The translations under genes and the position numbers were made by a program. From NCBI RefSeq assembly GCF_900101095.1, contig NZ_FNFM01000002.1, positions 186,001 to 250,000 of the forward strand: DNA of 64,000 nucleotides, in the 5' to 3' direction. Within the stretch, counting starts at the first letter, position 1; each line of letters starts with the position of its first letter. Below the pieces are notes generated by a model. That model saw only the letters and a list, made by a program, of their open reading frames with translations. It was not told where the DNA came from and made no database searches. This DNA comes from Actinopolyspora mzabensis. Its GTDB lineage: Bacteria > Actinomycetota > Actinomycetes > Mycobacteriales > Pseudonocardiaceae. Shown one piece after another: positions 1 to 64,000 of the stretch.

Positions 1-548
1 ATGGACAGCGCCAGCCTGCCCGAGACTCCCTCGCAGGAGATGACCAGCGGCGCCCGATAGCTGACCTCGGCGCGTTCCGGTCCGGACTTGGCGTGCACCC
101 CGGTGATACGACCGGTTCGGTCGTCGGTGATGGCCTCGGTCACCGAAGTCCGCTGCACCAGCCTCGCTCCCGACTGCTGCGCGTGGCGTATCAGCAGATC
201 GTCGAAGTCGTTCCGGGGGCGGACGACCCCGTAGGGCGGGTACTCGGCCAGTTCCGGCCAGTCCAGTTCCAGCCGCACGCCGCCGCCGACCACCCGGAGG
301 CCCCGGTTGTGCAGCCAGCCCGCCTCCGGGCGGGTGTCCACCCCGAGGTCGATGAGTTCCTTGACCCCGCGCGGTGTGATGCCGTCGCCGCACACCTTCT
401 CCCTGGGGAAGGCGCTCTTCTCCAGGACGAGAACGTCCAGGCCCGCCTTGGCGAGGTAGGTGGCGGCGGTTGCCCCCGCCGGTCCCGCTCCGACGACGAT
501 GACCTCGGCGTCGTCGGTGGCCCGGCCTCGGATGGGGGTGGTTGTCAT
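1..548 (-). CDS. menJ: Geranylgeranyl reductase family FAD-dependent oxidoreductase, C-terminus off the window
   Basis: Only the N-terminal ~182 residues are here; the gene runs off the left edge. The protein opens MTTTPIRGRATDDAEVIVVG and carries the FAD dinucleotide-binding motif VGAGPAGATAA near residue 20, followed by the family's CGDGITPRGV segment. This family reduces isoprenoid double bonds; the M. tuberculosis relative MenJ (Rv0561c) saturates one bond of the menaquinone side chain. The divergent neighbour is menG and further men genes follow, which supports the MenJ assignment over a generic geranylgeranyl reductase. The ATG at 548-546 has an AGGAG ribosome site 6 nt upstream. The product is probably a peripheral membrane flavoprotein. 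Family assignment is firm; the substrate is inferred from context. Confidence 0.8.
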   Translation of the reverse strand, partial: MTTTPIRGRATDDAEVIVVGAGPAGATAATYLAKAGLDVLVLEKSAFPREKVCGDGITPRGVKELIDLGVDTRPEAGWLHNRGLRVVGGGVRLELDWPELAEYPPYGVVRPRNDFDDLLIRHAQQSGARLVQRTSVTEAITDDRTGRITGVHAKSGPERAEVSYRAPLVISCEGVSGRLALS

Positions 549-852
549 GGTGCTCCTTGTCCAGCCTTGCTGTTCGGATCGACGTCGTTCCCCTCCGATG
601 ATCCCGGCGGAACGCGCCGCCGCACCGCCCGAGCGACATCGGCGACCTTGTGAATAAGTTCACTAACGAGTCTAGGACGGACATCCCGCTCGATCGAGAC
701 ATCGCGAGCGAAAGAAATCGCGACCGCGGCGGAAGTAGCGCGGCGAACGCGGCTCGGGGCGGGAGGGGCCGCCGTCCGCCCGACACGGTCCGCCCGCCGC
801 GGTACCGGGCGCTGCCTCCTCCGGGGCACCCGGCTAGACCGTTCGGGCGCCT

Positions 853-870
853 CGATTTCTCGCGAAATCG
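853..870 (+). repeat. Dispersed hairpin repeat, copy 1
   Basis: CGATTTCTCGCGAAATCG: 7-nt arms CGATTTC/GAAATCG around a TCGC loop. It is identical to the copies at 906-923 and 62514-62531 and close to six others in the window, all between genes. Confidence 0.85.
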
Positions 871-905
871 CCGCCGCAGTGGGGCGGTGCGGCCCCGGCT
901 GCCGT

Positions 906-923
906 CGATTTCTCGCGAAATCG
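906..923 (+). repeat. Dispersed hairpin repeat, copy 2
   Basis: Exact second copy of the 18-mer at 853-870, same orientation, about 100 nt upstream of the menG start. Confidence 0.85.
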
Positions 924-1022
924 CCGAGTCGTCGATGCGGTACCGAACTCCCACCGCCCCCACGGGCCGAACCCCCGCCCGCGGAAGCCGAGTCGCCGGA
1001 CCCCCACTAGTAGGCTGCGGGT

Positions 1023-1712
1023 GTGTCTCGAGCCGGCCTGGACAGGAATCCCCGTGCGGTAGCCGCGATGTTCGACGGCGTCGCCCGTGGCTACGACCGC
1101 ACCAACACGGTGCTCTCCTTCGGGCTCGACCGCCACTGGCGGAACGCGACCCGTCGGGCACTCGCTCCCGCACCGGGAGAACGAATCCTGGACCTGGCCG
1201 CCGGAACCGGCGTTTCCACCGCCGAGTTCTCCCGCTCGGGCGCGTACTGCGTGGCCGCCGACTTCTCACTGGGGATGCTCGCCGCCGGTGGCCACCGGAA
1301 GCTGTCGATGGTGGCGGCCGACGCGCTTCGTCTCCCGTTCGCCGACGATGCGTTCGACGGGGCCACCATGCTTTTCGGGCTTCGGAATCTGGCCGACACC
1401 GAGGCCGGGCTGCGGGAGATGGCACGCGTGGTCCGCCCCGGTGGCAGGCTGGTGATCTGCGAGTTCTCCACCCCCACCTACAGGCCGTTGCGCGCCGCCT
1501 ACCGCAACCTCGCGTTGCGCGCGGTTCCACCGGTCGCACGGACCGTCGCCAGCAACCCGGACGCCTACGTCTACCTGGCCGAGTCGATCCTCGCCTGGCC
1601 CGACCAGCGGGAGCTCGCCGCCACGATCGCCCGCTCCGGCTGGTCCGAGGTGGCCTGGCGTGATCTCACCGGAGGAATCGTAGCCCTCCACCACGCCTGG
1701 AAACCTTACTGA
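1023..1712 (+). CDS. menG: Demethylmenaquinone methyltransferase
   Basis: 229-residue SAM-dependent methyltransferase of the UbiE/MenG family, catalysing the last step of menaquinone synthesis (C-methylation of demethylmenaquinone). The family signature [17 protein letters not shown] lies at residues 24-40, the SAM motif ILDLAAGTG at 55-63, and the C-terminal block [12 protein letters not shown]...WPDQ is also typical. Length matches bacterial MenG. The start is GTG; the ribosome site is weak. Clustering with menF, menD, menE and menA makes a menaquinone rather than ubiquinone role nearly certain. A short hairpin (GGGCGTG-G-CACGCCC, 1729-1743) just after the stop may be its terminator. Confidence 0.92.
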
Positions 1713-1888
1713 CCGAACTCGTCCGGTGGGGCGTGGCACGCCCTGTGTGGAGACCAGCCGGACCGGGCGAACCCGCGCACCGCTCCGCACCCCGCACGTG
1801 AGCGAGCCGGGATTCTTGACCGGAGCATCGCCGCGCGGCCACGCGCAATTGGCCTGCCGGTTACCCATAGCGAGCACAATGGTGCGGT

Positions 1889-2728
1889 ATGAGTGTTTCG
1901 CCTCCCCCGAGGACCGGCCGTGCGGAGCAGGCGCTGATCTCACGCGCGTTGGAGACCGCGGGGCGGCTGGCCAACGAAGCGGCCGATGTCATCACGGCAA
2001 CGGCGGGACACGACACCCCACCCTCGGAGCCGGACTCCCCCTTCGACTGGGTCACCGATGTGGGCCGCACCCTCGAACGGCACACCCGGAGGATCCTGGC
2101 GGAGCACTTTCCGGGCATACCGGTGTACGGCGAGGAGTTCGACGCGGCCGCGTGGGGCGGGGGACAGGGCGATTTCCGCTGGGTGGTCGACCCGGTGGAC
2201 GGCACGGCGAACTACGTCGCCGGGGTGCCCTGGTGCGCCTACAGCCTGGCGATGCTCGACGCCCAGGGCCCCGTGGTCGGTGTGGTGGCCGACCCCTATC
2301 GGGCGCAGATATACGCGGCCGCCCGCGGTCGGGGGATGCGGGCGAACGGAAAACCGGTGCGGTTGACGGAGGCGCGCTCCCCCAGGGCGAGCATCGTATG
2401 CACCGAGTTCACCAGGTTCGGGCCCTGGCGGGGTATGGACAGGTTCATAGCCAACGCCGCGGCCGATCACGTGGGTGTCCGGGTTCTCGGCTCGCCCGCG
2501 CTGGCGATCACGCAGGTGGCGCTCGGGCAGGCGGTGGCCGCGGTGCTCCCCACCTACGGGGAGGGGGATGTGGCGGGCGCGCTGGCCCTCGCCGTGGAAT
2601 CCGGCGCCAACGTGCTGGACAGCTACGGAAGACCGGCGACACTGCCGCACGACGGCCTCCTGGTGGCCGCTCCCGGAGCCACCGAGACCGCGTTCGGGTG
2701 GTGGTTGCAGGCATCGGAACCGGGGTGA
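1889..2728 (+). CDS. Inositol monophosphatase family protein
   Basis: 279 residues of the Mg-dependent, Li-sensitive phosphatase superfamily (inositol monophosphatase, SuhB, histidinol-phosphatase HisN-like). Metal-binding motifs are visible: GEEF at 81-84 and DPVDGTANY at 101-109. The later motif appears as GDVAGALAL near residue 227, where the usual WD pair is changed to GD; the aspartate ligand is kept. The enzyme should hydrolyse a small sugar or polyol phosphate in the cytoplasm; the natural substrate cannot be told from sequence. It stands alone downstream of menG. Confidence 0.85.
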   Translation: MSVSPPPRTGRAEQALISRALETAGRLANEAADVITATAGHDTPPSEPDSPFDWVTDVGRTLERHTRRILAEHFPGIPVYGEEFDAAAWGGGQGDFRWVVDPVDGTANYVAGVPWCAYSLAMLDAQGPVVGVVADPYRAQIYAAARGRGMRANGKPVRLTEARSPRASIVCTEFTRFGPWRGMDRFIANAAADHVGVRVLGSPALAITQVALGQAVAAVLPTYGEGDVAGALALAVESGANVLDSYGRPATLPHDGLLVAAPGATETAFGWWLQASEPG

Positions 2729-2743
2729 GCAGTAGCCCGCCGT

Positions 2744-3388
2744 TCAGGCCCGCGCCTTCACCAGCGAGGACGTCTCGGGCGTGCCGCCCGAACCGGCTCG
2801 ACCTTCCAGGATCGCGGACATCGCGGGTAACAGGGGGAAGCGTTCCCGCAACGCGGCGATACGGCGTTGTGCGTGCTCCTGATCGACTCCCGCGGCCAGC
2901 TCGGCCACCACACCGCTCAGCTGATCTCCCAGCTCGGTGAACCGCGAGACCGCCACCACCACACCGTCCTGCAGCCTGCGGAGCGCCACCAGCCGTGTCG
3001 AATCGGCGGTGGCGACCGGGGACTCACCGGCGTCGAGCTCGCGGGCCAGCTGCACCAGCGTTCGGACCGTGGGCAGTTCGGCGTCCATGCGATAAACGAC
3101 CTGCCGCAATCCGCGCCGCACCGGTAGCGAGGAGACCGTGTCGGCGGCTCGAACCGCCCGGTGCACGGCCTGCTCGCAACGGTTGAGTTCGCACAGCCAC
3201 GCGTCGCGGTGCTCGGTCAACGCGTGTTCGAGCCCGGCACGGGGCTCGGTGCGGGTGCCCGCCGTGGTTTCCGGCGGCTCCTCGGGCACCGGGGGCGCGC
3301 TCGACGTACGTCGGGCCAACACCCCCAGGAGTACACCGAGCACACCGGCGGCCAACGCCACGATCAGGTGCGTCCAGAATCCGCCCAT
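2744..3388 (-). CDS. Hypothetical membrane-anchored protein
   Basis: 214 residues. One N-terminal transmembrane helix (LIVALAAGVLGVLLGVLA, about residues 8-25) is followed by a Pro/Glu-rich linker and a mostly helical, Arg/Glu-rich domain with repeated RR(L/G)xxxV segments that could form a coiled-coil bundle. I recognise no catalytic motif or family. It converges on the inositol-phosphatase-like gene with a 15-nt gap. It is probably an inner-membrane protein with a cytoplasmic helical domain. Confidence 0.7.
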   Translation of the reverse strand: MGGFWTHLIVALAAGVLGVLLGVLARRTSSAPPVPEEPPETTAGTRTEPRAGLEHALTEHRDAWLCELNRCEQAVHRAVRAADTVSSLPVRRGLRQVVYRMDAELPTVRTLVQLARELDAGESPVATADSTRLVALRRLQDGVVVAVSRFTELGDQLSGVVAELAAGVDQEHAQRRIAALRERFPLLPAMSAILEGRAGSGGTPETSSLVKARA

Positions 3389-3603
3389 TTCCCGCGGTGC
3401 CCTTCGCTCGAACTCCCCCTGGCCGTGTACCGGGCTTCCGCGCGACCGGAACGCTGGGAACGCTCCGCTGCCACGAGAACCCCGAGGCGCGCACTACGCC
3501 ACTCGGAGAGTGTGCCCGGCGAGCGGCCCGCTTCGCTTGGGGGAAAGTACTCAAATACCGATCGGCGGGGTTCCCGAGGGACGCTGGGGTTCCACGTGGG
3601 CTC

Positions 3604-4554
3604 TCATGCCTCGACCGTCTCGTACTGCCGCATCTCGGCGAGCAGGAACTCCAGCGCGGTGGTGTGCACGCCGGAGCGCCCCAGCGGCTCCGCGTCCTCG
3701 TGGAAGACCCGCGCGTCGGGCGGTTCCAGTCGCGCCACCGAGAGCACCTCGTCGAGCAACGCCGCCACTTCGGTACGCAGCCCGGTCGGATCCACCGCGA
3801 AACCGAGCTCGGCCAACCGGCGCTCCACGGGGTGCGGGACGAACAGTTCGCCGGTCATCGGCCAGACGCGGGCCAGTCCGGTGCTCATCCGCTCCCGCGA
3901 GGCCGACGTGCCGTCGCCGAGGCGGATAACCCACTGCGCGGCGTGATCGCGGTGGCCCCGCACTTCCGGCAGCGCCACCCGCGCGAGTTCCGCGAGCACC
4001 GGATCACGGCTGGCGACGAGCTTGCCGAACAGGGCGGTTCGCCAGGCCGCGCAGACCATCAGCCTGGCGATGGAGACGGCGAAGTCCCCACCCGCTCCGG
4101 GGCCGCAGTCGAGCTCGACGAGCCGAACGTTGCGAAACTCCTCCAAGCCCCGCTCGTGGGCGAGCAGATTCTCGTCGCGCCCGCTGTCCTCCACGGTCGC
4201 GGCGCGATGCAACAGCTCCCGGGCGTGGCCGAGCAACTCCAGCAAGATGCCGACCTGGACGCAGTCCTCCTCCAGGTCCGGGGAGTGCTGGCACCAACCG
4301 ACCTGACGTCGTGCCAGTACCAGAGCGTCGTCGCCCAACATCATGCAGTAGACCGAGAGGTCGGCCGCGGAAACATCGTCCGGAACGCCGCGGTCCGTCG
4401 AGGCCAGTGGGGTGCTCGCAGTCCGCACGGTCCAACGCTGCTGCTCACCGCGGGGGTTCGAAATGTTTTCGGGCGTGGTGGTGCCACCGCCCTCGCGAGC
4501 GCCCCGTCGCGTGGGGAACCACTGCGGTGCGTCGCCGATACCGGAAGTAACCAT
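3604..4554 (-). CDS. PaaC-like protein (phenylacetyl-CoA epoxidase subunit C family), orphan
   Basis: 316 residues from an ATG (4554-4552) preceded by GGGGAGGTGGCC, a strong ribosome site that outranks the longer reading frame reaching 4731. From about residue 65 it reads as the ferritin-like PaaC/PaaI family: LGDDALVLARR..W, then LEEDCVQVGILLELLGHARELLHRA and HRDHAAQWVIRLGDG. In known systems PaaC is the structural partner of the di-iron subunit PaaA in the PaaABCE epoxidase that starts phenylacetate breakdown. No paaA, B, D or E lies nearby, so this copy is isolated. An N-terminal extension of about 60 residues is low-complexity. The family call is good; the function of a lone copy is unknown. 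Confidence 0.75.
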   Translation of the reverse strand: MVTSGIGDAPQWFPTRRGAREGGGTTTPENISNPRGEQQRWTVRTASTPLASTDRGVPDDVSAADLSVYCMMLGDDALVLARRQVGWCQHSPDLEEDCVQVGILLELLGHARELLHRAATVEDSGRDENLLAHERGLEEFRNVRLVELDCGPGAGGDFAVSIARLMVCAAWRTALFGKLVASRDPVLAELARVALPEVRGHRDHAAQWVIRLGDGTSASRERMSTGLARVWPMTGELFVPHPVERRLAELGFAVDPTGLRTEVAALLDEVLSVARLEPPDARVFHEDAEPLGRSGVHTTALEFLLAEMRQYETVEA

Positions 4555-4629
4555 GGCCACCTCCCCTTCCGCCCGGTTCCCTCGGCTCCGGTCCCCTCGC
4601 ACCGGACCGCGGGATGCCACTTCGCCTGT

Positions 4630-4708
4630 CAGCGTTGGTTCGGCTGGCAGCGTTGGTTCGCCTGTCAGCGTTGGTTGGGCTGGCAGCACTGGTTCGGCTG
4701 TCAGCGCC
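4630..4708. repeat. 18-nt minisatellite (about 4.4 copies)
   Basis: Four imperfect tandem copies of an 18-nt unit (first copy CAGCGTTGGTTCGGCTGG, 4630-4647) plus a 7-nt partial unit. It lies in the leader of the PaaC-like gene, whose well-supported start is at 4554. Read in frame upstream of that start it would encode LTGEPTLPAEP-like hexapeptides, so a longer translated form cannot be excluded. Confidence 0.85.
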
Positions 4709-4812
4709 GGGTCACACCGCCATTCTCCCACCGCAACGCGATACCCCCAATAGAGTGACGGGCGGCTGCGGGCCTGCGGGCACGGCCGGGAGCTTCAATC
4801 GCTGCCAGAACT

Positions 4813-5325
4813 TCAAGAGCCGCCAGAACTTCGAGCGTCGACGGCGCGCCGTGTCAGCCAGTAAGCGGGCAGCACGATCGCCCACAGCACGGCCAGCGCG
4901 CTGCCGATCGGCAGGATCGCCACCGACATGTTCCTGCCACCCACGCGCACGAGATCCGGGTTCCCCCGGTCGAACTCGACGCTGACCAGCTGCCCCTCCT
5001 GCAACCCCACGGGGTAGAGCACGCCGTTCGGCGGGGTGTAGACCCGACCGCTGTCGGTGTTGAACCGGACCACGGTACGCAGGTAGGACTTCTCCACGAC
5101 CTCGGCGGAGGCGATGCCCATGTCCTGTTCGATGCTGCGGTCGTCGATGTGGCAGGCCAGCAGCAACGCCAGCCCCAGGGCGGTGAAGAACCCCCCCACC
5201 GCCAGCACCAGCAACGGCGCGAGGCGCCGGAACCCGCGGGGAAACCACCGCTTCCCCGGACGGTTGTCGGCGCTGTTCGGTTCCGCGGTGCCGACCGCCC
5301 GCTCCGGTTGCGTCTCGCCAGTCAC
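4813..5325 (-). CDS. DUF3592-type membrane protein
   Basis: 170 residues from a GTG at 5325-5323. Two transmembrane helices (LLVLAVGGFFTALGLALLLA near residue 38 and a second near the C-terminus, ILPIGSALAVLWAIVLPAY) flank an extracytoplasmic domain. That domain has the DUF3592-like pattern GxVYTPPNGVLYPVGLQEGQLVSVEFDRGNPDLVRV. Function unknown. The gene is divergent from menF across a 341-nt gap. Confidence 0.7.
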   Translation of the reverse strand: MTGETQPERAVGTAEPNSADNRPGKRWFPRGFRRLAPLLVLAVGGFFTALGLALLLACHIDDRSIEQDMGIASAEVVEKSYLRTVVRFNTDSGRVYTPPNGVLYPVGLQEGQLVSVEFDRGNPDLVRVGGRNMSVAILPIGSALAVLWAIVLPAYWLTRRAVDARSSGGS

Positions 5326-5666
5326 AACCGGTGATTGTAGTGCGCCCGACGAACCGGATCGCGAAACGACCCGTTCGGAGGGCCGGACGAGGCCCGCCTT
5401 CCCCGGCCGGAGGACCTGCCGTGCGGAGTGCCACCCGCTCGGACGAGATGATCGAAAACGCTGTTCCGAACCGGTCACCGGCTCGCCCGAGCGGGCGGTT
5501 CCCCGAGGCTCCCCGAACAGCAGGGCCGGAAGTCCCGTGCGCGCCACGCTTCGCGTCGCGACGCACGGTGCGCGTCTCCGGTGACCCCCGACACGTCCGA
5601 TGTGGTGGCGGGCACGCGCGAGACGGGTGTCACCCGACGGAGTCGCAGGACACCTACCCTCGAAAC
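5326..5666. other. Intergenic region between DUF3592 gene and menF
   Basis: 341 nt between divergent genes; it must contain both promoters. A longer reading frame runs through from 5331 into menF, but its composition and lack of homology-like features argue against translation upstream of 5667. I see no repeat family member here. Confidence 0.5.
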
Positions 5667-6953
5667 GTGGAGCACTTCCAGCAGAATCTGACTGTCCGCA
5701 CACGTAGGGTTCCGTCTCCAGAGGGACACTACGATCTTTTGGACCTGTTGCCCGAAGGGATATCACCCGATTCGGGGCCGCTTTGCTGGATGCGACACGG
5801 CGAAGGAGTGGTCGGCTGGGGGGAAGCGCTGCGCATCGAGACGGCGCGCAGCGAGCGGTTCGTGGCGGCGGACGAGCGATGGCAGCGACTCGCGGCGCGG
5901 ATGGAGGTCGACGACGAGGTGCAGCTGCCGGGAACCGGTCCGGTGGCGTTCGCCAGTATCGCCTTCGGCGACGACCCCGGTTCCTCGGTGCTGATAGTTC
6001 CCGAGGTCGTGATCGGGCAGCGCGGCGGGGTGCGTTGGGTCACCACCATCGGTGAGCACGACCGAAGACTCTCCCGTGCCGCTCCCGCGCGGGCCCCCGG
6101 CACCATCCGCTACAGCGACGGCGAGTTCCCCACCACGCGCTATCGGCAGGCGGTCGCCGAGGCGGTACGCCGGATGCGCGGCTCGCCCGAGCTGAGCAAG
6201 GTGGTCCTGGCGCACGATCTGCTGGCCACCACCTCGGAACCGCTGAGCTCCCGCTACCTGCTGGGCAACCTGGGTAGACGCTACCCCGGGTGCTGGACGT
6301 TCGCGGTTGACGGGCTGGTGGGGGCCACTCCGGAATTACTGTTGCAGCGCAACGGCAACGAGGTGAGTTCCCGGGTGCTCGCCGGGACGGCGTGGCCGCA
6401 CGAGGGGCGCACCCAGCAGCAGCTGATGTCGGAGTTGCTGGGCTCGGCCAAGAACCGCGGGGAACACACCTACGCGGTGCGTTCGCTGGCGAACGGGCTG
6501 GAACCGTTCTGCAAGGAGCTGGACGTGCCCACCAGTCCCGAGGTGCTGCGACTGCGCAACGTGATGCATCTGGCCTCGGACGTCTCCGGACGGCTGGACC
6601 CGATGCTCGCGCAGAACGGCCACGCCGGGCTGCTGCGACTGGTGCAGTCGGTGCATCCCACGGCCGCGGTCGGCGGGACACCCACCACGGGCGCGCTCGA
6701 ACTGATCGACGAGCTGGAGGAGATGAACCGGGAGCGCTACGCGGGGCCGGTCGGCTGGGTGGACGCCGACGGGAACGGGGAGTTCGGCATCGCGCTGCGC
6801 TGTGCGCGGCTCACCTGGCGCTCCGGCGAGGGCTCGCGGGCGCGGTTGTTCGCGGGCTGCGGTGTGGTGCCCGATTCCGATCCGGACACCGAGGTCACCG
6901 AGGCCGAGGCGAAACTGCTTCCCGTGCGGGAGGCGCTGGAAGGAGTGCGTTGA
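5667..6953 (+). CDS. menF: Isochorismate synthase
   Basis: 428 residues of the chorismate-binding family, converting chorismate to isochorismate, the entry step of menaquinone synthesis. Family blocks seen: GATPELLLQRNG, the LAGTAWPHEGRTQQQ segment, KNRGEHTYAVRSL, SVHPTAAVGGTPTTGAL and RYAGPVGWVDADGNGEFGIALRCA, then GCGVVPDSDPDTEVTEAEAKL at the C-terminus. These fit isochorismate synthases rather than anthranilate synthase. GTG 5667 was chosen because homology begins right after it. MenF is preferred over a siderophore EntC/DhbC role because menD, menE, menA and menG are close. Confidence 0.9.
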   Translation: MEHFQQNLTVRTRRVPSPEGHYDLLDLLPEGISPDSGPLCWMRHGEGVVGWGEALRIETARSERFVAADERWQRLAARMEVDDEVQLPGTGPVAFASIAFGDDPGSSVLIVPEVVIGQRGGVRWVTTIGEHDRRLSRAAPARAPGTIRYSDGEFPTTRYRQAVAEAVRRMRGSPELSKVVLAHDLLATTSEPLSSRYLLGNLGRRYPGCWTFAVDGLVGATPELLLQRNGNEVSSRVLAGTAWPHEGRTQQQLMSELLGSAKNRGEHTYAVRSLANGLEPFCKELDVPTSPEVLRLRNVMHLASDVSGRLDPMLAQNGHAGLLRLVQSVHPTAAVGGTPTTGALELIDELEEMNRERYAGPVGWVDADGNGEFGIALRCARLTWRSGEGSRARLFAGCGVVPDSDPDTEVTEAEAKLLPVREALEGVR

Positions 6954-6995
6954 GCGCGGTTGGTCGTCGACGCCGAGCTTCCTTCCGGAGGGTGT

Positions 6996-7196
6996 TCACT
7001 CGTGCTCGGTCGGGCACGCGGCGCGTAGTTTCCGCAGCACCGCGTCCACGTCGTCGGCAGCCGCTCGGGGATCCGCCCGGTAGGCGATGACCAGTTTCTC
7101 GGCCACACGTTCGGGATCCTCACCGTTCAGGAGATCGCGCAACACCCGGGCTCCGGTCGCGTTGAGCTCTCCGGACATCTCGTCGTGCAACAACAT
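6996..7196 (-). CDS. Small PqqD-like protein
   Basis: 66 residues from ATG 7196 (GGAGG 10 nt upstream). The sequence MLLHDEMSGELNATGARVL, then LLNGEDPERVAEKLVIAY and a C-terminal helix, resembles PqqD/MftB-type peptide-binding (RRE) proteins, whose core is 'vLN.tG..iw.lldg..t..ei...l...y'. Such proteins present a precursor peptide to a radical-SAM or other modifying enzyme, but none is visible here. It is shorter than usual (about 90 residues); an in-frame GTG at 7259 would add 21 residues but lacks a ribosome site. Moderate confidence in the fold, low in the role. Confidence 0.55.
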   Translation of the reverse strand: MLLHDEMSGELNATGARVLRDLLNGEDPERVAEKLVIAYRADPRAAADDVDAVLRKLRAACPTEHE

Positions 7197-7372
7197 CCTC
7201 TTCGGACCTCCACGAGCCCGCCCGGCCGACGATGCGGCTGCGCGAATCCTGGACTCCACACCGGACCGACCGGGTGCTTCCACTCGAACGCTAACGAGGT
7301 CTCCGGTTCCCGCAAAGCCGCCGCACCGGAATTCACGCGAAGGTACGACTCGCGCGGCTGTGGAACGCCACG

Positions 7373-7409
7373 AAAAATCGTCCCCGCTCACACCGGGCGA
7401 GCGGGGACG
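7373..7409 (-). terminator. Rho-independent terminator of the M1 aminopeptidase gene
   Basis: Perfect 11-bp stem CGTCCCCGCTC/GAGCGGGGACG (7379-7389 and 7399-7409) with a 9-nt loop. On the minus strand it is followed by ATTTTTCG. It begins 18 nt past the aminopeptidase stop. Confidence 0.85.
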
Positions 7410-7427
7410 GTGACGAGAGCGACCGGT

Positions 7428-8948
7428 TCAGCCGTGGTTGTGCATCCGGGCCAGCAACTCGTGAGTGTGGTTCAGCTGCTCGACCGCCTTCGGCTCGGGC
7501 GCGTCCGCGGGCCGCGCGGCGGCGGTCCGCGAGACTCCGGTCTCGCTTCCCACCCGCGGTTTGCCCTTGCTGAACAGCCACTTGTCGAAGAAACCGTCCA
7601 GCCGCTGTCCGGAAACGCGCTCCGCGTGCTCGACGAAGTCCGACACGGTGGCGTTGCCGCCCCGGTTCCGCTCGAACCAGGTCCGCACGGTGCGCAGCAT
7701 CTTCGCGTCGCCGATCCGGTTCCGCAACGCGTGCAGCGTCATGGCGCCCCGGTTGTAGACCGAGGCGTGGAACAGGTCCTCCTTGCCGGGATCACCCGGC
7801 GTGACCTGCCAGAACGGCGATTCGGCCGGGTAGGAGGAGTAGTAGTGGTCGAACAGTTCCTGGGCCGTTCCGTTGCCCTGGTGCTCGGCCCACAACCACT
7901 CGGCGTAGCTCGCGAATCCCTCGTTGAGCCAGATGCTCGACCAGTCCGCCACGGCCACCGAGTCACCGAACCACTGGTGCGCGAGCTCGTGGGTGACCAC
8001 CGAGGTGTTGGAACCGATCCGGAAGAAGTTCTGGCTGTAGACGGGCCTGGTCTGGTTCTCCAGCGCGAAACCGAGCCCTTCGGCGGGCACCACGCCCCCC
8101 TGGGTCTCGAACGGATACGGCCCGACGATTCCCGAGAGGAACTCCAGGATCTCCGGGGTGCGTTCCAGACTGGCCTCGGCGGGCCCCTTGAGATCACCCA
8201 GGCCGTCGGCGTAGGCGGTGATCATCGGCTGCTCGAAGGCGCCCTGCTTGCTGTGCACGTCGTACTGCCCGATGGCCAGGAACGCGAGGTAGGTGGCACT
8301 GGGGCTGGGCATGCGCCAGTGCCAGCGGGTCCAGTCGCCCTGACGGGTACGAGCGGTCATCCTGCCGTTGGACAGCACTTCGGTTCCGTGCGGTACGGCC
8401 ACCGAGATGTCGAAGGAGGCCTTGTCCGAGGGGTGGTCGCTGCCGGGGAACCACCACTCGGAGATCAGGGGCTGCCCGACCGCGACGGCCCCGTTCTCGG
8501 TGCGCTTCCAGGGGGTCTTCCCGTTGACTTCCACAGTGGAGGGTTTGTCGGCGTAGCTGACCACGAACGTGGCCAGGCTTCCCTCGCGCAGTTTGCGCTT
8601 CGGCGTGACCGTCACCTCGGTCGCGCCCTGCCGCTCCACTCGGGCGGGCGCTCCGTTGACCCGCACGGACCGAATCCGCAGCGCGAAGTCCAGGTTGAAC
8701 GAACTCAGGTCCTGGGTCGGCTCGGCCACGATGGTGGTGGTGCCGCGCAGCAGGTCGTTCTCCGGTTGGTAGCGCAGCCGGATGTCGTAGTGGGACACGT
8801 CGTAGCCGCCGTTGCCCGCCTCCGGGTAGTACGGATCGCCGACCCCGGGTGCGCCGGCACCGCCGGTTCCCGCCAGGGCCGGGGTCGCGAGAACCGCCGT
8901 CGCGGCGCAGGCTGCGACGGCGGTACGTAGCGCTCGTCTCCGCAACAA
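7428..8948 (-). CDS. Secreted M1-family zinc aminopeptidase
   Basis: 506 residues from a TTG (8948-8946) preceded by AGGAG at 7 nt; this start gives a clean signal peptide MLRRRALRTAVAACAATAVL ending ATPALAG. An upstream GTG (8984) is possible but adds no homology. The gluzincin motif HELAHQWFGD lies near residue 320, with the downstream zinc ligand in WLNEGFASYAEW, as in M1 peptidases. The exopeptidase glycine motif is represented by the GGVVPAEGLGFALENQ region. It should trim N-terminal residues from peptides outside the cell or at the wall. Single gene with its own terminator. Confidence 0.88.
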   Translation of the reverse strand: MLRRRALRTAVAACAATAVLATPALAGTGGAGAPGVGDPYYPEAGNGGYDVSHYDIRLRYQPENDLLRGTTTIVAEPTQDLSSFNLDFALRIRSVRVNGAPARVERQGATEVTVTPKRKLREGSLATFVVSYADKPSTVEVNGKTPWKRTENGAVAVGQPLISEWWFPGSDHPSDKASFDISVAVPHGTEVLSNGRMTARTRQGDWTRWHWRMPSPSATYLAFLAIGQYDVHSKQGAFEQPMITAYADGLGDLKGPAEASLERTPEILEFLSGIVGPYPFETQGGVVPAEGLGFALENQTRPVYSQNFFRIGSNTSVVTHELAHQWFGDSVAVADWSSIWLNEGFASYAEWLWAEHQGNGTAQELFDHYYSSYPAESPFWQVTPGDPGKEDLFHASVYNRGAMTLHALRNRIGDAKMLRTVRTWFERNRGGNATVSDFVEHAERVSGQRLDGFFDKWLFSKGKPRVGSETGVSRTAAARPADAPEPKAVEQLNHTHELLARMHNHG

Positions 8949-9241
8949 GTGACAACTCCTAACACGGTGCTGGACTCGGAACACAACCAGTGATCATACG
9001 CATACGAAGCGAGATCGGACCGGATCAGCGGGCCGACTCTATTGCCCACGGCAGCACCGGACCAGCACGTGGTGATCACGGGTCTTACCGGGTTGCGAGA
9101 AGAACCGGGAACGGCCCACTTCGGGATTGCCCCGCATCGGTACGGCCCCGGCGCTGCATCGGCGAATGGCGAGCACCGGCCGCCGCCGAGCCGTGGGGCG
9201 GATCCTGTCGTCCCCCCGGGACTCGAACGCACAATGCGGGC

Positions 9242-9487
9242 ATGTCGAACAGCACACGGGGAGTCGCCCCGAGCGCCCGTCCGATCGGGAACACCGCTCT
9301 GCTCGCGGCCGGAATCATCACCGCGATACAGCTGTCGACGGGCAGTCACGCCTCGGGCGGCCCTTACGTCGTAGCCCTCATGCTCTGCGTGGTGGGGACG
9401 GGACTGCGGATCGAGTCAGCGGTGCGGGACCGCGCGTCCGAAACGAATCCGGCTACGGAAACACGCCAGGACCACACGAGTGGGTGA
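9242..9487 (+). CDS. Small two-helix membrane protein, hypothetical
   Basis: 81 residues from ATG 9242. Two hydrophobic helices (IGNTALLAAGIITAIQL and GPYVVALMLCVVGTGLRI) are followed by a polar, charged tail. No family recognised. The gene converges on the 96-residue gene at 9521 with a 33-nt gap. Confidence 0.5.
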   Translation: MSNSTRGVAPSARPIGNTALLAAGIITAIQLSTGSHASGGPYVVALMLCVVGTGLRIESAVRDRASETNPATETRQDHTSG

Positions 9488-9520
9488 CATTCCTCGTGGC
9501 GCCGGACGCGCGAAACGCCG

Positions 9521-9811
9521 TCACTCCTTGCCGGGCATGGTCGGTCCGATGTGGTCGTGATCGCGCAGGTGCTGCAGCAGATCGAGCACGGCCTCGACAC
9601 TGGTTCCCGCGATCGGGCCACGCCGGTGCGGGATCGGCACGTCGGTGTAGGTGGTGTAGGCGACCCACCCGGCCGGATCGATGTGGTAAACGACGCTGCC
9701 GAGGTGGTCCCCGGCGACGTAGACCTCGTAGCCGACGGTCGCCCGCTCCTGGTCGACGATCGGTTCGTAGTGCTGGTCGGTGATCTCCTCGGCGGTGTAC
9801 AGCCGGGTCAT
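9521..9811 (-). CDS. Small hypothetical protein
   Basis: 96 residues from ATG 9811, with GGGAGCAGCG just upstream. The sequence (MTRLYTAEEITDQHYEPIVD, then VGYEVYVAGDHLGSVVYHID and an acidic helical end LLQHLRDHDHIGP) looks like a compact soluble alpha/beta protein. No motif is recognised. The longer frame upstream of 9811 has random-like composition and was not used. Confidence 0.6.
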   Translation of the reverse strand: MTRLYTAEEITDQHYEPIVDQERATVGYEVYVAGDHLGSVVYHIDPAGWVAYTTYTDVPIPHRRGPIAGTSVEAVLDLLQHLRDHDHIGPTMPGKE

Positions 9812-9916
9812 CGCTGCTCCCGTGATCGGATTCCGGCGTAACGGCGCCGCGTGCGTTCGGCGGCACGGCAGCCCGTGATCCGACAGTCTCGCACCGACAC
9901 CGCTCCGACACGAGGG

Positions 9917-10126
9917 GTGTTCACCCGACCGCCCGAGGAATTCGATAGCACCGGACGCGGGGTCACCGAAACCCTTACTCATCTGATCGAACGAATCCGG
10001 CGGGACGTGGCAGCGAGCTGGAACAACGGAGAACCCGCCGTGGACGAACTGCTGGCCGAACGCCGTGCGGCCGCCGCTGTCGAGGTCTCGGGGAAAGCGC
10101 GGGTGCGGGCGTCGCGACCCGGTTGA
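9917..10126 (+). CDS. Possible small protein, hypothetical
   Basis: About 69 residues; the middle (LTHLIERIRRDVAASWNNGE and AVDELLAERRAAAAVEV) is a plausible amphipathic helical protein, somewhat antitoxin-like in composition. The start is uncertain, since several GTG/ATG codons are available and none has a convincing ribosome site. It may be a chance reading frame. Confidence 0.3.
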   Translation: MFTRPPEEFDSTGRGVTETLTHLIERIRRDVAASWNNGEPAVDELLAERRAAAAVEVSGKARVRASRPG

Positions 10127-10212
10127 ACGTCCCGGCCGTCACCGCTGATCGGGCTTGGAAGGAGCTGGATACCGGCGTGGAGGTCCGACTGATTCGCTGA
10201 TTTCGGCTCCGC

Positions 10213-11931
10213 TCAGCCGAGCACGGCGGACGCGACGGCTTCCGACAGCCGTCCCCGCAGTTCGCGCTGCCCGTCGCGCGTGGTGCGGACCTCGACCACC
10301 CGCAACCCGGGCCGGTACCGCAGCGCCTCCCCGATGCCGTCGAGCCCGACCGACCGGTGCGGCACCCCGTGCGCCGCGCACAGCGCTGCCAGATCGGTGC
10401 CGTGCGGGGTGCCGAAGACCCGCTCGAACGTTGCGGCGTAGGCCGGGTCCCCCTGCTCCAGCAGCGCGAAGATCCCGCCGCCATCGTCGTTGCACACCAC
10501 GATCGTCAGGTCCGGGCGCTGTTCGTGCGGCCCCAGCAGCAAGCCGTTGGTGTCGTGCAGGAAGGTGAGATCACCCAGCAGCGCGTAGGTGGGTGTCCCG
10601 CCGGCCAGGGCCACGCCGAGCGCCGTGGAGACCGTGCCGTCGATCCCCGCCACGCCCCGGTTGCGGTGCACCCGCACGTCGGGGCGTGCTCTGGCGGACA
10701 GCGCCACGTCGCGCGTGGGGTTCGAGGAGCCCACGACCAGCGTCGAGTCGGCCGGAATCTCGTCGAGCACTCGGGCGGCGACGACGGGGCCTTGCGAGCC
10801 GGACTCGCGGTCGAGCGCGGCGGCCAGTTCCTCCCCCGCCTTTCGGTCGGCCGCCGACCACGCGTCCAGCCACACCGGGTCGGGAGTCACCGCCGTGGGG
10901 TCCACCGAGTCGGCCAGCAGCGAGACGTCGTGCGCGGGTGCGGGCCAGGAGTCCGGCTGGTCATGCAGCAGGACCTTCTCCACCTCGCGGTCGGCCAGCA
11001 GCCGCTGCACCTGGCGGAACACCGTGGGCCTGCCGACGCAGACGACCTGATCGGGGCGGTTGACGCGCACGAACTCGGCGAGCTCCAGCAGCCACATCCC
11101 GGTGGGCAGCAGCGTCTCGGCGCCCGAGCCCACCCCACCGGTCTCCGAGAGCACCGGCCAACCGAGCCGCCTCGCCCAGTCGAGGTCGTGCTCCCCGCCG
11201 TCCGCGGCGAGCAGCACCAGCCCGTACGGCGAGTCGGGCCTGTAACGGGCGGGGGCGCGCGGTGCCTCGGCGAACTCGGTCCAGGGGCGCCCGCCGGGGC
11301 GTCCCGCCAGGGATTCGCACCACTCCGATCGGTGGCTTGCGGGTTCGCCGCCCGACTCGCTCGGAACGGTAGTGACCGGTTCGTCGGGCACCAGTGGTTC
11401 CCGGAACGGCAGGTTGAGATGCACCGGCGCGGCCGGACGAGCACCACCGAGCGCCGCGTGCACGGCACGGCAGGTCTGGCCGCGCCAGTAGGCGTGCTGT
11501 CCCGCGCGGTTCTCGGCGACCGCCAGTTCGTCGAACCACCGCACCGAGCTGCCGTAGAGCCCGTGCTGGTCGACGGTCTGATTGGCTCCGGCCGCGCGGA
11601 GTTCGTTCGGCCGGTCGGCGGTGAGCACGAGCAGCGGCACCCCGGCGTGGCCCGCCTCGGTCACGGCCGGGTGCAGGTTCGTCGCGGCGGTGCCGGAGGT
11701 GCAGACCACGGCCACCGGTTCCCCGCTCGCCGCGGCGATGCCGAGGGCGAGGAACCCCGCGCTGCGCTCGTCGATCCGCACGTGCAGCGCGAGACGTCCT
11801 CCGGAAGCGGCGCGGTGCAGCGCGAAGGCCAACGCGGCGTTTCGCGACCCCGGAGACAGCACGGCGTGGCGCAGCCCGTTGCGCACCAGCTCGTCGACGA
11901 GCACCTCGGCCTGGGCCGTCGCGGGATTCAA
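10213..11931 (-). CDS. menD: SEPHCHC synthase (2-succinyl-5-enolpyruvyl-6-hydroxy-3-cyclohexene-1-carboxylate synthase)
   Basis: 572-residue thiamine-diphosphate enzyme condensing isochorismate with 2-oxoglutarate. N-terminal Pyr domain with VLSPGSRNAALAFAL and RIDERSAGFLALGIA (the catalytic ThDP glutamate region), VVCTSGTAATNLHPAV, and LTADRPNELRAAGANQTVDQ, a MenD hallmark. The C-terminal PP domain has VHRNRGVAGIDGTVSTALG and the Mg/ThDP motif LLGDLTFLHDTNGLL...VVCNDDGGGIF. Full length. It is divergent from menE, 202 nt away. Confidence 0.95.
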   Translation of the reverse strand: MNPATAQAEVLVDELVRNGLRHAVLSPGSRNAALAFALHRAASGGRLALHVRIDERSAGFLALGIAAASGEPVAVVCTSGTAATNLHPAVTEAGHAGVPLLVLTADRPNELRAAGANQTVDQHGLYGSSVRWFDELAVAENRAGQHAYWRGQTCRAVHAALGGARPAAPVHLNLPFREPLVPDEPVTTVPSESGGEPASHRSEWCESLAGRPGGRPWTEFAEAPRAPARYRPDSPYGLVLLAADGGEHDLDWARRLGWPVLSETGGVGSGAETLLPTGMWLLELAEFVRVNRPDQVVCVGRPTVFRQVQRLLADREVEKVLLHDQPDSWPAPAHDVSLLADSVDPTAVTPDPVWLDAWSAADRKAGEELAAALDRESGSQGPVVAARVLDEIPADSTLVVGSSNPTRDVALSARARPDVRVHRNRGVAGIDGTVSTALGVALAGGTPTYALLGDLTFLHDTNGLLLGPHEQRPDLTIVVCNDDGGGIFALLEQGDPAYAATFERVFGTPHGTDLAALCAAHGVPHRSVGLDGIGEALRYRPGLRVVEVRTTRDGQRELRGRLSEAVASAVLG

Positions 11932-12133
11932 AGGATCACCCCGGTGTCCGGGAGAGCTGCGGTGGACTGCTCGTAACTCTACAGAACCGCCTCACCTCCG
12001 CTTTCGCAGGTTCGGACGACCGGAAGTCCGGACAGCGGAGCATGGCGGAGCTCGGTACGGACCGATCGACGTCGGGCGCAACGCGGCCGGGGACGGGGGA
12101 ACACGCTGCTCAGCCGGGCGGACAATGGAGGCC

Positions 12134-13378
12134 ATGAGCAGCGCCAGAGAACTCCGCGCCCTGACGATTCCCCGGGAGCCGGGCGAGCTGACGACAGTGG
12201 TGGCGGAGCTGCGGACCGCGCTGGACGGGACCGGCCCGGCGTTGCTGCCGCTGGCGACGGACGATCCCGCCTCGGGGGAAACGGCCCGCGCGCTCGGCGT
12301 GGGAGAGCCGCTGGCCGCTGCGGAGGACTCCGAGTCGGACCCCACGAGCCTGGTGATCGCGACCTCCGGCTCGACCGGCAGGCCCAAGGGGGTGCTGCTG
12401 TCGGCGTCCGCGCTGCGTGCCTCCGCCCGGGCCACCCACGACCACCTGGGTGGCCCCGGCCTGTGGCTGCTGGCGATGCCCGCCCACCACATCGCGGGAA
12501 TCCAGGTGCTGGTCCGCTCGATCGTGGCGGGCCACGCCCCGGAGACCGTGGACACGCGGGAGGGCTTCACCGCCGAGGCGTTCGCCGACGCGGCCGAACC
12601 GCTGCTGCGAACCGAACACCGGCACTACACGGCGCTGGTGCCCACCCAGTTGGGGCGGCTGCTCGACGCGGCGGGGGATCCGCGCGGGCTCCGGGCGCTG
12701 CGTGCTTTCGACGCGGTGCTGCTCGGCGGCGCGGCGGCGGCGCCGGACCTGCTGGAGCGGGCGCGTGCGGCGGGGGTGAACGTGGTCACCACCTACGGGA
12801 TGAGCGAGACCGCGGGCGGCTGCGTCTACGACGGCACCCCGCTGCCCGGTGTCGGGGTGCACGTCGAGCCCCCGGAGCCGGGGCGGATCAGCCTCTCCGG
12901 GCCGACACTGGCACGTGGTTATCGCCACTCCCCCAGCAGTGGCGATCCCCAGCACAGCGGCCACTCACCCGACGACGGCCACACCCCCGAGCGGACCGCG
13001 TTCGAGGCGGGCTGGTTCCGCACCGGCGACGTCGGGCAGTGGCGCGACGGGCACCTCGAAGTGCTGGGCAGGGCCGACGACATGATCGTCACCGGCGCCG
13101 TCAAGGTGGTGCCCGCGGCGGTGGAACGCGCGCTGACCGAGCATCCCGACGTCCGCGAGGCGTGCGTGCTCGGTGGCCCCGACCCGGAGTGGGGGCAGGC
13201 GGTGCTGGCGGCCGTGGTTCCCGAACGCGACGCACCCGACGAGCGGGAGCTGCACACGCGGGTGCGCCGGCGTCTCGGCGCGGCGGCGGCCCCGAAGCGG
13301 TTCGTGGTGCTCGACGAGCTGCCACTGCGTGGTCCGGGCAAACCCGACAAGCGGGCGCTGCTGGAAATGTTCGGCTGA
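12134..13378 (+). CDS. menE: o-Succinylbenzoate-CoA ligase
   Basis: 414 residues of the ANL adenylating superfamily, shorter than most acyl-CoA ligases as is usual for actinobacterial MenE. Motifs: P-loop-like IATSGSTGRPKGVLL, YGMSETAGGCVYDG (A5 region), GWFRTGDVGQW (A7) and GRADDMIVTGAVKVVPAAVE (A8), with the A10 lysine in GPGKPDKRALLE. It activates o-succinylbenzoate to its CoA ester. ATG 12134 has GGAG 4 nt upstream; an in-frame ATG nine nucleotides earlier is an alternative. menA follows after 112 nt on the same strand. Confidence 0.92.
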   Translation: MSSARELRALTIPREPGELTTVVAELRTALDGTGPALLPLATDDPASGETARALGVGEPLAAAEDSESDPTSLVIATSGSTGRPKGVLLSASALRASARATHDHLGGPGLWLLAMPAHHIAGIQVLVRSIVAGHAPETVDTREGFTAEAFADAAEPLLRTEHRHYTALVPTQLGRLLDAAGDPRGLRALRAFDAVLLGGAAAAPDLLERARAAGVNVVTTYGMSETAGGCVYDGTPLPGVGVHVEPPEPGRISLSGPTLARGYRHSPSSGDPQHSGHSPDDGHTPERTAFEAGWFRTGDVGQWRDGHLEVLGRADDMIVTGAVKVVPAAVERALTEHPDVREACVLGGPDPEWGQAVLAAVVPERDAPDERELHTRVRRRLGAAAAPKRFVVLDELPLRGPGKPDKRALLEMFG

Positions 13379-13490
13379 CCGTTCCCGACCGGATGCGCAC
13401 CGTCTCGCGCACCGGCACCGCTCGGTGACCGAGATCAGGCGGAACACCCTGGGGCGATATGCCGGATCACCGGTGCGCGAGGATTGCGGC

Positions 13491-14363
13491 ATGGCCTCAG
13501 TCGCTGAATGGGTGGAGGGTGTTCGGGTCCGGACCTGGCCGAACGCCGTGGCTCCCGTGATCGCGGGCAGCGCCACCGCTGCCGGAGCAGCCGGATTCGA
13601 CCTGCCGCTGGCGCTGTTGTCGCTGGTGGTGGCACTGGCCCTGATCACGGGGGTCAACTTCGCCAACGACTACTCGGACGGTATCCGCGGCACCGACGAG
13701 GTGCGGACCGGCCCGCAACGGCTCGTGGGCTCGGGCTCGGCACGTCCGGGCAGCGTGCTGGCGGTGGCGCTGGGCTGCTTCGGCATCGCAGCGATCGCCG
13801 GACTCGCGGTGCTGTACCTGAGCGGCCACTGGTGGCTGGTGTTGCTCGGCGCGGTCAGCATCGCGGGAGCCTGGTTCTACACCGGTGGCAAGCGGCCCTA
13901 CGGCTACGCGGGCTGGGGCGAGCTGGCGGTGTTCTGCTTCTTCGGTCCCGCCGCCGTGCTCGGCACGATGTACGTGCAGGCCGACAGCATCAACGGTTCG
14001 GGGATCGGCGCGGCAGTCGCGATGGGCGCGTTCTCCAGCGCGGTGCTGGTGGCCAACAACCTGCGGGACATCCCCACCGACCGGCAGAGCGGCAAGCGCA
14101 CGCTGGCGGTGCTGCTCGGCGACCGGGACACCCGGACGCTGTACGTGACCCTGGTGCTGGCGCCGTTCCTGATCACCACGCTGACCGGGCTGCGGATCAC
14201 GCCCGCGCTGCTCGGGTTCGTCGCGCTGGCGTTGGTGATATCGCCGATACGGCGGGTGACGCGCGGCGACACCGGGCTGAGCCTGCTTCCGGTGCTGCGC
14301 GACACCGGCCTGGCGATGCTGCTGTGGGCGGTGGCTACCGCTGTGGGGCTGGCGATCGGTTGA
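13491..14363 (+). CDS. menA: 1,4-Dihydroxy-2-naphthoate polyprenyltransferase
   Basis: 290-residue polytopic UbiA-family prenyltransferase attaching the polyprenyl chain to DHNA in the membrane. The two Asp-rich metal/diphosphate motifs are present: NFANDYSDGIRGTDE and NNLRDIPTDRQSGKRTLAV. About eight hydrophobic helices span the protein. The MenA-type N-terminus MASVAEWVEGVRVRTWPNAV supports MenA over other UbiA members. Downstream in order after menE. Confidence 0.94.
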   Translation: MASVAEWVEGVRVRTWPNAVAPVIAGSATAAGAAGFDLPLALLSLVVALALITGVNFANDYSDGIRGTDEVRTGPQRLVGSGSARPGSVLAVALGCFGIAAIAGLAVLYLSGHWWLVLLGAVSIAGAWFYTGGKRPYGYAGWGELAVFCFFGPAAVLGTMYVQADSINGSGIGAAVAMGAFSSAVLVANNLRDIPTDRQSGKRTLAVLLGDRDTRTLYVTLVLAPFLITTLTGLRITPALLGFVALALVISPIRRVTRGDTGLSLLPVLRDTGLAMLLWAVATAVGLAIG

Positions 14364-14503
14364 GGGGTGGCCCTTCGGTCGCGGAGTGCCGACGTCAGGG
14401 GTGACGGGACCGGTACCGGGTCGAGCGACGCGGTGGGCGCCGCCCACGCGGACGACGCCACTCCCGAATCCCGCCGCAGGGTCGAGAGCCTCACCGAAGG
14501 CAG

Positions 14504-14980
14504 TCACCTTCGGATCCGCACCAGCCCGTAGTACCAGATCAGCGCTAGCACCAGCGGGATCGCGGCGAGCGCCGCGGCTCCGAGCTGCACCAGCCGCGAG
14601 GTCGCCAGCTTGTACATCGCCAGCGAGCTACCCGACCGGATGGTGGCCCGTTCGCCGCAGGTCACCGTGGCGGCGCCGGAGAACCACGGCTGGTACTGCC
14701 GGTAGGAGACGGTGGAATCGTGGCGCGGGCTCCGGATGTTGCGTCGTTCGCCGCTGTCGGGAACGACGTCGCAACTGGCCCAGCCGTTCTTCCGGAGGTT
14801 GTCGGTGAGCGCGATGGTCTTCCCGCGCCAGCGGTACTCGTCCGCGTTCTCCTCGGTGACCCCGCGATCGGAGTGCACCGTGGTGGCGTTCAGCGTCGCG
14901 GCTCCGTAGAGCACCCCGAACCCGGCGACCATGAGCACGACCCAGCCGATCGCCAGGTACAGCACTGCTTTCCGTAACAT
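14504..14980 (-). CDS. DUF-type membrane protein of the WXG/DUF3558 cassette
   Basis: 158 residues with helices at both ends (VLYLAIGWVVLMVAGFGVLYGAA and LVQLGAAALAAIPLVLALIWYYGLV) around an extracytoplasmic domain with two cysteines (SCDVVPDSG, VTCGERAT) that could form a disulfide. GAGGACGG lies just before the ATG. It is last in a minus-strand run with the 144-residue, WXG100-like, EspC-like and lipoprotein genes, so co-transcription is likely. Function unknown. Confidence 0.65.
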   Translation of the reverse strand: MLRKAVLYLAIGWVVLMVAGFGVLYGAATLNATTVHSDRGVTEENADEYRWRGKTIALTDNLRKNGWASCDVVPDSGERRNIRSPRHDSTVSYRQYQPWFSGAATVTCGERATIRSGSSLAMYKLATSRLVQLGAAALAAIPLVLALIWYYGLVRIRR

Positions 14981-14990
14981 CCGTCCTCAC

Positions 14991-15425
14991 TCACCAGTTA
15001 CCGCGCTGCAGGAACGAATCAGGCGGTTCCTCGTCGTCCTGTTCCGGGGCACGGTTCGGATCGTTGGCGATGATCTCGGGAGTCTCGTGCCCCTCGTCCA
15101 GCATCTCCTTGACCTGCCGCATGGCGGGCACACCCGCTTCGAAGGCGCGCTGCACTCCCTCGTCCGCCATCGCCCGGCCGCTGGTCACTTGCTGCCAGCT
15201 CAGCTCCCCCTCGTCGATGCGCCGCTGCAACTCGGCGATCCCGGTAGGCGCCTCACCCCGCCGGACGAGCTGTTCGATCTGTTCGGTCTGCTCCTCGGAG
15301 AGTTCCGCTTCCGGTAGCTCGCTGTTCAGCTCCTCGGCGCGCGCCGCGACGCGCTCCGCGTCGGTCACGGCTTCGTCGAGCGCGGCCTCCGCGTCGCGGA
15401 TCTGCTGTGTTTTCCAGTCCTGCAA
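14991..15425 (-). CDS. Acidic coiled-coil protein of the WXG cassette
   Basis: 144 residues from a TTG at 15425 with GAGGTGAGGA just upstream; no ATG or GTG fits the homology-like region. It is strongly acidic with long heptad-like helices (DAEAALDEAVTDAERVAARA; LSEEQTEQIEQLVRR) and a C-terminal Asp/Glu/Pro tail. No family recognised. It sits between the WXG100-like gene (50-nt gap) and the two-helix membrane gene (10-nt gap). It could be a chaperone or partner of the secreted proteins, but this is inference. Confidence 0.6.
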   Translation of the reverse strand: MQDWKTQQIRDAEAALDEAVTDAERVAARAEELNSELPEAELSEEQTEQIEQLVRRGEAPTGIAELQRRIDEGELSWQQVTSGRAMADEGVQRAFEAGVPAMRQVKEMLDEGHETPEIIANDPNRAPEQDDEEPPDSFLQRGNW

Positions 15426-15474
15426 GTCCTCACCTCGGGTTCGCCGGTTTCGACGGGTTCGGTGGGGTCCGGCG

Positions 15475-16437
15475 TCACAGATCTCCCGCCATGCTCGTGC
15501 GGCGGCCCGAACCGTCCTGCTGACCAGCACCTTCCCGCTGACCAGCACCTTCCCGCTGACCAGCACCTTCCCGCTGGCCGGTACTTCCGCCCCCACGCAT
15601 GTCCGAGGCGCTCTGTCGCACGTCGGAGGCACCACCGCGCACCTGCGTGGCGCCCTCTCTCACCTGGTTGACCCCGTCGGTCACTCCGGACACGGCACCG
15701 GTGAGCTCCCGTGTTCGGTCCAGCGCGGCGTTGACGGCGTCACCGGTACCGCGCGGACCATCACCACTGGCGACCTCCTGGATCTTCGCCAGCGAGGTTC
15801 CGGTGGATTTGACTCCTTCGACCACCTGCTTCACACCCTGGTAGATCCGGATGACCGCCTGGATCATGTCCATGATCATGAACACGATGTCGATGCACCG
15901 GATCACGATGCGAACCGCGTTGGCCCAACCCCCGACGGGCACCCAGGCGGTGCACGCCGCCTGGATCAGCCGGTTCACGAGCTTGTCGATCAGCTCCAGG
16001 ATCTTCGAGCAGAGCATCTTCGAGGTGTCGGCGGCCTTGGTGAAAGCCGTGCTCACCAGCTCGGCCGCCGCCGCGTCGGCCTCCAGCGCGACCGTCCAAC
16101 CACCGACCATCATGGACTCGAAAGCCGCGGCGGCGGCACCGTCCCAGCTCTGCCGCAGATCACTCACACCGTGGTTGAGGTTGCGTCGCACTGCCCGCAG
16201 TGACTCGCCGATGTCGCTCCACGCCTTGGCGTTCTGCTCGATCTTGGCGAAGTCACCGGTGATGGGCGAGATCAACGACTCCACGAGGTTCTGCCCGGTA
16301 ACCTGCTCGTAGATCCAGTTGACGCCCTGGACCTGCCAGCTCGCGTCCTGGACGGCCGACTTCAGGGTCTCCGAGTCCGCCTGCCCGGTCCGCTGTTCGA
16401 GCTTCGCGATCGGATCGTCCACATCGGCGAATGCCAT
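15475..16437 (-). CDS. WXG100-like / PPE-like secretion-associated protein
   Basis: 320 residues. Helical N-terminal half with SWDGAAAAAFESMMVGGW near residue 120, matching the WxG turn of the WXG100 superfamily, followed by a hydrophobic stretch (AVRIVIRCIDIVFMIMDMIQ) that may insert in membranes. The C-terminal quarter is Gly/Arg/Gln-rich with three exact GQREGA hexapeptides. GGGGGACGA precedes the ATG. The neighbouring DUF3558 lipoprotein and EspC-like gene suggest a type VII secretion substrate or toxin-delivery protein, but no ESX machinery genes are in the window. Confidence 0.65.
   Translation of the reverse strand: MAFADVDDPIAKLEQRTGQADSETLKSAVQDASWQVQGVNWIYEQVTGQNLVESLISPITGDFAKIEQNAKAWSDIGESLRAVRRNLNHGVSDLRQSWDGAAAAAFESMMVGGWTVALEADAAAAELVSTAFTKAADTSKMLCSKILELIDKLVNRLIQAACTAWVPVGGWANAVRIVIRCIDIVFMIMDMIQAVIRIYQGVKQVVEGVKSTGTSLAKIQEVASGDGPRGTGDAVNAALDRTRELTGAVSGVTDGVNQVREGATQVRGGASDVRQSASDMRGGGSTGQREGAGQREGAGQREGAGQQDGSGRRTSMAGDL
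15520..15573. repeat. 18-nt minisatellite inside the WXG100-like gene (3 perfect copies)
   Basis: Three identical tandem copies of CTGACCAGCACCTTCCCG. They encode, in frame on the minus strand, a repeated GQREGA peptide near the C-terminus, so copy-number change would alter protein length by six residues without breaking the frame. Confidence 0.9.
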
Positions 16438-16569
16438 TCGTCCCCCTAGTACACCTGCCCGTAATGGCTCGCACCGGCCGCGGCCTCGGGAAATCTCCCC
16501 TGATCACTCCGTTCGGAGCCCGCCACGGTGAGGCCACCCGGTGCTGTCGATCGTTCCGGCGCCGAGCGC

Positions 16570-16899
16570 TCAGGGCCGCATCCCGCTCAGGGCGGTCGCT
16601 ATGCCGCTGAGCAGCTGTTCGATCTGGCGTTCACGTTCTTCGTACTCGGCGGCCGTGTTGTCCAGCTCCTCACGCACCCGGAGCAACTTGGCGTGCGCCA
16701 GTCGCAGGGTTTCGGAGTAGAGCGCGGTGGCCCCCTGCACCACCGGGATCAGGGTCGCCATTACGCCGGTGAAACCGCTGGTGTCCGAAGCGGTCTCGTT
16801 GGCGTAGCTTTCGATACCGCTGAACGACTCGGCGTTGCGCCCCAACAGACCGCCGTAGTCGCGGAGCCGCGACGGTACGGCTTCGACTCTCTCCGACAC
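16570..16899 (-). CDS. EspC/WXG100-like small secreted-type protein
   Basis: 109 residues from GTG 16899, with GAGGGG 7 nt upstream. All-helical and rich in Ala/Glu: a SERVEAVPSRLRDYGG start, FSGIESYANETASDTSGF, then a long C-terminal helix ending in AAEYEERERQIEQLLSGI. Size and helical pattern resemble ESX-1 secretion-associated EspC/DUF2580 proteins. It lies between the DUF3558 lipoprotein and the WXG100-like gene, the usual partners in Pseudonocardiales. The family call is tentative. Confidence 0.55.
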   Translation of the reverse strand: MSERVEAVPSRLRDYGGLLGRNAESFSGIESYANETASDTSGFTGVMATLIPVVQGATALYSETLRLAHAKLLRVREELDNTAAEYEERERQIEQLLSGIATALSGMRP

Positions 16900-17037
16900 C
16901 GTTTCCCCTCTGCAGAACCGTTCCGGACGTGGCCGGACGTGTCTCACTCGTTCGGACCACGACTGTGACGCGACCGCACGGCTGACGGTTCCGGGGAATA
17001 CCGGTTTTTCCGATCGGTGGTGGGGCGAGCTTTCCGC

Positions 17038-17637
17038 TCAGTGCGCCACGGACTCCAGCACCAGGCGTGAGATCCGCTTGGCGGCCTCGCACTGGTCGGT
17101 GCCGGACTCCTGGTCGCTGACCACGACCTGCAGGGTCGCTCCCGTCACCTCGGAGTAGACGGTGCAGTCGTTGGCGTAGGAGGTCCTACTGGCGACGACG
17201 GGAAAGTCGGAGATCCGTTCGCTGCCGAGCTGCTCGAAACCGTCGGGCTGGGCGGCGAGGAGCACCGAGTCGTCGGACTCGGGGGCCTGCTTCGCCGGGA
17301 AGCGGCAGCCCCGCACCGGCGGATCGAAACTGACCTCCTCCGCCTTGCCGTTGCCCACCGCGAACGCCAACTCGCGCAGCTCGGCGGGCTCGACCAGCGA
17401 GCACATCCGCTCGGCGGAGAGTTCGGCCAGTTCGTCGCGCTGCTCCGTGGGAGTGGTGGGGGTGGCGGAGGACGACGGTGCCGGTGTCGTCGTTCGCCCG
17501 GTGCCGGTGGAATCGGTATCGGTGCTGCCACCACCGCCACAACCGCTCAGGAATACCAGCAGCGCACCCGCGCAGGCCGTGACGCGGGGCATCCCGGCGC
17601 GCCCGAACCGGGAGCCGACGACAGAAGCACAAGACAT
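17038..17637 (-). CDS. DUF3558-type lipoprotein
   Basis: 199 residues. The signal peptide ends in the lipobox LSGC (cysteine near residue 33), followed by a Ser/Thr/Pro/Asp-rich linker. The folded domain then starts at ELAELSAERMCSLVEPAELRELA, with later cysteines in RGCRFPA, NDCTVYSE and TDQCEAAKRI, the DUF3558 arrangement. Exported and membrane-anchored. It is the first gene of the minus-strand secretion-associated cassette. Biochemical role unknown. Confidence 0.75.
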   Translation of the reverse strand: MSCASVVGSRFGRAGMPRVTACAGALLVFLSGCGGGGSTDTDSTGTGRTTTPAPSSSATPTTPTEQRDELAELSAERMCSLVEPAELRELAFAVGNGKAEEVSFDPPVRGCRFPAKQAPESDDSVLLAAQPDGFEQLGSERISDFPVVASRTSYANDCTVYSEVTGATLQVVVSDQESGTDQCEAAKRISRLVLESVAH

Positions 17638-17681
17638 GCTCCCCAGGATGCCCTAGACCGTCACGCGGCGCGGCGGCTGCG

Positions 17682-17699
17682 CGATTTCTCGAGAAATTT
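17682..17699 (+). repeat. Dispersed hairpin repeat, copy 3 (TCGA loop)
   Basis: CGATTTCTCGAGAAATTT: the same arms as the family, but with a TCGA centre that makes ATTTCTCGAGAAAT a perfect palindrome. It lies upstream of the DUF3558 lipoprotein start. Confidence 0.8.
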
Positions 17700-17733
17700 T
17701 CGCCGAGCGCGCTGCCACGCCCGGGCGCGGCGG

Positions 17734-17751
17734 CGATTTCGCGAGAAATTG
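17734..17751 (-). repeat. Dispersed hairpin repeat, copy 4 (inverted orientation)
   Basis: CGATTTCGCGAGAAATTG: the loop is GCGA, the reverse complement of the usual TCGC, so this copy is inverted relative to copies 1 and 2. It starts 35 nt after the end of copy 3. Confidence 0.8.
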
Positions 17752-17784
17752 ACGGTGCCGTGCCGGAAAGGGGCACCGCCGTTC

Positions 17785-17828
17785 CGGAAAAGCGGCCACA
17801 CCGTTGCCGGCCGGACAACGGTGTGGCC
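17785..17828 (-). terminator. Terminator of the MHS transporter gene
   Basis: Perfect 13-bp stem GGCCACACCGTTG/CAACGGTGTGGCC (17794-17806 and 17816-17828), 9-nt loop. On the minus strand it is followed by GCTTTTCC. It lies about 75 nt past the transporter stop. Confidence 0.75.
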
Positions 17829-17904
17829 ACCGTGCATTCCGAAGGCGCCCCGGCGACGCACGAACCGGGAACGCCCTCGGTGTCCACATCGGAAACCGAA
17901 CGCC

Positions 17905-19221
17905 CTAGTGGTGCGCGGCAGGGGTGGTGGGCGCCTCGTCGTTGGTGAGGTCACGCTTGTAGGTCTCGGTCAGCAGGTAGGCCGAGCCGAACGAGATCAC
18001 CGCGAGCACGATCACGTACACGGCGATGGACATCGCCGAACCCGTGGTGCCGTAGAGCCAGGTGCAGATCATCGGGGCTATGCCACCGCCGAGGATGGAC
18101 GCGAGCTGGTAGCTCACCGAGATGCCGCTGTAGCGCAGCCGGGTGGAGAACAGCTCGGAGAAGTAGGCGGACTGGGGGCCGTAGACCGCTGTCCGGCACA
18201 GCTGCATCACCATGCCGCCGAGCAGGTACAGCATGATCGAGCCCGTGCCGACCAGCATGAAGTAGGGCACGGCGATCAGCGCCATCACGGCCATGCCGCC
18301 GAGCACCATCCTGCGCCTGCCGAAGAAGTCGGACAGCAAGCCGAACAGCAGCATCAGCGGTATGTCGACGAAGCTCAGCAGCGAGTTCGCGTTGAGCACC
18401 GTGGTGCGCTCGAAGAGCCCCTCCTGCGTGGTGTAGAAGACCATCCAGGTGCTGGTGATGTAGAAGGTGGCGTGCGTGCCCAGGAACATGCCGGTGGCCA
18501 GCAGGATCGTCTTCGGGTGCGAGCGCAGCGCCTCCAGCACCGGCATCTTGGCCTTCTCCTTGGTGTTCATCACCTGTTCGAAGACCGGGCTCTCGCTGAT
18601 CGTGATGCGGATGACCAGCCCTGCCACGATCAGCACGGCGCTGAGCAGGAAGGGGATCCGCCAGCCCCACGCGAAGAACTGTTCGTCGCCGATGCTGGCC
18701 GAGATCGCCGAGAAGGTGAGGTTGCCCAGCAGCAGCCCGGCGGGCACGCCGACCTGCGGCCAGGAGCCGTAGAAGCCGCGCCGGTTCTCGGGGGCGTGCT
18801 CGACGGCCATCAGGGCCGCGCCGCCCCATTCGCCGCCGACTCCGATGCCCTGCGCGAAGCGCAGTGTGACCAGCAGCAGCGGCGCCCAGGCACCGATCGT
18901 CTCGTAGGTGGGTAGCAGTCCGATGAGCAGCGTGGCCACGCCCATCAGCATCAGCGACCAGATCAGCATCGGTTTTCGTCCGAGGCGGTCGCCGAAGTGG
19001 GAGAACACGACGCCGCCCAGCGGGCGGGCGATGAAGCCGACGGCGAAGGTGGCGAAGGATGCGATCGCGCCGACCATCGAGTCGAGTTCGGGGAAGAACA
19101 GCTTGTTGAACACCAGCGCGGCGGCGGTGCCGTAGATGAAGAAGTCGTACCACTCGATGGTGGTGCCGATGAGGCTGGCGAAGGCCACTTTTCGGGAGTT
19201 CGGCTGGGACGTACCGACCAT
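17905..19221 (-). CDS. MFS transporter, metabolite:H+ symporter (MHS) family
   Basis: 438 residues, 12 predicted helices. The start SLIGTTIEWYDFFIYGTAAALVFNKLFFP and FAQGIGVGGEWGGAALMAVEHAP are hallmarks of the MHS family (shikimate, proline/betaine, alpha-ketoglutarate and citrate symporters). The MFS loop motif HFGDRLGRKPML after helix 2 is intact, and a second copy appears as SDFFGRRRMVLGG. It imports a small organic acid or zwitterion with protons; substrate not predictable. ATG 19221 fits where family homology begins. It has its own terminator. Confidence 0.88.
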   Translation of the reverse strand: MVGTSQPNSRKVAFASLIGTTIEWYDFFIYGTAAALVFNKLFFPELDSMVGAIASFATFAVGFIARPLGGVVFSHFGDRLGRKPMLIWSLMLMGVATLLIGLLPTYETIGAWAPLLLVTLRFAQGIGVGGEWGGAALMAVEHAPENRRGFYGSWPQVGVPAGLLLGNLTFSAISASIGDEQFFAWGWRIPFLLSAVLIVAGLVIRITISESPVFEQVMNTKEKAKMPVLEALRSHPKTILLATGMFLGTHATFYITSTWMVFYTTQEGLFERTTVLNANSLLSFVDIPLMLLFGLLSDFFGRRRMVLGGMAVMALIAVPYFMLVGTGSIMLYLLGGMVMQLCRTAVYGPQSAYFSELFSTRLRYSGISVSYQLASILGGGIAPMICTWLYGTTGSAMSIAVYVIVLAVISFGSAYLLTETYKRDLTNDEAPTTPAAHH

Positions 19222-19632
19222 TTGGTATGCACCCTTCGTGTCGAAGCTGACGGGGACTCGCACGGACAGGTGGGTGTGGCGCAGATAACTAACGCTGTAA
19301 GTTTTGGGAACGCTAACGGCGAAGCGCGGCAATCACAAGAGGGCAGCGGAACTCGATCTTGAAAAGTACGAAAGGGATCGGCGGCGGCAGAGCGGGCGCC
19401 GCCGGAGAACGGAGAGCGCGGCGAGGGCGCGACGGAAGAACGCGACCGTCTTCCGGAGGTTCGAGCCGACCCGGCACAGCACGGTCCACAGTGGTCGTAC
19501 GCTGTGGCGGGAGAAGTGGCTAGCGGGGGCGACGAGCGCCCGAGCCCCGTCGTCATGCCGGACGATCGGAGGAGGACGGAACGAGTGGTTCTCACAGCGC
19601 GTTCGCGCCGCTAGAATTCCAGGTCAGTGAAT
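19222..19632. other. Intergenic region, probable CRISPR leader side
   Basis: 410 nt between the transporter start and the first CRISPR repeat. The array's canonical repeat orientation and its degenerate right end both place the leader here. The sequence near 19289-19317 has two AACGCT boxes close to the transporter start, possibly part of its promoter. I find no gene. Confidence 0.45.
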
Positions 19633-19904
19633 GTAGGCCCCGCGCACGCGGGGACGGACCGAGCCAGCGTGGGGTTCCCATGTGCGCTGCACCGTAGGCC
19701 CCGCGCACACGGGGATGGACCGGTGGGCGACCGGACGGGCCAGGGTAGCGCTGGGTAGGTCCCGCACACGCGGGGATGGACCCTCCTCGCGCTGAATTAG
19801 CGAATCGATCCGGTGGTAGGCCTCGCGCACGCGGGGATGGATCGTACGCGTGTTCGACCGGGTCGAGGCTCACGAGGCTGGCCCCGTGCACTCGAGGCCA
19901 GCCT
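19633..19904 (+). CRISPR. Short type I-E-like CRISPR array, no cas genes nearby
   Basis: Four recognisable repeats start at 19633, 19694, 19755 and 19816 with an exact 61-nt period (28-29-nt repeat, 32-33-nt spacers). A fifth, degenerate unit (19877-19904, about 18 of 28 positions matching) keeps the same phase. The repeat core CCCCGCGCACGCGGGG (repeat 2 has CCCCGCGCACACGGGG, repeat 3 TCCCGCACACGCGGGG, repeat 4 CTCGCGCACGCGGGG) followed by ATGGACC is the actinobacterial I-E type. Orientation and the decayed right end put the leader on the left. The spacers show no match elsewhere in the window by eye. No cas gene is in the window, so the array depends on distant cas genes or is a relic. Confidence 0.9.
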
Positions 19905-19910
19905 CGTGAG
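19869..19910 (+). terminator. Perfect 15-bp hairpin closing the CRISPR array
   Basis: CTCACGAGGCTGGCC (19869-19883) and its exact reverse complement (19896-19910) flank a 12-nt loop. The hairpin overlaps the degenerate fifth repeat and its preceding spacer. It has no U-tract, but position and strength suggest it ends the array transcript. Confidence 0.55.
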
Positions 19911-20114
19911 GACGACGAAGTCGGCCTCCGGCGGGACGCCACCCTGGAACAGGCCGCTCAGCACCGCGCCTACACGTCGTGCTCACGTAAGGGCCTCGAA
20001 GTCGGTATCGATTGGGCATGTGATGCACCCCGCCATACCGCCGAGGTGCCATTCCCGATTTTTTGGATTATTCTCGGGATTGAAAGGTGTTGGTTCGGCT
20101 GTGGGAGGTGTGCC

Positions 20115-20567
20115 GTGACCACGACCAAACAGCGTGAGCGCGACGAGCTCTTCGACCAGTTCCAGCGGGTCGAGGAGCTCGAAGAGGTCGCCGAACAGGC
20201 CTCGGCGCAGCTGGACCCCACCCAGCTCGAACGCTTGCGCTCCGTGGCACGACGCACGCTCGCGGGCATCAAGCCGGTTCGTGTCTCCCTGGCCAGTGAG
20301 CTGCTCGACCTCGACGAGAAAACGATCAGGAGCTGGACCGAGGAAGGTGTGCTCACCGAGGCCGACACGGCCAGCACCCGACGACTGCTGGACCCCGAAC
20401 GGCTGCACGAGGTGCTGCACATCGTGCGCGAGTTGCGCGCCAGCGGCAAACGAGCAGATCTGCTCGACGCGGTGTGGTGGAAGCTCAGCGACCAGGCCGT
20501 CCTCGACCGGGAGGACCTGGCCGACAGCCTGGCGGAGATGCGTAGCGGCGACGTGCACAAAGCATGA
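20115..20567 (+). CDS. HTH-domain protein, probable antitoxin of a two-gene system
   Basis: 150 residues from GTG 20115 with a strong GGAGG 6 nt upstream. The N-terminal half is an acidic coiled coil (ERDELFDQFQRVEELEEVAE). A MerR-like helix-turn-helix follows (SLASELLDLDEKTIRSWTEE, then RRLLDPERLHEVLHIVRELR) and an acidic C-terminal tail. It precedes by 45 nt a basic protein on the same strand. DNA-binding upstream gene plus small basic downstream gene is the layout of type II toxin-antitoxin pairs. The exact family is not recognised. Confidence 0.65.
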   Translation: MTTTKQRERDELFDQFQRVEELEEVAEQASAQLDPTQLERLRSVARRTLAGIKPVRVSLASELLDLDEKTIRSWTEEGVLTEADTASTRRLLDPERLHEVLHIVRELRASGKRADLLDAVWWKLSDQAVLDREDLADSLAEMRSGDVHKA

Positions 20568-20612
20568 CCGACAGTTATCAATGACTACCGGTGGTGTTGA
20601 GATCATCACCGC

Positions 20613-21035
20613 GTGACCGTTGACGTCGAAATCACCAGCACTGCTCAGCAGCAGCGAAAGATGCTTCGCAACAAACACGCGAAACACTTCGAGCAGTGGT
20701 TGGAAAAACTCAAACGGGACGGTTGCCGTGCGCTCCAGTACCGCTTGACCGGCGATCTCGTCGAACGACTCTGCGTACGGCACCTCACCGGCCCGCTGCG
20801 CGTGATCGTCGCGTTCCACAACGCCGAACACGCCACAATCGTTCTCATCGGGCCCCACGACGACAGCGATCCCGGCATCGATGTCTACCGGCACCTGTAC
20901 GCCCTGGCCGGGATCGAAACCCCGTCCGCGCGAACGCGGACGAAACCACCGTGCTGCGACGAACAAGGGCATCCGCCCTCGGATGACGACGAGATCATCG
21001 AGCTGGCCCAGCGGGCCCAACGCCTACGACCCTGA
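20613..21035 (+). CDS. Small protein, possible RelE/ParE-like toxin
   Basis: 140 residues from GTG 20613. The core RKMLRNKHAKHFEQWLEKLK, ALQYRLTGDLVERLCVRHLT, GPLRVIVAFHNAEHATIVLI has the helix-helix-sheet order and basic N-terminal helices of RelE/HigB-type mRNA interferases (compare '..yrl.....R..y.......vvll..f'). A flexible acidic C-terminus follows. It is paired with the HTH gene upstream. No catalytic residues can be assigned confidently, so the toxin call is inference from fold pattern and context. Confidence 0.5.
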   Translation: MTVDVEITSTAQQQRKMLRNKHAKHFEQWLEKLKRDGCRALQYRLTGDLVERLCVRHLTGPLRVIVAFHNAEHATIVLIGPHDDSDPGIDVYRHLYALAGIETPSARTRTKPPCCDEQGHPPSDDDEIIELAQRAQRLRP

Positions 21036-21172
21036 CGCACAGGTTGATTCGCCGAAACAGCGCTTCGGAGAGATACCGCCCCGACAGGCTCCTCGGCACA
21101 CGATGAAGCTTCCGGTGCCGCACGAAGCCAGTACCGCCCTGGATTTCTGCATGGAGGCTTTTGGCAAGGTAA

Positions 21173-22399
21173 TCAGTCGGGCAGCACCTCGCGCATGACC
21201 CGGATCGTGTTGCCGCCCATGATCGCGGCGATGTCGGCCTCGGAATGCCCGCGGTCGCGCAGTTCCTGCGTGATCACCGCGATGTCGCTGGTGTCCCAAC
21301 CGACCGTCGTCGACCCGTCGTAGTCGCTGCCCAAGGCGGCCGTCTCGATGCCGCCGACGTCGATGACGTGCTCGATGGCGTCGACCACGGCGGCGGGAGT
21401 GGTGTCGCAGACGGCGGCGTCCCAGTAGCCGATGCCGACGACTCCGCCGGTACGCGCCACGCCGCGGATCTCCTCGTCGGTCAGGTTGCGGTTGACGTCG
21501 CAGGTGGCCTGCACACCGCCGTGGCTGTAGACCACGGGTTTCGTGGCACGGTCGAGCATCTCGGCCACCGCGCGGTGGCTGGAGTGTGCGATGTCGACGA
21601 TGACCCCCCGTTGTTCCAGCTCGTCGAACACCCGGCGGCCCAGCTCGGTGAGTCCGCCCTTGTCGATACCGTGCATCGAGCCGACGAGCTCGTTGTCGAA
21701 GAAGTGGGCGAAGCTCGCCATCCGCATGCCGGCGTCGAACAGCACCTCGACGTTTTCCTGCTCGCCCTCGAGATTGTGCAGGCCTTCGACGGAGAAGAGC
21801 GCGCCGGTGACCCGCTCACCAGCTTCGCGGGCGGCGATCAGCTCGTCGAGGTCGGCTCCGGTGCGGATCCGCACCAGGCGACCGTCGGAACGCGCGGCCG
21901 CGTCGCTGAGCTTCTCGGCGTGGTAGAGCGATCGCTCGAGCAGCGAGGTCCACGTCGCCGGTGGCTGCAGCTGGGCGATGGCCAGCGGGGTGATGTTGTC
22001 GGTGTCGGCGGAGTTGGATTCGTAGTTCTGCCCCCTCGGGGACTTCGACACCGACGAGAACACCTGGAGGCTCACGTTGCCCTCCTCGAGCCGAGGCAGG
22101 TCGACGTGCCCGCGCTCGGAGCGCTCGAGCAGGTCACGGTCCCACATCAGCGTGTCGGCGTGCATGTCCACGATCGGCAGTGAATCGTGCAGCTCCCGCG
22201 TGGAGGCGTCGACCGTGGGAAGGCGGGTGTCGACGACCTGGTTCATCCTGCGCTCGACGATCCCGGGCGCGAACACGAAGAACGCGATCACCGCGAGCAC
22301 CACGAAGATCGACCCCGCAATGACGGTCCACCGCAGCCACCCGCGCTTGATCCGAGCCACGAACGCGAACCGTAGCGCTTTCACCGATCCGTGGTCCAT
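21173..22399 (-). CDS. Membrane-anchored dipeptidase, peptidase M19 family
   Basis: 408 residues. An N-terminal transmembrane anchor (WTVIAGSIFVVLAVIAFFVFA) precedes the M19 amidohydrolase barrel. Metal motifs are visible: DMHADTLMWDRD (HxD), the VEGLHNLE...DAGMRMASFAHF segment with the bridging glutamate, VDIAHSSHR and VVYSHGG (the two later histidines), and GSDYDG. It hydrolyses dipeptides, probably including D-amino-acid-containing ones, on the outer face. The ATG at 22399 sits inside a CRISPR-like repeat; a GTG at 22384 is an equally plausible start. The frame extends further upstream, but that part is repeat-derived. Confidence 0.85.
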   Translation of the reverse strand: MDHGSVKALRFAFVARIKRGWLRWTVIAGSIFVVLAVIAFFVFAPGIVERRMNQVVDTRLPTVDASTRELHDSLPIVDMHADTLMWDRDLLERSERGHVDLPRLEEGNVSLQVFSSVSKSPRGQNYESNSADTDNITPLAIAQLQPPATWTSLLERSLYHAEKLSDAAARSDGRLVRIRTGADLDELIAAREAGERVTGALFSVEGLHNLEGEQENVEVLFDAGMRMASFAHFFDNELVGSMHGIDKGGLTELGRRVFDELEQRGVIVDIAHSSHRAVAEMLDRATKPVVYSHGGVQATCDVNRNLTDEEIRGVARTGGVVGIGYWDAAVCDTTPAAVVDAIEHVIDVGGIETAALGSDYDGSTTVGWDTSDIAVITQELRDRGHSEADIAAIMGGNTIRVMREVLPD

Positions 22400-22422
22400 C
22401 CCCGCGCACGCGGGGATCGGCC
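22395..22422 (+). repeat. Solitary CRISPR-repeat-like sequence at the dipeptidase start
   Basis: An 18-nt core, CCCCGCGCACGCGGGGAT, matches the consensus of the array repeats 2.5 kb away (19633-19904), in the same orientation. The flanks have diverged and there is no second copy at 61 nt. It overlaps the proposed ATG of the dipeptidase gene. Confidence 0.6.
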
Positions 22423-22559
22423 CGGCTCGGCTGTGCACCGGCGAACAGGAATGACACCTCCGAACAGCAGCGACGGCCGAGCGATGCTCTCGACCGCGGC
22501 CTGCATCCGGGCGAGCCCCGGCTCGACCGGGATCGCTCCGCAGGACTTGCCGCATGTCG

Positions 22560-22580
22560 TTGTAACGATTAGTGTTACAA
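22560..22580. promoter_or_regulatory. Operator TTGTAAC-N7-GTTACAA upstream of the Rrf2-type regulator
   Basis: Perfect 7-bp inverted repeat (22560-22566, 22574-22580) with a 7-nt spacer, 33 nt before the regulator start. The same TGTAAC-N7-GTTACA pattern occurs before the SDR gene, so it is very likely the regulator's own binding site. Confidence 0.75.
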
Positions 22581-22613
22581 CCAGGAGTGAGAGTCAAGGT
22601 GGTGGAGACCGAC

Positions 22614-23045
22614 GTGAGCGCCAACAGCAGACTGACCGTCGCGGCGCACGCCCTGACCTGGATCGGGCTGTATCAGCGGCGCGGTCATGAGGTCGCCACT
22701 TCCGAGCAGATCGCGACGAGTGTCAACACCAACCCGGTGGTGATCCGCCGCCTGCTGGCCGAGCTGCGCAAGGCGGGCCTGGCTGATTCGCAGCGGGGAG
22801 CGGGGGCGGGCTGGATGCTCGTGCGGGACCTGGAGACGATCACCCTGCTCGACGTCTACCAGGCGATCGACCCGGGGCCGATCTTCGCCTTGCACCGCGC
22901 GAGGCCGAACCCCGAGTGCGTCGTGGGAAACGGCATCGGACCGGCGATGACCGCCGTGTACGACGAGGTGGAGGCCGCCCTGCGGGGGGAGCTGGCCAAG
23001 ACCACGTTGGAGGACGTACTGCGGGACGTCTTGAAAACCGCCTGA
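22614..23045 (+). CDS. Rrf2-family transcriptional regulator
   Basis: 143 residues from GTG 22614 (GGAG 6 nt upstream), giving the typical Rrf2 start MSANSRLTVAAHALTWIGL. A winged HTH is followed by NPVVIRRLLAELRKAGLADS and a dimerisation helix at the C-terminus. Only one cysteine (PECVVGN) is present, so this is not an IscR/NsrR-type iron-sulfur sensor with three Cys ligands; it resembles the YwnA-like branch. It probably represses itself and the adjacent SDR gene through the two matching operators. The signal sensed is unknown. Confidence 0.85.
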   Translation: MSANSRLTVAAHALTWIGLYQRRGHEVATSEQIATSVNTNPVVIRRLLAELRKAGLADSQRGAGAGWMLVRDLETITLLDVYQAIDPGPIFALHRARPNPECVVGNGIGPAMTAVYDEVEAALRGELAKTTLEDVLRDVLKTA

Positions 23046-23105
23046 CCTCGGGCCGTTGATCTTCCCGGATTTAGGGAGATCACGGCCGCGAACATCGGCC
23101 ATCGA

Positions 23106-23124
23106 TGTAACAAAAATGGTTACA
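23106..23124. promoter_or_regulatory. Operator TGTAAC-N7-GTTACA upstream of the SDR gene
   Basis: Inverted repeat TGTAAC (23106-23111) and GTTACA (23119-23124), spacer 7 nt, 21 nt before the SDR start codon. It matches the site before the Rrf2-type gene in both arm sequence and spacing. Confidence 0.75.
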
Positions 23125-23145
23125 GCAAGGAATCGGAGAAATCCC

Positions 23146-23898
23146 ATGGGACAGCTGGACGACAAGAGCGCCCTCGTCACCGGCGCATCCAGCGGCATCG
23201 GCCTGGCGATCGCCCGCCGTTTCGCCGCCGAAGGCGCGACCGTCTACCTCACCGGCCGCCGCAAGGCCGAGCTGGACACCGCTGTCGCGCGGGTCGGCAC
23301 CCGAGGTATCGCCGTCCAGAGCGACGCCTCGGACCACGGCGACCTCGACCGGCTCTTCGCCGAGATCGCGAACCGCAGCGGCCGACTGGACGTCGTGGTG
23401 GCCAACGCAGGGGTCGGGGACTACGCTCCGCTCGGCACGATCACCGAGGAGGAGTACGACCGCACGACCTCGATCAATCTCAAGGGGACGGTCTTCACCG
23501 TCCAGAAAGCACTGCCGCTGCTGACGGCGGGGGCCTCGGTGATGCTGGTCTCCTCCAGCGCGGCCCTGCGGGCCGCCCCGGGGCTGGGCGTCTACGCCGC
23601 GACCAAGGCCGCGATCCGCAGCCTCGCCCGCACCTGGGCCGCCGAGCTGGCGGACCGGGGTATCCGCGTCAACACCCTCACGCCCGGCGATGTCGAGACC
23701 CCGGGCGGGGACGAACTGCGCGCCGCTTTCCCGCACGGCGATCAGCCCACCGAAGCCGAGTCCACCCCACTCACCCCGCTCGGCCGGATCGGCAGTCCCG
23801 ACGAGGTCGCCGCCACCGCGCTCTACCTGGCCGGAGACCAGAGCAGCTTCACCACCGGTGCGGAACTGCTCGTCGACGGCGGCGCCACACAGCTCTAG
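23146..23898 (+). CDS. Short-chain dehydrogenase/reductase
   Basis: 250-residue classical SDR. NAD(P)-binding TGASSGIGLAIA near residue 12, TGRR after the second strand (suggesting NADPH), NAG at VVANAGVGDY, catalytic Ser in LVSSSAALR and YAATK as the Tyr-Lys pair. The C-terminus GAELLVDGGATQL is typical. GGAG precedes the ATG. It is preceded by an operator shared with the Rrf2-type gene. It could reduce a reactive carbonyl or quinone as part of a stress response; substrate unknown. Confidence 0.88.
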   Translation: MGQLDDKSALVTGASSGIGLAIARRFAAEGATVYLTGRRKAELDTAVARVGTRGIAVQSDASDHGDLDRLFAEIANRSGRLDVVVANAGVGDYAPLGTITEEEYDRTTSINLKGTVFTVQKALPLLTAGASVMLVSSSAALRAAPGLGVYAATKAAIRSLARTWAAELADRGIRVNTLTPGDVETPGGDELRAAFPHGDQPTEAESTPLTPLGRIGSPDEVAATALYLAGDQSSFTTGAELLVDGGATQL

Positions 23899-24021
23899 GC
23901 ACCGGTAGGCGATACGGGACGCCCGTGCTCGGCGGACCGCTGAGCGGCAAGCACTTCCGGCCCCAGGGCTGCGGCCCGACCGACACACCACACGCGAACG
24001 ACGAGACGAAGGACGAGGGCG

Positions 24022-24438
24022 ATGGCAACGGATACGCAGACCTCGCGGGCCGTGGTGGAGAAGTTCGTGGAGCGCCTCGGCAGGCAGGATCCGGAAGGCA
24101 TCCAGGAACTGTTCGCCGCGGAGATCGACTGGTACGTCCCCGGCAGTGACGCGCTGCCCTGGTCCGGACCCCGTACCCGCCGGGAGGAGGTCGCGCCGTA
24201 CTTCACCACGAGGTGGCCGCACTTCGAGCTCGGCAGGAGCGAGGTCGTGCTGGATCGCGTCATCGTCGACGGTGGTGACGTGATGCTGCTGGCGATCTTC
24301 ACGCACACCGTCGTGTCCACCGGCAAGGAGTTCACCACACCGGTGGCCATGCACCTGGTGGTCGAGGACGGCCGGATCGTCCGCATGCACCTGCACGAGG
24401 ACACGCTGGCCGTCGACAAGGCGTTCACCGCTGACTGA
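24022..24438 (+). CDS. SnoaL-like / NTF2-fold protein
   Basis: 138 residues with the nuclear-transport-factor-2-like pattern: VVEKFVERLGRQDPEGIQELFAAEIDWYVPG, ...RREEVAPYFTTRWPHF, and VAMHLVVEDGRIVRMHLHEDTLAVDKAF at the end. SnoaL-like proteins are small cone-shaped enzymes or ligand binders. It follows the SDR gene by 123 nt on the same strand and may belong to the same Rrf2-controlled unit. Confidence 0.8.
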   Translation: MATDTQTSRAVVEKFVERLGRQDPEGIQELFAAEIDWYVPGSDALPWSGPRTRREEVAPYFTTRWPHFELGRSEVVLDRVIVDGGDVMLLAIFTHTVVSTGKEFTTPVAMHLVVEDGRIVRMHLHEDTLAVDKAFTAD

Positions 24439-24495
24439 GCGGAGAGGATTCGGGCACTCCGTGACACGGGGCGGCCCGGCCGGGCGGGACTCGCA

Positions 24496-24530
24496 CGAAA
24501 AAGCGCCTCCGGAACGCATCCGGAGGCGCT
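24496..24530 (-). terminator. Rho-independent terminator of the DUF397 gene
   Basis: Perfect 11-bp stem AGCGCCTCCGG/CCGGAGGCGCT (24502-24512 and 24520-24530) with a 7-nt loop. Read on the minus strand it is followed by TTTT. It starts 18 nt beyond the DUF397 stop. Confidence 0.9.
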
Positions 24531-24548
24531 GGACTTCTCGCCGCTGAA

Positions 24549-24746
24549 TCAGCCGAACTTCTCGGCCTTCACCGCGTCAATGAACGCCGACCACTGCGGG
24601 CCGGTAGTGGTGAAGTACCCGGCCGAGCGATCCTTGGTGTCACGCACCGCCGCGCCATCCGCGATACGACCGACCTCAACACAGTTGCTAACCCGGCCAG
24701 AACGGCTCGATTTCCGCCATCCCTCAGGGTGGTGTACCGTCATCAA
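24549..24746 (-). CDS. DUF397 (BldB-like) protein
   Basis: 65 residues with the DUF397 pattern: WRKSSRSGRVSNCVEVGRI, then VRDTKDRSAGYFTTTGPQWSAFIDAVK. In Streptomyces this family includes BldB, and its genes commonly follow a WhiJ-like XRE regulator. Here it overlaps the upstream XRE gene by 23 nt, indicating translational coupling, and is followed by a clear terminator. Confidence 0.9.
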   Translation of the reverse strand: MMTVHHPEGWRKSSRSGRVSNCVEVGRIADGAAVRDTKDRSAGYFTTTGPQWSAFIDAVKAEKFG

Positions 24747-25587
24747 TGGCCTCCATTTCCTCTGCTTGGTTGGCGATGAACTTTTTAGACTCTTCCTCGT
24801 TCATCGCCAACGTTTGCAGGGTAGTAACCGCTTCGGCGTAGTCCTGGGCAGTGGTCGGGTTGTGCAGGAACGAAGCCGACTGATAGTGCTCGAAATGCAC
24901 GATCGGTGAAGCTTTCGGAAAGTTGTAGAGCACGAACGACCCCATATGCGCCGGATGTGCAACGGTCGATCCTGAACGCAGCACCTGAACAGCGACATTG
25001 GGCCGCTCACTCATGTCGACGATGTGGCGTAGCTGCTCCGCCATCACCGGGTGACCGCCGATCGGTTCCGACAGCGCCCGTTCGCTGATGATCGCTGTGA
25101 ACGCGACGCCCTTGTCCGTCAGGACTTCACGGCGGCCGACACGCATCAACACACGCGTCTCGCGCTCCTGATCGGACATTTCCAACATGAGCGCGCGAGC
25201 GTATGCCGAAGTTTGCAGCAATCCCGGCACAAGATCCGTAGCAACATCAGAGATCGCGATTGCCGTCCGCTCGAACTCGATCAGCGTGGTCAGCTCGTGA
25301 CGAGACCCGTTCCGCCCCGTCGTGAGCCAGTCGGGCTGATCCGCATCACGCGCCATCTCAACAACGCGGTCTCGTTCTGAAGCGGTGGTACCGCAGGCCG
25401 CGAGGTAGACCGCGACGAATTCAGGGGCGGGAACCTGAGCTCCTGATTCGTATCGCCCCAGTTTCACGTGGTTGGTTTCGAGTTCGCGTGCCACCGCACG
25501 AAGACTTTGCCCACTCGCCTCACGCGCTTCACGCAGTTCAGCGCCGAGTGCACGTGCTTTGGGCGTTCCACCTCTGGTAACCGCCAT
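24724..25587 (-). CDS. XRE-family regulator with C-terminal DUF5753 domain (WhiJ-like)
   Basis: 287 residues. N-terminal helix-turn-helix (REASGQSLRAVARELETNHV, KLGRYESG) at about residues 20-50. A DUF5753 domain follows: VPGLLQTSAYARALM, SERALSEPIGGHPVMAEQLR, VAVQVL and SFVLYNFPKASPIVHFEH. In Streptomyces such proteins act with DUF397 partners to control development. It is divergent from a cassette of small genes across 145 nt that contain a perfect 13-bp inverted repeat, its probable operator. Confidence 0.9.
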   Translation of the reverse strand: MAVTRGGTPKARALGAELREAREASGQSLRAVARELETNHVKLGRYESGAQVPAPEFVAVYLAACGTTASERDRVVEMARDADQPDWLTTGRNGSRHELTTLIEFERTAIAISDVATDLVPGLLQTSAYARALMLEMSDQERETRVLMRVGRREVLTDKGVAFTAIISERALSEPIGGHPVMAEQLRHIVDMSERPNVAVQVLRSGSTVAHPAHMGSFVLYNFPKASPIVHFEHYQSASFLHNPTTAQDYAEAVTTLQTLAMNEEESKKFIANQAEEMEAIDDGTPP

Positions 25588-25651
25588 GTACCAGATCCTA
25601 GGCCGTCACGCATGGCACTAAACCATCACCTGATCGAAGGATTGCATACGC

Positions 25652-25683
25652 TGGACATGTTCCAAAAAAATGGAACATGTCCA
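25652..25683. promoter_or_regulatory. Perfect 13-bp inverted repeat, probable operator of the XRE regulator
   Basis: TGGACATGTTCCA (25652-25664), six A residues, then TGGAACATGTCCA (25671-25683). Each arm is itself nearly palindromic (GGACATGTTCC), so two regulator dimers could bind. It lies between the divergent XRE gene and the small-gene cassette. Confidence 0.75.
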
Positions 25684-25732
25684 TCAAGGAAGACATTGCC
25701 CATTGCTTTCGGTACAGGCTAGGAGTAACGAG

Positions 25733-25951
25733 TTGCCCCAGAGAAATCAGGTATCGCACCCGGGCATACGGCTGCGGTGCAGGGATGAGTCCGGCTCGTC
25801 GTCGCTGCGGATCTGGCGGTCACAGTGGACGCCGAGGGTGATCCGGATCGACACGCCGACCGTTTACAACCGGACCGAGTGGACGGTCGAGCAGGCGAAG
25901 CTGCTGCGGGACGTGCTCGACGACGCGATCCGGGCGGGCGAGCGGTCATGA
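25733..25951 (+). CDS. Small hypothetical protein, first gene of the cassette
   Basis: 72 residues from TTG 25733 with AGGAG 7 nt upstream. Basic N-terminal half, then TPRVIRIDTPTVYNRTEWTV and a short helix EQAKLLRDVLDDAIRAG. No family recognised. Its stop overlaps the ATG of the next gene (ATGA). Location opposite an XRE-DUF397 pair suggests control by that regulator. Confidence 0.6.
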   Translation: MPQRNQVSHPGIRLRCRDESGSSSLRIWRSQWTPRVIRIDTPTVYNRTEWTVEQAKLLRDVLDDAIRAGERS

Positions 25952-26211
25952 GCCGTCCGCACACCCAGCTTTCCGTCTTCCTGCGGCGTGGCGAGTGGAT
26001 GCTCAGCGACGCCGCCTTCGAGATCGGCGGGCAGCGCTACACCGCGACGCAGTGCCGCGACACCGCCACCGTGCTCGACGAGCTCGCCGCCGCACTGCGG
26101 CAACACGCCGCCGCACTGCCGAGCGGCGAGCTCCCCACCGGCGAACTTCCCCCCGACAGCACTCCCGCTGACAGCACTCCCACTGACGACGCGAACGAAT
26201 CGGATGCCTGA
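25948..26211 (+). CDS. Small hypothetical protein with a TATQCRDTATVLDELA helix
   Basis: 87 residues, ATG overlapping the previous stop. The segment YTATQCRDTATVLDELAAALRQHAAALP is matched by ATARQCAETASALRHLSHELSDHAAVLA in the product at 26752, so the two are paralogues. The C-terminus is a low-complexity STPTD-type tail. Function unknown; probably a small helical protein. Confidence 0.65.
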   Translation: MSRPHTQLSVFLRRGEWMLSDAAFEIGGQRYTATQCRDTATVLDELAAALRQHAAALPSGELPTGELPPDSTPADSTPTDDANESDA

Positions 26212-26473
26212 GGCACCGCCCCCGGAAGCGCCACCCGCCGCACCGCCGGAACAGCTCCGGGCCGACGCGGCACCCACGGAGATCATGCCCGCCATCAGGG
26301 CGGGTCGCTGGTCCCGCTGGCGCGGCACGCTGCCACTACCCGCGATCGCGAAGCGCCGACCGGGCAACAGCGACCTACCCGCTCGGCCCGCCGAGATCAA
26401 CGCGCCGACAACCCTCGCCCCGCCACACCCACAGCTGCTCGCCCGCGTCCTCTCCGGTTTACGCGCCCTTTGA
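26204..26473 (+). CDS. Small Pro/Ala-rich hypothetical protein
   Basis: 89 residues from ATG 26204, overlapping the preceding stop by 8 nt. Pro/Ala/Glu-rich start (MPEAPPPEAPPAAPPEQLRA), basic middle (RAGRWSRWRG, IAKRRPGN) and a Leu-rich end. No motif. The overlap is the main support for translation. Confidence 0.45.
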   Translation: MPEAPPPEAPPAAPPEQLRADAAPTEIMPAIRAGRWSRWRGTLPLPAIAKRRPGNSDLPARPAEINAPTTLAPPHPQLLARVLSGLRAL

Positions 26474-26674
26474 ACCACGGCCCGGTCCCGTGAGCCCCGA
26501 CCTCCGGGGCCGGACCGTCCGCCGCCCGGCCGGGCCGCTCCCCTTCCCCGTCTCGGCCGGGCGGTTCCCAACAGCGCGAGAACCGCGCGCCCCGACCACC
26601 GAAACGCCAACGAGTCCCCGGAACGACACGACGATCTGCCGAGACGACACAGCGACGCGGAAAGGACAACCGGA

Positions 26675-26755
26675 ATGACGACCGCCGAACGCGGAACTCC
26701 CCGCACGCGGGAGACAGAGCCGGACACGGCGCCGCGCGCCGGTGATGCCTCGTGA
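26675..26755 (+). CDS. 26-residue peptide coupled to the next gene
   Basis: ATG 26675 has AAGGA 8 nt upstream, and the frame ends in TGA overlapping the GTG of the following gene. The peptide (MTTAERGTPRTRETEP...) is polar and unstructured. It could serve as a leader that couples translation of the downstream gene. Confidence 0.4.
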   Translation: MTTAERGTPRTRETEPDTAPRAGDAS

Positions 26756-27009
26756 CCGGTCACCCGACGCGGCCGAACATCGCCCTGAACCACGACCCCG
26801 AACGGCTGAACCGCACCATCCACGACATAGCGGCCGGTCGGGCCACCGCCCGGCAGTGCGCCGAGACCGCCTCGGCACTGCGACACCTCTCCCACGAACT
26901 GAGCGACCACGCCGCGGTACTCGCCTTCGGCTGCCTGCCACCGAGCGAGCAGCCACCCACCACCGGGCCAACTCCCGAGGAACCACGGAAGCGAGAGGAT
27001 TCCGAATGA
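26752..27009 (+). CDS. Small hypothetical protein, paralogue of the 25948 product
   Basis: 85 residues from GTG 26752. The helix region NRTIHDIAAGRATARQCAETASALRHLSHELSDHAAVLA shares the TARQC.(E/D)TA..L..L...L..HAA pattern with the protein encoded at 25948-26211. Its stop overlaps the ATG of the next gene (ATGA). Two paralogues in one 1.7-kb cassette point to internal duplication. Confidence 0.6.
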   Translation: MTGHPTRPNIALNHDPERLNRTIHDIAAGRATARQCAETASALRHLSHELSDHAAVLAFGCLPPSEQPPTTGPTPEEPRKREDSE

Positions 27010-27422
27010 ACACCCATCCGGCCATGCTGCTGGGCACGGCGGTGCTGCTGCTGGGCACCGCGATCGTGCTCGGCGCCTGGGGAAACCGCGTCAGCTACCG
27101 ACCCCGCCACGCGGGTGGCAGTGGTCCCGCCGCCCGACGACTGGCCGCACTGCGGCTGGAAGCTCACTTCCGGGCCGAACGCCCCTCAGCCGAAGTAATC
27201 GGCTGGCCGCTGTGCGACCCGGACCGATACCCGCGGCTGTTCGACCTCGCGGCACCGCAACCGGTTCCGCCGCCCGGCCCGGCGATTCCGGAACCCGTAC
27301 AACCGATCTCCGGCGCGAACACCGGGAACGGAAACCCCACCGGTGCCACGGAGAGTCCCGCAGCCGAGCATCCCGATCTCGCGCTCATGCGCCGCGTGCT
27401 CGACGGACTGCACCGACTCTAG
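27006..27422 (+). CDS. Small membrane protein, last gene of the cassette
   Basis: 138 residues. One N-terminal transmembrane helix (AMLLGTAVLLLGTAIVLGAW), a basic cytoplasmic-type segment, then a Pro-rich region and a C-terminal helix (DLALMRRVLDGLHRL). No family recognised. Coupled by ATGA to the preceding gene. Confidence 0.6.
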   Translation: MNTHPAMLLGTAVLLLGTAIVLGAWGNRVSYRPRHAGGSGPAARRLAALRLEAHFRAERPSAEVIGWPLCDPDRYPRLFDLAAPQPVPPPGPAIPEPVQPISGANTGNGNPTGATESPAAEHPDLALMRRVLDGLHRL

Positions 27423-27535
27423 AAGCTTCCGCCACCACTTCGCCCCGCACTACCCGACTTCGCCCAGCACTACCCGCCCCGGGAAACGGCGGGAGGATCG
27501 CTGCCTCGCCACTTTCGCCCGGCCTCGGAGCGCGT

Positions 27536-27553
27536 CAATTTCTCGCGAAATCG
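27536..27553 (+). repeat. Dispersed hairpin repeat, copy 5
   Basis: CAATTTCTCGCGAAATCG, between the 3' ends of the small-gene cassette and the convergent DUF4229 gene. Confidence 0.8.
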
Positions 27554-27592
27554 CCGGGCGGGTGGGGGCGAACAACTAATCGGAAGGTGAGT

Positions 27593-28024
27593 TCAGTCAC
27601 GAGGCGGGTCGGAGTCCGAGTGCTCGTCGTCCACCGGGGGGTCGGATTCGACGCTGTCGGCCTCGCCGCGCAGCTGCGCCCGCAACTGTTCTTTACGTTC
27701 GGCGCGTTCGGCGGCCCGCTCGGCCATGCCCGTGGCCACCCTGCGGCGCAGCCCCGAGAAAACCACCAGGGAGAGCGGCATCGCCACCACCACGGACACG
27801 GCCAGCGCCACCAGCAACGGAACGTCGAAAAGCACCAGCACCCCGGCCAACACGGCCAGCAGTCCGAACCTGGCGACGGTGTAGAGCGTGATGTCCCGCG
27901 CGAGGTTTCCACCGCGCGGTGGCCGCTCCGCGCCGGAGGTCTCCCCGCCGCGTGGTTCCTCCGGGCCCTCGGGCGTTTCCTGCTGCTGTTGCTGCACGTC
28001 AGCCAGGGTAGAGGACGCCACCAC
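27593..28024 (-). CDS. DUF4229-type membrane protein
   Basis: 143 residues. Gln/Glu/Pro-rich N-terminus, two adjacent transmembrane helices (ITLYTVARFGLLAVLAGVLVLF and LLVALAVSVVVAMPLSLVVF), then a basic helical tail (RRRVATGMAERAAERAERKE) ending in an acidic cluster. This matches small actinobacterial DUF4229 proteins. Divergent from bldC. Confidence 0.75.
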   Translation of the reverse strand: MVASSTLADVQQQQQETPEGPEEPRGGETSGAERPPRGGNLARDITLYTVARFGLLAVLAGVLVLFDVPLLVALAVSVVVAMPLSLVVFSGLRRRVATGMAERAAERAERKEQLRAQLRGEADSVESDPPVDDEHSDSDPPRD

Positions 28025-28166
28025 GAACCCTCACCGCGCCCGAACCGCACCTTTCGTCCCTTACTTTCCCTTTACCTGGACCCAACGGTTCGAGTACTTG
28101 CCCCTATCGGTGCCAGGATGCGACCGGAATGCCCGGATACCATTCGTTCGACCGTGGAGGTCACCA

Positions 28167-28409
28167 GTGACAGCGTCGACCCAACAGATCACGCAGAACG
28201 GCCAGGACCATCTGCTCACCCCAGGAGAGGTCGCCGCTATGTTCCGGGTGGACCCGAAAACCGTGACCCGCTGGGCCACCGCGGGCCGGATCGGCTCGAT
28301 CCGCACACCGGGCGGCCACCGTCGGTTCCGTGAGTCCGAGGTTCGCACGATGCTCGCCGAGCTGACCAACGACGCGGACATGCCCCACGGGATCGGCACC
28401 GCCCGCTGA
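28167..28409 (+). CDS. bldC: BldC-like MerR-family developmental regulator
   Basis: 80 residues from GTG 28167 (GGAGG 6 nt upstream). Core LLTPGEVAAMFRVDPKTVTRWATAGRIGSIRTPGGHRRFRESEVR is nearly the Streptomyces BldC sequence: a lone winged HTH of MerR type without an effector domain. BldC binds direct repeats cooperatively and delays entry into development in Streptomyces. An inverted repeat (28459-28476) about 50 nt past the stop may terminate it. Confidence 0.9.
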   Translation: MTASTQQITQNGQDHLLTPGEVAAMFRVDPKTVTRWATAGRIGSIRTPGGHRRFRESEVRTMLAELTNDADMPHGIGTAR

Positions 28410-28953
28410 GCGGAGTTCCCAGTTGAGCGGGGTTCGGCGCGCACCCTCGACCGGGTGCTCACCCGACTCCGGGTGAACGGGGAAGCACGCCCGGCCGAGC
28501 CGACGCCTTGCTGTGTGGCAGGGTACGGCGACCGCGAGGTACGAACCACGAGGTCACGAACCCTGCCGTCCGGCAATGCGACCGGCTCGGCGCCGGGCGA
28601 CAACACCCACCCTTCATCCGGGCCGCCGAGATTGTGAGACAACTCCGCACCACCGGCTCGGCGACAAGTCCCGGCTACCTCGCCGAGCGATACTGCCTTC
28701 GGCACCGAGTGATGCTGCCCGCGTTGCCCTGCGAGCACCGCCTGCCCCCACCGCGCGACATTCCTCACCGCATCGCGCGATAATCGACACTCCTGCCGGT
28801 TTCGTCGACCGGTTATCATGGAACTTCGCACGCCACACGGATCGGACAAATCCCCGCACCACGGCGAGCGATCCGGCATGCGGCAACGAACAGCGGGACG
28901 AGCGCCACAACCGGCGGATCCGCTGCCCCGACGGAACAACGGAGGTGACCACG
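28410..28953. other. Intergenic region after bldC
   Basis: 544 nt. It holds a 7-bp hairpin TCACCCG-ACTC-CGGGTGA (28459-28476), a possible bldC terminator without a U-tract, and presumably the promoter of the small gene at 28954. Long overlapping reading frames here look random. No gene found. Confidence 0.5.
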
Positions 28954-29142
28954 ATGGTCTACATCCTGGCGGCAATCGGTGCCATAACGCTCGTCGTGCT
29001 GCTGTGGCAGGGCTTCGGTCCCATTCGGGAGACGCTGGAGAAGCGCACCGAACAGCCCCAACGCCCAACCGCACCGGACGACGACCCCGAGTTCCTCCGC
29101 AGGATCTCCGAGCAACAGCGCAAACCCCGCGACGAGAGCTGA
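28954..29142 (+). CDS. Small single-helix membrane protein
   Basis: 62 residues from ATG 28954 with GGAGG 8 nt upstream. One N-terminal transmembrane helix (VYILAAIGAITLVVLLWQGF) is followed by a charged cytoplasmic tail (RETLEKRTEQPQRPTAPDDD...). No family recognised. The strong ribosome site supports it. Confidence 0.65.
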   Translation: MVYILAAIGAITLVVLLWQGFGPIRETLEKRTEQPQRPTAPDDDPEFLRRISEQQRKPRDES

Positions 29143-29189
29143 GTACCCCGGCCCGGTCCCCGTGACCGGGTTCCGGCCGTCAGCAACGT

Positions 29190-29207
29190 AAATTTCCCAC
29201 GAAATCG
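29190..29207 (+). repeat. Dispersed hairpin repeat, copy 6 (CCAC loop variant)
   Basis: AAATTTCCCACGAAATCG: arms of the family with a changed loop. It shares the TTTCCCACGAAAT variant with copy 7, 50 nt away. Confidence 0.7.
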
Positions 29208-29239
29208 CTGCTCGCCGAGGCCGTGCGCCCCGTAGCCGT

Positions 29240-29257
29240 AAATTTCCCACGAAATTG
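29240..29257 (+). repeat. Dispersed hairpin repeat, copy 7 (CCAC loop variant)
   Basis: AAATTTCCCACGAAATTG. The first 15 nt are identical to copy 6; the spacing between copies 6, 7 and 8 is 50-55 nt. Confidence 0.7.
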
Positions 29258-29294
29258 ACGCCCCCAGTACGGCGGTACGCGGCCCGGGCAGCGT

Positions 29295-29312
29295 CAATTT
29301 CTCGCGAAATCG
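29295..29312 (+). repeat. Dispersed hairpin repeat, copy 8, linked to structured element A
   Basis: CAATTTCTCGCGAAATCG followed by CGCGCC-CTTCGACGC, a flank shared with the copy at 62514 that also precedes a structured element. Confidence 0.85.
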
Positions 29313-29381
29313 CCGCGCCCCTTCGACGCGGGCCGAGCTCCGAGCACCCTCGCAAGCCGAGCTCCGGCCACCCTCGCCACC

Positions 29382-29492
29382 GGCACCGCCGCGGGTTCTC
29401 CCGTGCGGCTCTCGCGAGGACGCCGGAGACGTTGTGTAGTAACTACCCGATGTCTCCGGACCCGCAGCGAGAGCCGTGCGCGAGGTTCCGCC
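29382..29492 (+). repeat. 111-nt structured repeat, copy A
   Basis: Starts GGCACCGCCGCGGGTTCTC and ends GAGGTTCCGCC. Outer stem GGCTCTCGC/GCGAGAGCC (29407-29415, 29467-29475), inner stem CCGGAGAC/GTCTCCGG (29423-29430, 29452-29459), loop GTTGTGTAG-TAA-CTACCCGAT with its own GTAG/CTAC pairing. Other copies are at 41952-42062 (minus) and 62577-62687 (plus); the inner stem differs in sequence but stays paired. Here it lies between two convergent 3' ends. Confidence 0.8.
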
Positions 29493-29530
29493 AAGCTAGC
29501 CCTTCGGCAGCCTGCGAAGTAAACGTCTCG

Positions 29531-31039
29531 TCAGCCGGCCTGCTGCCTACCGGCTGCGTGCGGGAAGTCGTCGGCCACCGTGGCCGCCAGCTCGAGCAGC
29601 GCCAGCCTGGTGGAAGCGGCCAGCTGGTCCAGATCGACCTCCGCGCCCTCCTCCAGGTGCGGATCGAACGGGATCTTGGAGACCGAGCGGCACCGCGAGC
29701 CGAAGTGCGCGGCCAACTTGTCGACGTCGACCTTGCCGGAGCCCGGCCGCACCGAGTTGATGATCGCCACCGAACGCGACACCAGCTCGCCGTAACCGTG
29801 GGCGTCCAACCAGTCCAGTGTGGCCGAAGCGCTGCGCGCGCCGTCGATGGAGCCCGGCGAGACGATGACCAGCGAGTCGGCCACGTCCAGCACCCCTTTC
29901 ATCGCGGAGTGCATCAACCCGGTCCCGCAGTCGGTGAGCACCACGTTGTAGAAGTGCTCCAGCAGGTCGACGGCGGTGCGGTAGTCGTTCTCGCTGAACG
30001 CCTCGGAAACCGCCGGGTCCTGCTCGCTGGCGAGGATCTCCAGCCTGCTCGGGCCCTGCGAGGTGTAGGAGCGCACGTCGCTGTACTTGCGGATGCGCGG
30101 CGCGTCCCGCAGCAGGTGACGCACGGTCGCGGTGGTCTCGAGCGGGATCTTCTGGCTCAGCGTCCCCCGGTCCGGGTTGGCGTCCACCGCGACCACCCGG
30201 TCGCCGCGCAGCGAGGAGAACGTGGAGCCGAGCGTGGCGGTGGTGGTGGTCTTGCCGACCCCGCCCTTGAGGCTGAGCATGGCGATCTTGTAGCAGCCGT
30301 GGAGCGGCTGGTTGATGCGCGAGATCAGCTCCCTGCGGTGCACATCGGCCGGGCTCTCGCCCGGGTTGATGGTTTTGCCGCTGGCGAGGTAGATCGCGCG
30401 CCGCCATCCCGACTGCGGCGGACGCTTGGCCTGGCGCAGCAACTGCGCCGAGGACAGGTCCTGCGCGGCGGCGGGATCCTGCTGACCGGGCGGCACCTGT
30501 TGCATACCGGGAACGGGCTGGGGTTGCTGACCGGGTTGGGGCTGCTGGCCCGGTTGAGGCTGGACCCACTGCTGCCCCGGGACGGGGTGCTGGCCGGGGG
30601 CCTGTTGGCTGGGGGCCTGCTGGTTGGGCGGAACCCCCTGTGGCGGATAGGGCTGCCCGGGTGCGGCGGCGTACGGCCCGGAAGTGCTTCCCGGAGCCGG
30701 GTACGGACCGGACGGGGCGTTTGGCGGCATCTGGTACGGGCCGGACTGTGCCTGGTTCGGATCACCGCCGGGAACCGGCCTGGGCCCCGAAGCCGCGGGA
30801 TTGGCGTACGGGTTGACCACCGGATTCGGGCCGGACTGGGGATACTGCCCCGGCACGGGGTACTGCTGTGCCTGCTCGGGATGACCTCCCGCCTGCTGGG
30901 CGGGAGCGCCGTAGTCGGGGGCGGCGTGCCCCGACGAGGACGAGCTCTCGGCCGACTCCGCGTTCGGTTCCGCTCCTCCCCCGGCGGGAAACCGTCCCGA
31001 ATCCTGCCGGGCGTCCGGCTCGTCGTTTCTTCCGGTCAC
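29531..31039 (-). CDS. ParA/MinD-like ATPase with proline-rich N-terminus (EspI-like)
   Basis: 502 residues. The first ~210 residues are Pro/Gln/Gly-rich with repeated PGQQPQ-type units. The C-terminal ~290 residues are a SIMIBI ATPase: IAMLSLKGGVGKTTTTATLG (deviant Walker A), VVAVDANPDRGTLS (A'), NVVLTDCGTGLMHSAM (Walker B) and VIVSPGSIDGARSA. This architecture matches ESX-associated proteins such as EspI and the Rv0530-type ATPase at the same place in the mycobacterial gene order. It may position or regulate secretion or septal components. No ParB partner is adjacent. Confidence 0.85.
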   Translation of the reverse strand: MTGRNDEPDARQDSGRFPAGGGAEPNAESAESSSSSGHAAPDYGAPAQQAGGHPEQAQQYPVPGQYPQSGPNPVVNPYANPAASGPRPVPGGDPNQAQSGPYQMPPNAPSGPYPAPGSTSGPYAAAPGQPYPPQGVPPNQQAPSQQAPGQHPVPGQQWVQPQPGQQPQPGQQPQPVPGMQQVPPGQQDPAAAQDLSSAQLLRQAKRPPQSGWRRAIYLASGKTINPGESPADVHRRELISRINQPLHGCYKIAMLSLKGGVGKTTTTATLGSTFSSLRGDRVVAVDANPDRGTLSQKIPLETTATVRHLLRDAPRIRKYSDVRSYTSQGPSRLEILASEQDPAVSEAFSENDYRTAVDLLEHFYNVVLTDCGTGLMHSAMKGVLDVADSLVIVSPGSIDGARSASATLDWLDAHGYGELVSRSVAIINSVRPGSGKVDVDKLAAHFGSRCRSVSKIPFDPHLEEGAEVDLDQLAASTRLALLELAATVADDFPHAAGRQQAG

Positions 31040-31319
31040 CGTTCGAATCCTCCAAGAACGAATCGAGACCTACCCGGCCCGTGTGCACGGTAGTGGCGGA
31101 AACTCACCCGGTTCACGGCGGGCGTCCGACGCGGGGCCCGGCCCGCGCCGTTTCCCGCAAGCCCGCGCCGTTTCCCGCGGGCCCGCCCGGATCACCGGGC
31201 CATACCACAACCGCGATCTTACGGACAATATCCACGATCACGCGAGCACCGGGTGCCACGAGCGCGAATGCGCCGCCACGGCTCGACGAAGGACCACCGA
31301 TGGGGGAGGAGACGACCGG

Positions 31320-32336
31320 TCACAGCCCCGCGTAGGAGTGCAGCCCGGAGATCACGATGTTGATGAAGAACAGGTTGAAGATCATCACCGCCAGGCCGAA
31401 GATGTTGATCCAGGCGGCGCGGGTCCCCCGCCACCCCGAGGTCGCCCGGGCGTGCAGGTAGGCGGCGTAGACGATCCAGGCGATCAGCGAGCAGGTCTCC
31501 TTCGGGTCCCAGCCCCAGAAGCGTCCCCACGCGGCCTCGGCCCACATCGCGCCCGCGATGATCGCGAAGGTCCACACCGGCATGATCAGCACGGTGGCGC
31601 GGTAGGCGAACCGGTCGAGCACCTGGCTGCTGGGCAGCCGCTCGCCGATGCGGCCGGGGTCGGTCGGATTGTTCTCGCTCCGGAGCCGCACGAGGAAGAG
31701 CACGCTGGCGACACCGGCGAACATGAGCACACCGGTGGACACGATCGCGGCGGAGACGTGGATCCAGATCCAGTAGGACCGCAGCGCGGGTTGCAGCTGC
31801 GAGGCGGTGGCGTACAGCGCGGTGCCGGACAGGAACAGCAACAACGTGGCGGGCAGCAGCACGAAACCGCCCAACCCCCGCAGCTTGGGCGCGGTGGTGG
31901 GCTTGCGGACGGCGCGGGACTGCCGGTAGAGCACCACCAGCCACGCCACGACCGCGACCAGGCAGATCGCCGAGCCGAACTCGTACATGTTGCCCCACGG
32001 CACGCGCCCCACTGCCACGCCCCGGATGACCAGCGAGAAGGCGTGCACGAGCACACCGAGCACGGTCACGGCCACGGCCATGCCGCCGAACCGCTCCGAC
32101 CACGGTTTGCGGGGCTCGGGTTCCAGCCGACCGACGACCGGCCCCGAGCCCGGCTCCTTGGTGGCTACCCCGCCCGCGCCGACGGTCGCCCGCGCCGGTT
32201 CGGCGTTCTCGGCGGCGTTGCCCGTGGCCTTGCCGGAGGCGAACTCGGCGAAGTAGAGCAACATGGCGAGGATGTAGATCACGACCGAGGTCGCGAACGC
32301 CATGTCGCTCAAATCGGACAGTGTCTGGTTGACCAT
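31320..32336 (-). CDS. ccsB: Cytochrome c biogenesis protein CcsB (CcsA/ResC-type heme lyase subunit)
   Basis: 338 residues, about eight transmembrane helices. The heme-handling WWD-type motif is present as WGRFWGWDPKETCSLIAW, and conserved histidines occur in VLVHAFSLVIRG, IWIHVSAA and ISGLHSYAGL. With ResB it forms the system II synthetase that exports heme and attaches it to apocytochrome c. The ATG overlaps the resB stop (TGATG). Last gene of the hemL-to-ccsB run. Confidence 0.93.
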   Translation of the reverse strand: MVNQTLSDLSDMAFATSVVIYILAMLLYFAEFASGKATGNAAENAEPARATVGAGGVATKEPGSGPVVGRLEPEPRKPWSERFGGMAVAVTVLGVLVHAFSLVIRGVAVGRVPWGNMYEFGSAICLVAVVAWLVVLYRQSRAVRKPTTAPKLRGLGGFVLLPATLLLFLSGTALYATASQLQPALRSYWIWIHVSAAIVSTGVLMFAGVASVLFLVRLRSENNPTDPGRIGERLPSSQVLDRFAYRATVLIMPVWTFAIIAGAMWAEAAWGRFWGWDPKETCSLIAWIVYAAYLHARATSGWRGTRAAWINIFGLAVMIFNLFFINIVISGLHSYAGL

Positions 32337-33979
32337 CAACTGCTCCTTCCGGGGGAGTCGGTCCCCGACGAGCCCGCGGTGGGTTCCGCCCCACTTCCGA
32401 GCAGCTCGTCCGTCAGCTTGGTGAACTCCTCGCCGTAACCGGCCTGATCGGTTCGCGCGAGTCCACCGATCTCGACCGAGGCACCACCGCCACCGGCGGC
32501 GGAAGCGTTCTCGTCGGTGTGGCCCGAACCGTCCGCGAGAGGTTTGATCCGCAGCCAGATCCGGCGGCGTTTGATGCTCAGCGAGGCACCGAGTCCGATG
32601 ACCACCGCGATGGCGAAGACCAGGACGTATCGCTGGAACGGGTTGTGCGAGATCTGCAGGTTCGCCCAGCGCTGCACCCCGTCGAACCGGATGGTGGTGC
32701 CGTCGTCCAGCCGGATCGTCTCCCCGACGGCCAGGTTCTCGCGGGCCACCCGGTTCAGCTCACCGGAGTCGATGAGGGACTGGTCCACGCTGAAGATGGA
32801 CTGGCCGGTGTCGCCCGCGAGTCCGAGCTTGCCCTTGAGCACGTCCACGGCCACCATCGGGTCCCGCAGCGCGGGGAAGCGCGAGCTGAGCACCTTGCCG
32901 TCGAGGCTGGCGGTCGGGGCGAACAGCCCGGTGATCGCCAGCTGGTTGTTGTGCCTGCGCTGTTCGTTCGACATGCCGGGCCGGTCGAACTTGGTGGCGC
33001 CCTGCGAGAGCATGGTGGTGGTGTCGACCGGCTGCCACTGCGTCTTCTTGGTCCGCTGGGTGCCGTCCGGGAAGGTGACGGTGAATATCGGGGTGTAGCC
33101 GTTGCCCGTCAGGTAGATGCGGTCACCGGCGGTGCGCAGCGGATTGTTGACCCGCAGGTCGTGGGATTTCCAGTTGCCGTTGTCGAGCGCCTCGCCGGAC
33201 TGGTACTCGATGTCGGCGTGGAACCGCTCGGGCTGGCCGGAGTGCAGGTAGCGCACGTCGAAGTCGTTGAGCCGCACGCAGAACGGGCTCAGGTTCGTGC
33301 CGTCGACCGTCAGGCCCGCGTCGAAGGAGTCGTAGTTGTAGGTTCCCGAGTTGCAGAACCCCGAGCCGTCGGCCTGCACGACCACCTGGCCCTCGTAGCG
33401 CATCAACTGGTCACCGCCGACGGTGATCAGCAGCCCCACCAGCGCGAAGTGGAACACGAGGTTGCCCGCCTCGCGCAGGTAACCGCGTTCGGCGCTGAAC
33501 GTGCGGGTGCCGTCCTGCTCGGTGTTCTCGGCCACGCGCCAGCGCCGCAGTCTGCGGCGCGCGAAGTCGGACATCTCGTCCGGCGAGAGCGAGACGGTAC
33601 CCGCGGCGTGGTGCGGCATGCGCTCGAGGTTGCGCGGGGTGCGCACCGGACGTGCGCGCAGCTGCCGCAGGTATTCCGCGCTGCGCGGGACCAGGCAACC
33701 GATCAGCGAGACGAACAGCAGCACGTAGATCGCGGCGAACCACACCGAGCTGAACACGTTGAACGCGCCGATGGAGTCGAGAACCTTCGCCCAGGTGGGG
33801 TGATTGTCGTAGAACGTCTCGACGTTCTGGCGGTTCAGCGACCACTGCGGCAGCAACGCACCCGGCAGCGCCGCGAGTGCCAGCAGGAACAGCAGCACCA
33901 GGGCGGTGCGCATCGAGGTGAGCCCGCGCCAGGTGTTGCGCAGGAAGGCCAGGACTCGCCGGGGGGCCGAAGTGTTCAT
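32336..33979 (-). CDS. resB: Cytochrome c biogenesis protein ResB (Ccs1)
   Basis: 547 residues from ATG 33979, overlapping the ccdA stop (TGATG). Three N-terminal helices (LVLLFLLALAALPGALLPQW, FAAIYVLLFVSLIGCLVP, LVFHFALVGLLITVGG), a large extracytoplasmic domain and a final helix (VLVFAIAVVIGLGASLSI), then an acidic/Ser-rich tail. The start TWRGLTSMRTALVLLFLLAL and the NVETFYDNHP region are typical of ResB. System II partner of CcsB. Confidence 0.93.
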   Translation of the reverse strand: MNTSAPRRVLAFLRNTWRGLTSMRTALVLLFLLALAALPGALLPQWSLNRQNVETFYDNHPTWAKVLDSIGAFNVFSSVWFAAIYVLLFVSLIGCLVPRSAEYLRQLRARPVRTPRNLERMPHHAAGTVSLSPDEMSDFARRRLRRWRVAENTEQDGTRTFSAERGYLREAGNLVFHFALVGLLITVGGDQLMRYEGQVVVQADGSGFCNSGTYNYDSFDAGLTVDGTNLSPFCVRLNDFDVRYLHSGQPERFHADIEYQSGEALDNGNWKSHDLRVNNPLRTAGDRIYLTGNGYTPIFTVTFPDGTQRTKKTQWQPVDTTTMLSQGATKFDRPGMSNEQRRHNNQLAITGLFAPTASLDGKVLSSRFPALRDPMVAVDVLKGKLGLAGDTGQSIFSVDQSLIDSGELNRVARENLAVGETIRLDDGTTIRFDGVQRWANLQISHNPFQRYVLVFAIAVVIGLGASLSIKRRRIWLRIKPLADGSGHTDENASAAGGGGASVEIGGLARTDQAGYGEEFTKLTDELLGSGAEPTAGSSGTDSPGRSS

Positions 33980-34764
33980 CAGATGGGCAACTCGAATCCG
34001 TTGATGGGGGCGCGCAGCGACGCGATCATGCTTCCCCACAGACCGGTGACCAGCAGCAGGCCGACGAGTATGAGCAGCAACCCACCGACCCACTGGATGG
34101 TGCGGGAGTGCCTGCGCAACCAGCCGGTGCCGCGTACGGCCCAGCGCGCGCCGAGTGCGAGCACCACGAACGGGATGCCGAGGCCGAGGCAGTAGACCAG
34201 CACCAGCACGACACCGCGCAGCGCGGCCCCGCCCTGCCACTGGGTGCTGTAGGCCAGCGAGACGACTCCGGTGAGCGTGGGGCTCAGACAGGGGGTCCAG
34301 CCGAGTCCGAAGACGGCGCCGAGCGCGGGAGCGCCCCATAAGCCGCCGCGCGGCACCCGCCGAACACGCACGTCACGCTGCAACGCGGGGAACACGCCGA
34401 GGAAGACCAGGCCCATGAGCACGGTGACCACACCGCCGAGCCTGCGCAGCACGGGCTCGTTGAGGGCCAGCGCGTCGGAGAGCCCGAGAACGCCGACCGT
34501 GGCGATCACGAACACGGCGGTGAACCCGAGCATGAAGAGCAGCGCCGCACCCGCGACCCGCCATCGCCCGCGGCGAAGGCCCGCGGTGGTTTCCGCGGTG
34601 TCGACCGCCGGGGCGTCGGCACCGACGAGACCGGCCAGATAGGCGAGATAACCGGGGACCAGCGGAATCACGCAGGGCGAGGCGAAACTGACCGTCCCGG
34701 CGAGAACAGCGAACCCGACCGCCAGAATCAGCGGGCCGGTCTGGACTAGCTCGGTCGGATCCAC
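33979..34764 (-). CDS. ccdA: Cytochrome c biogenesis thiol-disulfide transporter CcdA
   Basis: 261 residues from GTG 34764. Six helices with the two CcdA/DsbD cysteine motifs: FASPCVIPLVPGYLAYLAGL in helix 1 and GLGWTPCLSPTLTGV in helix 4. It passes reducing equivalents from cytoplasmic thioredoxin across the membrane, here to the TlpA-like protein encoded upstream, keeping apocytochrome CxxCH reduced. Overlaps resB by 1 nt. Confidence 0.93.
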   Translation of the reverse strand: MDPTELVQTGPLILAVGFAVLAGTVSFASPCVIPLVPGYLAYLAGLVGADAPAVDTAETTAGLRRGRWRVAGAALLFMLGFTAVFVIATVGVLGLSDALALNEPVLRRLGGVVTVLMGLVFLGVFPALQRDVRVRRVPRGGLWGAPALGAVFGLGWTPCLSPTLTGVVSLAYSTQWQGGAALRGVVLVLVYCLGLGIPFVVLALGARWAVRGTGWLRRHSRTIQWVGGLLLILVGLLLVTGLWGSMIASLRAPINGFELPI

Positions 34765-35171
34765 GAACCCGAGGGTAGGTAAGCCGCTGCCGAGCCCACA
34801 CAGCACCCCTGGTGACCGAAGCCACATCGAGGCGCGCGTTCGCCCCGGTCACGGGGCTCGGCTGCTGGAAGCGCTCCGCGGTTCCCGGCGCGGCGGAACG
34901 AGTACGCAGGTCATCGAATCGGAAAATCCGGACATCGCTCGCGCCGCGATGCTCCGGTCCCGCGTCTCGCGGGGCGAGCACCGGACGTGCTCCGGTGCCG
35001 CCGGGAGCGTGCAGCTGCCGCCGGGAACCCGTACGGCGGCGGTGGGGAGGGCTCCCGCTCACGCCGGACCGACCGGGAAGCCGTCACCGGGAGTCCGCAC
35101 CGGCCTGTTCGTTACCGGCCTGTTCGTTACCGGCCTGTTCGTTACCGGCCTGTTCGTTACCGGCCTGTTCG
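34765..35171. other. Gap between ccdA and tlpA containing a minisatellite
   Basis: 407 nt inside an otherwise tightly coupled run. The only clear feature is the 15-nt tandem array at 35101-35180. No gene seen; a separate ccdA promoter may lie here. Confidence 0.5.
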
Positions 35172-35180
35172 TTACCGGCC
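35101..35180. repeat. 15-nt minisatellite at the tlpA stop codon (5 perfect copies)
   Basis: Five identical copies of CGGCCTGTTCGTTAC (35101-35175) plus a 5-nt partial unit. The TAA stop of the TlpA-like gene (35174-35172) lies in the array; each unit carries TAA in that frame, so added copies do not lengthen the protein. In another frame the array reads NEQAG repeatedly. Confidence 0.95.
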
Positions 35181-35894
35181 GGGCTCCCGCTCCTCGGACG
35201 GGCTCGACCCGCCCGTGCTACTGGAACCTCCCCTGTCGCCGGAATCACCGGTGTTCCCGGCCCCACCGGAGCCGGAGTTCTCGTTCGCGATGTCGCGAAC
35301 CTTCGGCAACAGGCCCTGCTCGGTGACCTCGGTCAGATAGATCGCCGCCACGCGGTGCTCGCGGTCCAGCACCACCGTCGCCGGGGTGGTGCTGCGGGGA
35401 AAGCCGTTCAGCGCCAGCATCGCGCGGCCGGACGGGTCGTAGATGGAGGGGTAGTCGACGTCCAGGTTGTGCACGAAGTCGTTGGCGGCGTCGCGGTTGT
35501 CCCGCACGTTGATCCCGAGGACCTGCACACCCCGGTCATCGAGTTCGTCCTGCACCGCCTGCAGATCGTCGGCCTCCGCACGACAGGGCGGGCACCAGGA
35601 GCCCCACACGTTGAGCACCACGACCTCGCCGCTGAAGTCCGACAACCGGATGGTGTTGTCGGCGTCGGCCAACGACTCGCCCTTCAGGCCCGTGACGCGC
35701 CCGCGCTCGTCCGGCGAGTAGAACAGCCGGGTCCGCCCACCCGGCGAGACGAACGTGAACTCACCGTTGTCGGAGACCGCGTTCTCGCTGCCCGCGCACC
35801 CGGACAGCAACGCGAACAGCGCGACCAGCGCCAACGCGGCGACAGGCCTACCCGCGCGACGGCCACCACGGCCCCACAACCGGTCGGATCTCAT
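35172..35894 (-). CDS. TlpA/ResA-like thioredoxin-fold lipoprotein
   Basis: 240 residues. Lipoprotein signal ending LFALLSGCAGS (Cys near residue 33). The thioredoxin fold has VVVLNVWGSWCPPCRAEADD (CPPC active site near residue 101) and the cis-proline region GFPRSTTPATVVLDRE. A Gly/Ser-rich C-terminal tail follows. It reduces apocytochrome c thiols outside the cell, fed by CcdA. Its ATG overlaps the upstream stop (ATGA). Confidence 0.9.
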   Translation of the reverse strand: MRSDRLWGRGGRRAGRPVAALALVALFALLSGCAGSENAVSDNGEFTFVSPGGRTRLFYSPDERGRVTGLKGESLADADNTIRLSDFSGEVVVLNVWGSWCPPCRAEADDLQAVQDELDDRGVQVLGINVRDNRDAANDFVHNLDVDYPSIYDPSGRAMLALNGFPRSTTPATVVLDREHRVAAIYLTEVTEQGLLPKVRDIANENSGSGGAGNTGDSGDRGGSSSTGGSSPSEEREPGR

Positions 35895-36526
35895 GCACCG
35901 CTCGCTCTCGCGTCGGTCTCGCCCACCGGCTCGGCGTAGGCCAGGCGTTCGAACTTCTCACCCCGGAACACCAGGCTGGTCACCGACGCCAGCGAGCACT
36001 GCCTCCTGCGCGGGTCGTGCCAGAGCGCCTTGCCCTCGATGAATCTGCGCAGGATCCAGATGGGCAGCTGGTGGGAGACGCAGACCGCCTCGCCGGACCC
36101 GGCTGCCTCCCGGGCGCGGTGCGCCGCCGCGAGCATCCGGCGCGCGATACCGAGGTAGGCCTCGCCCCAGGAGGGACGCACCGGGTTCCAGAGTTTCGGC
36201 CAGTGGCGTGGCGAGCGCAGCGCGCCGTCACCCACCGACACCCGGCAGCCCTCGAAGCGGTTCGCCGCCTCGATCAGCTGCTCGTCGGTGTCGATGTCCA
36301 GCTCGTGCTGCTCGGCCACCGGGCTCGCGGTCTCGGCGGCCCGCTGCATCGGGGAGGCGTGCACCACCCGGACGTCGTGGTCGGCCAGGAAACCGGCGAC
36401 GACCTTGGCCTGCCGCTGCCCCTCCTCGGAGAGCCGGTATCCGGGCAGGCGGCCGTACAGGATGCCCTCGGGGTTGTGCACCTCACCGTGCCGCACGAAG
36501 TGGACCACGGTCGTTCTGCCGCTCAC
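35891..36526 (-). CDS. Histidine phosphatase (phosphoglycerate mutase-like) family protein
   Basis: 211 residues from GTG 36526, overlapping the hemL stop (GTGA). The catalytic RHG motif is in [20 protein letters not shown], and the second histidine in [16 protein letters not shown]. Homologues occupy this position between hemL and the thioredoxin gene in mycobacteria (Rv0525). Substrate unknown; a metabolic or heme-related phosphatase role is possible but not shown. Confidence 0.85.
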
Positions 36527-37872
36527 TTGGACTCCCCCGGCTCCGCCGCTGCCGCGGCGGCGGCCGCGTGGGGCAGCGCCTCGGCGATGATCTGGAAGGC
36601 GTCGTCGTCCATGGCCGCGTTGACGAACCAGCACTCGAACGCGCTCGGCGGCGGGTATACCCCGCGCCGCAGCAGCTCGTGGAAGAAGGCGGGGAACCGC
36701 CAGGTCTGCTGTGCCTGCGCACCCGAGAAGTCGTGTACCGGGGTCTCGGTGAAGAAGACGCTGAGCATGTTGCCCGCGAAGGAGATCTGGTGGGGCACGC
36801 CCTCCGCGCGCAGCGAGTCGCCCAGCAGCTCCCCGAGGCGGCTCGCGTTGCGGTCCAGCGCGGTGTAGACCTCGGCGTCGGCGGCGCGCAGGTTCGCCAG
36901 CCCGGCGGCCACCGCCACCGGGTTACCGGCGAGGGTGCCCGCCTGGTAAACGGGACCGCGCGGCGCCAGCAGGTCCATCACGTCGGCCCGGCCGCCGAAG
37001 GCGGCGGCGGGCAGCCCGCCCGACATCACCTTGCCGAAGGTGTAGAGGTCGCCGGCTACGCCGTCCACGCCGTACCAGCCGGCGCGCGAGACGCGGAAAC
37101 CGGTCATGACCTCGTCCATCACCAGCAGCGCCCCAGCTTCGCGGGTGATCTCGCGCAGCGCGGCGTTGAAGCCCTCGCGCGGCGGCACCGCCCCCATGTT
37201 GCCGGCGGCGGCCTCGGTGATCACACAGGCGATCCGGTCGCCGTGCTCGGCGAAGGCCCGCCGCACCGCCTCCAGGTCGTTGTAGGGCACCACGATGGTG
37301 TCGGCGGCCTGCGCCTCCGTGACACCGGGTGTGCCGGGCAGCCCGAGGGTGGCCACGCCGGATCCGGCTCCGGCGAGCAGCGAGTCGACGTGACCGTGGT
37401 AGCAGCCGGTGAACTTGAGGACCTTGTCGCGGCCGGTGAACGCGCGCGCCAGCCGGATGGAGGTCATGGTGGCCTCGGTGCCGGAGTTGACCAGCCGCAC
37501 GTGCTCGACGGGATCGACCCGGTCGATGATCTCCTGCGCGAGATCGATCTCGCCGCCGGCCGGAGTGCCGAACGAGAGCCCGTCGACGGCGGCCTCGCGC
37601 ACGGCGCCGACCACGTCGGGGTGCGCGTGCCCGTTGATCATCGGCCCCCAGGAGGAGACGAGATCGACGTAGCTGTTGCCGTCGGCGTCCCAGAGGTACG
37701 CGCCCTCCCCGTGGACCATGAAGCGTGGGGTGCCGCCGACCGAGTGAAACGCACGCACCGGGGAGTTGACCCCGCCCGGGGTCACCGCCTCCGCTCGTTC
37801 GAAGAGCTGCCGGGAGCGGGGCGCCGGATCGGATGCTGCTGTCGTCGCGTTGGCTGGATTATCGGCAGTCAC
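36523..37872 (-). CDS. hemL: Glutamate-1-semialdehyde 2,1-aminomutase
   Basis: 449-residue PLP enzyme converting glutamate-1-semialdehyde to 5-aminolevulinate, after HemA. Motifs: [64 protein letters not shown] and the PLP lysine in [17 protein letters not shown], then [12 protein letters not shown]. Full length with an Ala-rich C-terminus. First gene of the run leading into cytochrome c assembly. Confidence 0.96.
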
Positions 37873-38046
37873 ACCGCCCAGTTTGCCAGGCAGCGGAAGA
37901 GCGCGGCTCGGGGCTCCCCGCCGGAGGTGGTGAATCTCGCGCTCGTTTTCCGGCGTGCCGCTTCAGTTCGAGTGGTGCTCGGTCGACGGGTGCCCGCGGC
38001 CGATCCCGGGTGGCGGGCCGAACCGAGCAGAGCGCGGTCGTTCGGT

Positions 38047-38460
38047 TCACGAACGGGCGTCCGAATCCGGTGCTTCCCCGGCCTCGGGTGTTCCCCCGGC
38101 CTCGGGTGTTCCCCCGGAGTGGGATTCCGGCTCCGGCCCGACCCGGGACCGCCTGTCCGAACGACCGGCGCGCACTCCCAGCGTCAGGTGGCGGAGGGCG
38201 TCGATCAGCAGCAGCCCGCCGGTCGTGACCGCGAGTACCGCGAGCGCGACCCAGCTGCCCAGCATGCGGGAGACGCCGGTACCGCCGGAGGCCTCGGGCA
38301 GCTCGATACGGACCACCGAGTTCTCCCAGGCCGGAAAGGCCAACGCGATCAGCACCGCCGCCAGCAGCACCTCGACCCCGAACACGCCCAGTCGCCACGG
38401 CTGGTGCAACCGCCGTGGTGGCCGCTCGGACGCGGTCGGCTCGGATTGGGGATCATGCAC
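38047..38460 (-). CDS. Small two-helix membrane protein, hypothetical
   Basis: 137 residues. Two transmembrane helices (VFGVEVLLAAVLIALAF and GSWVALAVLAVTTGGLLLIDAL) and a C-terminal Gly/Glu/Ser-rich tail with a GGTPEA duplication. No family recognised. It is one of five membrane-protein genes in a row upstream of hemL. Confidence 0.6.
   Translation of the reverse strand: MHDPQSEPTASERPPRRLHQPWRLGVFGVEVLLAAVLIALAFPAWENSVVRIELPEASGGTGVSRMLGSWVALAVLAVTTGGLLLIDALRHLTLGVRAGRSDRRSRVGPEPESHSGGTPEAGGTPEAGEAPDSDARS
38076..38111. repeat. 18-nt direct duplication in a membrane-protein gene
   Basis: Two exact tandem copies of CCCCGGCCTCGGGTGTTC encoding GGTPEA twice near the C-terminus of the minus-strand product. 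Confidence 0.85.
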
Positions 38461-38484
38461 CGAACCAGCATCGCATGCCGCGAA

Positions 38485-38994
38485 CTACTCCGAACGCAGC
38501 AGTGTCGCGAGTTCGGCATGCAACGCCTCCGGGAAACGGGCCCAGGCCAGCACCACGGTCTCGGTTCCGGCCGTGGTGTCGGAATCGGCAGCGGTATCGG
38601 GATCACCAGCGCTGTCGGGATCGGCGGGCTGCCGCAGCAGCAGCGGAACCTCGGTCATCCCCTTCGGCACCGTGCTCGATTCCCCGAGTACCCGAGCGGC
38701 GCGTGCCGTGGGCTCCGTCCCGGGCAGCGCGAGACGGTCGAGCGGGACCGACTCCCCGCCCACGGTCAGCTCCACTGTAGTCAGTGTTACCGAGTGGAAG
38801 CGCCTGCGCGCCCGGATCCACGGCACCGCGGCCGCGGCCAGCAGGGCCGCCAGTACCGGCCACTGTGGCAGGTGCAGCGGCCCCGGAGTCGTCAACTCGA
38901 CGAGGAGACCGAGCAGTGCGAACGCAGGTCCCCAGAGCAGCGGCCACCAACTCGACCCCGGCTCGGCGTAGCGGATCTCGGCGGCTTCGGTCAA
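38485..38994 (-). CDS. Membrane protein, DUF3093-like architecture
   Basis: 169 residues: two N-terminal helices (WWPLLWGPAFALLGLLVEL and WPVLAALLAAAAVPWI) followed by a beta-rich domain (HSVTLTTVELTVGGESVPLD) and an acidic insertion before a final helix. This helices-then-PH-like domain order resembles DUF3093-type proteins, but identity is not certain. Overlaps the upstream gene by 4 nt. Confidence 0.55.
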   Translation of the reverse strand: MTEAAEIRYAEPGSSWWPLLWGPAFALLGLLVELTTPGPLHLPQWPVLAALLAAAAVPWIRARRRFHSVTLTTVELTVGGESVPLDRLALPGTEPTARAARVLGESSTVPKGMTEVPLLLRQPADPDSAGDPDTAADSDTTAGTETVVLAWARFPEALHAELATLLRSE

Positions 38995-39434
38995 CGGTCA
39001 CCGGCCAACCACTCCGAGGTCTCCCGGCGCCAGAAGCACGCCCACGCGAGCACCGCCAGCACGAGCACGATCAGATTGGAGGCACTCCAGGCTCCGGACA
39101 GCAGCAGCAACAGCACGTGCGCCACGGCGAGCAGGCTGACCGCGATCCGCGCCCAGGAGTGCCGCCGCAGCACCGACCACGCCAGCCCCGCGTAGCCCGC
39201 GGCCAACACGACCGCCAGGATCGTGTTGACCACGAGGAACTCGCGGGCCAGCTGCTCGGCTCGCTCCGGAGCCAGCCCTCGCGTGTCGACGAGACCGCCG
39301 CGCAGCGCACCGAGATCGGTCCACGAGATCGCGGCACGGACGAGCAGGAAAACGCCGAGCGCCACCCAGAGCCCCAGTCCCACTCGCAACGTCCGCGGCA
39401 CCCCCGTGGGTACCGGTTCGGAGGTGTTCGTCAT
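38991..39434 (-). CDS. Four-helix membrane protein, hypothetical
   Basis: 147 residues with four transmembrane helices, the last three closely spaced (EFLVVNTILAVVLAAGYAGL, IAVSLLAVAHVLLLLLSGAW, LIVLVLAVLAWACFW). No family recognised. Its stop overlaps the next gene's start (ATGA). Confidence 0.6.
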   Translation of the reverse strand: MTNTSEPVPTGVPRTLRVGLGLWVALGVFLLVRAAISWTDLGALRGGLVDTRGLAPERAEQLAREFLVVNTILAVVLAAGYAGLAWSVLRRHSWARIAVSLLAVAHVLLLLLSGAWSASNLIVLVLAVLAWACFWRRETSEWLAGDR

Positions 39435-39471
39435 CCGTGCCCGTCCCGCTCGCCGTGCGGCGGCTGCGCTG

Positions 39472-40269
39472 TCACCGGCGCGCCGTCGCCTGGAAGAACC
39501 CGTTGGACCGCTTGAGGTAGACCAGCACGATGAAAGCGATCATCGCCAGCAACGTGAGGGTGCTCTGCACGTAGCTGGTCACCAGCTGTGCCGTGGGGAT
39601 CTCCAGGGTGTAGCTCCCCCCTTCGGGAAGCTGCACCGTCTGCGGGATGGCGGCGGTGACCATGCCGCTGAGGGCGTTGAGTATCCAGGCACCGGCGAGC
39701 ACGGTCAGCGTGATCCTGGCCCAGTTGCGGCCCGCGCGCATCTTGAACGCGAAGAGGATCCAGAGTCCGGTGAGCACAACGGAGATGATCAGTCCGGCTA
39801 CGACGCCGAACATCATGGCGAACCGCAGCATGTCCTCGCTCATGACCGTGGAGCTGCCGGAGATCTCCTCCAGCATCCGCTCCATGTAGTTCCGCTGCAG
39901 CACCATCGAGATCGCCGACAGCATCGTGGCCAGGAGGGGCACCACGACCGCGATCCAGAAAGCGATGTCGATCGTGTTGGGGCGTGGCGGGCCTTCGATC
40001 TCTTGTGCCGAGACCGGCGGCGCGGCGTAGGGGTTGGGGTAGCCGCCCTGCGCGGGACCGGCCGGGTAGCCCTGCTGCTGATAACCCTGTTGCTGGTAGC
40101 CCTGCTGGGGGTAGGGAGAGGGACCGTAGCCGGACTGCTGGAATCCGCCGGACTGCGGATCGGGTTGTTGGAAGCCACCCGACTGCGGGTCGGGCTGGTA
40201 CCCGGGTTGCTGCGGGTACTGCCCCTGATTCGCGGGATCCTGTTCCCAAGGATTCTGTGGGGAAGTCAC
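39472..40269 (-). CDS. Membrane protein with Pro/Gln/Gly/Tyr-rich N-terminus
   Basis: 265 residues from GTG 40269. The first ~85 residues are a low-complexity cytoplasmic tail with PDPQSGGFQQ and GYQQQ repeats. Four transmembrane helices follow with a charged cytosolic loop (FAFKMRAGRNWARI) also found in the neighbouring 40343 product ([14 protein letters not shown]), so the two are related. Function unknown. Confidence 0.65.
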   Translation of the reverse strand: MTSPQNPWEQDPANQGQYPQQPGYQPDPQSGGFQQPDPQSGGFQQSGYGPSPYPQQGYQQQGYQQQGYPAGPAQGGYPNPYAAPPVSAQEIEGPPRPNTIDIAFWIAVVVPLLATMLSAISMVLQRNYMERMLEEISGSSTVMSEDMLRFAMMFGVVAGLIISVVLTGLWILFAFKMRAGRNWARITLTVLAGAWILNALSGMVTAAIPQTVQLPEGGSYTLEIPTAQLVTSYVQSTLTLLAMIAFIVLVYLKRSNGFFQATARR

Positions 40270-40342
40270 GCGGAAACGGTAGAAACCCGCCGTCGAGATG
40301 TCCAATTTCCGCGATGGCGGGGAAACCGGATGGAAACCCCGC

Positions 40343-40900
40343 TCAACCGGGGCGACGAACCCCCGGTCCGGCGAAGAAACGCCTGGAATCACCACGCAGC
40401 AGCAGTACGAACACCGCGATGTTCAGTGCCGCGATCACAGTGGTGAACAGCACAGTCAGCGGGCCGACCGCCATCTCGGGCATCAGCTGCGGTCCCAGCA
40501 CCGACCGGGCCATGCTGATGGTGAACCACGCGAACAACCTGCCGCAGACGTACAGCCCGCAGAGGACCATCACCAGCACGCGTGCCCAGTTGGCACCACG
40601 CGCCATCCGGTTGCCGAAGAACACGTACAACAGCGTCAGCCCGGCCATGACCAACAGCGCGAACATGATCCCGCCGTTGGCCGCCGCGTCCACTTCCTGC
40701 TGCGACAGCTCGGGGTTGACCCGCCGCAGCTCGCCGATGAGCATCTCGCGGTCGGCCAACCGCACCAGCGTGTTCCCCAGCCCCACGAGCGCGGCGGCTA
40801 TCCACAGCCACCTGGCCAACCACACCGAGCGGGGCGGTGCGGTGGGTGCGGAAGGAGCGCGGTGGTCCACACCGCCGTGCGGGTCGGGCGGCGCGGTCAC
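40343..40900 (-). CDS. Four-helix membrane protein related to the 39472 product
   Basis: 185 residues, four transmembrane helices. The short loop [20 protein letters not shown] matches the adjacent protein's KMRAGRNWARITLTVLAGAW, indicating a shared family. GTG 40900 overlaps the hemB stop (GTGA), so it is translationally coupled to the heme operon. Function unknown. Confidence 0.65.
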
Positions 40901-41892
40901 GCGGCATCCCCTCCGGACTCCTCGCGCAGCCAGCGGGCCGCCCGCGCGGCCCAGTAGGTCAGCACGATGTCGGCCCCGGAACGGCGTAGCGAGGTCAGGG
41001 TCTCCAGCACCGTTCGACGCCGGTCCAGCCAGCCGCGTTCGACGGCGGCCTCGATCATCGAGTACTCCCCGGAGACCTGATAGGCAGCGACCGGGACCTC
41101 GGAGATCTCGGCGGTCTGCCTGACGACGTCGGTGTAGGACATGGCGGGCTTGATCACCACCATGTCCGCGCCCTCGGCGATGTCCTGCCCGACCTCGCGG
41201 GCCGCTTCCCTGCCGTTGGCCGGGTCCTGCTGGTAGGTCTTGCGGTCCCCGGACAGCTGGGAGTCGACCGCGTCGCGGAACGGGCCGTAGAAGGCGGAGG
41301 AGTACTTGGCCGAGTAGGCCAGCAGCGAGGTGTCGTGGAATCCGGCGGCGTCCAGCGTCTCCCGGATGGCGCCGATCTGCCCGTCCATCATGCCGCTGGG
41401 GCCGAGCACGTGCGCCCCCGCCTCGGCCTGCGCGAGCGCCATCTCGCCGTAGAGCCGCAGCGTGCGGTCGTTGTCGACGTTGCCCTGGTCGTCCAGCACA
41501 CCGCAGTGCCCGTGGTCGGTGAACTCGTCCAGGCAGGTGTCGGCCATGAGCACGGTGTCGTCGCCGACCTCGGCCGCGACATCGCGCAGCGCCACGTTGA
41601 GGATCCCGTCCGGGTCGGCGGCGGCCGAGCCGGTGGCGTCCCGTTCACTCGGGACGCCGAACAGCATCAGCCCGCCGACGCCCGCTGCCACGGCGTCCAC
41701 GGCAGCCGCGCGCAGCGAGTCCCTGGTGTGGTGCAGCACGCCCGGCATGGAGGGAATCTCGACGGGCTCCGTCGCGCCCTCGCGGACGAACATCGGCAGC
41801 ACCAGGTGCCGCGGCCGCACCTCGGTCTCGGAGACCAGCCGCCGCAGCGCGGCGTTGCGGCGCAGCCTGCGCGGGCGGACCGACGGGTACAT
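40897..41892 (-). CDS. hemB: Delta-aminolevulinic acid dehydratase (porphobilinogen synthase)
   Basis: 331 residues. Condenses two 5-aminolevulinates to porphobilinogen. Zn-type metal site [17 protein letters not shown], the Schiff-base lysines in [18 protein letters not shown] and [13 protein letters not shown], and [12 protein letters not shown]. Full length. It is separated from hemD by 315 nt holding a structured repeat (copy C). Confidence 0.96.
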
Positions 41893-41951
41893 ATCTCGAA
41901 CACCTCGCGGGAGTAATCAAAAACGGGGTCGGCTGTCGAGGTTGGTTGCGT

Positions 41952-42062
41952 GGCGGAACCTCTCGCACGGCTCTCGCTGCGGGAGGCCCGACATCGGGTA
42001 GCGACCTACACAACGTCGGGCCTTCCTCGCGAGAGCCGCACGCGAGAACCCGCGGCGGTGCC
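41952..42062 (-). repeat. 111-nt structured repeat, copy C (between hemD and hemB)
   Basis: Minus-strand copy of the element at 29382. Inner stem GGCCCGAC/GTCGGGCC (pairing 41985-41992 with 42015-42022), outer stem GGCTCTCGC/GCGAGAGCC (41969-41977 with 42029-42037), loop GTTGTGTAG-GTCG-CTACCCGAT. One base is lost from the stem side and one gained in the apical loop compared with copies A and B. It lies in the sense direction between hemD and hemB, so it should be in the transcript. Confidence 0.8.
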
Positions 42063-42127
42063 GGCTGCGAGAGTGATCGGAGTGCTCCCCGGCAGCGCCG
42101 AAGAGCACCACTCGGTTCACGATCCGG

Positions 42128-42152
42128 CCGAAAATCTCGCCGAGATTTTCGG
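42128..42152. repeat. 25-nt perfect palindrome flanking structured repeat C
   Basis: CCGAAAATCTCG, a central C, then CGAGATTTTCGG. It occupies the position that the short hairpin repeat holds beside copies A and B, but has longer arms and a different sequence. Confidence 0.85.
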
Positions 42153-42207
42153 CTACCGCCGAGGTTCCGCCGAGCAAGCCGCAGGCAACCCGACGGGCAC
42201 CGTTCAC

Positions 42208-43740
42208 TCAAGAACGGCGGGTGCGCTTGGCCTTCTTGGGTGGTGGAAGGGCACCCTCGGCACGCAGCTTGGCCGCGTGCTCGGCCAACGAGTCCACCAG
42301 GGACGGCACCTGGGCCTGGTCCGGCCGGACGTCCACCCGGAGGCCGAACTCCTTGGCGGTCTCGGCCGTCTTGGGGCCGATGCAGGCCACCAGCGTCCTG
42401 GCGTGCGGCTTACCGGCGATACCGACCAGATTCCGCACGGTCGACGAGGAGGTGAAGCACACCGCGTCGAACCCACCCGTCTTGATCATCTCGCGGGTCT
42501 CCGCGGGCGGCGGGGCCGCACGGACGGTGCGGTAGGCCGTGACGTCGTCCACCTCCCAGCCGCGCTCGGTCAGCCCGGCCGAGAGCGTCTCGGTGGCGAT
42601 GTCGGCGCGCGGCAGCAGCACCCTGGCGACGGGGTCGAGCACGTCGTCGTGCGGCGGGAAGTCCTGCAGCAGGCCCTCGCTCGACTGGTCACCGGAGGGC
42701 AACAGCTCGGGGTTGATCCCGAAGGAACGCACCTTCTCGGCCGTGGCCTCCCCCACGCAGGCGATCTTGACGCCGGAGAACGCACGCGCGTCGAGGCCGA
42801 ACTCGTGGAACTTCTCCCACACCGCGCGCACCGCGTTGGCGGAGGTGAACACCACCCACTGGTAGCGGCCGTCCACCAGCCCCTTGACGGCCCGCTCCAT
42901 CTGGGCCGGGCTGCGCGGCGGCTCCACCGAGATGGTGGGGACCTCGTGCGCCACGGCACCGTGCGACCACAGCCGGTCGCTCATCGCCCCGGCCTGATCC
43001 TTGGTGCGCGGCACCAGGACCTTCCAGCCGTAGAGCGCCCTGGTCTCCCACCAGGACAGTGCCGCGCGGTTGCCCGCGGCGGTGCCGATCGTGACCACCA
43101 GCTGCCCCTGGAGCTCACCGGCGTCGCCGGGCAGCGAGGCCAGGGTGGTGTCGATGGTGCGTTCGGACACGGTGGTTCCGGAGGCGGTGACCGCGGCCGG
43201 AGTCTGCGGGCTCATGCCGTGCTCGGCCAGCGCCGAGGCCGCCTCCGCCAGGTGACTGCCGGAAGCGTGCAGCACGATCGGACCGTTGGTGGAGGCCAGC
43301 GCGGCCCAGTCCACCTCGCCGCGCACGTCGACCTCCGCGTGTGCGGAGCCGAGCGCGACGCCCGCGTAGGCGGGGACAGCCGTCCCCGCGGACACTCCCG
43401 GGACCACTTCGAAGGAGACGTCGGTCTTGGAGATCTCCTGCACCTCGCGCACCACCGCGTCGGCGGTGAACGGGTCACCTGCGACCAGCCGCACCACGGG
43501 GCGACCGGTCTGGGCCTCGCCCGCCAGGTTGCCCGCCACATCGGCGGGATCACCGACGGCCGGACGCACCTCGGCGGCGTCATCCGCGAGTCCGGAAACC
43601 TCCGCGGGCACATCCGGATCCGTCACGATGAGCGAAGCGTGTGTAAGCAACTGCCTGGCCCGGACGGTGAGCAGGCCCGAATCACCGGGACCGGAGCCCA
43701 CGAAAGCCACTCGTCCGGGGGTATTACGTGCTCGGGTCAT
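42208..43740 (-). CDS. hemD: Fused uroporphyrinogen-III C-methyltransferase / uroporphyrinogen-III synthase
   Basis: 510 residues from ATG 43740, chosen for GGGGAG upstream. The first half is a tetrapyrrole methylase (VAFVGSGPGDSGLLTVRA, VRLVAGDPFTADAVVREV, VVPGVSAGTAVPAYAGVAL). The second half, from about residue 240, is the HemD synthase (GWKVLVPRTKDQAGAMSDRL, WVVFTSANAVRAVWEKF, DAVCFTSSSTVRNLVG). It makes uroporphyrinogen III and may send some to siroheme/cobalamin. The methylase SAM-site DxP is drifted (TDPDVP), so methylase activity should be tested. Basic C-terminal tail KKAKRTRRS. Confidence 0.93.
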   Translation of the reverse strand: MTRARNTPGRVAFVGSGPGDSGLLTVRARQLLTHASLIVTDPDVPAEVSGLADDAAEVRPAVGDPADVAGNLAGEAQTGRPVVRLVAGDPFTADAVVREVQEISKTDVSFEVVPGVSAGTAVPAYAGVALGSAHAEVDVRGEVDWAALASTNGPIVLHASGSHLAEAASALAEHGMSPQTPAAVTASGTTVSERTIDTTLASLPGDAGELQGQLVVTIGTAAGNRAALSWWETRALYGWKVLVPRTKDQAGAMSDRLWSHGAVAHEVPTISVEPPRSPAQMERAVKGLVDGRYQWVVFTSANAVRAVWEKFHEFGLDARAFSGVKIACVGEATAEKVRSFGINPELLPSGDQSSEGLLQDFPPHDDVLDPVARVLLPRADIATETLSAGLTERGWEVDDVTAYRTVRAAPPPAETREMIKTGGFDAVCFTSSSTVRNLVGIAGKPHARTLVACIGPKTAETAKEFGLRVDVRPDQAQVPSLVDSLAEHAAKLRAEGALPPPKKAKRTRRS

Positions 43741-43754
43741 CAGGGCACTCCCCA

Positions 43755-44693
43755 TCAACTACTGCCGGGGCCGCGGAGCGACGCGGCCCTGGCTTCGAGC
43801 AGCTGGGCGGCGACATCCTTGCCCAGCTGCTCAGCGGCGGTCGTCTCACCAGTGGCGGATGCGCGCACCAACCTGTTCTCGTCGGTCGCCACCACCCCGC
43901 GCATGGACAGCCGGTTAACCACACGGCCGTCGTCGTCGAGGTCCTCCACCACTCCGGCCAATGCGCCGACGGGCGCAGTACAGCCGGCTTCGAGCGCTGC
44001 CAGCATGGCGCGCTCGGCGGCCACCGCGACGCGGCTGGCCTCATCGTCCAACACGGACTGCAGCAAGTGCTCGGTGTCCACGTCATCGACGCGACATTCC
44101 ACCGCGAGCGCGCCCTGAGCGGGTGCGGGCAGCATTTGCAGTGGATCGAGCGATTCAGTGATCACCTCAAGCCGGCCCACCCTGGCCAGGCCCGCGCGGG
44201 CCAGAACGACGGCGTCCAGCTCGCCGTCGCTCACCTTGCGCATTCGGGTGTCCACATTGCCACGAATACCGCGCGTTTCCAGCCCCAGTCCCAGGGCTTC
44301 CAGCTGGCTTGCGCGGCGCGGCGAACCGGTCCCCACGACGGAGCCCGGAGGCAGTTCCCCCAACGTCAGATCGTCCCGTGCCACCAGCGCGTCCCGGGGG
44401 TCCTCCCGCGGTGGGACGGCTGCCAGTGCCAGTCGGGGATCGGGCGCGGTGGGCAGATCCTTGAACGAGTGCACCGCCACATCGACCTCACCGGCCGCGA
44501 GTGCCTCGCGCAGCGCGGAAGTGAAAACACCGACACCGATCTCGGTAACCGGCGCCTCCGACTGGTCACCGGACGTGGCGATCCGAACCAGTTCGGTCGT
44601 GTAACCGGCGCGTTCCAACTCCTCGGCGACCATGGAACTCTGCGCCATCGCCAGCGCGCTGCCCCTGGTGCCGATCCGGAGGGTTCTGGTCAA
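43755..44693 (-). CDS. hemC: Porphobilinogen deaminase (hydroxymethylbilane synthase)
   Basis: 312 residues from TTG 44693, overlapping the hemA stop (TTGA). Motifs: [41 protein letters not shown] and the dipyrromethane-cofactor cysteine in [12 protein letters not shown]. Polymerises four porphobilinogens to hydroxymethylbilane. Confidence 0.96.
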
Positions 44694-46114
44694 CGGTCCT
44701 CACCGTCCTGTTCGGAACGATCGCGCGAGACCGCGGCGGCCCTGGGAGGTTGGGCGTGCGAGACCGAGGTACGCGTGCCCGGCGCGGTGTGCTCGCCCTC
44801 CTCGACGGCCTGCGGGGTGCCGATGGCCGCGGCGGTTTGCGGATCGAGTTCGAATAGCTCACGAAGCGCGTCGGCGTAGCCGGAGCCGCCCGGGGCCGAC
44901 GCCAGTTGTTTGACCCGGACGGTCGGGGAGTGCAGCAGCTTGTCCACCACGCGGCGGACGGTACGCGCGAGCTCCCCCCGGACATCCGTGTCGAGCTCGG
45001 GCAACCGGGAGTCCAACCGGAGCAGTTCGGAGTCCACGACCTCCGCCGCACGCTTGCGCAACGCGGTCACGGTGGGGGTCACCTCGGCCGAGCGCTGCGC
45101 GGCCAGGTAGGAGCGGACCTCCTCCGCGATGATGTCGCCCGCCTCCTGCCTGGCTCCGCCACCGTGCTGGTCGGCCAGCCTGCGCTGCAGTGACTCCAGG
45201 TCGACCACGGTGACGCCCGTGAGCTCGGCCACCTCGGGCTCGATGTCGCGCGGCAGCCCGAGATCGCAGCACAGCAGCGGTGCGTCCGAGGACCTGGCCG
45301 CGAGTGCGTTCGACACGGTGGCGGTGTCGAGCACGGCATCGACTGCTCCGGTGCAGGTGACCACCAGGTCGGCCTCGCGGATGGCGCCGCTGAGCTCGGA
45401 AAGCGGGACCGTGGCGGCCGACAGCCCCTCCGAACGCAGCGACTCGGCCAGCCGGTCCCCGTTGCCGGAGGTGCGGTTGGCGATCACCACCTCGGCCACC
45501 CCGAGCCGCTTGAGCTGCGAAGCGGCCAACGCGCCCATCGATCCCGCACCGACCAGCAGGGCGGAACGGCCCGAAAGGCTCGCCAGCACGTCCTCGGCGT
45601 CGGACAGCGCCTCGGAGACCACCGAGGCACCCGCGGCGTCGATGTCGGTCTCGGAGTGCACCCGCTTACCGACCCGGAGCGCCTGCTGCGCCAGCTCGTG
45701 CAGCGTCTTGCCGACCGTCTCGGCCTCGTCCGCGTCGCTGTAGGCCTGCCGCAGCTGCCCGAGGATCTGGGCCTCGCCCACGACCATCGAGTCCAGTCCG
45801 GCGGCGACGGAGAACAGGTGCTCGACGACGGCCCCGGCGTAGTGCACGTAGAGGTGGTCGGCCAGCTCGCTGAACTCGACGCCGGCGTGCCTGGAGAGTA
45901 CCGATGTGACGTCGTCGAGACCGCCGTGGAAGGTCTCGGCCACCGCGTAGACCTCCACGCGGTTGCACGTGGCCACCAGCATCGCCTCGCAGATGTGCTC
46001 GCTGCGGAGCAGCTCGTGCAGCAGCTTGCCGACGTCGTCAGCGCCGACCGCCATGCGTTCGAGCATCCGTACCGGGGAGCTGTTGTGCGACAGACCGACG
46101 GTGAGCAGATTCAC
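44690..46114 (-). CDS. hemA: Glutamyl-tRNA reductase
   Basis: 474 residues from GTG 46114, overlapping the rex stop (GTGA). First committed step of the C5 heme pathway, reducing glutamyl-tRNA to glutamate-1-semialdehyde. Catalytic Cys in [40 protein letters not shown] site [16 protein letters not shown]. The C-terminal ~50 residues are a variable acidic extension. Expression should follow Rex control of the shared promoter. Confidence 0.96.
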
Positions 46115-46956
46115 GGCCGAACCACCATCCCGTCCACCGGGTTGATCCCGGTGTTCACATCACTGTTTTTCGACTGTGGCGCCCCGGTCGCCGCGTGCTC
46201 GGAACCGGTGGAGTCGGGGGATTCCTGACTCCGCCGGGCCACGTGGAAGGACAGGATCTGCATCTCCACGGCGAGGTCGACCTTGCGCACCTCGACCTCT
46301 TCGGGGACCTGCAGCACCACGGGCGCGAAATTCAGGATGCACCGAACCCCCGCCTTGACCAACCGGTCACAGACCTCTTGGGCACCTTTGGCGGGAGTGG
46401 CGATGGCGCCGATGGTCACGTCCCGCTCGGGACACACCCGGGGAATGTCGTCGACGTGGTCGACCGGGATGCCGCCGACGGGCACCCCCATCAGGTCGGG
46501 ATCGAGATCGAACAGCGCCGCGACGGGAAAACCCCGGCTGGGAAAACCACCGTAGTTCGCCAGCGCGTGCCCCAGGTTACCGATACCGATCACCGCGACC
46601 CGGTTCTGCTGGGTCAGTCCCAGGGTGCGTTCGATCTGCCCGATGAGTACGGCGACCTCGTAGCCGACTCCCCTGGTGCCGTAAGAGCCTATGTAGGAGA
46701 GGTCCTTGCGGAGTTTCGCCGAGTTCACACCCGCGGCCACCGCCAGTTCCTCACTGGAGACGGTGTGCACCTCACGCTCGTGCAGGCCGGAAAGCACGCG
46801 CAGGTAAACCGCGAGTCGTGCCACCGCCGCTTCCGGGATCGACCTGGCGCGGTCCTGCGGCTCGGGGATGCTCACCCCCTCCGACTCCGACGACCGCGCT
46901 TCCGCCGCGGTCGCGGCTTTCGCGTCGTCTCGCACGCCGTCTCCGTGCGCCGTCAC
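46111..46956 (-). CDS. rex: Redox-sensing transcriptional repressor Rex
   Basis: 281 residues from GTG 46956 (GGGAGAG upstream); a frame reaching 47988 is spurious. Winged-helix N-terminal domain ([20 protein letters not shown], then [24 protein letters not shown], the Rex DNA-binding signature) and a Rossmann domain ([19 protein letters not shown]) that senses the NADH/NAD+ ratio. In Streptomyces Rex represses respiratory genes and its own rex-hemACD operon; the operator upstream implies the same here. The ~38-residue N-terminal extension and Ser-rich C-terminus are longer than usual. Confidence 0.95.
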
Positions 46957-47675
46957 GCTGGCTCTCCCTCGACCTGCCTGCTGTTGCTTTCGTGGGTGGC
47001 CGGAGGAAGCGCGCACCGGCAGCCGCCACGTTGGACTACGTGACACCCGGTTGGACGCAACACCGACCACGAAGGGGTGACTTCCGGGGGCGTATGCCAA
47101 CGCCACCGGTAATCGCGTGCGGAGATTCCGCGGAACGAGTCCGGCAACACGACACCGCCCACCGTAGCTATTTGTGAACACATGCACAAAGTCGACCCGG
47201 CCCGTAGTAACGAGCCCCACAACCATCCGAACGCCCTGCCGGACGCGGGGCCGAATTCTCGGGCGATCGCCGGGCTCGACCGTGCTGTCGTGGCCCCGCC
47301 GACCCGATCGTCCGTTCCCCGCGATTCCCGAAGAACCCACGGGTGGGCACCCGTTCCGGATCCGCTCCGATCGGACCGGGTACTCCGCCCGAATCGGCCG
47401 TGATCCCCGAAACCGAGCCGGACGACCGAACGAGCGGCGAACACGGACGGATGAAACTCCGTCACGCTCCGCGCCACGATCGGGAACCGCCTCGAAGGGT
47501 GACCCTCGACCACCGGACCGAGTGGTGGAACAGGTACTGAACACATCCTCCCCGACAGCCCCCCGAGGTGCCAAAACGAGTGGTCTGCGGATCGCGAAGC
47601 CACCGGGAAGGGCCTGACGACGAGCTTCGGGAACGCCGGCGGCCCGCGTCGGGACCGGGGCGCGGCGATCCGGCC
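46957..47675. other. Long rex leader and upstream region
   Basis: 719 nt without a credible gene between rex and the glutaredoxin gene. It contains the Rex operator at 47171-47190, giving a leader of about 200 nt before rex. Several long overlapping frames here are composition artefacts. Confidence 0.5.
47171..47190. promoter_or_regulatory. Rex operator (ROP) upstream of the rex-hem operon
   Basis: TTTGTGAACACATGCACAAA: arms TTTGTG/CACAAA, close to the Rex consensus TTGTGAA-N4-TTCACAA with one changed base on the right side. Position, 215 nt before the rex start, fits autoregulation. Confidence 0.85.
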
Positions 47676-47927
47676 TCAACGAGTCAGCGCGGCGCGCAGC
47701 CGCTGCGGCTCCACCTTCCAGAACCCGTGCTCGACGCCGTCGACGAGTATCACCGGAACCCTGTCGCCGTACTCCGCCCTGAGTTCGGCATCGGCGTCGA
47801 CGTCCGAGGTGCTCCAGGCGACCCCCAGCTCGGAGCACACGCCGTCGATCTCGGCCGCGGCGGTGTCGCAGGCGGGACAGTCCCGCCGAACGAGCAGCGT
47901 CACCTCGTGCCTGGCCCTCTCGGACAC
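47676..47927 (-). CDS. Glutaredoxin-family protein (DUF836 type)
   Basis: 83 residues from GTG 47927. Redox motif CPAC in VTLLVRRDCPACDTAAAEID; cis-Pro region DRVPVILVDGVEHGFWKVEPQRL. Matches the small actinobacterial glutaredoxin-like family found beside hemA (Rv0508 position). Probably a cytoplasmic thiol oxidoreductase. It sits between rex and the sigma factor gene on the minus strand. Confidence 0.85.
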   Translation of the reverse strand: MSERARHEVTLLVRRDCPACDTAAAEIDGVCSELGVAWSTSDVDADAELRAEYGDRVPVILVDGVEHGFWKVEPQRLRAALTR

Positions 47928-48247
47928 TCGATACCACCCCGTCTCGCCGTTTCGCGGACACGATCGCCCGCCACTGGTGATTGTCCACCCCACGCCCGAC
48001 CCGACGGTCGCCGGATCAGCCGGTGCGCAGGGAGAACGGCGAATCGCGAGTGGTGGAAATCACCGGATTCCGCCCCCGGAGGACGAGTTCGGGTGAGGGC
48101 TTCGGGTGGGGACTTCGGGGAATCGGTATCAATTCGACCTCCGGACACACTACCTACCCGGCAGTAACAAGACGTATGCTGCCGATCCTGACAACCGATT
48201 CCCGACGAGGCTCGCACGATCACACCGAAGACTCCAGGGACCAGAAA
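47928..48247. other. Intergenic region between glutaredoxin and bldN-like genes
   Basis: 320 nt between divergent genes. A second in-frame ATG for the sigma factor lies at 48176; if used, the protein would be 24 residues longer. No repeat or further gene seen. Confidence 0.45.
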
Positions 48248-49000
48248 ATGCTTCAGGCAACGGTGCAACATCAGCGAACGCCGCGACTCCCACCCGCACC
48301 CCACGAGGCGCGCCAGCCGTCGTCAGCAGCCCCGTTACGCGAGGAGCCCTCGGTGGCACGGGAGCCGACACCGGCCGAGGAATCACGGCTGCCCACCGAA
48401 CCACCCCCGACACCGCGGTCGACGGTGCCCGAGCCGAACGAGTGGGACGGCTGGAGCCACGTGCGCGCCGCGCAGGACGGCGACAACCAGGCGTTCGGCA
48501 GGCTCTACGACCAGTACGCGCACCTGGTCTACCGCTACGTCCTGCTGCGGGTCAGCGACCACTGCCTGGCGGAGGACATCACCAGCGAGACCTTCGCGCG
48601 AGCGTTACGGCGGATAGCCTCGGTGAGCTACCAGGGGCGCGACGTCGCCGCCTGGTTCATCACAATCGCCAAGAACCTGCTGCTGGACCACATCAAGTCC
48701 AGCCGCAACAAACTGGAGGTCCCGCTCGCGGACCCGAGCGAGGCCAACAGTGGCGGCACCCCGCAACAACCGATGGGGCCGGAACAGCACGTGCTGGCCG
48801 AAGCGGCCCACCGCGAACTGCTGGACTGCGTCCGCAGACTCAACCCGGATCAGCGGGAATGCATCAGACTGCGTTTCCTGTTGGGCCTGTCGGTGACCGA
48901 GACGGCCGGTGTCATGAACCGCAACGAGGGAGCGGTGAAAGCACTGCAGCACCGGGCGATCCGCAGATTGGCCCAGCTGCTGCCGGACGATCCGCGCTGA
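48248..49000 (+). CDS. bldN: ECF sigma factor, BldN-like
   Basis: 250 residues from ATG 48248 (AGGGA upstream). Region 2 ([38 protein letters not shown]) and region 4 ([44 protein letters not shown]) are clear. About 70 residues of Pro/Glu-rich sequence precede region 2; Streptomyces BldN likewise has an N-terminal pro-sequence that is cleaved. Order sigma-HAD phosphatase beside rex/hem matches the Streptomyces bldN neighbourhood. BldN directs genes for aerial growth. No RsbN-like anti-sigma gene is adjacent. Confidence 0.85.
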
Positions 49001-49337
49001 GACCGCCACCCCGACACGGCGGCAGGTGAACCCCGAAGGCCGCGGTAGTCGCGAACAACCGTCTCGCTCGCGGAGCGAGCCACACCCCGCCACCGCCACC
49101 AGCTCCACCGCCACCAGGCCCGGACGGCCACAGCCGTACGGCCGAGGGCTCGGACGACGCGAACCCGCGATCACTCCCCCCGTTGGAACGACGCCGCCCC
49201 CGACTGGGTCAACACCGAAAACGGACAATACATCTAAGCTAGGAATGCTGGTGGTGGGCAACAGCGCGAGAACAGGCCACACCGCTCGCGGACCAGCAGC
49301 GAACGGACGACTCCGGAGGAGACCGGGAGGCGCGGCG
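49001..49337. other. Intergenic region before the HAD phosphatase gene
   Basis: 337 nt. An ATG at 49245 is an alternative, weaker start for the downstream gene; otherwise nothing recognisable. Confidence 0.4.
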
Positions 49338-50291
49338 GTGCCGAGACGGCCAGGCTCAGCCGAGGAAACCAACGACGGGGACCAGCACGACAGCGTGTCC
49401 GAACCACGGGAGCCCACGCTGGAGGACGCCCCGGACAGCGCCGAAGTCGCGGGACGCGCCTCGGCGGAGGCGGCTGTCACCACGACCTCGGACGACGAGA
49501 ACACGGCGACATCGCGAGATCTCACCGCGGCCGCGTTCTTCGACGTGGACAACACGATGATGATGGGGGCGTCCCTGTTCCACTTCGCCAGGGGGCTGGC
49601 CGCGCGGAAGTTCGTCCGGGCAGGAGATCTGGCCGGGTTCGCCTGGCAACAGATCAAGTTCCGCATCGGAGGCGCGGAGAACGCGACGGATCTGCAATCC
49701 AGCCGGGAGCAGGCGCTCTCGTTCGTCGCGGGCCGCGACGTCTCGGATCTGGAAGGACTCAGCGAGGAGATCTACGACGAGCTGATGGCCGACCGGATCT
49801 GGGCGGGCACCAGGGCACTGGCCCAGATGCATCTCGACGCGGGCCAGCGGGTGTGGCTGGTGACGGCGACGCCGGTGGAGCTGGCACAGGTAATGGCACG
49901 CAGGCTCGGTCTGACCGGTGCTCTCGGCACCGTGGCCGAACACGTGCAGGGTGTCTACACCGGCAAACTCGTGGGCGAGATGCTGCACGGCGGGGCGAAG
50001 GCGCACGCGGTGCGGGCACTGGCGGCCAGCGAAGGGCTGGATCTGCGCCGCTGCACCGCGTACTCGGACTCGGCCAACGACGTGCCGATGTTGTCGGTGG
50101 TGGGTAAGGCCGTAGCCGTCAATCCGGACCAGCGGCTGCGCGAGACGGCACGCGCGCGCGGCTGGGACATCCGCGACTTCCGAACCGGCCGCAAGGCCGT
50201 GCGGATCGGGGCCCGCTCCGTACTGGGTGTGGGAGCGTTGAGCGCGGGACTGGCCGCGGGCCTGGCGTTGCGTCGCAGAGACCGTTCCTGA
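49338..50291 (+). CDS. HAD-IB family hydrolase (SerB1-like)
   Basis: 317 residues from GTG 49338, chosen for GGGAGG 7 nt upstream. HAD motif [18 protein letters not shown], motif [15 protein letters not shown], motif III lysine in GGAKAHAV and motif [18 protein letters not shown]. The C-terminus has a weakly hydrophobic helix ([19 protein letters not shown]). Family members are phosphoserine-phosphatase-like or lysophosphatidic-acid phosphatases; the mycobacterial relative is SerB1. Substrate not determined. An acidic, low-complexity N-terminal ~60 residues precede the domain. Confidence 0.85.
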
Positions 50292-50432
50292 CCGGGCGGG
50301 TCGAACCCCCCGGCCGTGCGCCTCTCCGGTTCTCGGACCGCTGCTTCCGCTCGGGACGCACCGACCTTCCCGGGGGCTGACCGAGTGGACCGTCCGGAAC
50401 TCACCACTCCCGGAACTCACCGTCGCCGGAAC

Positions 50433-52241
50433 TCACCGCCGCCGAAGACCCGTGATCACGGTTCGGCGGAACTCGGCGGCGGGGACCGGGTGCCCGAAGA
50501 GCCAGCCCTGGTACGCGTCGATACCGAGGTGAGCGAGCAGGTCGCGTTGGGCGCGGGTTTCGACGCCTTCGGCGATGCAACGGTGCCCGGTGGCTCGGCA
50601 CAGGTCCACGATGGCGCGGATGATGGCCACGCTGGTTTCGTCGGCATCGGTGGCGGGCAGAAAAGTGCGGTCGAGTTTGATGATCTGCGCGGGCATTTCA
50701 CGCAGGCGGGCCAGTGAGGAGTAGCCGGTTCCGAAGTCGTCGATGGCGAAGGCCACGCCGCGCTCGGTCAGGTGGCCCATCGCGTGCTGCTGGAGCAGCG
50801 GCAGTTCCAGTAGCGCGGTTTCGGTGAGTTCGAGAATGACCCGGTGGGGATCGATGCCGGATGCTGTGACGAGCTTGGACAGGGTTTCGAGCTGGCCGGG
50901 TTCGTTGGTGGGCGGGCCGGAGAGGTTGACTGCGATGTCGATCTCGGGCCAGGTGACTGCCTCGGCCAGCGCGGTGCGCAGGACCCAGCGATCGAGTTCG
51001 GCGAGCAGATCGCCCTGTTCGGCCAGGGGGATCACCACGTCCGGAGCCAGCATGCCTCGCTGCGGGTGCGGCCAGCGCAGGAGAGCCTCGGCACCGGTGA
51101 TCCTGCCGTGGACGTCGACGAGGGGTTGGTAGTGCAGCGCGAGCCCGTCGTTGGCCAGGGCGTCGCGGAGCTCGTCCTCGAGATCGAGCTGGCCGGTGCT
51201 GGCGTTGTCGGGAGCGGTGTCGGCGATGGCGACCCGACCGGTTCCGCGTCGTTTGGCGTCGAACATCGCGGCGTCGGCGAAGCGGACCAGGTCCTCGAAG
51301 GTGCTCGCGGCGCCGCCGACGGCGGCCGCCCCGACAGAGCCCGAGATCCGCACGAGGCGTCCTCCGAGCGGGAGGCTGGCACGCAGGATGCCGGACACGC
51401 GGGCGGCGAACGTCTCGAGTCCTCCGTGCACGGCCACCTCGGGGCAGGTGATCAGGAACTCGTCGCCGGAGAAGCGGCCCACCCGACAGTCGGGCGGCAG
51501 CGCGTCCGTCAACAGCCGGCCCACCGTGATCAGCAGTTCGTCGCCGACGGCGTGGCCCCACGAATCGTTGACGCGTTTGAAGTTGTCGATGTCGCAGAAC
51601 AGCACGGCGAAGCCCTCCGGAAGCCCTTGGGCGAGGTGAGTGGCCAGCAGGGTGTGCAGCCCCTGGCGATTGGGCAGGCCGGTCAGCTCGTCGTGGTGGG
51701 CCCGGTGATGCAGTTGTTCGATGCGCTGTTGCTGCGAGGTGACGTTCTGGGCCACTTTCAGCCACAGGCGAGTGCCGTCGTGCTGGACCGAGGCAGCGGT
51801 GTGGATCTGGCAGTACACGGTATGCCCGTCCGCGTGGGTCAACAACCGGAGTTCCCCGTGGGGCAGGAGTTCCCCGTGGGGCAGGAGTTCCCCGTGGGGC
51901 AGGTTCGCCGATCTCGGCGCCGTTCCCGAGTCGGCCTCGCCCAGCAACGAGGAATCGCTCATGCCGAACAGCTCCGCACGGTCACGGCCGATCAGCCTCC
52001 CGGCCGCGTCGTTGGCATCCAGCACTCGGCCGGATTCGTCGACGATGAACAGGGCCACCGGCACGAGGTCGAACAAGCCCGGCATCAGTCGCGGTGGTGA
52101 CGGCCGTCCCGCCACTCGGATGGCGTCGTCGAGCGCGTCGAGATGGCTTAGCACGCCGTCGTGATACCCGTCCGGGTCGCTCAGTCGCTCCCGCAGGCTG
52201 ATCAACGCATCCCGCCGCAGGAAATGGGCCGAATCAACCAT
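50433..52241 (-). CDS. PAS-GGDEF-EAL cyclic-di-GMP signalling protein
   Basis: 602 residues. PAS domain around 55-165 (LVPVALFIVDESGRVLDAND), GGDEF around 185-340 with an active-type site RFSGDEFLITCPE and DELTGLPNRQGL, EAL around 355-600 with GAEALLRWPHPQ, VNLSGPP, ELTETALLE, AIDDFGTGYSS and IAEGVETRAQ. Both catalytic sites look intact, so it could make and degrade c-di-GMP. In Streptomyces c-di-GMP controls development through BldD. Three exact LPHGEL hexapeptides interrupt the PAS region. Confidence 0.92.
   Translation of the reverse strand: MVDSAHFLRRDALISLRERLSDPDGYHDGVLSHLDALDDAIRVAGRPSPPRLMPGLFDLVPVALFIVDESGRVLDANDAAGRLIGRDRAELFGMSDSSLLGEADSGTAPRSANLPHGELLPHGELLPHGELRLLTHADGHTVYCQIHTAASVQHDGTRLWLKVAQNVTSQQQRIEQLHHRAHHDELTGLPNRQGLHTLLATHLAQGLPEGFAVLFCDIDNFKRVNDSWGHAVGDELLITVGRLLTDALPPDCRVGRFSGDEFLITCPEVAVHGGLETFAARVSGILRASLPLGGRLVRISGSVGAAAVGGAASTFEDLVRFADAAMFDAKRRGTGRVAIADTAPDNASTGQLDLEDELRDALANDGLALHYQPLVDVHGRITGAEALLRWPHPQRGMLAPDVVIPLAEQGDLLAELDRWVLRTALAEAVTWPEIDIAVNLSGPPTNEPGQLETLSKLVTASGIDPHRVILELTETALLELPLLQQHAMGHLTERGVAFAIDDFGTGYSSLARLREMPAQIIKLDRTFLPATDADETSVAIIRAIVDLCRATGHRCIAEGVETRAQRDLLAHLGIDAYQGWLFGHPVPAAEFRRTVITGLRRR
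51849..51902. repeat. 18-nt minisatellite in the GGDEF-EAL gene (3 perfect copies)
   Basis: Three identical copies of GAGTTCCCCGTGGGGCAG encoding LPHGEL three times inside the PAS domain of the minus-strand product. Confidence 0.95.
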
Positions 52242-52940
52242 CAGTTCCCCCGGCCCCAGGACCGGGCCGCCTCCGTGTGGACGGGGTGATTACCGAAATC
52301 GTCGCGGCTGGCTGCGATGGAGGACACCGCCCCGCTGACCGGTCGAGCGCGATACGTCGAGCCACAGGAATTCTCATTCGTCGAAGCGGGCTCGTGGCCA
52401 GGATCACTCGTGGCCAGGAACAGTAAACCGTGCCAGCTATTGCTCAACCAGCTGAACTCAGCATAGCAACGGAACGGCTTGACCGGTATCACCACACCGT
52501 GTGTGGGTGTATACACTGGAAGTGATGAAAAAGAGTAGCACCGTCGGGGCTTCGACGGGCTCTCGGATCCCCGGGGGAGACGAACCCTGGTTCCGACGAT
52601 CGGGTAAGAGTCGAACCGGGCACGAGTTGGATCGGGCGTGAGTGGTTCGCCCGTCACTGCCCGCTGAAAGCGGTTATGGGCGGGAGCAGCGGCAAGAGTC
52701 GGGGAGGAGTCGTTGTCGCCATCCCCGGCCGGAGAACACTTCGCGCCGGCCGGATCGAGGAGACGCCCGGTCCGACGCGGGGACGCTCCGGCCCGTGCGA
52801 GGTCGATACGGAGGTGGCACGGCCGAGTCCCGGAGATCGATCCCACGCGACCTCGCCGCGACCGGGCGCGGACCGGCGGACCCCGGGTGGGAGCAGCACG
52901 GCGGATGGGGCGGTTCGCGACAAAAATCAGGTGGTGGACG
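52242..52940. other. Intergenic region between the GGDEF-EAL and GAF-ANTAR genes
   Basis: 699 nt between divergent signalling genes. A perfect 10-bp palindrome GTGTATACAC (52507-52516) lies in an unusually A/T-rich patch and may mark a promoter or operator. Frames crossing the region look random; no gene supported. Confidence 0.45.
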
Positions 52941-53651
52941 ATGAACGAGACGATCGACGAAGACAGCGGTCTCGTGGTCGAGCTGTCGCGGGCCGCGCAG
53001 CGATTGCAGCGTCCGGACTCGGAGAACGAAGCGTTGCGATCGATCGTGACCGGCGCCGTGGACACGGTCCCGGGCGCCGAGCACGCGGGGGTGTCGTTGC
53101 TGCATCGCGACGGCGGGATCACCTCGGCGGCCATCAGCGATGCCACCGTCGAAGAGGTGGATCAGCTGCAGGCCGACTACCGCGAAGGCCCGTGCGTAAC
53201 CGCGCTGTGGGAGCAGCACACGGTCATAGTCGACGACCTGAGCGCCGAGACGGACCGCTGGCCCCGGTTCGCTCCCGAGGCGGCCGCGCTGCGAGTGGCC
53301 AGCATGCTGTCGTTTCAGCTGTTCACCCGCGACGACTCCGTGGGCGCGTTGAACCTGTATTCCGGACTCCCGCGCAGTTTCGGAACGGAATCACAGCTGT
53401 TGGGTGGGTTGTTCGCCGCGCACGCCGCGACCGCCCTGGGCGGGGCCCGCCACGTGGCTCAGCTGCACCGGGCGTTGGCCACCCGCGATGTGATCGGACA
53501 GGCCAAGGGCATCCTGATGGAGCGTTTCGAAGTGGATGCCGACACGGCGTTTCGGCTGCTGGCCCGCAGTGCCCAGGACGCCAACATGAAACTCGTGGCG
53601 GTGGCACGATGGTTGACCCGAGCCGAGGCGTCGGACGAGCGGGACGCGTGA
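52941..53651 (+). CDS. GAF-ANTAR protein 1
   Basis: 236 residues. GAF domain (residues about 20-165) with AGVSLLHRDGGITSAAISDA and YREGPCVTALWEQHTVIVDD; ANTAR domain at the C-terminus (ALATRDVIGQAKGILMERFE, DADTAFRLLARSAQDANMKL). ANTAR domains bind paired RNA hairpins and act as antiterminators; GAF senses a small ligand or redox state. First of three such genes in a row. Confidence 0.9.
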   Translation: MNETIDEDSGLVVELSRAAQRLQRPDSENEALRSIVTGAVDTVPGAEHAGVSLLHRDGGITSAAISDATVEEVDQLQADYREGPCVTALWEQHTVIVDDLSAETDRWPRFAPEAAALRVASMLSFQLFTRDDSVGALNLYSGLPRSFGTESQLLGGLFAAHAATALGGARHVAQLHRALATRDVIGQAKGILMERFEVDADTAFRLLARSAQDANMKLVAVARWLTRAEASDERDA

Positions 53652-53802
53652 GGGTTCCCCGCCGGTTCGACGGGACACACCCCTGGTGGACGGGCCGTTC
53701 TCGTGAGCCGGGCTACGATAGCTCCTCAGGCCGTGCCGGTTCACCACCCAGCGATCGGTACGGCTCCCGCACAGTGCATCGAGACCGCCCCCGCGGTGGG
53801 AG

Positions 53803-54555
53803 ATGGTGATGAGTCAGGACCGGCGAACCGTGCTGTTGTCCCGGCTGGAAAACAGGCTCGCCGCCGGGGAGACGGCGTCGCGGATGAGTGTGCTGTGTGC
53901 GCTGACAGTCGAGCACTTGACCGTGTCCGGAGCGGGGGCGACGGTGTTGGCCTCGCTCGCCGACGGGGACGGGCAGGATCCGAGTCGCGGGTTGGTGCAC
54001 GCCACCAACGAAATCAGCACCGGCTTGGAGGACCTGCAGCTGACCGTCGGCGAAGGACCTTGCTTGGACGCCTTCGTAACCGGCGGACCGGTACTCGTCG
54101 CCGATCTGACGGAGACTCACACCCGGTGGCCCGGTTTCACACCCGGCGCGCTGGCCCTGGGCGCGGCCGCGGTGTTCTCCTTCCCACTGCACATCGGCGC
54201 CGCGCGACTCGGTTCACTGGACATGTACCACGACCGTCCCGGCAGGCTTTCGGACGCCCAGATCTCCGACGCGTTGATCCTGGCCGACCTGGCCACCCAC
54301 ACCGTCATCACCGAACTCGAAGGCCACGCCAGCAGCGACGCCGGTTGGCTGGCCGACCCGCACGCCGAGATACACCAGGCCACCGGCATGATCCAGGCCC
54401 AGCTGAACACCACCACCGAGAACGCGCTGCTACGGCTCCGCGCCCACGCCTACACCTATTCCCTACCCCTGCTCGACGTGGCCCGCCGGGTCACCGACAG
54501 ACAACTGCGCTTCACCGACGAGCCCGACGACGATCAGCAGGGCACACCCGCCTGA
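53803..54555 (+). CDS. GAF-ANTAR protein 2
   Basis: 250 residues. GAF domain with GAGATVLASLADGDGQDPSR, TVGEGPCLDAFVTGGPVLVAD and FSFPLHIGAARLGSLDMYHD. The C-terminal ANTAR-like domain is divergent (AEIHQATGMIQAQLNTTTEN, RLRAHAYTYSLPLLDVAR), keeping the A.GM(I/L) turn. Same order and strand as the genes on either side. It probably works with them in ligand-dependent RNA binding. Confidence 0.88.
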   Translation: MVMSQDRRTVLLSRLENRLAAGETASRMSVLCALTVEHLTVSGAGATVLASLADGDGQDPSRGLVHATNEISTGLEDLQLTVGEGPCLDAFVTGGPVLVADLTETHTRWPGFTPGALALGAAAVFSFPLHIGAARLGSLDMYHDRPGRLSDAQISDALILADLATHTVITELEGHASSDAGWLADPHAEIHQATGMIQAQLNTTTENALLRLRAHAYTYSLPLLDVARRVTDRQLRFTDEPDDDQQGTPA

Positions 54556-54599
54556 GTCGGCACGACGGATTCGATACCGAGAGGGAAACGAGATCGGCG

Positions 54600-55358
54600 A
54601 TGACTACCCGGCGCGAACAACGGCTGGCCCAGACCTTCGTGGCGCTGTCGGACACCCTGGTCGACGACTTCGACGTGCTCGACTTCCTGACCCTGCTGGC
54701 CGAACGAGCCACCGCACTGCTCGAAGTCACCGCTGTCGGAGTAATCCTGTCCGACCAACGTGGTGGCTGGCACCCCACCGCCGCGTCCACCGAGGACGCC
54801 CACCTGCTGCAGCTGCTGGCCACCCAGACCCACGAGGGCCCCTGCCAGGACAGCATCAACACCTCGACCCCGGTCACCAGCTATGACCTCAGCGCCGAGC
54901 ACGCCCGCTGGCCCACCTTCAGCGAAGCGGCCGTGGCCGCCGGTTTCCGTACCGCCGCCGCCGTACCGATGCGGCTTCGCCGCCGGACCATCGGTGCCCT
55001 CACGCTGCTGGACACCACACCCAGCGCCGTGGACACCAACGGCATTCAACTGGGGCAGGCTCTGGCCGACCAGGCAACCGTCGGCATCCTGCACCACCGC
55101 GCACTGCGCCGCGAGGAAACCCTGGTCGAACAGCTGCAGGCCACCCTGCATCACCGCGTCGTCATCGAACAGGCCAAGGGTATCCTCGCCGAAGCCGGGA
55201 ACCTGACCATGCACCAGGCGTTCCAACTGCTGCGCGAGCACGCCCGCGTCCACGGACACCACCTCACCGATCTCGCCCACAGCCTCACCACCCGCTCCAC
55301 CCGGGCCGACGACCTGCTCGAATTCCGGGCGCATCCCAGCACCGACACCCGCGAGTGA
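54600..55358 (+). CDS. GAF-ANTAR protein 3
   Basis: 252 residues from ATG 54600. GAF domain (EVTAVGVILSDQRGGWHPTA, THEGPCQDSINTSTPVTSYD, TIGALTLLDTTPSAVD) and a clear ANTAR domain (HHRVVIEQAKGILAEAGNLT, HQAFQLLREHARVHGHHL). It lies 44 nt after protein 2, so likely in one operon. The gene converges on the acyltransferase with an 11-nt gap. Confidence 0.9.
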   Translation: MTTRREQRLAQTFVALSDTLVDDFDVLDFLTLLAERATALLEVTAVGVILSDQRGGWHPTAASTEDAHLLQLLATQTHEGPCQDSINTSTPVTSYDLSAEHARWPTFSEAAVAAGFRTAAAVPMRLRRRTIGALTLLDTTPSAVDTNGIQLGQALADQATVGILHHRALRREETLVEQLQATLHHRVVIEQAKGILAEAGNLTMHQAFQLLREHARVHGHHLTDLAHSLTTRSTRADDLLEFRAHPSTDTRE

Positions 55359-55369
55359 CGGGTCGGTCG

Positions 55370-56431
55370 CTAACCGAAGAAGACGGTCCGCCGCTGTGCC
55401 AGCAACCGGTAGATCGTCTCCTGGATCGTCTCGCGCACCTGGTCACTCAGGTTGAAGACGACCATGGGGTCCTCGGCCGCCTCCGGACCGTGCTCGGCGG
55501 TGTCGATCGGTTCGCCGAACTCGATGTACCACTTGGACGGCAGCGGCACCGTGCCCAGCGGCCCCAAGTGGGGGAAGAACGGCGTGACCGGGAAGTACGG
55601 CAGACCCAACAACCTGGCCAGCGGACGAATGTCGCCGATCTTGGGGTATATCTCCTCCGCGCCGACGATGGAGCACGGCACGATCGGCACACCGCTGCGC
55701 ATCGCGGCCGAGACGAACCCGCCCCGGCCGAACCGCTGCAGTTTGTACCGGTCGCGGAAGGGCTTGCCGATCCCCTTGAATCCCTCCGGCCAGACACCGA
55801 CGACCTCACCACCGCGCAGCAGCCGTTCCGCGTCCGGATTGCACGCCAGGGTCTGACCCGTCTTCCGCGCCAGCGCCCCGACCAGCGGCGTCCCGAAGAC
55901 GACGTCGGCCCCGAGCATCCGCAGCTGTCTCCCGGTGGGGTGGTAGTCGTGCAGCGCCACCGTGGTCATCAGCGCGTCCCACGGCAGCGTCCCGGAGTGG
56001 TTCGCCACCACCAGGGCACCGGAATCGTGCGGCACGTTGTGCAGCCCGACCGCCTCGACCCGGAACCAGTTGTCGTAGACGGTGCGCAGCAGCGGCAGGA
56101 AGAACCGCTCGGTCAGTTCGCGGTCGAACCCGAACTCGTCCACCCGGTACTGCCCGAGCAATCGCCTACGGGCGAAGGCCGTCAGGTCGGCGAGGGTCTC
56201 GTGCCAGTCCAGCCCTTCCCCGCCACCCTCGTTCCCGGCACCGCCCTCGCCGGCACCGTCCTCCTCGCTACCGGCCTCCCCGGAGCCCGCCGGACGCTCC
56301 CGAGCCGAGCCGGGCGCTCCGGAGGCCGCGGCCCGAGCGTCCCCGGCCCACCGACTCGAGGAGCCCGACTCCGCCCGGCCGCCACCGTCATCCTCCGGAT
56401 GCAGCGGAATGACTCGCGCGTCCGCCATCAC
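55370..56431 (-). CDS. Lysophospholipid acyltransferase family protein (Rv0502-like)
   Basis: 353 residues. The first ~70 are Gly/Glu/Ser-rich. The PlsC domain has VVANHSGTLPWDALM (NHxxxxD catalytic motif), VGVWPEGFKGIGKPF and VPIVPCSIVGAEEIYPK. It transfers an acyl chain to a lysophospholipid or similar acceptor at the membrane. It follows the epimerase gene by 6 nt on the same strand, an order conserved in mycobacteria (Rv0501-Rv0502). Confidence 0.88.
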   Translation of the reverse strand: MMADARVIPLHPEDDGGGRAESGSSSRWAGDARAAASGAPGSARERPAGSGEAGSEEDGAGEGGAGNEGGGEGLDWHETLADLTAFARRRLLGQYRVDEFGFDRELTERFFLPLLRTVYDNWFRVEAVGLHNVPHDSGALVVANHSGTLPWDALMTTVALHDYHPTGRQLRMLGADVVFGTPLVGALARKTGQTLACNPDAERLLRGGEVVGVWPEGFKGIGKPFRDRYKLQRFGRGGFVSAAMRSGVPIVPCSIVGAEEIYPKIGDIRPLARLLGLPYFPVTPFFPHLGPLGTVPLPSKWYIEFGEPIDTAEHGPEAAEDPMVVFNLSDQVRETIQETIYRLLAQRRTVFFG

Positions 56432-56437
56432 ATCTCC

Positions 56438-57472
56438 TCAACGTAACCGGGTGATCGTCCTGTTGATTTCCCGCTCGGCGCCCTCGACCATTTCGGGGTC
56501 GATCACCGGGCGCAGCTCACGTCCGTGCACGAAATCGTCGAACGCCTGCTGCGTGGTCCACCTCGGAGCGAATCCGAACCGGTCACGCAGTTTCGCGGTG
56601 TCCACCACCCGTCCGAAATTCAGAAATCTCATCTGTTCGGCGGACAGCGACGCCAGGTTGGTTCCCCGGAAGAATCCGGCCAACGGGGAAACCATCGTTC
56701 CCGGGATCGGCACGGGAACACGCCCCGCGCGGCGAATGGCCTGCCCCAGCATGAGCACCCCGTCGGCACCGACGTTGAAGACCCCGGGAAGCTCCTCGAG
56801 CGCCGCGCGGCGCAGCACCGCCAGCGCGTCCTCCGGGTGCAGCAGTTGCAGTCGCGCGTCGTGACCGAACACCGTGGGAACGAGGGGAAGCGAGAAGTAC
56901 CTGGTGAGCACGGAGTCGATGCGCGGCCCGATCAGATCGGTGAAGCGGAGCAGCGTGACGGCGACGTCGGGACGACGCCTGCCGAAACCACGCACGTACC
57001 CCTCGACCTCGACGGCGTCCTTCGCGTAACCGGAGGAGGGCAGGTCCTTGGGCGCCATCTCCTCGTCGAAGACAGCCGGATCTCGGGAACTGGCACCGTA
57101 GACGGCGCTGGTGGACTTGACCACCAGCTTGCGGACGTGCGGGGACTCCTGACACGCGGCCAGCAGCCGCATCGTGCCGAGAACGTTCATCTCCTTCATC
57201 GCCGCACGGGCCACGGGCATCTCGTCGGTGTTCGACGAGGCGTGCACCACGGTGTCGACCGCCGCCTCCGAGATGATCCTGGCTATCAGCGGGTTCCGGA
57301 TGTCGGCCCGGACGAACTCCGCACGACCCATGCGGCGGGAGAGCTCACGGCGCGGGCGTTCGCTGTCCACCCCGAGCACTCGTCCCACCGCGGGATTCTC
57401 GGCCAGCCTGCCCGCCAAGTGGGCACCGACGAAACGGCTGACTCCGGTAACGAGCACGACGTTCGGGACCAT
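56438..57472 (-). CDS. NAD-dependent epimerase/dehydratase (GalE2/Rv0501-like)
   Basis: 344 residues from ATG 57472 with AGGAGG 4 nt upstream. Extended-SDR fold: NAD motif VLVTGVSRFVGAHLAGRL (TGxxxxxG), VVKSTSAVYGASS and the Tyr-Lys pair in SSGYAKDAVEVEGY. NADP/NAD and sugar specificity unknown. Upstream 320 nt lack the tiny KKRRKR-type gene found here in mycobacteria (Rv0500B). Confidence 0.85.
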   Translation of the reverse strand: MVPNVVLVTGVSRFVGAHLAGRLAENPAVGRVLGVDSERPRRELSRRMGRAEFVRADIRNPLIARIISEAAVDTVVHASSNTDEMPVARAAMKEMNVLGTMRLLAACQESPHVRKLVVKSTSAVYGASSRDPAVFDEEMAPKDLPSSGYAKDAVEVEGYVRGFGRRRPDVAVTLLRFTDLIGPRIDSVLTRYFSLPLVPTVFGHDARLQLLHPEDALAVLRRAALEELPGVFNVGADGVLMLGQAIRRAGRVPVPIPGTMVSPLAGFFRGTNLASLSAEQMRFLNFGRVVDTAKLRDRFGFAPRWTTQQAFDDFVHGRELRPVIDPEMVEGAEREINRTITRLR

Positions 57473-57792
57473 GGGGCCTCCTGACCGCGGCCGCGGTGTC
57501 GAACCACCTCGGCGAGGTGATCGCGGCACGCCTCCGAGCACACCGTGAGACTGCCGAACACACGAGAACCGGGACGACCGGTGTCCCGGAACACCACGGC
57601 GCACCGGCTCCCGGTGACGATCGTAACCGCGATCGCATCACCACCGCGTGTCAGCACCGTTACGACACGCGGTGGACGAGCGAAACGGGAGCGCGGCGGG
57701 CCGTGCGTCCCGGTCAGGGGCCGCTTCCCGGAACCACCGCCCCGGGCAGCGCTCCGCGCACCGGGCCGGGCGCACCGGAAGGGCGGGACGGC
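57473..57792. other. Intergenic region between epimerase and proC with a 12-bp inverted repeat
   Basis: 320 nt. It contains CCACCGCGTGTC (57641-57652), an 11-nt loop and GACACGCGGTGG (57664-57675), a perfect 12-bp stem. It could be a terminator for proC (about 120 nt past its stop) or an operator for the epimerase gene. No gene found, including the small basic gene expected from synteny. Confidence 0.55.
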
Positions 57793-58623
57793 TCAGGCTC
57801 CCTCGGAGTCGGTCTCCTGCCGATGCTTGGCACCGAGCTCCACCGAGCGGGAGTGGGCCGCCTCAACGGCGTCGATCAACGCCGCCCGGACACCGTGCTT
57901 CTCCAGCTCGCGGACCCCGGAGATGGTGGTGCCCGCGGGCGAGGTCACCCCTTCGCGCATGATCACCGGGTGCCCCTCCCCCTCGCGCAGCATCGTGGCC
58001 GAGCCCACGGCGGACTGCACCACCAGCTCGGCCGCCACCGAGCGGGGCAGGCCGAGCAGTATCCCGGCGTCGATCATGGCCTCTACCAGGTAGAAGAAAT
58101 AGGCGGGCCCGGAGCCGGAGAGCGCGGTGACCGCGTCCTGCTGATCCTCCGGGATCCGCACCACCCGGCCGACGCTGCCGAGCAGCCCCTCCACGAGGTC
58201 CAGGTGCGCTTCGGTGGCGTGGGTTCCCCCCGAGACGGCGCTCATGGCCTCACCCACGAGCATCGGCGTGTTCGGCATCACCCGCACCACGGGGGTACCG
58301 GCGGCGAAGCGACGCTCGAACATCGAGGTCGGCAGCCCCGCGCAGAGGGTGGCCACCAGCTTGTCCGGCGTGACGAGATCGCCCACCTCGTCCAGCAGCG
58401 GTTCGATGTCCTGCGGTTTTACCGAGACCACCAGCACGTCGGCCTGCCGCGCCGCGGTGGGCAGGTCGGTCGCCCGCACGCCGTATCGCTTGGTCAGTTC
58501 CTCGGCACGCTGCTGGTACCGCTCCGTGAACAACAGGTTCTCCGGGGAGTATCCCGCGTTGAGCAGGCCGGAGAGTAACGACTCCCCGATCTTTCCCGCC
58601 CCGAGTACGGCGATCGTCGACAT
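57793..58623 (-). CDS. proC: Pyrroline-5-carboxylate reductase
   Basis: 276 residues. Last step of proline synthesis, NADPH-dependent. Motifs: IAVLGAGKIGESLLSGLL, VVSVKPQDIEPLL, RVMPNTPMLVGEAM and the family signature TALSGSGPAYFFYLVEAMIDAGILLGLP, ending with SPAGTTISGVRELEKHGVRAALIDAVEAA. Full length. Confidence 0.95.
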   Translation of the reverse strand: MSTIAVLGAGKIGESLLSGLLNAGYSPENLLFTERYQQRAEELTKRYGVRATDLPTAARQADVLVVSVKPQDIEPLLDEVGDLVTPDKLVATLCAGLPTSMFERRFAAGTPVVRVMPNTPMLVGEAMSAVSGGTHATEAHLDLVEGLLGSVGRVVRIPEDQQDAVTALSGSGPAYFFYLVEAMIDAGILLGLPRSVAAELVVQSAVGSATMLREGEGHPVIMREGVTSPAGTTISGVRELEKHGVRAALIDAVEAAHSRSVELGAKHRQETDSEGA

Positions 58624-58723
58624 GCGGTCAGGGTGCCAGAGCAGCCGATTCGAGCGGCCCCCGGCCCGGTGACGTGGAAGTTCTCCCACATCCTGAACAA
58701 CTCGGTGCGGCGGGCGGTTTGGT

Positions 58724-59578
58724 TCACAGTTCGAAGTCGGGATTCTCCCGCAACGGCTCCAGGTGGAGCCTGGCGAACAGCAGCGCCTCGGCGAGTTGGG
58801 CGGCGCGCTGGTCCACGGTCTTGGCCTTCCTGGTGCTGACCTCGATGACGACGGTCCCGGTGTATCCCCCCGACCCCAGGGCGGTGCAGATCTCGGCGCA
58901 GGGTTGACTGCCGTGCCCCGGCAGCAGGTGCTCGTCCCTGGGGGTGCCGGTGCCGTCGGTGAGGTGGACGTGCGCGAGCCGTTCACCCATGCGGCGCATC
59001 AGTTCCAGGGGGTCGTTCTGCGACGCGGCGGCGTGCGAGACGTCCAGGGTGTAGTTGCGGAACCCGACCTCGGTCGGGTCGGGCGAGGGGCGGAACGCCG
59101 ACAGCCCGGAGGCCCGGGTACCGCGCAGCCTGTCCCAGCTGTTCGGCGGGCGGATGGGGAACATGTTCTCCACGGCTATCCGGATGCCGCTGGCCTCCTC
59201 GAGGTCCGCGACGAGCTCCTCGAAGTTCTCCGCGTACCTGCGCTGCCAGCGGAAGGGGGGATGCACGACGACCGTACCGGCACCGAGGTCGCTGGCGGCG
59301 ACCACCGCCCTGCGCAACCGTTCCTCCGGCTCGGGGGACCACACCCGCTGGGTGATCAGCAGGCAGGGCGCGTGCACCGCGAGCACCGGCACGCCGTGCT
59401 GCTCGGCCAGTCGCCGGAGCGCCGAGACGTCCTGGCTCGTCGCGTCGGCCCAGACCATCACCTCGACCCCGTCGTAACCCAGATCGGCGGCCATCTCGAA
59501 AGCGGCACGGACCGGCTGTGGCCAGACGGACGCGCTGGAGAGACCGACTGGAACGGCGGGCCGGTGTGGTTCGGACAT
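58724..59578 (-). CDS. Sugar phosphate isomerase/epimerase family protein (Rv0498-like)
   Basis: 284 residues of the AP-endonuclease-2 TIM-barrel fold: GLSSASVWPQPVRAAFEMAA, DGVEVMVWAD, AVHAPCLLI, VVHPPFRWQ, IAVENMFP, YTLDVSHAAAS, LAHVHLTDGTG and VVIEVSTRK carry the barrel-end acidic/His ligands. Function in actinobacteria not established. The neighbours are the mycobacterial ones (Rv0497 and proC). Confidence 0.85.
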   Translation of the reverse strand: MSEPHRPAVPVGLSSASVWPQPVRAAFEMAADLGYDGVEVMVWADATSQDVSALRRLAEQHGVPVLAVHAPCLLITQRVWSPEPEERLRRAVVAASDLGAGTVVVHPPFRWQRRYAENFEELVADLEEASGIRIAVENMFPIRPPNSWDRLRGTRASGLSAFRPSPDPTEVGFRNYTLDVSHAAASQNDPLELMRRMGERLAHVHLTDGTGTPRDEHLLPGHGSQPCAEICTALGSGGYTGTVVIEVSTRKAKTVDQRAAQLAEALLFARLHLEPLRENPDFEL

Positions 59579-59758
59579 CACTGGAACCGTTTCACTGCTC
59601 GTGTCCCCGTCAGGGCTCGATGCTGACGCGGACTGGTGTACGCGGCGTCACCACGGTAGCCGGGAACGCGTCGGGGCAGCGGCCAGTCCCGAGCCGAGGC
59701 TCCCGGGCCCCCGGGGGATCCCACAGCCCCGACCCGGCGAGTCACGATTCGGGGACGT

Positions 59759-61348
59759 TCAGTAACCGAGCAGCAGGAACGCCACCGGCGATACGGTACA
59801 GACCAGGCCGACCAGAACCGACAGCAGAATCGTCTGCAGATCATCGGTACGCAGCACTTTCCGCGCGACCAGCACGAGCGTGCCGGTGAAGGCCAGCGCG
59901 GCTGCCAGGGCGGGCAGCGGCAGTTCACTCCACAGCCAGCGGAACCCGATCCACACCAGACCGCCACCGACCAGCCCTGCCACTGTCTGCGCGACGAGGA
60001 GCACCCATTCCCTGAGAGCGGAACGTCCGCCGTGCTCGGCTTCCCGTTCGGCCTCGTACTCCTCGGCCGGGAGACCGGTGGGGGGTTGCTCGGCGGAGTA
60101 CTCGTCCTCCTCGGCGTAGTCGTCCGAATCGGCATAGGGGTCGTCCACCATGCCGGTGTAGAACGCGTCCGAGTCCCCGAACTCCGACTCCATGCCCTCG
60201 TAGGGGTCGAAGTAGGCGGTGCCGTGGGGCTCGTCCGGGGCGTCCCGCTCGGCCTCGGTCGGCTCCGCACCGACGGAGTCGGCACCGCCGGGTATCGGAT
60301 ACTCCAGCAACGCGGTTCCGTCACCGTCGGTCGCTTCCGGGTCACCGGCGGAAGTGCTCCCCCGGACCGGGGGGAACTGCTCGGTTGCGTCCTCCCGTGC
60401 GGGCGAGTTCTTCGGAGCCGGGCTCTCCGGAGCCATCGCGTCCGAAACGGCGCCGTCCGGAACCGGGTGGTCCGGCACGGCGTTGTCCGGCACGGCGTTG
60501 TCCGGCACGGCGTTGTCCGGCACGGCGTTGTCCGGGCTCGCCCCGCCCTGAGCAGGGGTGGCCCAGGTGTCCGGTTCGGACGCCGGGGAGGTGCCCCCCT
60601 GCCACTGCGGCGTGTCGCCGGGGGGAGCGGAGGGCCCCTTCCGGCTCATTCCGCTCGTGCCGGGCGTCCGCACCGGCAGCGGGGGTTGCTGGGCGGTCGT
60701 CTCGGTCTCGTCGGCGGGTGGTGCGGAGTTCGTGGGGGTCGAGGGTGGTGGTGTCGCCGCGGTAGGGGGTGTCGCGGCGGCGGGAGGTGTCGCCGCAGCG
60801 GGGGGCACTGCCCCTCCCGGTTCGGCAGCGGGAGTGGACCACTTCCCGGCTTCGTCCTCCGCCTCCGGCTGCGCATTCGGTTCGGCGGATCGCGCCCCCG
60901 GTCGCGTGGGACGGCGAGGCCCGGCCCCCGAAACACGTCTGCGCGAGGGGGCCGACGAATCGTCGCTCGCCGGGCCGGTCGGCTGGTCGACGGTGGGGCC
61001 CGGCTGCGGTGGTTGGAGTGGGGAAGGCTCCGGGGAGGCTCCGGCGGCAGGCGGCGGCGCGGTCACGGGCGGTTGCGCCGCGGCGCCGAAGGATGCCGAG
61101 GTCTCCGCACCGGAAGCCGTTCCGTGCTCGGGCGACGATTCGTCCTCGGCCTCGGGTGCGTCGACGGGGAGCATCCTCCCGCTGTCCGAATTCACCCGTT
61201 CGATGATCGCCTGCGGAGCCGTTTCGGACGGGTCCTCGGCACGCCTGCGCCTGCGGCGGGAGCCGCGTTGCCCACCACCGCCGTGTTCGGCCAGCAGTTC
61301 CGCGACGGTGCGCTGGCTAGGGTCACCGGACCCACTGTCCCGACTCAT
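59759..61348 (-). CDS. Large low-complexity protein with three C-terminal membrane helices (Rv0497-like)
   Basis: 529 residues from ATG 61348. The N-terminus MSRDSGSGDPSQRTVAELLA matches Rv0497-type proteins (sequence 'TVAELLA.h'), followed by RRRRRR and ~380 residues of Pro/Ala/Glu/Ser-rich sequence with a DNAVP repeat. A very acidic segment follows, then a C-terminal domain with three helices (WVLLVAQTVAGLVGGGLVWI, LALAAALAFTGTLVLVA-like, LSVLVGLVCTVSPVAFLLLG). Much longer than the mycobacterial relative because of the linker. Function unknown. Confidence 0.75.
   Translation of the reverse strand: MSRDSGSGDPSQRTVAELLAEHGGGGQRGSRRRRRRAEDPSETAPQAIIERVNSDSGRMLPVDAPEAEDESSPEHGTASGAETSASFGAAAQPPVTAPPPAAGASPEPSPLQPPQPGPTVDQPTGPASDDSSAPSRRRVSGAGPRRPTRPGARSAEPNAQPEAEDEAGKWSTPAAEPGGAVPPAAATPPAAATPPTAATPPPSTPTNSAPPADETETTAQQPPLPVRTPGTSGMSRKGPSAPPGDTPQWQGGTSPASEPDTWATPAQGGASPDNAVPDNAVPDNAVPDNAVPDHPVPDGAVSDAMAPESPAPKNSPAREDATEQFPPVRGSTSAGDPEATDGDGTALLEYPIPGGADSVGAEPTEAERDAPDEPHGTAYFDPYEGMESEFGDSDAFYTGMVDDPYADSDDYAEEDEYSAEQPPTGLPAEEYEAEREAEHGGRSALREWVLLVAQTVAGLVGGGLVWIGFRWLWSELPLPALAAALAFTGTLVLVARKVLRTDDLQTILLSVLVGLVCTVSPVAFLLLGY
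60481..60535. repeat. 15-nt minisatellite in the Rv0497-like gene (3.7 copies)
   Basis: Three perfect copies of CGTTGTCCGGCACGG and a 10-nt partial copy, encoding repeated DNAVP in the low-complexity linker; degenerate units extend on the left. Confidence 0.95.
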
Positions 61349-61408
61349 CGACTCCACCGTGCCCCGTGCTAGATCTCGCGTCCAGTTCACTCCGCGATCG
61401 CGCGGCCG

Positions 61409-62398
61409 TTACCCAGTATCGCCCGTCCCGGTCGGCGTGAGTGTGCCCAGGCCGTCATCCGGGCTCTCGGCACCGTTGACGTGGTCGAGACGGCGCAGGA
61501 TCACACCTTCGCGCAGCGCCCACGGGCAGATGTCCAGTTCGCGCAGCGACATGGCGTCCATGGTCGCCTCCGCCACCAGCCCACCGCTGACCAGCTGGTG
61601 GGCTCTGGCTCCGCTCACTCCGTCGAGCGAAGCGAGGTCCCGCGCCGAGATCTTGGTGATGAACGCCAGGAGCTGCCGCAGCGCGGTGTCGGTGAGGGTG
61701 CGCCGCACCCTGGGCCCCGCCGAGGGCGGCGCGGCACCGGCCAACCTGGCGAGCGACCGGAAGGTCTTGGACGTCGCGGCCACCTTGTCGGGTGCGCCGA
61801 ACTCGGCGAACCGCTCGACGGCGTCCGAGAGCTGTTCGGCCAGCCGGTTCCGGAGATGCTTCACTTCCTCGCGTTCCGGCGGGTCCCCGAGCGTGGCGGT
61901 ACGCGCCACGTGACCCGCTCCGAGCGGGAGCGAAACCGCGATGTCGGGCTGCTCGTCGATGCCCAGCGCCATCTCCAGCGAGCCGCCTCCGATGTCGAGC
62001 AACAGCAGATTGCCCGCGGACCAGCCGTACCAGCGCCGTGCGGCGAGGAAGGTCAGCCGGGCCTCCTGTTCTCCGGAGAGCACTTCGAGGGACACCCCGG
62101 TCCGCTCCCGCACGGTGTCGAGCACGGTGCTCGCGTTGTCCGCTTGTCGGATGGCGGAGGTGGCGAAGGCCATGAGCTCGGCACACCCGAGGCCCCGGGC
62201 CGAATCCCTGGCGGCCTGGACGGTGTTGACCAGCTCCTCGATGTCGGAATCGGTCAGCGCTCCGCCCTCCCCGATCCGCTCGGACAGGCGCAGCACCGAC
62301 TTCTCAGAGGTCATCGGGGTGGGATGCGCACCTCGGTGCGCATCCACCACCAGTAAGTGAACCGTATTGGAACCCACGTCGAGCACCCCTAGGCGCAT
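61409..62398 (-). CDS. ppx: Ppx/GppA family exopolyphosphatase
   Basis: 329 residues. MRLGVLDVGSNTVHLLVVDA (phosphate 1 site), ATSAIRQADN, LSGEQEARLTFLAARRWYG, LLLDIGGGSLEMALG (phosphate 2) and ATSKTFRSLARLAG. Actin-like ATPase fold; degrades polyphosphate or pppGpp. Next to regX3/senX3, the phosphate-starvation system, as in mycobacteria (Ppx1). Confidence 0.92.
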   Translation of the reverse strand: MRLGVLDVGSNTVHLLVVDAHRGAHPTPMTSEKSVLRLSERIGEGGALTDSDIEELVNTVQAARDSARGLGCAELMAFATSAIRQADNASTVLDTVRERTGVSLEVLSGEQEARLTFLAARRWYGWSAGNLLLLDIGGGSLEMALGIDEQPDIAVSLPLGAGHVARTATLGDPPEREEVKHLRNRLAEQLSDAVERFAEFGAPDKVAATSKTFRSLARLAGAAPPSAGPRVRRTLTDTALRQLLAFITKISARDLASLDGVSGARAHQLVSGGLVAEATMDAMSLRELDICPWALREGVILRRLDHVNGAESPDDGLGTLTPTGTGDTG

Positions 62399-62513
62399 GG
62401 CGGCCAACCTACCGTGCGCGAGGGCGTAACGGGTGCGTGGTGTGTCGAACTCACCCGAGATTTTCCGGCACGAACCGGCCACTTGCGCGGCCGGCTCACC
62501 GCTCGTGCGGCGT

Positions 62514-62531
62514 CGATTTCTCGCGAAATCG
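62514..62531 (+). repeat. Dispersed hairpin repeat, copy 9, linked to structured element B
   Basis: CGATTTCTCGCGAAATCG, identical to copies 1 and 2, followed by the CGCGCC-CTTCGACGC-type flank also seen beside element A. Confidence 0.85.
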
Positions 62532-62576
62532 CCGCGCCGCTTCGACGCAGGCCGCACTCCGACCACCCTGACCAAC

Positions 62577-62687
62577 GGCACCGCCGCGGGTTCTCCGGTG
62601 CGGCTCTCGCGAGGACGGCCCCGACGTTGTGTAGTAACTACCCGAGGTCGGGGCACCCGCAGCGCGAGCCGTGCCGGAGGTTCCGCC
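62577..62687 (+). repeat. 111-nt structured repeat, copy B
   Basis: Same ends, length and loop (GTTGTGTAG-TAA-CTACCCGAG) as copy A. Inner stem CCCCGAC/GTCGGGG (62619-62625, 62647-62653) differs from A and C but pairs perfectly. Outer stem GGCTCTCGC/GCGCGAGCC has one mismatch. It lies between ppx and regX3, antisense to both. Confidence 0.8.
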
Positions 62688-62757
62688 ACCAGCACCCTCA
62701 CGAGCGCCGGGCCGCGGAATCCGTCCTCGGTGCCACGCAGCGCGGGTGTCCCCGGTG

Positions 62758-62846
62758 CGTGAGTCGGATGCATTGCAAGGCCGGGCCGCTCGCCGCGTAG
62801 GTCGCTACTCAAGAGCCGGCCCAACGCCGCAAGGCGCCGACTCACG
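62758..62846 (+). repeat. Second folded element near copy B
   Basis: 10-bp outer stem CGTGAGTCGG/CCGACTCACG (62758-62767, 62837-62846), an inner GGGCCGCTC/GAGCCGGCCC pairing with one bulge, and an apical GTAG-GTCG-CTAC identical to the apex of structured copy C. Possibly a diverged relative, 70 nt from copy B. Confidence 0.5.
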
Positions 62847-62893
62847 TGCCGGCTACCAGACCCACTCGGCAAACCGGCCGGCCTGAATAGGAG

Positions 62894-63580
62894 TCAGGTT
62901 TCGAACTTGTAGCCGAGTCCTCGTACGGTCAGTAAGTGCTTGGGGTCGGTGGGATCGGGCTCGAGCTTGGCGCGCAGCCGCTTGATGTGCACGTCGAGGG
63001 TCTTGGTGTCGCCGACGTAATCGGCTCCCCACACCCGGTCGATCAGCTGGGCACGGGTCAGTACCCGCCCGATGTTGCGCAGCAGGTACTCCAGCAGGTC
63101 GAACTCCTTGAGCGGCAGCCCGATCTCCTCACCGGAAACGGTGACCACGTGGCGTTCCACATCCATCCGGACCGGTCCCGCCTCCAGCACCTGTCCCGGC
63201 TGGGTGGGCTCCTCCGCCTCACCGCCGCGCCGCAGCACCGCGCGTACCCGGGCGATGAGCTCCCGCGCCGAGTACGGCTTGGTCACGTAGTCGTCGGCCC
63301 CCAGTTCCAGTCCGACCACCTTGTCGATCTCGGCGTCCCTGGCCGTGACCATGATCACCGGAACGGTGGAACGCTGGCGGATCTCCTTGCACACGTCGGT
63401 GCCGCTCATGCCGGGAAGCATCAGGTCGAGCAGCACGATGTCGGCACCGTTGCGCTCGAAATCCTCCAGAGCCTGCTGGCCCGTGGTGGCCACGGATGCG
63501 GTGAATCCCTCCTTGCGCAGCATGAAAGCCATCGGGTCGGCGAAGGACTCCTCGTCCTCCACGATCAGCACCCTGGTCAC
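62894..63580 (-). CDS. regX3: Response regulator RegX3
   Basis: 228 residues from GTG 63580, overlapping the senX3 stop (GTGA). Receiver domain with acidic pocket VEDEES, phospho-acceptor Asp in [13 protein letters not shown] (near residue 52), Thr in VTARD and [11 protein letters not shown]. OmpR-type winged helix ends [10 protein letters not shown]. Partner of SenX3 in phosphate-starvation control. Confidence 0.94.
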
Positions 63581-64000
63581 CGGACTCCTCCCGTTTCGAC
63601 GGTTCGCGTCCTTTGCCCCCCGCGCTCCGCGCGGTCGTCGGTATCGCCCTCGGGACGGTCGTCCCCGGCTGACGCGTCTTCGGTGGTGCGGGCGGCCTCG
63701 TTACCCGAGGACCTGGGCACCCGCAGTGTGAAGGTGGAACCGGTGCCCGGCTTGCTCCACACCTTGACCTCACCGCCGTGGTTGGCGGCGACGTGTTTGA
63801 CTATGGCCAGTCCCAGGCCGGTCCCCCCGGTCGCCCTGGATCGCGCCCGGTCGACCCGGTAGAACCGTTCGAACACCCGCTCCTGGTCGGCGGGGTCGAT
63901 GCCGATGCCGCGGTCGGTGACGGCGATCTCCACCCAGCCGTCCCGGAGCCGCCTGCTCACCGAAACGGGGCTCGCGTCGGGCGAGTAGGAGATCGCGTTG
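63577..64000 (-). CDS. senX3: Sensor histidine kinase SenX3, C-terminal part
   Basis: Only the last ~140 residues are in the window; the gene continues past the right edge. Visible: NAISYSPDA (N box), [29 protein letters not shown] (G1/F boxes), [20 protein letters not shown] (G2), then a polar acidic tail. Coupled to regX3. Confidence 0.92.

Follow-up and report, generated by a model that had tools for sequence, protein, structure and literature searches.

The window, that is, the whole stretch of 64,000 nucleotides that was analyzed (G000:C14:186001-250000), belongs to a genome of 5.0 Mb in 24 contigs and contains three copies of a 111-nt hairpin element at 29382-29492 (+), 41952-42062 (-) and 62577-62687 (+), here called copies A, B and C. 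A first-pass annotation had listed these three copies as sharing the same ends, and all of them were confirmed. With a covariance model (R1) based on 34 copies of the element, copy A scored 130.3 bits, copy B 116.0 bits and copy C 120.3 bits. The reader strand is defined here by the reading GCGGGTTCTC ... GAGGTTCCGC; for copy A it is the strand given. The gene beside the 3' end of the element is referred to as the near gene. Genes were predicted with a home-made hexamer gene finder and not taken from an annotation.

The near gene of copy A is predicted at 29531-31039 (-), and gene prediction together with leader comparison placed a 38-nt leader (29493-29530, -) between its stop codon and the element. 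On the far side of copy A lies a palindrome of the CGATTTCTCGCGAAATCG type (repeat family D4; 29289-29326), which is part of the composite described below, and a palindrome of the same type is present on the far side of copy C (62508-62545). Between copy C and the stop codon of the gene predicted at 62894-63580 (-) there are 206 nt, because a second hairpin repeat of similar architecture, SR2 (62741-62853, +), sits between the two, beside the stop codon. Copy B represents the minority case: the gene predicted at 40897-41892 (-) starts 59 nt past the 3' end of the element and runs in the same direction.

The folding of copies A, B and C had z-scores of -7.43, -8.95 and -6.46, respectively, and none of the 200 shuffled sequences per copy folded as well. 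The first-pass annotation had described an inner stem that changes in sequence while its pairing is kept. This holds, but its labels for B and C were swapped: the shorter inner stem, AAGGCCCGAC/GTCGGGCCT, and the apex GTCG belong to the copy at 41952-42062, whereas the copy at 62577-62687 has the inner stem GGCCCCGAC/GTCGGGGC and the apex TAA. Similarly, the 9-bp outer stem described there exists but does not mark the limit of the helix, which continues outside it with GCGGGTTCTC pairing with GAGGTTCCGC, wobble pairs included. The apex pattern GTTGTGTAGN{2,6}CTACCCGA had 59 exact matches in the window's own genome and none in the reversed control, an occurrence far beyond chance.

A fold kept by compensatory change across genera

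To estimate the size of the family, the window's own genome was searched at the DNA level, where 40 of 181 first-look candidates were scored and 41 places were listed: 40 with 100 or more matches to the 111 bases, and a single weak echo on the opposite strand. In 2.35 Mb from five Actinopolyspora genomes (six stretches: G000 twice, G004, G007, G008 and G009) we counted 97 full copies, or ∼41 per Mb; this number covers full copies flanked by a predicted gene on each side, omits partial copies and counts orthologous copies of different species separately. Matches were present in all ten genomes of the genus. In one of these, G006 (4.2 Mb), the element was nearly lost, with two or three matches. 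Within the GTDB family, R1 found the element in 77 of 297 genomes and 15 of 46 genera; with 12 candidates scored per genome, the match numbers of this search do not represent copy numbers.

A strict pattern matched 1 of 394 genomes across the class, the window's own, in a sample that contained few genomes of the family. A pattern of the two conserved blocks was present in 21 of 30 chosen genomes, and all 30 reversed controls gave zero matches. With this pattern, 51 places were counted in the window's own genome, 105 in G123, 91 in G240, 52 in G022, 34 in G008, 28 in G002 and 7 in G021, and none in seven genomes picked as non-carriers, in G006 or in G050. The genera among the matches listed in the pattern scan were Saccharopolyspora, Actinopolyspora, Halopolyspora, Sciscionella and Amycolatopsis (A. 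bartoniae), carriers that include antibiotic producers. One Planctomyces bin among the matches listed also matched the short pattern. A search of a plasmid collection and a phage collection gave no match in either. The earlier statement that the element belongs to no named family agrees with Rfam (release 15), which had no match to the window at the gathering score; the eight weak matches below the cut-off, seven to microRNA precursors and one to a snoRNA, were all far under their gathering scores. In the open-licence papers searched, nothing was recognised as a family of this 111-nt element. Apparently, the element represents a large, unnamed family of structured repeats.

Further copies with compensatory changes were found in the related genomes, and 92-97% of the alignment cells in the stems were paired there. 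Within the genus, 97.1% of the cells were paired and 11 of 41 pairs had changed on both sides. Across genera, in an alignment fitted to the model, 92.4% of the cells were paired, 31 of 41 pairs had changed on both sides, and 429 cells with changes on both sides were counted vs. 115.9 in shuffles; in this alignment the covariation score was 0.411, compared to 0.142 when shuffled and at most 0.090 when slid. Of the 99 rows of A3, 16 were removed by hand prior to the count; apart from the weak row L210:3950, these were echoes of the palindrome on the opposite strand. An alignment made with MAFFT from sequence only gave 96.7% paired cells, 21 of 34 pairs changed on both sides, and a score of 0.421 (0.116 shuffled, at most 0.106 slid). 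The fold of the 111-nt element is thus kept by compensatory change across genera, which supports the first-pass view of a structured RNA or single-stranded DNA element under selection, or of a mobile RNA-like repeat.

Two nearly invariant motifs stand amid varying stems. The first is the outer GCGGGUUCUC/GAGGUUCCGC, including a GUU/GUU wobble motif, and the second is the junction CUCGCGAGGAC/CCCGCAGCGAG. The inner hairpin was quite different in some genera and was absent from one copy (L194).

Placement behind stop codons and exchange with a second hairpin family

Three features had escaped the first-pass annotation: the placement near stop codons, a second, interchangeable family, and the polarity of the strands. 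In a first set of copies from the window's own genome, the near gene pointed at the element in 46 of 52 cases. For the 97 full copies, the near gene ended at the element in 76, with the stop codon 25-60 nt from the element in 64 of these 76 (median 38), and started at the element in the other 21, 15 of them at 39-59 nt. In other genera, where 67 hand-listed matches out of 79 rows were counted, the near gene ended at the element in 49 of 67 (median 39). Of 20 sites fetched in G022, 16 had a predicted near gene, which ended at the element in 15 of them. Most copies thus sit behind a stop codon at a set distance and in one orientation. At two exceptions, located ∼200 nt from the stop codon (L024, which is window copy C, and L028), SR2 or its flank intervenes. 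On the far side, the stop codons of convergent genes lie 63-415 nt from the element. An element was present at 47 of 484 convergent 3' ends vs. 29 of 777 tandem ones (odds ratio 2.8, p 2.6e-5, with orthologous copies counted repeatedly). Many copies of other genera, e.g., L144, L147 and L154, carry at their left flank a short hairpin, AAGCGGC-loop-GCCGCTT, which resembles an intrinsic terminator serving the far gene.

The element is part of a composite. On the gene strand, the usual order is a stop codon, a leader of ∼38 nt, a hairpin that is either the 111-nt element or SR2, one or more 24-nt units, and GATTTCGCGAGAAATC palindromes. In the window, palindromes of this type are located at 852-893, 900-937, 17711-17759, 27530-27567, 29289-29326 and 62508-62545; they often come after the 111-nt element on the gene strand and look like a third dispersed family. 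SR2, with 17 anchors in the six stretches and further copies elsewhere, has the apex GTAG-CGAC-CTAC in common with the 111-nt element. As the window copy of SR2 is weakly recognized by R1 (26.9 bits, E 2.1e-4), SR2 may be a distant relative of the element.

The turnover of these modules was followed by comparing syntenic stretches at ∼92% identity. Where the site of a G000 copy could be mapped, a copy in the same orientation was present at 11 of 14 sites in G007 and at 19 of 21 sites in G004, and one G000 copy was inverted at its mapped site in both. No synteny was found between the first 400 kb of G008:C19 and the first 400 kb of G000:C15, and these two stretches were therefore used for counts only. 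Ten polymorphic or unusual sites were read by eye, and these showed replacement or internal deletion with no clean target duplication. At three of them (A210913/F222605, E152552/A105267 and F126164/E174292) SR2 occupied the position of the element after one and the same stop codon. Between species, the two hairpin families thus stand in for one another at a given gene end. At F213264, an SR2 with its own leader was nested inside a truncated copy of the element. Internal deletions had left one short scar at two loci (E328279 and A251003) and a second scar at two further loci (E261980 and F127059), and leaders can be swapped while the element stays. At the convergent gene pair of A74307, each gene has one cassette, with the element for one gene and SR2 for the other; the arrangement in G000 is opposite to that in G007 and G004, which suggests that the block was inverted. 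As single sites are lost between species, no single copy is essential. Three half-copies end at the apex and the breaks of SR2 chimeras fall at or close to it, too few cases to test the apex as a site of recombination.

Strand polarity and candidate functions

The two strands of the element are not equivalent. In the variable stem columns of 82 distinct sequences, 74 G-U vs. 18 A-C combinations were counted on the reader strand, in 10 vs. 2 columns. A single column supplied 32 of the 74 G-U combinations, and without it the ratio was 42:17 (p 0.0015 vs. equality, uncorrected for relatedness). Recent copies within the genus showed no asymmetry (15:13), and the contrast between the cross-genus and the recent copies had a p of 0.007 with this column and 0.15 (not significant) without it. 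The mean folding energy of 52 copies was -73.6 kcal/mol for the reader strand vs. -62.0 kcal/mol for the opposite (sense) strand, on which the conserved wobble pairs turn into A-C mismatches. On the reader strand the flanks were richer in C than in G at 90 and 88 of the 97 copies, counted without a background control. Taken together, there is moderate support for the reader strand as the selected single strand; relative to the adjacent gene, this is the antisense strand.

The element probably marks or protects gene ends. With somewhat less than even confidence, we favor the interpretation that it is the hairpin module of a modular, strand-polar cassette that is located at the 3' ends of genes and acts as a transcription boundary, the folded strand being antisense to the adjacent gene. 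The target of such a boundary would be RNA polymerase moving into the gene from the 3' end, coming from read-through at a convergent neighbor or from spurious antisense transcription; the C-rich flank and the long hairpin would pause this polymerase and permit factor-dependent (Rho-type) termination, resulting in a polar transcription boundary. The copies would probably have arisen by REP-like spread and would now be exchanged and deleted by recombination. Like intrinsic or Rho-dependent terminators, the element is a hairpin near gene ends that is enriched at convergent genes and has C-rich flanks on one strand. Unlike them, it has internal loops conserved in sequence and is dispersed as one homologous family. 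At the sites read by eye, no run of T followed the hairpin on either strand, and the element is therefore no ordinary intrinsic terminator.

In Saccharopolyspora erythraea, 2.9% of transcription was reported to be antisense, with enrichment at gene 3' ends (PMC3610266), which is compatible with a transcription boundary and no proof of it. The 21 of 97 copies near gene starts instead of gene ends, window copy B included, speak against this interpretation. Furthermore, no exact-pattern copies were found in G009:C1 from 4912321 round to 1642078 (4.91-1.64 Mb, 35%) or in G003:C1:1312143-3379349 (1.31-3.38 Mb, 39%). These copy-free regions lie on the side away from dnaA, and the lack of copies from at least a third of two chromosomes is not predicted by a general function at gene ends.

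The main rival explanation fits nearly as well. Here the element would be a selfish structured repeat (REP/ERIC/MITE-like) that an enzyme acting in trans would mobilize by recognizing its single-stranded hairpin, with a preference for gene 3' ends, so that the fold is kept for mobility and not for the host; we regard this as possible, if somewhat doubtful. The many copies, their presence, absence and replacement between species, and the SR2 nested in a truncated copy are all in line with it, and the apex common to both hairpins is what a single machinery might require. The chromosomal pattern points in the same direction: with dnaA located, the terminus assumed to lie opposite and the counts made by eye from listings, the reader strand ran counter to fork movement in 47 of 52 pattern copies in G022, 38 of 53 in G009 and 29 of 40 in G003, as well as in 33 of 45 in G240 (among 45 listed of 91 places). 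Strand-specific insertion could produce such a bias, as seen in G022 and G009. Of the 220 gene 3' ends in 400 kb of G009 that are followed by 100 nt or more, 128 were leading, and gene orientation may therefore be insufficient to explain all of the fork-strand bias.

Among the candidates searched, no partner enzyme was found, which speaks against a selfish repeat. The Y1 transposase (PF01797, Y1_Tnp) had matches in 8 of the 10 genus genomes, 0 to 7 in each, with a single IS200-type match in the window's genome (G000:C9:62168-62530) and none in G002 and G008, though these carry 28 and 34 pattern copies; a RAYT/IS200 protein as the necessary partner for mobilization is thereby ruled out. The half-copies cut at the apex raised the idea of a SINE-like retroelement, which was rejected because the reverse transcriptase RVT_1 (PF00078) was missing in 9 of the 10 genus genomes. 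In addition, inspection of the polymorphic sites by eye showed no evident target duplication, and the same-orientation retention in G007 and G004 together with the gap opposite dnaA indicates a slow and old spread, not active hopping.

REP and BIME sequences are extragenic hairpin repeats, present in hundreds near gene 3' ends and in mosaics with short modules, for which roles in termination or mRNA stability have been proposed. The 111-nt element resembles them in being a hairpin repeat outside genes, near gene 3' ends and in mosaics with other short modules, and the combination of leader, hairpin or SR2, 24-nt units and palindromes is a BIME-like feature. With 111 nt and conserved internal loops, it is unlike REP palindromes, for which the abstract of PMC3733652 gives 20-40 nt. 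It also differs from REP and BIME sequences in having a scaffold that covaries over genera and, in this family, a fixed leader of ∼38 nt. ERIC and Correia (NEMIS) elements are small, MITE-like imperfect palindromes of 100-150 nt in intergenic DNA. The element shares their architecture, intergenic location and similar size; unlike them, it is strictly oriented and spaced relative to stop codons and has undergone compensatory evolution over many genera. Integron attC sites are imperfect palindromes just behind a stop codon with a strand-specific fold and the core boxes RYYYAAC ... GTTRRRY. The element has such a position and fold, but in both arms its invariant ends show GGTTC on one and the same strand instead of complementary core boxes, and its copies are dispersed and not in cassette arrays; identity with attC, judged by eye against the attC consensus, was rejected. 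The element behaves like REP/BIME sequences, yet in the features tested it did not pass as a RAYT-REP, a retroelement, an intrinsic terminator or a member of an Rfam family.

It is quite unlikely that the element acts at the 3' end of the mRNA, as a sense hairpin behind the stop codon that protects the transcript of the adjacent gene from 3' exonucleases or is processed there. This would account for the constant spacing from the sense gene's stop codon, and the sense strand does still fold, but its fold is the weaker one with A-C mismatches at the conserved wobbles, and 21 of the 97 copies have no such gene end. Independent small RNAs from the reader strand, in which the invariant internal loops (GUU/GUU; GAGGACAG with AUCCCGCAG) within the covarying stems would form a protein-binding site, would fit the strand asymmetry and are highly improbable, as they would leave unexplained why a stop codon on the opposite strand lies at a constant distance.

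The transcription boundary can also be taken in a stricter sense, as a dedicated gene-boundary device. An antisense-strand fold behind stop codons would, across a bacterial family, stop polymerases entering genes backward; its hairpin modules would be interchangeable, and it would prefer convergent and leading-strand genes, where such polymerases would meet the replisome head-on. We consider this unlikely as a whole. The family, from actinomycetes that include antibiotic producers, combines unusually strong compensatory evolution with a set position at the 3' ends of genes. With dozens to hundreds of copies per genome that are present, absent or swapped between close species, it offers a natural experiment on whether such a repeat is selfish or has a role in termination, antisense control or mRNA ends. 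As strand-specific RNA-seq of S. erythraea has been published (PMC3610266), the main prediction is checkable on existing data.

Elsewhere in the window, repeats with a spacing of 61 nt are present. They are located at 19632-19850 and 22394-22429 and look like a small CRISPR array, possibly of type I-E.
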